Virus record (IMG/VR): IMGVR_UViG_3300025168_000833
Span: 1-20,963 of that record
Source: a virus
Direction: 5' to 3' (one strand)
DNA: 20,963 nucleotides
Shown here: positions 1 to 20,963 of the stretch, piece by piece
Numbering within the stretch: the stretch's first letter is position 1
Layout of the letters: every line of letters begins with the position of its first letter
The notes under the pieces: model-generated
Seen by the model: the letters and a program-made list of their open reading frames with translations, nothing else
Databases searched by the model: none
What the model was told of the DNA's origin: nothing
Program-made: the position numbers and the translations under genes

Positions 1-98
1 TGTGTCATATTAGCTGCTACTTGATAAGTGCTAACACTCCAAGTATAAGGACTAGCTGCCCAAGTAGTATCTGCTGCAGCCCAAGTGCTTTGACCCAT
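1..98 (-). CDS. Partial Trp/Thr/Ala-rich protein, probably virion-associated
   Basis: Only the first 32 codons are inside the window; the gene runs off the left edge. It starts at the ATG at 98-96, which overlaps the stop of the adaptor gene by one base (TAATG), so the two are probably translationally coupled. The visible N-terminus is rich in Trp, Thr, Ser and Ala, with a loose recurring T-W-x-x unit (TWAAA, TWAAS, YTWSV). I do not recognise a family. Its place right after the head-tail adaptor in the late operon suggests a head-completion or tail-related protein, which is inference from position only. Confidence 0.6.
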   Translation of the reverse strand, partial: MGQSTWAAADTTWAASPYTWSVSTYQVAANMT

Positions 99-742
99 TA
101 CCCTTCAACCCCAGAGTATATATTCCTTATTCTCATAGCTGAACCAGAGTGCCTATCATTGTGGTCTGCTTTTTGTAATTTATCTATTGCATTGCTGTAA
201 CCGTTTAACCACACAGCTACTCTTTCATCATTTTTAATAAAAGGCTCTGCTTCTAAAAGAGAACCATATAATAACACATCTGGTGCATTTTTAGTTAAGT
301 AATTACTTGTTACAGTTCCTGATGTACCATCGCCTAATGCTGTAAACTTTTCATAAAAAGCCATCTCAAGTTCATAAGCAGAATCAGGTACTGGTGACAA
401 TTGAATCTCATCACCTATTAAAGTGTAAGCTCTAGGTTTACCAGTAGCACTACTGCCATATAACCTATCTAACATTTCTGGGGTAATGTACTCAAGAGCT
501 GCAGTAGGGTTTGTATTTAATTGAATGTTACGCATTTGCAAATAACCACCCGGTAAATTAAAATACTTTTGGCCTGATGTTGTGTACATTATACTTCTTA
601 CTTCCATAGGTCGTATGCGTAAGTCTCTGCTTATGCGTGCTTCTGCTAGTGCAATAAAATCTGGTATCCTTGCAGTCAAGTCTGACCTGTCTAACCAATC
701 TGCTACTGCGTCTTTTAATTCTGTAAATGTACCTAATGCCAT
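98..742 (-). CDS. Head-tail adaptor protein (SU10-type adaptor)
   Basis: This 214-aa protein matches my recollection of the phage adaptor family placed after the capsid gene in podovirus-like marine phages (SU10 adaptor type). The N-terminus (TFTELKDAVADWLDRSDL, then an Ala/Arg-rich helix with EARISRDLRI near residues 34-43) is the characteristic part. The middle (residues about 45-130) is beta-rich and the C-terminus helical. Such adaptors form a ring under the portal and connect it to the tail. The start ATG at 742-740 overlaps the previous stop (TAATG), and an AAGGAAAA ribosome site lies upstream. The assignment rests on sequence feel plus gene order (capsid, small protein, adaptor). Confidence 0.7.
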   Translation of the reverse strand: MALGTFTELKDAVADWLDRSDLTARIPDFIALAEARISRDLRIRPMEVRSIMYTTSGQKYFNLPGGYLQMRNIQLNTNPTAALEYITPEMLDRLYGSSATGKPRAYTLIGDEIQLSPVPDSAYELEMAFYEKFTALGDGTSGTVTSNYLTKNAPDVLLYGSLLEAEPFIKNDERVAVWLNGYSNAIDKLQKADHNDRHSGSAMRIRNIYSGVEG

Positions 743-1041
743 TATAGTTTTCCTTTAGTAGTTCGCCACATAGCGTTGGCTGGGTCGTTCATCCATACTT
801 TCATTCTTTCTTGATTTCCCCATATTCCTTCTCGCATCATCTGCTCTACCACAATCATGGGTATGCTTGCTACTTTGTGTGACATTACTGAGTCACCTTT
901 GTATTGTGTGCTTCTGTTGTGGAACTTTTCTTTGCTGTTTAAGTCTGATAATTTCTTAACTATTTTATCATTTTGCTCACTAGCAATAGTAATGCTTCCA
1001 TCTAAATTTGATATTATTTCTGTTTTAATTGGACTTGTCAT
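742..1041 (-). CDS. Conserved small virion-module protein of unknown function
   Basis: This 99-aa protein lies between the capsid and adaptor genes. I chose the ATG at 1041. An in-frame GTG four codons upstream (1053) is possible, but it sits inside the GC-rich hairpin that follows the capsid gene. The N-terminal half is polar. The C-terminal half (from about residue 50, with VASIPMIVVEQMMREGIWGN and a basic end) looks more conserved: it has a hydrophobic helix followed by a Trp-rich amphipathic stretch. No domain is recognised. Its position suits a decoration, head-completion or assembly role, but that is not shown by the sequence. Confidence 0.65.
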   Translation of the reverse strand: MTSPIKTEIISNLDGSITIASEQNDKIVKKLSDLNSKEKFHNRSTQYKGDSVMSHKVASIPMIVVEQMMREGIWGNQERMKVWMNDPANAMWRTTKGKL

Positions 1042-1074
1042 AAAGTAAACCACCCCAGTTGCCTAGGGTGGGTT
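1040..1074 (-). terminator. Hairpin after the capsid gene, possible attenuating terminator
   Basis: Read in the leftward direction, CCACCC (1071-1066) can pair with GGGTGG (1055-1050) around a 10-base loop. AA/TT extends the stem with a one-base bulge. It is followed by the T-rich TTTACTTT (1047-1040). It lies directly after the capsid stop codon. The T-run is interrupted, so partial termination or mRNA end protection is more likely than a full stop. A leaky terminator here would raise capsid mRNA relative to downstream genes. Confidence 0.45.
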
Positions 1075-1085
1075 ATTAGGTTATA

Positions 1086-1988
1086 TTAACCAGTTGTGTA
1101 GCGTATCTTAGCATTTGCTGCTTCGTTACCACAATGTAGACCATACTCAACTAAGAGCATTTTCTTTTCTGAGTCACCATCTTTTGCAATATCCACTGTT
1201 TGGAAATCACGCAAGTAGTTGACTGACCACATATCGTGGTCTAAGAAATATACAACGTCTTGGTCACAGAATCTATCCATAACAATGTTGTAAGTACCAA
1301 AGTCTGATACATAAACATCTACAGAGTTTTGAATAGTCATATTGTTATCTGCTACTGAGCGAATTGCATCAGCACGACCTGACATAGCTGTGATTAGTTT
1401 CTTGTTAGTTGCACCAAGTAGGATAGTTGACGCTTCACCGCCTTGTGTCCATACTTTTTCCGCAGCTAAAAGAACATCAGCTTCAACCATTGCAGCGTGA
1501 GTGCTAGAAGAACCAGCATCTACTACGTTAGTTGTAATCCAATGGGCAGCACCACGAGTCTCACGAGCAGTTGTTGCATTACCTGCAGCAGCTGCGTTGT
1601 CAGCTAATAGTGAGCCTTCCATATCACGTTTTAGTTCTTTAGAAGCCTTTGCTAGCTGGTGAGCTAGTTCAGATTTCTTACCAGCGTTATCAACTGTCTC
1701 GTGAGTTCCAGTAACCTCAACAACTTTCTTAGAAATTTGTGTTTGGTTAGTTAGACGAGTAGTTGCAGTAGTAGCTGCAGTACCTGCTGCTGCTCCTTCC
1801 ACATGGTAGTTATTAATTACAGCTGCAGCTAGTGCATCTGTTTGCCACTCAAATAGAGTGTTAGATACTGAACCCTTGCCAGCAATGCTGGACATGAATG
1901 GAGTATCTGTTGGTGAAATATCATAGATGACATCTGACAAATCCTCACGGATTGCAGTTGCATCGTATGTTTTAAATTGTGTAGGCAT
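1086..1988 (-). CDS. Major capsid protein (SU10/DUF5309 type)
   Basis: This 300-aa protein builds the icosahedral head shell. Its N-terminus (FKTYDATAIREDLSDVIYDI, then SPTDTPFMSSI near residues 26-36) is the signature I associate with the SU10-like DUF5309 capsid family, which has the HK97 fold. An Ala/Thr-rich segment follows at about residues 52-80, then a helical region (residues about 100-130) corresponding to the spine helix, and a beta-rich C-terminal half. A clear ribosome site (AAGGAGAT) precedes the ATG at 1988. The gene follows the scaffold gene by 11 bases, as expected for an assembly cassette, and is followed by a hairpin. About 300 aa is usual for this family. Confidence 0.88.
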   Translation of the reverse strand: MPTQFKTYDATAIREDLSDVIYDISPTDTPFMSSIAGKGSVSNTLFEWQTDALAAAVINNYHVEGAAAGTAATTATTRLTNQTQISKKVVEVTGTHETVDNAGKKSELAHQLAKASKELKRDMEGSLLADNAAAAGNATTARETRGAAHWITTNVVDAGSSSTHAAMVEADVLLAAEKVWTQGGEASTILLGATNKKLITAMSGRADAIRSVADNNMTIQNSVDVYVSDFGTYNIVMDRFCDQDVVYFLDHDMWSVNYLRDFQTVDIAKDGDSEKKMLLVEYGLHCGNEAANAKIRYTTG

Positions 1989-1999
1989 TACCTATCTCC

Positions 2000-3043
2000 T
2001 TAAAGCATATCATAAAATAAGGAAGCAGCATCATCTTGCTTGCCGGACTTCCTCAACCTTGCACGCTTTTTCTTGGCTACATCATTGGCTGCATCTTCAT
2101 TTGAATTTCCTCTTCCAGCTTTTTGTACTTTAGGAACTTTCTTTACTGCTTTCTTTTTAGGAGCAACCTTTGTTGTTAGTTTGTCAAACTCCATAGCTTT
2201 CTTTATAATAAGAACACTGCGGTGGTCTGCTAACTGGTTAATCTCTTCTGGAAGAAAGCCTACTGATTTAGCGTACTCTTGTACATCTCTTTTAATAGTA
2301 GAACTTGAATCATTCCATTCAGGTAAAGCATTAACTAATCTAGAGTATTCTTGTTGAACAAAATGTGCTCTAGCTTTTTGTGCTGCTTGTTGCTGCTCTT
2401 GTTGTATAAGAGTTTGTTGCTGCGTTACATTGTTTACTTGTTCCTGTGCGTCTCTGTACTCATCTTTTTTAAGCATGTACTGATATGGGTCTTCATCTTT
2501 TAAAGTGTTCCAGTCAGTTTTTTCAAAATCTTGTAGCTTGGCACTTTGTTGCTCTTGCAACATCTGTAAACCATTTGCGTACATTTGCCTCTCTTGCTCT
2601 AACTGCATACGCTCAGATTGAATTGCTTCTGTTTCTTTACGCTGCTCTGCTAGTGCTTGAGACTTACGAGTATAGTCAGCCTGCCTTTGATAACCATTCT
2701 TGAGTTCATCTATACCAACTTCTAATTCCTCTCCATCTACTTTTATTGTATACTTTAAGTCTTCTTCAGCTACTACATCATACTCTTCTTCTTCGGCTAC
2801 CTCTTCTTCAGTTTCTTCTTCAGCTTGTCCTTCTTCTTCAGATTCAGGGGCTTCTTCTTCTACCTCTTCAGCTTCCTCTATTTCCTCTACCACTTCCTCG
2901 TCTACAGGGGTATCGGTTTCCTCGCTTGCGGTTTGCTCTTTTGAGTCCCACATACTTAGGATTTTATTTTGTGCATCAGCAGTTGTACCTGCTTGTGCTC
3001 TATTATTATTTACAACTTCTTGGGTGTTCTCTGCAGAATCCAT
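2000..3043 (-). CDS. Capsid scaffolding protein
   Basis: This 347-aa protein has no recognisable catalytic motif but shows the layout of a phage scaffold. The Glu-dominated, low-complexity region at about residues 40-105 is followed by a Gln/Glu-rich coiled-coil region (about 115-230), a helical domain, and a strongly basic Lys-rich C-terminus (about residues 288-340). In known scaffolds a basic C-terminal tail binds the capsid protein. It lies immediately upstream of the capsid gene, the usual place. The start ATG at 3043 has a GAGGAG ribosome site. Function is inferred from composition and position; no protease motif is evident. Confidence 0.8.
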   Translation of the reverse strand: MDSAENTQEVVNNNRAQAGTTADAQNKILSMWDSKEQTASEETDTPVDEEVVEEIEEAEEVEEEAPESEEEGQAEEETEEEVAEEEEYDVVAEEDLKYTIKVDGEELEVGIDELKNGYQRQADYTRKSQALAEQRKETEAIQSERMQLEQERQMYANGLQMLQEQQSAKLQDFEKTDWNTLKDEDPYQYMLKKDEYRDAQEQVNNVTQQQTLIQQEQQQAAQKARAHFVQQEYSRLVNALPEWNDSSSTIKRDVQEYAKSVGFLPEEINQLADHRSVLIIKKAMEFDKLTTKVAPKKKAVKKVPKVQKAGRGNSNEDAANDVAKKKRARLRKSGKQDDAASLFYDML

Positions 3044-3059
3044 TGGTTACTCCTCACGC

Positions 3060-3311
3060 TTAATTAAAAAATTCTTGCTCCTTCTCAGCAAGTTTACCAG
3101 TTTCAAGCACTGATTGTATATGTTGATGTACTAAATCTAATGCTTTAATTGTTATATATAACCTATCTCTTTCTATTTCTTCTGACACTTTAGTATTTAA
3201 AAGATGGTCTATCAACGCTTCTTTTACTGTACTTAAAGCCTCTATGTAAAGAGGATGTTCTAAAATTTGTTTAGCTTGGTCTGCCCTCGCTATCTCTTCT
3301 CCCTTGTTCAT
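3060..3311 (-). CDS. Small helical protein between portal and scaffold
   Basis: This 83-aa protein looks almost entirely alpha-helical and charged (start MNKGEEIARADQAKQILEH, later a repeated-looking VHQHIQSVLETG). It has no membrane segment, cysteine motif or known domain. A GGGAG ribosome site precedes the ATG, and the gene is two bases from the portal stop, so it is cotranscribed with portal and scaffold. Proteins of this size in this slot recur in marine phages and are usually left unnamed. A role in head assembly is plausible from position only. Confidence 0.65.
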   Translation of the reverse strand: MNKGEEIARADQAKQILEHPLYIEALSTVKEALIDHLLNTKVSEEIERDRLYITIKALDLVHQHIQSVLETGKLAEKEQEFFN

Positions 3312-3313
3312 TC

Positions 3314-5356
3314 TTAACTCCCTATCTTAACTGCTCGTTCCTGTTCTCGTTCAAGTACAAGCTCTTGTTGTTTAAGTGCAAGCTCTGCTTTTTTAATTTC
3401 CAACTCTTGTGCTTTAATTTGCATATCAACAGACGCTTCTTGTTTCTTAAGTTCTAAATCTTGTTGTGATATTTGTGCTTCTAATTGCATTTCTTGTTGT
3501 CTTATTGCAGATTCTTGTTGAATCTTTTGCATCTTAACTTCTATTTCTTTAGCTCTAAGTTGAGCTTCTGCTTGTTTAGCTTGTTCTTCTGGGGATGGTC
3601 CTTGTTGTTGAGCAACATCAGCATCTCCGGGGTCTGTAATAAAATCATCTACATTCTTCATGCCCATAGCTTTTATTTGCTCTGCTACTAGATTGTATAT
3701 ATTCTTCGGCTTTAATAGCATACCTGCTTGTGGATGTTGTGCAATCATTTGTATTGTTTGCGACAGCCTACCTAAGTGCATAAGGTTCATGTCTTTATTG
3801 CCAAAGCCTAAACCAACTTGTGCTACACAATCCATCTTTTCTTTCCACTCGTGTGGGTATAAAGTAGTCCATGTGTTGTTTAGCCTAACTATCTTTTCAG
3901 GCTTTTCATATTTTTGTACTAGCATATAGACAGAGTTTGCTAAGTCTTTCATTCCTGTTTCAGCAAATATTCTAGCTATTAATTCTATCTTCTGCTGTGC
4001 TGCAGTCATTACTTGACCTACGCCTGTAGCAGTTTGATGTGACTTTAAGCCACCTTCAGATAGACCCATTGACTGCTTACTAACACCAGTTCGCTCTTCT
4101 CTAATACTATCTAAATACCCTAGCATATTAAAAGAGTTCTGGTCTAGTTGTGGTGTTCCCAGAGGGTTAACAGCACCCGGTGTACGCACTCGTACAATAC
4201 CACCCGGTCTAGAAGTCATTAGGTCATCTAAATTTACTTGTCCTTCGACTACCTCATATCGCCCATTGTTTGTTAGATACATATTGTCTAACAAGTTACG
4301 CATTAGTGTAGTCTTAATTAGTTGAAGGTCAGAGATTAAGTCATATATACTCAGACCATAGAACTTATGAGGCATTGGGATAGGTGTAAGGGAGGAGAAG
4401 GGAACACTATCCACAGCCTCATTATCTAACAGTTCGTCTCCAACCTTCGTTACTTTTCTTAGTTCAGCTATTCCATCATTATCAAAGTCTACTCTTAAGT
4501 AACACTCTGTAACCCAGACTCCATCATCAATATCACCTTCTGGTGAATTGTCTTGCTCGTGAGAAAATCTAGAAAGTCTTTCTGCTTTGTAATCAGCTTC
4601 ATCGTTGCTAAATACATTTTCTATTTTATTCTTAGGATAGCCTTGCTTTATTAATTCTGATTTAGTTCTTTTAACTCTATGTGCAACAAACCTTGCGGTA
4701 TCTATTGTCTTAGCATATTTGTCAATTAAAAATTCTTCTGGTGGTACAGGTTCTATTCTAACCTGCCCATCTTCATATGTTCTATTTACTACAACATCAT
4801 GTGTTACTTGTTGTGGTTGTAAAGACATTACATCTTCTTCACCACCATTTTCTGTATGTTCTTTTACTTCTACACTATCATCTAACAGCAAAGCCATAAA
4901 TTCTTCTTCTGTTAAATTCTTGTATTCTTCTTTTAATGTCTCACTGCTGTCATCCCAGTAATGTTTTACAACACCATTTTTTTGTAGCAGTGCATCCTTA
5001 AACCACGAGTATATTGTTGTAAACCCCGGATTCTGTCTCATAATGACATAGTTTACATAATCTGTAGACTGCTTTGCCATCTCAACATCTTCTGGACCTT
5101 GCGGTTCAAACTGTACTACCTTGTCCCCTGAAGTAAATATCTTCATAAGGCTAGGCATAATCCATTCGATTACATCTGCTACATCTCTAGTGACAACCTG
5201 AGAACGACCTTCCTGCTCGTTACCATACTTTTTACCATAGTATCGGTCTAATGCGTCTGAGCGTTGCTCTGTAAGTTTGCCATCTTTGTAACCCAAAGCA
5301 GAGTTAATCTCTTGCTCTAGGTGAGCAGATAGCTCCCTCTTTGTCATTTTAGCCAT
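3314..5356 (-). CDS. Portal protein (P22-like)
   Basis: The portal forms the dodecameric ring at one capsid vertex through which DNA enters and leaves. This 680-aa protein has the expected size and features of a P22-type portal. The N-terminus has a Tyr-rich basic stretch (RYYGKKYGNEQEGRS, 38-52) followed by DVADVIEWIMPSL (58-70). A long alpha/beta body reaches about residue 580. The C-terminus (588-680) is an unbroken Gln/Glu/Lys-rich helix compatible with a coiled coil or barrel extension. The start at 5356 has only a weak AAAGGTAA ribosome site; a second in-frame ATG three codons later is possible. It is preceded by the terminase genes, the standard packaging order. Confidence 0.92.
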   Translation of the reverse strand: MAKMTKRELSAHLEQEINSALGYKDGKLTEQRSDALDRYYGKKYGNEQEGRSQVVTRDVADVIEWIMPSLMKIFTSGDKVVQFEPQGPEDVEMAKQSTDYVNYVIMRQNPGFTTIYSWFKDALLQKNGVVKHYWDDSSETLKEEYKNLTEEEFMALLLDDSVEVKEHTENGGEEDVMSLQPQQVTHDVVVNRTYEDGQVRIEPVPPEEFLIDKYAKTIDTARFVAHRVKRTKSELIKQGYPKNKIENVFSNDEADYKAERLSRFSHEQDNSPEGDIDDGVWVTECYLRVDFDNDGIAELRKVTKVGDELLDNEAVDSVPFSSLTPIPMPHKFYGLSIYDLISDLQLIKTTLMRNLLDNMYLTNNGRYEVVEGQVNLDDLMTSRPGGIVRVRTPGAVNPLGTPQLDQNSFNMLGYLDSIREERTGVSKQSMGLSEGGLKSHQTATGVGQVMTAAQQKIELIARIFAETGMKDLANSVYMLVQKYEKPEKIVRLNNTWTTLYPHEWKEKMDCVAQVGLGFGNKDMNLMHLGRLSQTIQMIAQHPQAGMLLKPKNIYNLVAEQIKAMGMKNVDDFITDPGDADVAQQQGPSPEEQAKQAEAQLRAKEIEVKMQKIQQESAIRQQEMQLEAQISQQDLELKKQEASVDMQIKAQELEIKKAELALKQQELVLEREQERAVKIGS

Positions 5357-5359
5357 AAA

Positions 5360-5494
5360 TTATTTACCTTTATTAATAGGGTATGTTGTTTCTTTAGGTG
5401 GAGGTGGTGCAGAGACTGCCTTCATTATTTCTTTAAGGTCTTTAATGTCCTGTGACATCTCTAGTATTTTATTTTCTAACCATTTCGGATTCAT
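5360..5494 (-). CDS. 44-aa protein between large terminase and portal
   Basis: This short gene fills the gap between the large terminase and the portal. The ATG (5494-5492) is preceded by GGAGAAG at good distance, and the stop lies three bases before the portal start. The product begins MNPKWLENKILEMSQDIKDL, a charged amphipathic helix. It then has a proline run (APPPPKE) and a short polar tail. I recognise no family. The strong ribosome site and tight packing make it likely to be real. It could be a small assembly factor or a conserved linker peptide. Confidence 0.7.
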   Translation of the reverse strand: MNPKWLENKILEMSQDIKDLKEIMKAVSAPPPPKETTYPINKGK

Positions 5495-5502
5495 ATCTTC
5501 TC

Positions 5503-6792
5503 CTATACTATCCAACTTAAATCAGTCTTAGGGAGTTCCTTGCCCCAGACACTATCATTACCTGTAAACACAACATCTGTTACACATAAATACCGAAAAG
5601 CATCGCTAGCGTGTGATGTCCAATCGTGGACTGGTCGTTGTGACCAAATCTTTTTCTTGTCATCATAACTACTTCTATACTGTAGTAATGCCTCTAATCC
5701 TTTCTTAGTGTTGTCTAAATCAAACCAACACTTGTTTAAATAAGTTCTGGTAGTATCAATACCATCCATTACTTTTAACTTTGGTGCTACTTGAAAGTCT
5801 ATGCCTAGGTCAAATGCTAGGTCTCGTCTTGACTTACCAGTAGAAAATTCTCTAACTACAATATCGTGAGGTGCAATATGTGCTCCGTAATGATAACCTT
5901 TCCTGTTAAGAACATCAATATAGTGAGGCAAACCTTCGTTTGAGTTCTCATAATAATCTATAACGTGTACTGCTTTTCCTATAAATTGACAGAACCAAAT
6001 TGAGGTTGCGTCAGAAACCCCTAAGTCCCAGCTCGTTACTACTTGTTTAGCCGGGTCATAAGGGACTTTCCCCACTCGGTCTTCTTCATAGCAAGTTTCA
6101 ATCTCTTTAGCATAATACGCACCTCTAAGTGCAGCAGACCAAGAACACTCGTATTCTTGTTCAAATTCAGTCTCTGCCATATCTTGTTTCGCAAGCTCCA
6201 ATTCTTCATCATCTAGTATCCCTGTTTCACTCGCCTTGTATAAGAATCTAGCCCATCCCTTCTTCTCTGGTGCTGAGTGGTATAAATCATAAAAATCATT
6301 CTTTCCCTTTGGTGTACCAATAAATATGGCATACCCCTTCCTATCTGATAGTGCTGGCCTTACTACCTCAGAGAACATCTTTGGGTTCATCTGGGCAAAC
6401 TCGTCTAGCACAACCCCATCTAAATAAATTCCACGAAGCGTGTCATAATTATCTGCTCCGTACAATTGTATTCTAGCTCCTAAGAAGTCGGCTCTAAGCT
6501 CGGCTTCATTAAATTTAACATCCGGGAATACAGCACATAATCTTTTTAATTCATCCCAAGCAACTGTCTTAGCTTGTTTAAAAAGTGGTGCAATGTATGC
6601 ATACCTTGGTGCTCTTTTACCATCTCCTATATCTTGTACAGCAGATTTAATTAATTCGTTTACAGCAAATACAGTCTTGCCAAACCTTCTATGACATACT
6701 ACAACATTAAATCTTTTAAGGTTAGTGTGTAGATGTCTTTGTAATTCCCTAGGAGTATAGGGTATTACTATAGGTTTCCTCTCCTCTTGCAT
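5503..6792 (-). CDS. terL: Terminase large subunit (ATPase and nuclease)
   Basis: The large terminase pumps DNA into the head and cuts concatemers. The 429-aa protein has both domains. In the ATPase, the Walker A-like CHRRFGKT is at 33-40, Walker B VVLDE at 127-131 and the coupling motif IGTPKG at 159-164. In the RNase H-fold nuclease, SWDLGVSD is at 254-261 (first acidic residue D256), APHD at 307-310 and HDWTSHASDAFR at 389-400 (last Asp). Length is usual for the family. It starts three bases after the small terminase stop, with AAGG about 11 bases upstream. All key residues appear intact. Confidence 0.95.
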   Translation of the reverse strand: MQEERKPIVIPYTPRELQRHLHTNLKRFNVVVCHRRFGKTVFAVNELIKSAVQDIGDGKRAPRYAYIAPLFKQAKTVAWDELKRLCAVFPDVKFNEAELRADFLGARIQLYGADNYDTLRGIYLDGVVLDEFAQMNPKMFSEVVRPALSDRKGYAIFIGTPKGKNDFYDLYHSAPEKKGWARFLYKASETGILDDEELELAKQDMAETEFEQEYECSWSAALRGAYYAKEIETCYEEDRVGKVPYDPAKQVVTSWDLGVSDATSIWFCQFIGKAVHVIDYYENSNEGLPHYIDVLNRKGYHYGAHIAPHDIVVREFSTGKSRRDLAFDLGIDFQVAPKLKVMDGIDTTRTYLNKCWFDLDNTKKGLEALLQYRSSYDDKKKIWSQRPVHDWTSHASDAFRYLCVTDVVFTGNDSVWGKELPKTDLSWIV

Positions 6793-6795
6793 AAA

Positions 6796-7383
6796 TTAGT
6801 GTACCTTGCTGTTAGTATCCTTTAACATCTGGTTAGCGTCTGCAATATCGGCTTCATCCTTGGCCCATTGTATGTCAAACTGTCTATCTTCTACAACAAC
6901 AGTATGTTTTGGACTCCAGCCTGCTTGCGTCTTTAGCCAAAACGTAGTCATGCTAGGATTTTCTCCAGATACTGCCATTTCATAGGCTACGCCTGCAACC
7001 CTTGCTGTACGTTTCTCTTTGCCTACCAGCAAATTGTGCATAAAATATTTAGTAAGAGTAGCATTACTAATGCCCATTACTTTTGCTATTGTATGCTGGT
7101 CTAAGCCTATAGTAACCATCTCTTCTACTTTAGAATAATCGTCATCCGTAGGTTTATACGTCTGTCCTCTTTTGATTCTAGACTTTTTACCACCAGCTTT
7201 CTTACTCTCTGCAGACAAACCTCCTGTTGGTCTACCTACCTTCCGTTCTAATTTGATTACAGCATCTGCTGGTACTATACCCTTGGCAGAAGCTACGGCA
7301 TATCGTAATTCTTCTTCTAATTCTTTTTCTATTTCTCTAATTTCTTCTTTAGAGTGTACAGTAACTTTGCCCTTATTTGCCAT
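6796..7383 (-). CDS. terS: Terminase small subunit (DNA recognition)
   Basis: This 195-aa protein is the first gene of the leftward operon and directly precedes the large terminase. Residues about 86-115 (EEMVTIGLDQHTIAKVMGI, then NATLTKYF) form a helix-turn-helix of the kind small terminases use to recognise the packaging site. A basic linker (KSRIKRG, about 67-73) precedes it, and the N-terminus is a charged helix. The C-terminal part probably oligomerises and contacts the large subunit. No ribosome site lies before the ATG. Instead a TATAAT box ends eight bases upstream, so the mRNA may be leaderless (see the promoter entry). No other in-frame ATG lies near the N-terminus. Confidence 0.85.
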   Translation of the reverse strand: MANKGKVTVHSKEEIREIEKELEEELRYAVASAKGIVPADAVIKLERKVGRPTGGLSAESKKAGGKKSRIKRGQTYKPTDDDYSKVEEMVTIGLDQHTIAKVMGISNATLTKYFMHNLLVGKEKRTARVAGVAYEMAVSGENPSMTTFWLKTQAGWSPKHTVVVEDRQFDIQWAKDEADIADANQMLKDTNSKVH

Positions 7384-7420
7384 ATGTAGTATTATACCCT
7401 AAATTATTAAATATTGTTAG
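7384..7420 (-). promoter_or_regulatory. Probable promoter of the leftward packaging/head operon
   Basis: Read leftward, TATAAT (7396-7391) is a perfect -10 box, with CTAACA (7420-7415) as a 4/6 -35 box at 18 bases. The predicted start falls at about 7384, right next to the terS ATG. The stretch at 7402-7384 (TTAGGGTATAATACTACAT) is matched at 18 of 19 positions by the sequence upstream of the exonuclease gene at 16070-16088, which suggests a shared regulatory element rather than chance AT richness. Promoter assignment is inference. Confidence 0.55.
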
Positions 7421-7565
7421 CTTTTACCTAGAATATTCTAATGATTGTTTATTTGTTAGTAGGAGGGGTGTTGCATCATTAGAGATTGCTAGGTAACTGC
7501 ATTAGATTTTCTTAAAAATACTACAATATTATACCTTATAATCTAAGTTATAGTGAATTTATTTT

Positions 7566-7591
7566 CTTATCCCGAAATCTTATCCCGAAAT
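7566..7591. repeat. Tandem 13-bp direct repeat (CTTATCCCGAAAT x2)
   Basis: Two exact, adjacent copies of CTTATCCCGAAAT occupy 7566-7578 and 7579-7591. Each contains TTATCC, the first six bases of the DnaA box consensus TTATNCACA, although the last part does not match. They lie in the gene-free divergent region, about 115 bp before the iteron array. This may be an initiator or regulator binding site. The function is inferred, not shown. Confidence 0.6.
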
Positions 7592-7706
7592 CTGGGTAAG
7601 CCATTGAAAAAATTAGAATTTTGTACACAGGTCAGTTTCCCCGGATATAAAAAATTGGCGTTTGGGTGGGGTGGCCTCGACTTTCCCGGCTTTAAACATA
7701 TATATG

Positions 7707-7846
7707 ACTTCATACATAGGTATACATATACATTCATAGATACATAGCAATTCATGTACAGTAATTCATACAGGTTAATTCATAGTTACCAATTCATATA
7801 CAGGGATTTATATATACCAATACATAATAATAAATAGATACATAGT
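7707..7846. repeat. Tandem 14-bp iteron-like array, about ten units
   Basis: The sequence can be read as ten consecutive 14-bp units starting at 7707, 7721, 7735, 7749, 7763, 7777, 7791, 7805, 7819 and 7833. Four central units begin AATTCAT exactly (7749, 7763, 7777, 7791). The others are degenerate (for example AATACAT, CATAGAT, GATTTAT). In the seven-base core, positions 6 and 7 (A, T) are kept in all ten units and position 5 is C in seven. The units at 7735 and 7833 match at 12 of 14. The array is very AT-rich and gene-free. Arrays like this are typical of replication origins or multi-copy regulator sites. Confidence 0.7.
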
Positions 7847-7871
7847 TTTAATATAGGAAAATATCTTCGAG

Positions 7872-7886
7872 ATTAACCCGGTTAAT
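7872..7886 (+). promoter_or_regulatory. 15-bp near-palindrome, copy 1 (upstream of P1)
   Basis: ATTAACCCGGTTAAT has 7-bp inverted arms (ATTAACC/GGTTAAT) around a single central C. This copy is about 46 bp upstream of the P1 -35 box. It shares the longer context GATTAACCCGGTTAATTTC with copies 2 and 4. Symmetry and recurrence suggest a dimeric DNA-binding protein. Confidence 0.65.
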
Positions 7887-7931
7887 TTCAAGCCGTTTAA
7901 AAATTAATTGCACCAGATAAAAAGAAAACGC

Positions 7932-7960
7932 TTGACAATAAAATCAACATACATTATTAT
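7932..7960 (+). promoter_or_regulatory. Strong sigma70-like promoter P1 for the first early gene
   Basis: TTGACA (7932-7937) is separated by 17 bases from TATTAT (7955-7960). This is a perfect -35 box, optimal spacing and a 5/6 -10 box. Transcription would start near 7967 and give a leader of about 145 bases before the gene at 8112. The leader begins with a small hairpin (ACTTC/GAAGT, 7967-7981) and carries near-palindrome copy 2. The 13 bases AAAACGCTTGACA (7925-7937) recur exactly at promoter P2. Confidence 0.8.
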
Positions 7961-8005
7961 TGCGGTACTTCCTTGAGAAGTGCATCGCTTAAACAGGGTG
8001 TTGAG

Positions 8006-8020
8006 ATTAACCCGGTTAAT
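8006..8020 (+). promoter_or_regulatory. 15-bp near-palindrome, copy 2 (downstream of P1)
   Basis: This is an exact copy of ATTAACCCGGTTAAT about 40 bp downstream of the predicted P1 start. With copy 1 it brackets the promoter, 134 bp apart. Such pairs often allow repression by blocking elongation or by DNA looping. Following sequence (a TTTAAAAATTA stretch) also resembles that after copy 1, so a segment of roughly 40 bp may be duplicated. Confidence 0.65.
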
Positions 8021-8111
8021 TTCGTTCTTTAAAAATTAGTAGTTAGTAAGGCACTTGGCAATAATGCATTAGTGCTGGCATAACTACGTTCATTAAATAT
8101 AGGAAAATCAA

Positions 8112-8660
8112 ATGTCAAAAAGACTGTTACAGGTTAGTACACCTACTGCAAAAAAGTATAACACGCCCTTTCGTTCTGTCATTTTAGAGCTTAATAAAAG
8201 TGCCTTAGATATAAAAGGCATAGAGTTAAATAAAACAGAGAAATGCAACGATTTAGTAGCTATATTCAAAGGCATTAATGCCAAGGAATTAGAAACTAAA
8301 TGGCTAAATTTTCACAGGGAAGGCAATATCTGGTTACGACAAAAACAGGTAGAGGGAAAAGATGTCAACAGGGTAGACGCTATTAAAAAGCAAGGTTCAA
8401 CGGCTACTGTTTTAAGCACTATAAGTAGATACATAAAAGCCAATAAAGTTATTGACTCAAAAACTACTTATTTTGACATCAAGAAACATTTTGCACCAGC
8501 GAAAGTTGATGATTTAACGAAACGAAACATCAATTCATTTAAGCAATTGACACCAGCCAATCAAAAAATGGCTTTGGATTTATTGAAAAAATGGAAGCAA
8601 AAGCAAAATGAAACCATGCTAAATGCACCGGCTAATTTAAAAACTGGTACAAATGGCTAG
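8112..8660 (+). CDS. Early protein of unknown function, monocistronic
   Basis: This 182-aa lysine-rich protein is the first gene of the rightward module. It has its own strong promoter (P1) and its own terminator, the usual arrangement for an immediate-early phage gene. I recognise no domain. The sequence is mixed helical, begins MSKRLLQVSTPTAKKYNTP, has a central SRYIKANKVIDS segment near residue 105, and ends in a helical Lys-rich stretch (DLLKKWKQKQNE) with a low-complexity tail. It has no membrane segment and no cysteine motif. A DNA- or RNA-binding regulator or a host-takeover protein would fit, but this is inferred from position and charge alone. The start is supported by AGGA upstream. 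Confidence 0.75.
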   Translation: MSKRLLQVSTPTAKKYNTPFRSVILELNKSALDIKGIELNKTEKCNDLVAIFKGINAKELETKWLNFHREGNIWLRQKQVEGKDVNRVDAIKKQGSTATVLSTISRYIKANKVIDSKTTYFDIKKHFAPAKVDDLTKRNINSFKQLTPANQKMALDLLKKWKQKQNETMLNAPANLKTGTNG

Positions 8661-8664
8661 CAAT

Positions 8665-8690
8665 AAAGCCCCCTTAACCGGGGGTTTTTT
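8665..8690 (+). terminator. Rho-independent terminator after the first early gene
   Basis: CCCCC (8669-8673) pairs with GGGGG (8680-8684) around the loop TTAACC, followed by six T residues (8685-8690). AAA on the 5' side can extend the stem into the T run. It lies four bases after the stop codon and insulates the first early gene from the next operon. The loop TTAACC plus following GGG repeats a half-site of the 15-bp near-palindrome, possibly by coincidence. Confidence 0.88.
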
Positions 8691-8697
8691 GTTTGAT

Positions 8698-8712
8698 ATT
8701 AACCCGGTTAAT
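8698..8712 (+). promoter_or_regulatory. 15-bp near-palindrome, copy 3
   Basis: This is an exact ATTAACCCGGTTAAT, 8 bp after the terminator T-run and 18 bp before the start codon of the small membrane protein gene. No clear promoter boxes surround it. It has the same orientation as the other copies (the odd central C on the plus strand). Confidence 0.65.
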
Positions 8713-8730
8713 TCCGGATAAGGAGATTTT

Positions 8731-8859
8731 ATGATTAACAATTTTTTGTTTGACATATTTTTATTAATATGTGTTTTAATTGGCTTATCTTGTGCCTTGA
8801 TACCTTTTTATAAAGGCATTAATGATGAGATAAATGATAAATTTAAAAATGAGGACTAA
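8731..8859 (+). CDS. 42-aa single-span membrane protein
   Basis: This gene is short but has a textbook AAGGAGA ribosome site seven bases before the ATG. The product has a hydrophobic stretch from about residue 5 to 26 (FLFDIFLLICVLIGLSCALI), then a short charged tail (NDEINDKFKNED). One membrane span with the tail in the cytoplasm or periplasm is expected. It is a typical small early phage membrane peptide of unknown role. Its last codons overlap the region of the next ribosome site (GAGGA), which favours coupled translation. Confidence 0.75.
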   Translation: MINNFLFDIFLLICVLIGLSCALIPFYKGINDEINDKFKNED

Positions 8860-8863
8860 TACT

Positions 8864-9025
8864 ATGGCTTATCCAGAAGTTTATAAATGTTGTATATGCA
8901 AAAAAGAGTTTGAGGGATATGGAAACAATCCAGAGCCTATCAATGACGATGAAGAGGAAAGATGTTGTGATGATTGCAATGGTATATATGTAATACCTGC
9001 AAGGATGGTGCAACTATTTGGATGA
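8864..9025 (+). CDS. Small zinc-ribbon-like protein
   Basis: This 53-aa protein has two CxxC pairs, C9-x2-C12 and C35-x2-C38, with an extra Cys beside each pair, and would bind one zinc ion. The surrounding pattern (EGYGNNPEPI between the knuckles, CDDCNG, then VIPARM) recurs in small phage proteins I recall, whose function is unknown. I chose the ATG at 8864, which has GAGGA eight bases upstream. An in-frame ATG ten codons earlier would overlap the previous gene and lacks a ribosome site. Zinc binding is inferred from the motif. Confidence 0.78.
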   Translation: MAYPEVYKCCICKKEFEGYGNNPEPINDDEEERCCDDCNGIYVIPARMVQLFG

Positions 9026-9041
9026 AGTATATTTAAAACGC

Positions 9042-9069
9042 TTGACAACTGCTATTCAATATGGATAAT
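9042..9069 (+). promoter_or_regulatory. Sigma70-like promoter P2
   Basis: TTGACA (9042-9047) is followed after 16 bases by GATAAT (9064-9069). The 13 bases AAAACGCTTGACA (9035-9047) are identical to those at P1. It should drive the accessory gene train from 9158. A strong hairpin lies in its leader. Confidence 0.7.
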
Positions 9070-9087
9070 TGTTAGTAGTTGTAAAGC

Positions 9088-9130
9088 ATATGGGCTATTG
9101 CTATTTACTCATGAGGGCGATAGTCCATAT
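9088..9130 (+). other. Leader RNA hairpin downstream of P2
   Basis: ATATGGGCTATTGC (9088-9101) pairs with GCGATAGTCCATAT (9117-9130) over 14 positions, including two G-U pairs, around a 15-base loop that contains the palindrome CTCATGAG. It is about 12 bases from the predicted P2 start. No T-run follows, so this is not a terminator. It could be a stability element, an RNase III site or a regulator target. It is not a tRNA: there is no acceptor stem or T-arm. Confidence 0.7.
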
Positions 9131-9157
9131 TCTTTATAACTAGAAGCGAGGTAACAC

Positions 9158-9379
9158 ATGAAAGATGATGTATGGCTCAAGCAACTGCATGTAGGCAGTG
9201 AGCATGAGCAAGTAAGAAACGTGTATAGTGGTGAAAGTGTAGAGCTTGAGCCAATTGAAATAGCAGTCTATGATTATATCAAAGGATGTGAAGCCATGAG
9301 ACAATGGCACATGATGGATACTGCATTGGATTGGTTTAGGGTTAAAAATCCAACCGCATACATGGTACTTTTAGATTAA
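9158..9379 (+). CDS. 73-aa phage protein of unknown function
   Basis: This is the first gene after P2, with a GAGG ribosome site upstream. The protein has a central NVYSGESVELEPIEIAVYDY segment and a C-terminal ALDWFRVKNPTAYMVLLD. Proteins of this form are frequent in the early regions of phages and have no assigned function. The stop codon is embedded in near-palindrome copy 4, so gene end and regulatory site overlap. There is no membrane segment or metal motif. Confidence 0.72.
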   Translation: MKDDVWLKQLHVGSEHEQVRNVYSGESVELEPIEIAVYDYIKGCEAMRQWHMMDTALDWFRVKNPTAYMVLLD

Positions 9380-9389
9380 CCCGGTTAAT
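9375..9389 (+). promoter_or_regulatory. 15-bp near-palindrome, copy 4 (overlaps a stop codon)
   Basis: This is an exact ATTAACCCGGTTAAT. The TAA stop of the preceding gene is part of the left arm, and the ribosome site of the next gene (AAGGAGG) begins about five bases later. It shares 22 consecutive bases with the copy 1 region. A protein bound here could act as a roadblock just before the next gene. Confidence 0.65.
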
Positions 9390-9403
9390 TTCAAGGAGGA
9401 TAT

Positions 9404-10030
9404 ATGAAGCGAAAGATTGTCTTCAAAGGCAATACGCTTACTATGCATACATGCAAGAAAAATATCAAGCATATATACATAAAGCGTAAGGCTATCGAGG
9501 AAAATCTGTGGTATTGGGATAATCACTGGAAGTGTAGGGAGATATCAACATCTAGCACTATAAATTGGGAAGAGTTTTATCACTGTAAAGTGCCTCTGTC
9601 CAAAGTTCTAGGTGTTGTGTCTGCCTTATCACCAAGGCAAAAGTGGGAAGGTAACTTAAAGATAGCTGAGAAAAAGATTAGGACTGGAGATTGTGGTGCT
9701 ATAACTCAATTCAAGACTAAAGCTAATCAAGTTATATTCTCTGATGGTCATGCCAGTGAGATATGGGATATTCTGAATGGCAACAAGACTCAGAATTTTT
9801 TCATGAACCTTTTATACCCAGATGATAAGCGATATGTGACAGTTGATAGGCATGCACTTAGTATTGCACTAGGTCGCACATGCACTGATAAAGAACAGTC
9901 ACTCACAGATATTCAGTATGAGTTTTTTGCTGAATGTTACAAGGAGGTTGCCAGAGATTTGGATTTAGTCCCTAACTTTGTACAATCAATCACATGGCAA
10001 GCGTGGAGACGTTTGCATAACATAAACTAA
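9404..10030 (+). CDS. Divergent HhH-GPD (endonuclease III-like) protein, putative
   Basis: This 208-aa protein belongs to a common but unnamed phage family. Three stretches resemble the HhH-GPD glycosylase core. SALSPRQKWEGNLKIA (73-88) resembles the LLSAQ...N..A helix of endonuclease III. GNKTQNFFMNL (126-136) has a Lys at the catalytic lysine position. VTVDRHA (145-151) has an Asp where the family has VDTH. The Lys128-Asp148 spacing (20) is close to the 18 in E. coli Nth as I recall it. No C-terminal iron-sulfur cysteines are present. A DNA base-repair or base-removal role would be a hypothesis. The ribosome site AAGGAGG is excellent. Confidence 0.6.
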   Translation: MKRKIVFKGNTLTMHTCKKNIKHIYIKRKAIEENLWYWDNHWKCREISTSSTINWEEFYHCKVPLSKVLGVVSALSPRQKWEGNLKIAEKKIRTGDCGAITQFKTKANQVIFSDGHASEIWDILNGNKTQNFFMNLLYPDDKRYVTVDRHALSIALGRTCTDKEQSLTDIQYEFFAECYKEVARDLDLVPNFVQSITWQAWRRLHNIN

Positions 10031-10038
10031 GGAGATAT

Positions 10039-10200
10039 ATGACCAAAAAGCCAATAGAAATATGGGTTTGCTCAGACGATGAGGGCAACAGGATGATGGA
10101 GTTTCTTTTTGAGGAGGATGCCAGAGAGTATGCCATGAAATACAATTTAACAGTGGGATGGGAGGAGAGCAATGAAAATGTCTTTATCAATGAAGCATAA
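10039..10200 (+). CDS. 53-aa acidic protein of unknown function
   Basis: This small gene has a perfect AAGGAGA ribosome site. The product (start MTKKPIEIWVCSDDEGNRMM) is acidic, with a helical EEDAREYAMKYN segment and a beta-like N-terminus. I recognise no domain. It overlaps the next gene by 29 bases, in a different frame, and the next gene's ribosome site lies inside it. Such nested packing is typical of phage early regions. Confidence 0.68.
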   Translation: MTKKPIEIWVCSDDEGNRMMEFLFEEDAREYAMKYNLTVGWEESNENVFINEA

Positions 10201-10339
10201 ACTTGAACATCATTTTGATGAGCAAGAAGCCTTGAAAGAAGCACTAGAAAGAGATGATGAACACGAGGAGTCATGGGTTTGCATCGACAAACTATCCAAG
10301 AAAGAAAAACTAGCTTTGTTAAGAAGGGGGAGTGAGTGA
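10172..10339 (+). CDS. 55-aa charged helical protein
   Basis: It begins at an ATG six bases after GGAGG, inside the end of the previous gene. The product is highly charged (LEHHFDEQEALKEALERDDE, then LSKKEKLALLRRGSE) and probably all helical. No family is recognised. Its TGA overlaps the ATG of the next gene by one base (TGATG), which suggests translational coupling. Confidence 0.62.
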   Translation: MKMSLSMKHKLEHHFDEQEALKEALERDDEHEESWVCIDKLSKKEKLALLRRGSE

Positions 10340-10521
10340 TGGCAAACCCTAACGATAATAAAAATGCTTATCATCAAGCATTACAAATTAACAGAGATTT
10401 AAAAAAGAAACTTGATAAATCTTTTACTATTGATGAGATAAAAGATGTATGGTTTTCTATTTATAATGGAGAATGTAATGTTCCCGATTTCTTTGATGAA
10501 CTAGAACAACGATTAAAATAA
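10339..10521 (+). CDS. 60-aa helical protein of unknown function
   Basis: The ATG at 10339 overlaps the preceding stop and has a GGGGGAG ribosome site. An in-frame GTG one codon earlier is less likely. The protein has an N-terminal polar segment, a Lys-rich helix (INRDLKKKLDK) and an acidic C-terminus with DVWFSIYNGE in the middle. No motif is recognised. Confidence 0.65.
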   Translation: MANPNDNKNAYHQALQINRDLKKKLDKSFTIDEIKDVWFSIYNGECNVPDFFDELEQRLK

Positions 10522-10533
10522 AGGGAGCTGCCA

Positions 10534-10929
10534 ATGAGTAGAGGAGTAGAAGATATTTATGTACTCTCTGATGGTAGTGAGACTACTGTTAGAGAAGTAC
10601 AAGAACGCACAGGATTGTCAAGAGTTGGTGCTTGGCGAAGACTGTCAGTCATTGATGATATAGATATTATTTTTTTAAAGTCAGGTGATATACGCAATCC
10701 CGGATATACAAAGCTAGAATGGATAAGCGAGCCTGTAAAGATTGCTTGGGGTACACCAATAAACCCTGAGTATTTAGATGGTGTTGTCAATGGCAACACC
10801 ATGACAGATAGGAATGGCAAAGTCATGACCTATGGTGAAAGAGTTGCACTCTTGCGATACAGAAACAAGCTAAGACAGAAGTGGCGTGATGAGTCAACAA
10901 CTATAATTAATAAAGATATGGGAGAATAA
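10534..10929 (+). CDS. Helix-turn-helix protein, possible early regulator
   Basis: This 131-aa protein has a probable helix-turn-helix at residues about 17-38 (TTVREVQERTGLSRVGAWRR), the pattern of a helix, a Gly-containing turn and an Arg-rich recognition helix. The rest is less clear: a Trp/Pro-containing central part (WGTPINPEYLDG, near 72-83) and a basic C-terminal helix (RYRNKLRQKWRDE). It is the only clear DNA-binding candidate in the accessory train. It is therefore a candidate for the protein that reads the 15-bp near-palindrome, which is inference. Ribosome site GGGAG. Confidence 0.68.
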   Translation: MSRGVEDIYVLSDGSETTVREVQERTGLSRVGAWRRLSVIDDIDIIFLKSGDIRNPGYTKLEWISEPVKIAWGTPINPEYLDGVVNGNTMTDRNGKVMTYGERVALLRYRNKLRQKWRDESTTIINKDMGE

Positions 10930-10930
10930 A

Positions 10931-11155
10931 ATGAAAGTATCAAAAGCAATAGAACAATTACAAAAATACTATAGTCCGGAAGATGAGATAGCTATAGATT
11001 GGGCTGACCATGAGCAGTTTAATGGTGATGGTCAAACATCTCTAAGCGACTGGCATTTAGCTCTTGATTTAATGGATAGAGGTGATAGCATTATTGATAT
11101 GGATTGGGTAGAACATTGTGTTTATACCGCAACAAGCAAGGAGGGAATAATTTAA
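10931..11155 (+). CDS. 74-aa conserved phage protein of unknown function
   Basis: It begins one base after the previous stop, with GGGAG upstream. The product opens with MKVSKAIEQLQKYYSPEDEI and a DWADHEQF segment, a form seen in small phage proteins that I recall as unassigned. It is acidic and has no membrane segment. Its stop overlaps the next start (TAATG). Confidence 0.65.
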   Translation: MKVSKAIEQLQKYYSPEDEIAIDWADHEQFNGDGQTSLSDWHLALDLMDRGDSIIDMDWVEHCVYTATSKEGII

Positions 11156-11337
11156 TGGCATATATTAACGTAGATACAGACATAAGATATTACACAGACC
11201 GGCTTGAAGAGAAGATAGACTCTATGGAAGAGCAGGTTAAAGAATTGCAAGAAGCAATACACATAATAAGTACATCTCTAAACTTAACTGAGGAGATGCT
11301 ACGGATTATAAGTGATAGGGTAGGTTTACAGGAATGA
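11155..11337 (+). CDS. 60-aa coiled-coil protein
   Basis: The ATG at 11155 overlaps the upstream stop, and GGAGG lies about nine bases before it. A longer in-frame reading from 11104 would overlap the previous gene by 52 bases without a ribosome site. Residues about 15-55 (RLEEKIDSMEEQVKELQEAI and following) show heptad-like spacing of hydrophobic residues, suggesting a dimeric coiled coil. The function is unknown. The end overlaps the next gene by ATGA. Confidence 0.65.
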   Translation: MAYINVDTDIRYYTDRLEEKIDSMEEQVKELQEAIHIISTSLNLTEEMLRIISDRVGLQE

Positions 11338-11528
11338 AAGCACTAACAGACTACATGCATTACTTGGAAGAGTGTGCTGAAAAGCGTTTGAAATTAGACG
11401 AAGAGCTGAAGGATGTGAAAGACCAAGAGTCCTTGGATGCTTTTCTTTTAAAGGTAGAGGGCATGAAGCCTATGTATGAGAAACTAAAAGTCCTAGAGGA
11501 TAGGATACACACAAGGAGAAAAAAATGA
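11334..11528 (+). CDS. 64-aa charged helical protein
   Basis: It overlaps the previous gene by four bases (ATGA). The product is Lys/Glu-rich and probably a single long helix or helical hairpin (YLEECAEKRLKLDEELKDVK), ending in a basic tail (RIHTRRKK). No domain is recognised. The end overlaps the next gene by ATGA. Confidence 0.62.
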   Translation: MKALTDYMHYLEECAEKRLKLDEELKDVKDQESLDAFLLKVEGMKPMYEKLKVLEDRIHTRRKK

Positions 11529-11779
11529 CATCATATAGAGAGATACGCAACATCGCTAACAACTCGTATCAAGAGATACTTGTTTATCTTATAGAGAATG
11601 ACATGCTTACTGATATAAATTCAGACACAACTGACATAATAGAATGTTTTCATATTGATGTGCCAGAACTTATAAAAGAATTGCAACAATCAGCAGGACA
11701 GGGCATAGAAACTGATGATATAATAGAGCATTTAGAGATATACTTTGATATTAATGAGGAGGAAACCGATGAAGATTAA
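11525..11779 (+). CDS. 84-aa acidic protein of unknown function
   Basis: The ATG at 11525 overlaps the previous stop and has AAGGAG upstream. The protein is acidic (about a quarter Asp/Glu), helical, and ends in a run of acidic residues (NEEETDED). Acidic early phage proteins sometimes mimic DNA or bind basic host proteins, but there is no specific evidence for that here. It overlaps the next gene by 11 bases. Confidence 0.65.
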   Translation: MTSYREIRNIANNSYQEILVYLIENDMLTDINSDTTDIIECFHIDVPELIKELQQSAGQGIETDDIIEHLEIYFDINEEETDED

Positions 11780-11990
11780 AGATTACATGATGTGGTGCGA
11801 GGAAGAGGGACATACAGATGAGTATGGCAATGTTGTTTCTATGGAATGGGCCAGTGAGTACATGAAGACCAAAGAATATGAGAGAGAACACATACAATTC
11901 AGTCAGATGCTGCTCGATGATGCAATAAAAGCAAGCAAGAGAAGGTCAGAATTAAATACTTCGGACTGGACACCAGACATACCTAAGTAA
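11769..11990 (+). CDS. 73-aa protein of unknown function, last of the accessory train
   Basis: I chose the ATG at 11769, six bases after GAGGAGG. A longer in-frame start at 11745 has no ribosome site. The product starts MKIKDYMMWCEEEGHTDEYG, a short form frequent in marine phage small proteins. The rest is helical and charged, ending in a Trp/Pro tail. No domain is recognised. The structured noncoding region follows directly. Confidence 0.65.
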   Translation: MKIKDYMMWCEEEGHTDEYGNVVSMEWASEYMKTKEYEREHIQFSQMLLDDAIKASKRRSELNTSDWTPDIPK

Positions 11991-12226
11991 CACCTATATT
12001 TGTATGCTATACTATTGCTCTTAGACAAACTAAGATTACCTATGATGTACAAGTTGTTAGTAGTAAGTAGTGAATACTAGGTATACTTAGATGTCTAAGA
12101 TAGCACTAGTATCACTAAGATGTGCAACAGTTTTTCCTATATTTTTCTGTTGCACTCCTTAGTGGTACTAACCGCTAATAAGAGCCACGATATGTGGCAT
12201 TGATGTTAACTATAAAGGAGATGTGT
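11991..12226 (+). other. Structured noncoding leader before the SSB gene
   Basis: No gene fits in this 236-bp stretch. It contains two similar hairpins of the form CTTAGA..CTAAGAT (12020-12036 and 12086-12102), a long imperfect hairpin (12107-12170), an alternative stem using part of the long hairpin (12074-12080 with 12106-12112), and a small hairpin GCCAC/GTGGC (12184-12198) shortly before the SSB ribosome site. A possible TATACT -10 box lies at 12008-12013 but has no good -35 box. Confidence 0.65.
12107..12170 (+). other. Long two-part RNA hairpin, 22 base pairs
   Basis: The outer stem pairs 12107-12119 (TAGTATCACTAAG) with 12158-12170 (CTTAGTGGTACTA): 13 pairs with one G-U. A 2x2 internal loop follows. 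The inner stem pairs GTGCAACAG (12122-12130) with CTGTTGCAC (12147-12155): nine perfect pairs around a 16-base pyrimidine-rich loop. No T-run follows the stem, so it is not a simple terminator. It resembles RNase III processing sites in T7-like early mRNAs, or a structured origin. The function is inferred. Confidence 0.8.
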
Positions 12227-12613
12227 ATGTCAGAAGCTATGACATTAACCGGTAAGGTGGTATTCAACCATGTTACTAAGCCAGACAACTACAAAGGTAC
12301 GGAGAGATATGCTCTCACCATTGCTTTGGATAAGTCTGGAAAGAAACTTGCTGAGAAGGCAGGTCTTAAAACCAGTGAGTACGAAGGTAACACACAAGTC
12401 ACTGCAAGACGCAAGATAGAGTTTGACCTACCAAGGATTTACAATAGAGACAAGGAACTGGTAGATGTTGGACACCTATCTCTGTATGGAGACCAAGTAA
12501 CAATGAAGGTCAAGCAAGGAAAGGGAGACTACAGTGGATATACTTATCTTGAGGCTATTCGTGTAGATGAGAAGGCAGAAGGTGTTGAAGATTACCAAGA
12601 TGGTGAATTTTAA
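12227..12613 (+). CDS. Single-stranded DNA-binding protein (gp2.5-like), probable
   Basis: This 128-aa protein heads the replication genes. The N-terminal part (LTGKVVFNHVTKPDNYKGTE) and a beta-rich middle (ITARRKIEF-like strands, DVGHLSLYGDQVTMKVKQG) fit a small OB-fold protein similar to those annotated as phage SSBs. The C-terminus is acidic and ends in Phe (EDYQDGEF), the feature T7 gp2.5 uses to dock on the polymerase. I chose the ATG at 12227, six bases after GGAG; in-frame ATGs at 12194 and 12221 lack a usable ribosome site. Family assignment rests on size, tail and position before the helicase. Confidence 0.68.
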   Translation: MSEAMTLTGKVVFNHVTKPDNYKGTERYALTIALDKSGKKLAEKAGLKTSEYEGNTQVTARRKIEFDLPRIYNRDKELVDVGHLSLYGDQVTMKVKQGKGDYSGYTYLEAIRVDEKAEGVEDYQDGEF

Positions 12614-12635
12614 ATAGCTAACTAGCAATACTCAA

Positions 12636-12655
12636 AGGGCATCTTCGGATGCCCT
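12636..12655 (+). terminator. cUUCGg tetraloop hairpin between SSB and primase-helicase
   Basis: AGGGCATC (12636-12643) pairs perfectly with GATGCCCT (12648-12655) around TTCG, closed by C-G, which is the exceptionally stable UUCG tetraloop form. The following TGTTTACTTT is T-rich but interrupted. It may be a partial terminator or may protect the 3' end of SSB mRNA, giving more SSB than helicase. Confidence 0.7.
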
Positions 12656-12681
12656 GTTTACTTTATAAGAGAGGAGAAAAT

Positions 12682-14358
12682 ATGGATAACAAATTGCTCC
12701 ACAAAGAGCAGTGCCCTACCTGTGCAAACAGCGGTGGTGATACAGGTAAGGACAACATGGCTGTCTATTCAGATGGCCAGACACATTGCTTTTCGTGTGG
12801 AGAACATGGATTTAGTGAGCATCCACCCGGCCCACTAACCAATCCGGATTACCCTGCCCACCCAAAGACTGAAATTAACCCGGTTAAAAACGACTGGCAA
12901 ACAGAGTACCGAGGTGATTTCTATAGCTTGCCGGATAGGAAGCTCAGAGCTGAGACACTGGAGAAGTTTAAGGTGAAAGCAGAGAAGGATAAGGATGGCA
13001 AGGTAATCAAGCACCACTACCCATACCACAATCAGAAGGGTGATATGGTGGGTATAAAGACCAGACTTGTAAGCAACAAAAGATTCTTTGCTACTGGTGA
13101 CACCAGCAAGGGTAACAAACTGTTCGGTCAGGATTTGTTTAGACCGGGAGGTAAGTTTGTTACTGTATGTGAGGGTGAGCTAGATGCTATGTCTTGCTAT
13201 GAGATGTTTGGCTCTAAGTACACTCATGTATCTGTCAACAATGGTTCTAACTGCGTGGATAATATCAAGGCTAACATAGAATGGTTGGATTCTTTTGAGA
13301 CTGTGATACTCTGTTTTGATAGTGATGAGGCAGGCCGTAGTGCTGCAAAAAAGATAGCACCCATACTAGGTCCTAACAAATGTAAGATACTGACACTAGC
13401 CAAGCACAAGGATGCTAGTGATTACCTCATGAAGAATGATGGTAAGGCTTTCATTGAGGAGTGGTGGCAGGATGCTAAACCATTTACTGTATCAGGAGTA
13501 GCAACACTTGAGGATATGCACAATGCTATGCTACACTATAAGGACACTGAGCTGATACCATTGCCTGATTCATTCGGCAACCTCAACACCATGATGCGTG
13601 GTGGTGTGGCTAGAGGTGAGCTGGTGTCTATCATTGCACACACCAGTATAGGTAAAACTACCATACTCAATGAGTTGATATACCACTTCGCAGTCAACAC
13701 CAAGGAAAAGATAGGTTGCTTTATGGTTGAGGATAACATAGATGAGACCATCAGGAAGGTAGTTAGTGTACACACTGGTGAGAATATGCAGTTGACCAAG
13801 CCAAATGATTTGAATGTGGATAATATAATGAGCGAGGCTATAGACATAGGATTTGCCTCAAAGATACAACTGCATAATGATGGTGGTGGTAGTGTAGATT
13901 TAGAAGAAATGTTTTCTAAGATAAGATACTTCATTAAAGGTATAGGATGTAGTGTAATATTGGTAGACCCATTGCACACTGCAATAAAGAATTTATCTAA
14001 TGAGAACATTGAGGAAGTTATGGACAGATTTATCAAGCTATGTAAGGAGACCAAGGCAACTGTGATACTGAGTACGCACACTAGAAAGCCTGATGATGGT
14101 GGACACCCACATAAGATATGTGAGTATGATGTCAAGGGCAGTGGTGCTATACCACAGGCTTGTCACACCAACATACTATTCTCAAGAGATAAGCTGGCAG
14201 AGGATGATTACACAAGGAACTCCACACGCATTCGTGTCCCGAAAATGAGAAGGACTGGACAGACTGGCGAGGCAGGATGGACACACTTCAATGGAGTTAC
14301 CGGGAGACTGGAGAAGGGTGAAGACCCAAGCATAGGACATGGTGATGAGGACTTTTAG
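12682..14358 (+). CDS. T7 gp4-like primase-helicase
   Basis: This 558-aa protein makes RNA primers and unwinds DNA at the fork. It has an N-terminal zinc ribbon (C11, C14, C36, C39), a TOPRIM primase domain with EGELDA (164-169) and DSDEAGR (213-219), and a RecA-like helicase domain with AHTSIGKTT (319-327, Walker A), ILVDP (426-430, Walker B) and STHTRKP (464-470). The first Walker A Gly is replaced by Ala. The acidic tail ends in Phe (GHGDEDF), as in T7 gp4. The ATG at 12682 has a GAGGAG site; a start 11 codons upstream would lie in the hairpin. Codons for residues 65-69 contain a near-exact copy of the 15-bp near-palindrome. Confidence 0.93.
   Translation: MDNKLLHKEQCPTCANSGGDTGKDNMAVYSDGQTHCFSCGEHGFSEHPPGPLTNPDYPAHPKTEINPVKNDWQTEYRGDFYSLPDRKLRAETLEKFKVKAEKDKDGKVIKHHYPYHNQKGDMVGIKTRLVSNKRFFATGDTSKGNKLFGQDLFRPGGKFVTVCEGELDAMSCYEMFGSKYTHVSVNNGSNCVDNIKANIEWLDSFETVILCFDSDEAGRSAAKKIAPILGPNKCKILTLAKHKDASDYLMKNDGKAFIEEWWQDAKPFTVSGVATLEDMHNAMLHYKDTELIPLPDSFGNLNTMMRGGVARGELVSIIAHTSIGKTTILNELIYHFAVNTKEKIGCFMVEDNIDETIRKVVSVHTGENMQLTKPNDLNVDNIMSEAIDIGFASKIQLHNDGGGSVDLEEMFSKIRYFIKGIGCSVILVDPLHTAIKNLSNENIEEVMDRFIKLCKETKATVILSTHTRKPDDGGHPHKICEYDVKGSGAIPQACHTNILFSRDKLAEDDYTRNSTRIRVPKMRRTGQTGEAGWTHFNGVTGRLEKGEDPSIGHGDEDF
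12874..12888 (+). promoter_or_regulatory. Near-palindrome copy 5, 14/15 match, inside the helicase gene
   Basis: ATTAACCCGGTTAAA differs from the four intergenic copies only in the last base. It encodes Ile-Asn-Pro-Val-Lys in the linker between zinc ribbon and TOPRIM domain. It may be a real site or a chance match allowed by the linker. Same orientation as the other copies. Confidence 0.45.
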
Positions 14359-16069
14359 TTGCGACATAGAAACTGATGGTATTGATGCTAGTATTGTATG
14401 GTGTATAGCAGTGCAGAACATGGAGTCAAAACAAATCATTACTTTCTCTGGTCCTTGTCTTAATTTATTTAAGCCTTGGATGGAATCAGAGGCTGATTGT
14501 CTTGTGTTTCACAATGGCATTGGCTTTGATGTTCCTGTGCTAGAACAAATCCTTAACATAGATTTTAGTTGTGTTAAGGTAGAGGACACCATGGTGCTTA
14601 GTCAGTTGGATAAGCCAAGGAGAGATGGTGGACATTCGCTGGCTTCTTGGGGTGAGCGTCTTGGCTTTGATAAGGGAGACCACAGTGACTGGTCTAAGTT
14701 TAGTATGGAGATGTTAGACTATTGTATAAGAGATACAGAGATAACAACTAAACTATACAGACACCTGTTGCTCAAGGAACTTAGCCAAGATGCCAAGAGG
14801 TTAGAGTACGACACACGCAAGCACTGTAGCTTGCAAGAAAAAACTGGTTGGCACTTTGATTTGCAAGGTGCTATAGGATTGCTTCAAGATATTAATGGAG
14901 ACCTTAGACATGCAGAGGAGCAGGTACACCAGTCCTTTGCACCACTACCAGTGTGGAAGTCTAAGAAACCAGTAGCTAATAGGTTTACTAAGGACAACAA
15001 ACGGAGTAAGCATTATCAAACAGAGGTTGACCTTGGTTGTTACACTAATGATGATGGAGACTACGGCTACTGGATTTACCCAGAGCTTAACCTAGGTAGC
15101 AGGCAGCAGGTAGGCAGACACCTTATGCATTATGGTTGGAAACCTGCTATCTTTACTGATACAGGACAACCTAAGATTGATGAGAGTACACTCAAGGATG
15201 TTGACATACCAGAGGCTAAAGTAATAGCTAGATTTCTTATGTTGCAGAAGAGACAGGGACAGGTGAGTAGCTGGATAGATGAGTACAACCACGATACAAG
15301 AAGAATACACTGTCGTGTACACACTATGGGTACTGTAACACACAGGATGTCTAGCAGTAATCCCAACCTGCAACAAGTAACTGCCAGCAACAAGGAGTAC
15401 GGACAGGAGATGCGTGGTTTGTTTACTGTGCCTAATGGCAAGGTAATTGTAGGTGCTGACCTTTCCGGATTAGAACTCAGGTGTCTCGCCCACTACATGA
15501 AAGATGCTTCATATACAGAAGAGATACTCAGTGGTGACATCCACACTGCAAATCAAAAAGCATCAGGACTTAGCACCAGAGATGAGTCAAAGCGTTTCAT
15601 CTATGCTTACCTGTATGGAGGTGGTGATGCACTGATAGGTAACATATGTGGTGGTGGTAAAACACTAGGCAAAAAGATTAAGGAACAATTCCTAGCCAAC
15701 ACACCAGCACTTGCCACATTAAGAAAGAAGATAGAGATGGCATCTAAGAAGGGCTGGATTAAAACATTGGATGGTCGCAAGGTGTATGTGCGTAGCCCAC
15801 ATTCAGCACTCAACTTTTTACTTCAGAGTGCAGGTTCTATCATAGCTAAGAGAGCTTGGGTTATATTCCACACTCTTGCAAAAGACTATGACTACAAACA
15901 ACTCGGTGTTATACATGATGAGATACAGATAGAGTGTGACCCCGAAGATGCAGATTCAATAGGACATCTAGTGGTACAGGCCATGGAAGAGACCACTGGC
16001 TATTACAAACTCAACTGCCCCATAACTGGTGAATACAAAGTTGGTAAAAGCTGGAATGAAACACACTAA
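14345..16069 (+). CDS. Family A DNA polymerase with 3'-5' exonuclease
   Basis: This 574-aa replicative polymerase has both domains. Exonuclease: DIE (D7, E9), FHNGIGFD (55-62, D62) and YCIRD (126-130). Polymerase: motif A GADLSGLELR (370-379, D372), motif B RDESKRFIYAYLYGG (412-426) and motif C HDE (524-526). The residue matching E. coli Pol I 762 is Tyr (Y420), as in T7. The distance from first exonuclease Asp to motif A is about 105 residues shorter than in T7 Pol, so the thioredoxin-binding loop is probably absent. The ATG at 14345 has AGGA seven bases before; an ATG two codons earlier is possible. It overlaps the helicase gene by 14 bases. Confidence 0.95.
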   Translation: MRTFSCDIETDGIDASIVWCIAVQNMESKQIITFSGPCLNLFKPWMESEADCLVFHNGIGFDVPVLEQILNIDFSCVKVEDTMVLSQLDKPRRDGGHSLASWGERLGFDKGDHSDWSKFSMEMLDYCIRDTEITTKLYRHLLLKELSQDAKRLEYDTRKHCSLQEKTGWHFDLQGAIGLLQDINGDLRHAEEQVHQSFAPLPVWKSKKPVANRFTKDNKRSKHYQTEVDLGCYTNDDGDYGYWIYPELNLGSRQQVGRHLMHYGWKPAIFTDTGQPKIDESTLKDVDIPEAKVIARFLMLQKRQGQVSSWIDEYNHDTRRIHCRVHTMGTVTHRMSSSNPNLQQVTASNKEYGQEMRGLFTVPNGKVIVGADLSGLELRCLAHYMKDASYTEEILSGDIHTANQKASGLSTRDESKRFIYAYLYGGGDALIGNICGGGKTLGKKIKEQFLANTPALATLRKKIEMASKKGWIKTLDGRKVYVRSPHSALNFLLQSAGSIIAKRAWVIFHTLAKDYDYKQLGVIHDEIQIECDPEDADSIGHLVVQAMEETTGYYKLNCPITGEYKVGKSWNETH

Positions 16070-16088
16070 TTAGGGTAAAATACTACAT
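16070..16088 (+). promoter_or_regulatory. 19-bp motif before the exonuclease gene, possible promoter
   Basis: TTAGGGTAAAATACTACAT matches the sequence over the terS start (7402-7384, opposite strand) at 18 of 19 positions. The mismatch changes the -10 box from TATAAT to TAAAAT (16076-16081). There is no good -35 box. It begins at the end of the polymerase gene, 28 bp before the exonuclease ATG, so it could re-initiate transcription for exonuclease and downstream genes. Confidence 0.5.
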
Positions 16089-16115
16089 TAAATTTTAAGA
16101 AGAGAGGAGAAGACA

Positions 16116-16925
16116 ATGAAGTCTATAAACACAGTGATACCTGACATCTATAATGTCATGAAGTCAAAGGATTATTCTGGAGACTTAAACTCAATTGCTA
16201 TGCAAGCAGGCAGAGAAGTTGAGGAAGCAATCAAGGATGCATTTACACCTAGAGAAGACAATCGTAATCTAAGGATGTCAGGCATAGGAAGATGTGAAAG
16301 AGCACAGTGGTACAACTACCATGGACACACCCCCGAACCAATAAAGGGTGAGGTATACCTTACTTTTTTACAAGGGCATGTTCTTGAAGCAGTGCTTGTT
16401 GCACTTGTTAAATTGTCTGGTCATGAGATTACAGAGCAACAGAAGAAACATACAGTCAAGGGTATTAACGGCTCACAAGACTGCACTATAGATGGTGAAC
16501 TGGTAGATATAAAAACTGCTAGTGCATGGTCTTGGGAAAATAAGTTTAAAGAGAATGGCATTGATGGTGATGCCTTTGGATATATCAAACAACTGTCTGC
16601 TTACGGCAAGACAGACAAGAGAAAGAAAGGATATTTTCTAGCTTTAAACAAAAACAAATCAACACTTAAGTTGTGTGAACAAGAGCTTGAACAAGACATT
16701 GACAACTACATTGTTGGTTTAAAAGAGAAGATGGAACTAAACAAACCACCCATGAGATTAGCCAATGCTACTACTTGGAATAAATCCAAGACAGAAGAAA
16801 AGCTATGCATGACTTGTTCATTCTGTGGATTTAAAGAGGATTGTTTTGGCAAAGGAAACTTAGATGCCAGACCAATACCTTCTGGAAAAATAACTAACTA
16901 CTATGTAATTGGAGCTGACTTTTGA
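16116..16925 (+). CDS. Cas4/AddB-like PD-(D/E)XK exonuclease with iron-sulfur cysteines
   Basis: This 269-aa nuclease probably trims DNA ends for recombination and host DNA breakdown, the job of gp6 in T7. The PD-(D/E)XK core is visible as D126...D131-I-K133 (TIDGELVDIKTA), followed by Q159 (YIKQLSAYG); H88 may be the upstream motif. C60 (GRCERAQWY) and the cluster C231, C234, C237, C243 give the C-x(n)-C-x2-C-x5-C layout of [4Fe-4S] Cas4/AddB nucleases. The ATG has a GAGAGGAG ribosome site. It follows the polymerase by 46 bp and overlaps the next gene by four bases (TTGA). Confidence 0.88.
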   Translation: MKSINTVIPDIYNVMKSKDYSGDLNSIAMQAGREVEEAIKDAFTPREDNRNLRMSGIGRCERAQWYNYHGHTPEPIKGEVYLTFLQGHVLEAVLVALVKLSGHEITEQQKKHTVKGINGSQDCTIDGELVDIKTASAWSWENKFKENGIDGDAFGYIKQLSAYGKTDKRKKGYFLALNKNKSTLKLCEQELEQDIDNYIVGLKEKMELNKPPMRLANATTWNKSKTEEKLCMTCSFCGFKEDCFGKGNLDARPIPSGKITNYYVIGADF

Positions 16926-17095
16926 AACAACTTCCTGAATTAAAAGCATACATTGCTGCAACATTTGATGTGTGCTTGATATGTGATGAGCTAGAGATAG
17001 AACCTGAAGAACTGCTTAACGCATTTGAAGGAAAGCTGATTGAAAAACAAGATAGATTTTTAGAAGATTTTGAGGAGAACGAATGGAATACTTAA
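16922..17095 (+). CDS. 57-aa acidic protein with TTG start
   Basis: This open frame starts at TTG (16922), overlapping the exonuclease stop as TTGA, with GGAG about seven bases upstream. It has no ATG of its own. The product begins (M)KQLPELKAYIAATFDVCLIC and continues acidic and helical (ELEIEPEELLNAFE). Its end overlaps the next gene by 13 bases. Tight fit and protein-like composition support it. A two-Cys C-x2-C pair (C18, C21) is present but no second pair, so zinc binding is doubtful. Confidence 0.65.
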   Translation: MKQLPELKAYIAATFDVCLICDELEIEPEELLNAFEGKLIEKQDRFLEDFEENEWNT

Positions 17096-17283
17096 TGTTA
17101 AGTTTTGGACTGGTGTTTGCTGGTGCAGTTGCAATATACTTTGCACACAAGCAAGCATACAACAAAGGAATTACTGATGCGGTGCTAATGCACAGGCAGG
17201 GCAGGTTAAGATACAAAGATTATGATGATGATAATGGAGACCCTATGGTTGACATACAAATTGACCCAATGGAGGAAGAATGA
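17083..17283 (+). CDS. 66-aa protein with N-terminal membrane segment
   Basis: GAGGAG precedes the ATG. Residues about 3-21 (YLMLSFGLVFAGAVAIYFA) form one membrane span, followed by a basic stretch (HKQAYNKG) and a strongly acidic cytoplasmic-like tail (DYDDDNGDP, ending MEEE). Positive-inside reasoning puts the tail in the cytoplasm. It overlaps the ribonucleotide reductase gene by ATGA. No family is recognised. Confidence 0.7.
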   Translation: MEYLMLSFGLVFAGAVAIYFAHKQAYNKGITDAVLMHRQGRLRYKDYDDDNGDPMVDIQIDPMEEE

Positions 17284-19244
17284 ACGAGTTACCAAGTGAT
17301 TACCAAAACTTTATAGCACTAAGCAGGTACGCTAGGTGGCTACCTGATAAGAAGAGAAGAGAGACGTGGCAAGAGACTGTTGCTAGATACTTTGATTTTA
17401 TGGAAGAACACCTTAAAGAAAACACTGAGCAAGAGTTGTTGCCAAAAACTAGAAAGATGTTAGAAAAAGCAGTGCTTAATCTTGAGGTTATGCCAAGCAT
17501 GAGAGCACTCATGACTGCAGGCAAAGCCTTAAAAGAAAATAACATAGCTGGTTACAACTGTGCTTATCTAAGTGTTGACCACTGGAAAGCATTTGATGAA
17601 TGCTTGTATGTTCTAATGCATGGTACTGGTGTAGGCTTTAGTGTTGAACGACAGTTTGTTAGAAAGCTACCAGATGTACCAGAAAAATTACTTGATGTAG
17701 ATGATATTATAGTAGTTCAGGATTCTAAAGAAGGTTGGCAGTCTGCGTTCCGTAAACTAATTACATACTTGTATGATGGTGAGATGCCTAAGTGGGACTT
17801 TTCTAAAGTAAGGCCAAAAGGTGCAAGGTTAAGTACCTTTGGTGGTAGAGCCAGTGGACCAGAACCTCTTGTTGACTTGTTTAATTTCTCTACTAACCTA
17901 TTTAAAGATGCAGTAGGTCGTAAGCTAACTAGCTATGAATGCCATAGAATGATGTGTAAGATAGCAGAGGTAGTAGTAGTAGGTGGTGTGCGTAGGTCAG
18001 CACTCATCTCACTATCCAACCTAACTGATGAACGTATGCGTAGTGCAAAGTCTGGACAGTGGTGGTCAGACACACCAGAGATGGCACTAAGTAACAACAG
18101 TGTGTGCTACACAGAGAAACCAGACATTGGTATCTTCATGAAAGAATGGACATCTCTATATGAATCTAAATCAGGTGAGCGTGGTATCTTTAATAGAGAA
18201 GCAGCCACTAAATTAGTAGAGTCAATAGGAAGAAGAGATAGCAACCATCAGTTTGGTTGTAATCCATGTAGTGAAATAATCCTGAGAGATGGTCAATTTT
18301 GCAACTTAACAGAGGTAGTGGTCAGAGCAGAAGACACACAGAAAGATATACTCCGTAAGGTAAAATTAGCCACCATACTGGGGACATTTCAAGCTAGTCT
18401 TACGGACATAAAAAGACTTAGACCAAAGTGGGTGCAAAATACTAAAGAAGAAGCACTGCTTGGTGTTAGTCTTACAGGAATTATGGACAATGCTTTTATG
18501 AGCAGAAGTGAAGTAACCAGAGGACACTATGGTAAGAGAAGTTTGCCTGACTTTTTATCAGACTTGAAGAAAGAATCAGTCAAGGTAAATAAAGAGTGGG
18601 CAGAGATGCTAGGGATTAGTCAAGCCACTGCTACTACTGCTATCAAACCTAGTGGTACAGTCAGCCAGTTAGTTGACAGTGCTAGTGGCATACATAGTAG
18701 ACACAATGATTATTATATAAGAAGAGTAAGAGCAGACACTAAAGACCCTATCGCACAACTTATGGAAGACCAAGGCATACCTTGTGAAGTTGATGTCATG
18801 AAGCCTAACAGTGTCAAAGTCTTTGCATTTCCAATGAAAGCACCAGAGGGTGCAGTTCTTAGAGACGATAGGACTGCAATAGAACAACTAGAACTTTGGT
18901 TAACATACCAGAGATACTACTGTGAGCACAAGCCTAGTGTTACTGTAAGTGTGAGAGAACATGAATGGATGGATGTAGGGGCTTGGGTGTATAAACACTT
19001 TGATGAAATGAGTGGTGTCTCTTTCTTACCACACTCAGACCACTCCTATCAGCAAGCACCTTATGAAGACTGCAGTGCAGATGTTTATGAAGAGCTACTT
19101 AGTAAGATGCCTGAGTCAGTAGACTGGGATTTAATTAGTGAGTATGAGTTAACAGACATGACAGTAGGAACTAAGACACTTGCCTGTACCGGAAGTATCT
19201 GTGAGTTAGTTGACTTAGTTGAAGAAGAAAGGGAGATAGAATGA
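17280..19244 (+). CDS. nrdJ: Class II (adenosylcobalamin-dependent) ribonucleotide reductase
   Basis: This 654-aa protein reduces ribonucleotides to deoxynucleotides for phage DNA synthesis, using coenzyme B12 to make the active radical. It matches the monomeric triphosphate reductase type (Lactobacillus RTPR). The disulfide pair is C94 (GYNCAYL) and C341 (GQFCNLTE). The thiyl-radical Cys is C330 within NPCSE (328-332), with Asn and Glu intact. The shuttle pair C636-x4-C641 is near the C-terminus. All catalytic cysteines are present and the length is slightly short for the family. It starts in an ATGA overlap with the preceding membrane protein gene. Activity depends on B12 from the host or the environment. 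Confidence 0.95.
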   Translation: MNELPSDYQNFIALSRYARWLPDKKRRETWQETVARYFDFMEEHLKENTEQELLPKTRKMLEKAVLNLEVMPSMRALMTAGKALKENNIAGYNCAYLSVDHWKAFDECLYVLMHGTGVGFSVERQFVRKLPDVPEKLLDVDDIIVVQDSKEGWQSAFRKLITYLYDGEMPKWDFSKVRPKGARLSTFGGRASGPEPLVDLFNFSTNLFKDAVGRKLTSYECHRMMCKIAEVVVVGGVRRSALISLSNLTDERMRSAKSGQWWSDTPEMALSNNSVCYTEKPDIGIFMKEWTSLYESKSGERGIFNREAATKLVESIGRRDSNHQFGCNPCSEIILRDGQFCNLTEVVVRAEDTQKDILRKVKLATILGTFQASLTDIKRLRPKWVQNTKEEALLGVSLTGIMDNAFMSRSEVTRGHYGKRSLPDFLSDLKKESVKVNKEWAEMLGISQATATTAIKPSGTVSQLVDSASGIHSRHNDYYIRRVRADTKDPIAQLMEDQGIPCEVDVMKPNSVKVFAFPMKAPEGAVLRDDRTAIEQLELWLTYQRYYCEHKPSVTVSVREHEWMDVGAWVYKHFDEMSGVSFLPHSDHSYQQAPYEDCSADVYEELLSKMPESVDWDLISEYELTDMTVGTKTLACTGSICELVDLVEEEREIE

Positions 19245-19303
19245 TAGGGACTGTGTTGCTAATACTGGCACTTCAGATAGTTATTATTAAGCTAGGAGAA
19301 TAG
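19241..19303 (+). CDS. 20-aa hydrophobic peptide, possible
   Basis: This very short frame starts in an ATGA overlap with the reductase stop and has GGGAG just before it. The product is hydrophobic (MIGTVLLILALQIVIIKLGE), a single membrane span. Its end contains the AGGAG ribosome site of the next gene. It is real-looking by spacing, but a peptide this short cannot be confirmed from sequence. Confidence 0.4.
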   Translation: MIGTVLLILALQIVIIKLGE

Positions 19304-19304
19304 T

Positions 19305-19427
19305 ATGAGGAGATTGTTAAAGAGAGCTGTTATATACTTTGCGTTTATATCAGCTATGATTTCTGCAGGTTGTCTAGTGTACATTGTTATGTGGCTAGAT
19401 GCTCTCAGGAAAGGATGGCTTGTATAG
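19305..19427 (+). CDS. 40-aa single-span membrane protein
   Basis: AGGAG lies about six bases before the ATG. The product has a basic N-terminus (MRRLLKR), a hydrophobic span at about residues 8-31 (AVIYFAFISAMISAGCLVYI), and a short basic tail. It would insert with one membrane helix. The S-A-G-C stretch is not a good lipobox. It may belong to a small lysis-related or superinfection-related membrane cassette with its neighbours; unproven. Confidence 0.6.
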   Translation: MRRLLKRAVIYFAFISAMISAGCLVYIVMWLDALRKGWLV

Positions 19428-19454
19428 CCAATGTTAAATAATAAAGGAGTAAGT

Positions 19455-19694
19455 ATGTTAGATAAGATAATGAAAGGAGCTGATGGTGCAATAGACGTTG
19501 GCATTAAACTAATAAGTTTATCAATTATATTACAGGTTATCTTCGGCTCGAAGGTAGCATTCCTAACTGGAGATGTAATTAGTTCTATACTTAATATAGT
19601 ATGGACACTTGGTAATGCTGGGCTGGCAGGAATTATTGCTGCTGCTATTATTTGGAAACTACTTGACAAAGATATAATGAGTGGAGACAAGTAA
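19455..19694 (+). CDS. 79-aa two-span membrane protein, candidate holin
   Basis: I chose the ATG at 19455, five to six bases after AAAGGAG; an in-frame ATG eight codons earlier lacks a ribosome site. The protein has a short charged N-terminus, a hydrophobic segment at about residues 15-37 (VGIKLISLSIILQVIFGSKV), a second at about 50-71 (WTLGNAGLAGIIAAAIIWKL), and a charged C-terminus (DKDIMSGDK). Size and topology fit a class II holin, but no endolysin gene is next to it and other small two-span phage proteins exist. Treat the holin call as a guess. Confidence 0.68.
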   Translation: MLDKIMKGADGAIDVGIKLISLSIILQVIFGSKVAFLTGDVISSILNIVWTLGNAGLAGIIAAAIIWKLLDKDIMSGDK

Positions 19695-19812
19695 GCCAAC
19701 TAAAAAAGCTAGTGGTCTTGTTCAACTGGACAGGACTGCTAGACTTTATCAAGAATTAAAAAAAAAGAAATCTAAACCAAGAGACTTATGGAGGAGGGAT
19801 TGGAACAAATGA
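19681..19812 (+). CDS. 43-aa very basic protein with GTG start, probable
   Basis: A frame starting at GTG (19681) overlaps the end of the two-span membrane protein gene and ends in a TGA that forms an ATGA overlap with the DUF3310 gene. The product is strongly basic (LYQELKKKKSKPRDLWRRDW). No clear ribosome site precedes the GTG. The linkage by ATGA and sensible composition support it. A run of nine A residues (19758-19766) could cause slippage. Confidence 0.5.
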   Translation: METSKPTKKASGLVQLDRTARLYQELKKKKSKPRDLWRRDWNK

Positions 19813-20024
19813 CAGAAGATATAGTGAACTCGCCCAACCACTACACAAAGGGCAAGATAGAAGTTATAGATTTTATAATAGACCAGAAGATGAACTACCT
19901 AACTGCTTCAGCAATCAAATACCTATGTCGCTGGGAACACAAACACAAAGGTGAAGGACAGATTGAAGACTTAAGGAAGGCTAGGTTCTTTATTGAAAGG
20001 CAGATAGAGGAGCTACTTAAATGA
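19809..20024 (+). CDS. DUF3310 protein (gp1.7-like domain)
   Basis: This 71-aa protein is almost entirely a DUF3310 domain: SPNHYTKGKIEVID (8-21), an AIKYLCRWEHK helix (35-45) and EDLRKARFFIERQI (53-66). The domain is common in phages and is, as I recall, shared with T7 gp1.7, a nucleotide kinase. It fits beside nucleotide reduction and replication genes, though catalysis by a protein this small is uncertain. I chose the ATG at 19809, overlapping the previous stop (ATGA) with GAGGG about ten bases upstream. A start seven codons earlier has no ribosome site. It overlaps the next gene by ATGA. Confidence 0.82.
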   Translation: MTEDIVNSPNHYTKGKIEVIDFIIDQKMNYLTASAIKYLCRWEHKHKGEGQIEDLRKARFFIERQIEELLK

Positions 20025-20410
20025 TTACCTTTCCAATAGCACCAGTAGTGGCTAGCAGAGCAAGAGTTACACGATGGTCTACATACTTTCCAAAGAAGTA
20101 CACTCAGTTTAAAAAAGAATTTGCAGAGCTTCTTCAAGAATACAAAGCTACATCAACAACAGATTTGATTTATGTTAAGTTAGATTTTTATGTGCAATTG
20201 CCTAAACATATGTCCAAGAAAAAGAAAGCAGAGAAAGAAGGCAAGCACTGTGATAACAATGCAGACTTAGACAACTACGTCAAAGCTACATTAGATAGTT
20301 TGGAAGGTAAGTATTATGATAACGACAACCAGATAGCCATGATTAGAGCAAGAAAATACTGGTCTGATAGTGGTAGAATTGAATTCAAAATGGAGAAGCT
20401 ATGTCACTAA
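20021..20410 (+). CDS. rusA: RusA-like Holliday junction resolvase
   Basis: This 129-aa endonuclease should cut four-way and branched DNA before packaging, replacing the gp3 endonuclease of T7. The RusA core is clear: D82-x-D84-N-x2-K88 followed by D92 (ADLDNYVKATLDSL), then an acidic pocket at D100/D102 (YYDNDNQI), a spacing like the D70, D72, K76 and D91 residues of E. coli RusA. A basic patch (KKKKAEKEGK, about 66-75) precedes the core. The start is in an ATGA overlap. It overlaps the next gene by 10 bases. Confidence 0.9.
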   Translation: MITFPIAPVVASRARVTRWSTYFPKKYTQFKKEFAELLQEYKATSTTDLIYVKLDFYVQLPKHMSKKKKAEKEGKHCDNNADLDNYVKATLDSLEGKYYDNDNQIAMIRARKYWSDSGRIEFKMEKLCH

Positions 20411-20799
20411 ACAAAAGTAAGGACATAAAAGAATTAAAAAAGTTTGACGTTGACCTAGAGTTTGGTCAGCAGTGGGAAGAGTACATTGATGATATGTTTT
20501 CAGGTGCTAAGAAGTGTGAAGTTAAAACGGAGAGGGACACATGGGCCAGAACAGGAAACATATGTATAGAGAGCGAGAGCTATGGCAAGCCAAGCGGAAT
20601 AGAAGTAACTGAGGCCGACCTATGGGTACACAATCTAACTGTTAACAATGAGCTAGTGTGTAGTCTTGTATTTCCAGTAGACAAGCTAAAAGAAATACTA
20701 CCACAATTACCTAACAAAAAAGTAATGGGTGGAGACAACAACGCAAGTAAGTTACAACTAGTAAACCTAGTAAAACTTATGGCTTTGCTTTCTTCTTAG
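20401..20799 (+). CDS. PD-(D/E)XK nuclease-like protein
   Basis: This 132-aa protein has the small conserved phage pattern CEVKTERDTWARTGNICIE (39-57). E40-V-K42 could be the (D/E)-x-K of a restriction-endonuclease fold, with an acidic residue upstream in EEYIDD (26-31), and E57 in the next strand. KPSGIEVTEADLWVH (63-77) and GGDNNASK near the C-terminus complete the family-like pattern. It probably cuts or binds DNA, next to the resolvase gene. GGAG precedes the ATG. The last 23 bases overlap a convergent gene. Enzyme activity is inferred. Confidence 0.7.
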   Translation: MSLNKSKDIKELKKFDVDLEFGQQWEEYIDDMFSGAKKCEVKTERDTWARTGNICIESESYGKPSGIEVTEADLWVHNLTVNNELVCSLVFPVDKLKEILPQLPNKKVMGGDNNASKLQLVNLVKLMALLSS

Positions 20800-20935
20800 G
20801 TTTATAAATATTATTCTTATCAGACTGAGCTAATAGCTTTGTCATTTTCATTTCAAGTGCCGGTGCTTTGTTATCTTCTTTGTACATTTTATTGTACTCA
20901 TTAAAGTTCGGCACTATTTGTGTTCCACATCCCAT
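20777..20935 (-). CDS. 52-aa basic protein at the end of the leftward operon
   Basis: The ATG (20935-20933) has GAGG seven bases upstream on the minus strand. The product begins MGCGTQIVPNFNEYNKMYKE, is helical in the middle, and ends in a Lys-rich tail (PKKKAKP). No family is recognised. Its last 23 bases overlap the end of the convergent PD-(D/E)XK gene. It is the last gene of a leftward operon entering from the right edge. Confidence 0.7.
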   Translation of the reverse strand: MGCGTQIVPNFNEYNKMYKEDNKAPALEMKMTKLLAQSDKNNIYKPKKKAKP

Positions 20936-20936
20936 A

Positions 20937-20963
20937 CTAATCCTCGTCTATTAAATCACCAAG
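20937..20963 (-). CDS. C-terminal end of a leftward gene (truncated by the window)
   Basis: Nine codons including a TAG stop are visible at the right edge (ending L-G-D-L-I-D-E-D), with the ribosome site of the next gene inside them. One base separates the stop from the next ATG. The product cannot be identified. It is probably part of the late leftward operon that continues, on a circular map, into the head genes at the left edge. Confidence 0.5.
   Translation of the reverse strand, partial: LGDLIDED

Follow-up and report, generated by a model that had tools for sequence, protein, structure and literature searches.

Exchange of tandem-repeat arrays at a candidate replication origin in a group of uncultured marine phages

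Alignment of related genomes indicates that the type of tandem array lying in one slot between the divergent operons of a marine phage is exchanged between close relatives, and we found no earlier description of this slot in the literature. We propose, with a confidence just short of even, that phage replication starts at this array, which would serve as the swappable core of the origin and bind a protein, probably one encoded by the host. The window, meaning the whole stretch of DNA that was analysed, covers 20,963 bp and is a linear piece of a virus record. Its terminase large subunit (TerL) is at most 53% identical to those of HTVC010P-type pelagiphages, and the phage belongs to an uncultured, ~41-kb marine group that is distant kin to them. 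A search for a host link via TerL among bacterial genomes found none.

The late operon runs leftward on the minus strand from its first gene, the terminase small subunit (TerS, 6796–7383), and the early operon runs rightward from 8112. The first early gene (8112–8660, plus strand) encodes 182 amino acids without a convincing family match, and relatives have unrelated first genes instead. The window's replication genes are a T7-like primase-helicase (12649–14358, plus strand), a family A DNA polymerase (14339–16069, plus strand) and a Cas4-type exonuclease. A T7-type RNA polymerase (PF00940) was found neither in the window fragment nor in seven near-complete relatives, while the T7 positive control was found; the label 'T7-like' given by the earlier note consequently holds for the replisome genes only. 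The primary origin of T7 consists of an RNA polymerase promoter and AT-rich DNA, and tandem repeats are not part of it. The window resembles T7 in its polymerase and primase-helicase, its AT-rich region and the promoter nearby, but it differs by having tandem repeats and by the absence of the phage single-subunit RNA polymerase that marks a T7-type, transcription-started origin. Most phages with the window's array type, the CAT type, also have a DUF7178 protein (9404–10030 in the window's early region), as do two phages with other arrays. No known RNA families scored above threshold.

The earlier note had described ten 14-bp units in exact register at 7707–7846. Autocorrelation bears out the register, with peaks at lags of 14, 28 and 42 (z between 5.2 and 6.8 over the spans 7690–7860, 7697–7850 and 7707–7846), and the maximum over all lags was equalled by none of 2000 dinucleotide-preserving shuffles. 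The array is real, but slightly longer than described: eleven 14-bp units with the consensus CATAYAYAGNAATW occupy 154 bp at 7697–7850 (plus strand). In the register used here, AT at unit columns 2–3 and T at column 13 are invariant in all eleven units, and four units do have AATTCAT in common. The best lag-28 score of the whole window lies at 7693, and similar scores elsewhere occur only in low-complexity coding DNA near 2730–3400. The array's leading motif, AAACATATATATGA (7694–7707, plus strand), is identical in all eight distinct CAT-type lineages that were compared. Its sole genome match, on a SAR86 contig, spans the start codon of an enoyl-CoA-hydratase-like gene; we rejected it as a host link because the match is due to chance.

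The array region is also the weakest duplex of the window. Its GC content is 24%, a level reached by only 0.3% of same-size windows (the minimum across the window is 23%, at 7691), and it contains no ORF conserved among the relatives examined, so that its description as AT-rich, gene-free and placed between divergent operons was correct. According to nearest-neighbour energies, the least stable stretches of 60, 100 and 150 bp lie at 7806, 7776 and 7716, respectively. The right edge of the array is an AT-rich block, TATATACC..ATAATAAT..AGTTTTA (7809–7850, plus strand), which lies within this least stable DNA and is partly kept in relatives, independent of array type. In known origins, iteron origins and oriC among them, an initiator array occurs together with an AT-rich element that unwinds (PMC4980987). 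A periodicity far above shuffles, a slot position kept between conserved flanks, and the concurrence of the window's least stable DNA with an AT-rich block on the right all argue for an origin.

Compared to the iteron origins of plasmids and plasmid-like phages (RK2, P1, F), the window has the same direct repeats beside an AT-rich element and the same single cis site per replicon, with tandem repeats of fixed length and an adjacent, easily melted element both present. The iterons of RK2, P1 and F are typically 17–22 bp long in about two to seven copies, whereas the array has eleven degenerate copies of a 14-bp unit; moreover, a Rep gene was not found nearby, and the array type swaps without any linked initiator that we could find. 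Searches for Rep_3 and Phage_rep_O initiators gave no matches while their controls worked, and RepA_N gave no match with a control that was likewise silent. Because a cognate initiator was sought and not found, we do not class the array as an iteron origin, and these absent matches count against the origin reading in general; an initiator of an unrecognised family may exist.

We compared the slot across related contigs, which are metagenomic and partly non-independent. A TerS search yielded 80 close relatives (83–94% identical), and a further search that started from a CAT-type relative brought in additional ones. Upstream of TerS, the alignment shows a conserved left flank, comprising a TATAAT-bearing late leader, AAAAAATAATAATTTT and a G-rich GGGTGGG block, and a conserved right flank, TAATAAT..AGTTTTA, while the stretch between them is hypervariable. 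In the window, the left side carries a tandem 13-mer, two copies of TCTTATCCCGAAA at 7565–7590 (plus strand), which the earlier note had also seen, followed by the conserved block TTGAAAAAATTAGAATTTT (7604–7622, plus strand) and the G-rich GGGTGGGGTGGC (7664–7675, plus strand), which is GGGTGG-like in most relatives and forms the left boundary of the variable slot. Significant tandem periodicity was present in the slots of 22 of 41 distinct relatives, window included (lag-corrected p < 0.03), with varied periods and sequences. CAT-type 14-bp arrays, each led by the same leading motif, occur in about nine distinct lineages, and that of L277 is clearly longer. About half of the 41 have no significant tandem array in the slot, which counts against an origin. 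In seven relatives (L005, L009, L015, L046, L047, L049 and L050), the slot holds a short inverted repeat, such as TCGGAAGTCTTCCGAG, and then a T run; it looks like a terminator, with differences between phages that are apparently compensatory. The divergent region of isolated pelagiphages has a similar layout without a clear tandem array, and two of them, Greip and HTVC024P (L109 and L113), have an AT block and a G-rich block upstream of the terminase, as in the window, and then a single Fur-like palindrome.

The complete difference in slot sequence between relatives, and the half without clear periodicity, would suit a fast-evolving AT-rich spacer that has no function and gains its repeats via slippage. 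Within one lineage of four close relatives with the same array, however, only 16 of 194 array columns were variable (8%) compared to 53 of 309 in the left flank (17%, p = 0.005), and the CAT-type array is thus constrained, changing about half as fast as its flank. This significantly slower change, together with a leading motif identical in eight lineages, makes an idle spacer very improbable. In the window and in each of two near-complete relatives (G001 and G007), the CAT motif forms a single cluster; this and the constraint both count in favour of an origin.

The replacement arrays of two sister phages point in the same direction. The slots of L034 and L037 contain DnaA-box-like TGTGGATAAC arrays with 11-bp spacing, and none of 100 shuffles held as many TTATCCACA matches (0 to 1 of 100 across patterns); in L037, a CAT-type array follows directly after the DnaA-box-like one. 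These arrays resemble oriC and other tandem arrays of DnaA boxes, but the window's 14-bp units are not DnaA boxes, and its own CAT-type array has no excess of TTWTNCACA-type sites over shuffles, a further point against the origin reading. In its favour, tandem TGTGGATAAC DnaA boxes spaced by 11 bp are frequent in viral contigs (L121–L200), with two to four mostly intergenic copies and 65 of 80 examined pairs outside ORFs of at least 100 aa, and are possibly a widespread phage origin element. Resemblance of the array types to the sites of different host proteins, many sites in a cluster, and a cognate phage protein that was not found would also fit a decoy array, whose many cheap binding sites would benefit the phage by sequestering a host protein that binds DNA, for example DnaA or Fur, during infection. 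We consider this quite improbable, since eleven sites per genome titrate little ahead of genome replication, a decoy would not need the fixed position that the slot has between its conserved flanks, and the CAT type has no known host protein.

Regulation of the two operons is the main rival to an origin. Further array types in the slot are Fur-like or GGATGG-rich, and sequences resembling the Fur-box palindrome (TGATAATNATTATCA-like) exceed shuffles in the slots of L039, L036, L055 and L056, with the window not among the loci in excess; such labels, especially the Fur-like and palindromic ones, are loose pattern matches. If a host or phage transcription factor bound the repeats to activate or repress the divergent early and late promoters, the array would be a shared enhancer or switch, and each array type would connect the phage to its own regulator in the host. 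The Fur-box-like slots and the Fur-like palindrome at the matching place in Greip and HTVC024P favour regulation rather than replication, as do promoter candidates on both sides within ~140 bp. The early candidate, TTGACA-17-TATTAT (7932–7960, plus strand), has its −35 box 82 bp from the array, and the nearest late candidate, TTCACT-18-TATAAT (7528–7557, minus strand), whose TATAAT box is kept in relatives, is ~140 bp away. The earlier claim of a strong promoter stands insofar as the early candidate matches at 11 of 12 positions, but promoter-like sites in the region are no more numerous than in shuffles.

Diversity within the early promoter region, where the palindrome pairs are specific to each phage, again suits regulation. 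In the window, two copies of the palindrome GAGATTAACCCGGTTAATTTC, probable operators, lie upstream (7869–7889) and downstream (8003–8023) of the early promoter, both on the plus strand. The shorter form GATTAACCCGGTTAAT occurs five times with up to two mismatches (7871–7886, 8005–8020, 8697–8712, 9374–9389 and 12873–12888), two of which flank that promoter. Where the first gene belongs to family c13, relatives carry a palindrome pair of their own at the matching places, such as TCAAGCATTTAATTGCTTGA in L079 and CCACGCATTTAAATGCGTAG in L034 and L247, and this arrangement suggests a pair of operators recognised by the product of the first early gene. On the late side, minus-strand TATAAT boxes lie near 7391 and 7528, and the late-operon leader has a conserved CCTAG...CTAGG hairpin (7424–7445 with 7475–7496) with compensatory changes in 5 of 10 predicted pairs across 14 sequences; an RNA element and a packaging dyad are both possible readings of it. 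Against a regulatory array, the motif cluster is at only one place in near-complete genomes, at least eleven weak tandem units over 150 bp of the window's least stable DNA exceed the needs of a simple operator, and Fur is not established here as an activator of phage genes. A regulatory role is accordingly a serious possibility that we nevertheless doubt.

We found no phage gene that follows the array. Placing the CAT label on the TerS tree takes eight changes, at least two of which are forced by strongly supported branches. G007 (CAT array) and G013 (TGCGAAT, Fur-like array) are 99% identical in polymerase, primase-helicase and SSB-like protein and 97% identical in exonuclease and RNR, and they differ in a 1.4-kb patch that contains the array together with the early promoter and first gene. 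Between G013 and G018, the first genes are similar (79%), the palindrome pair is the same and the sharpest difference is the array. Among 18 genomes or fragments, no gene family was present in all CAT-type phages and absent elsewhere, where several of the 18 are fragments in which a late-region gene could be missed. The first early gene was rejected as the array's binder because CAT-type first genes are unrelated and similar first genes accompany different arrays; the predicted fold of one first-gene family had no significant match. A 131-aa HTH-like early protein was likewise rejected, since two phages whose arrays differ share it at 96% identity.

The same comparison bears on whether TerS or another phage protein recognises the array for packaging (as a pac or cos site) or for partition. 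The array adjoins the TerS gene, a frequent place for such sites, and tandem repeats also mark centromere sites, but unrelated arrays lie beside TerS proteins that are 83–94% identical, so that the array is not conserved together with TerS, and a single TerS specificity would hardly fit every one of these arrays. With no gene family tracking the array either, this reading is barely credible. For the origin reading, core replication proteins of 97–99% identity beside different arrays, and the lack of any family that tracks the CAT type, are by contrast supporting evidence.

The earlier note had also called for cumulative GC skew. In most of eight near-complete relatives, the skew is lowest near the divergent region (at the contig end in two linearised ones), and the maximum lies at the convergent gene junction ~14 kb away. 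The sign change coincides with the change in gene direction, and the skew therefore gives the origin no independent support.

Taken together, an origin is the best-supported reading of the array and is supported in part, by a single constrained site, the weakest duplex, the AT-rich block and the DnaA-box-like arrays of L034 and L037, though a cognate initiator was not found. At such an origin, a protein would bind the 14-bp units side by side and strain the adjoining AT-rich block until it melts, where the phage primase-helicase and family A polymerase would start synthesis, perhaps assisted by transcription from the early promoter. The binder would probably be supplied by the host, because array types swap between phages with near-identical replication genes. 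The PLE satellites of Vibrio cholerae similarly exchange modular origins and RepA, with the repeats and the RepA DNA-binding domain changing together (PMC8263062). Both systems swap origin-type repeat modules between close elements, but no phage protein that changes with the repeats was found here. A bolder version, which we regard as unlikely, is that the phage group keeps its own replisome and swaps, like a cassette, the array at which replication starts, so that its sites would serve one or another DNA-binding protein of the host (DnaA in some phages, Fur-like or other proteins in others) in place of a cognate phage initiator.

We found no origin description in the literature for phages that combine a T7-like replisome with the lack of an RNA polymerase, HTVC010P-like phages included, and how replication starts in them does not appear to be settled. 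For a kind of marine phage that is abundant, the slot offers a concrete origin candidate, and its swapped arrays form a natural set for side-by-side comparison. In lambda, plasmids and satellites, the repeats and the initiator change together. Should arrays that serve different host proteins prove interchangeable, these phages would depend less on one particular initiator than those systems do.
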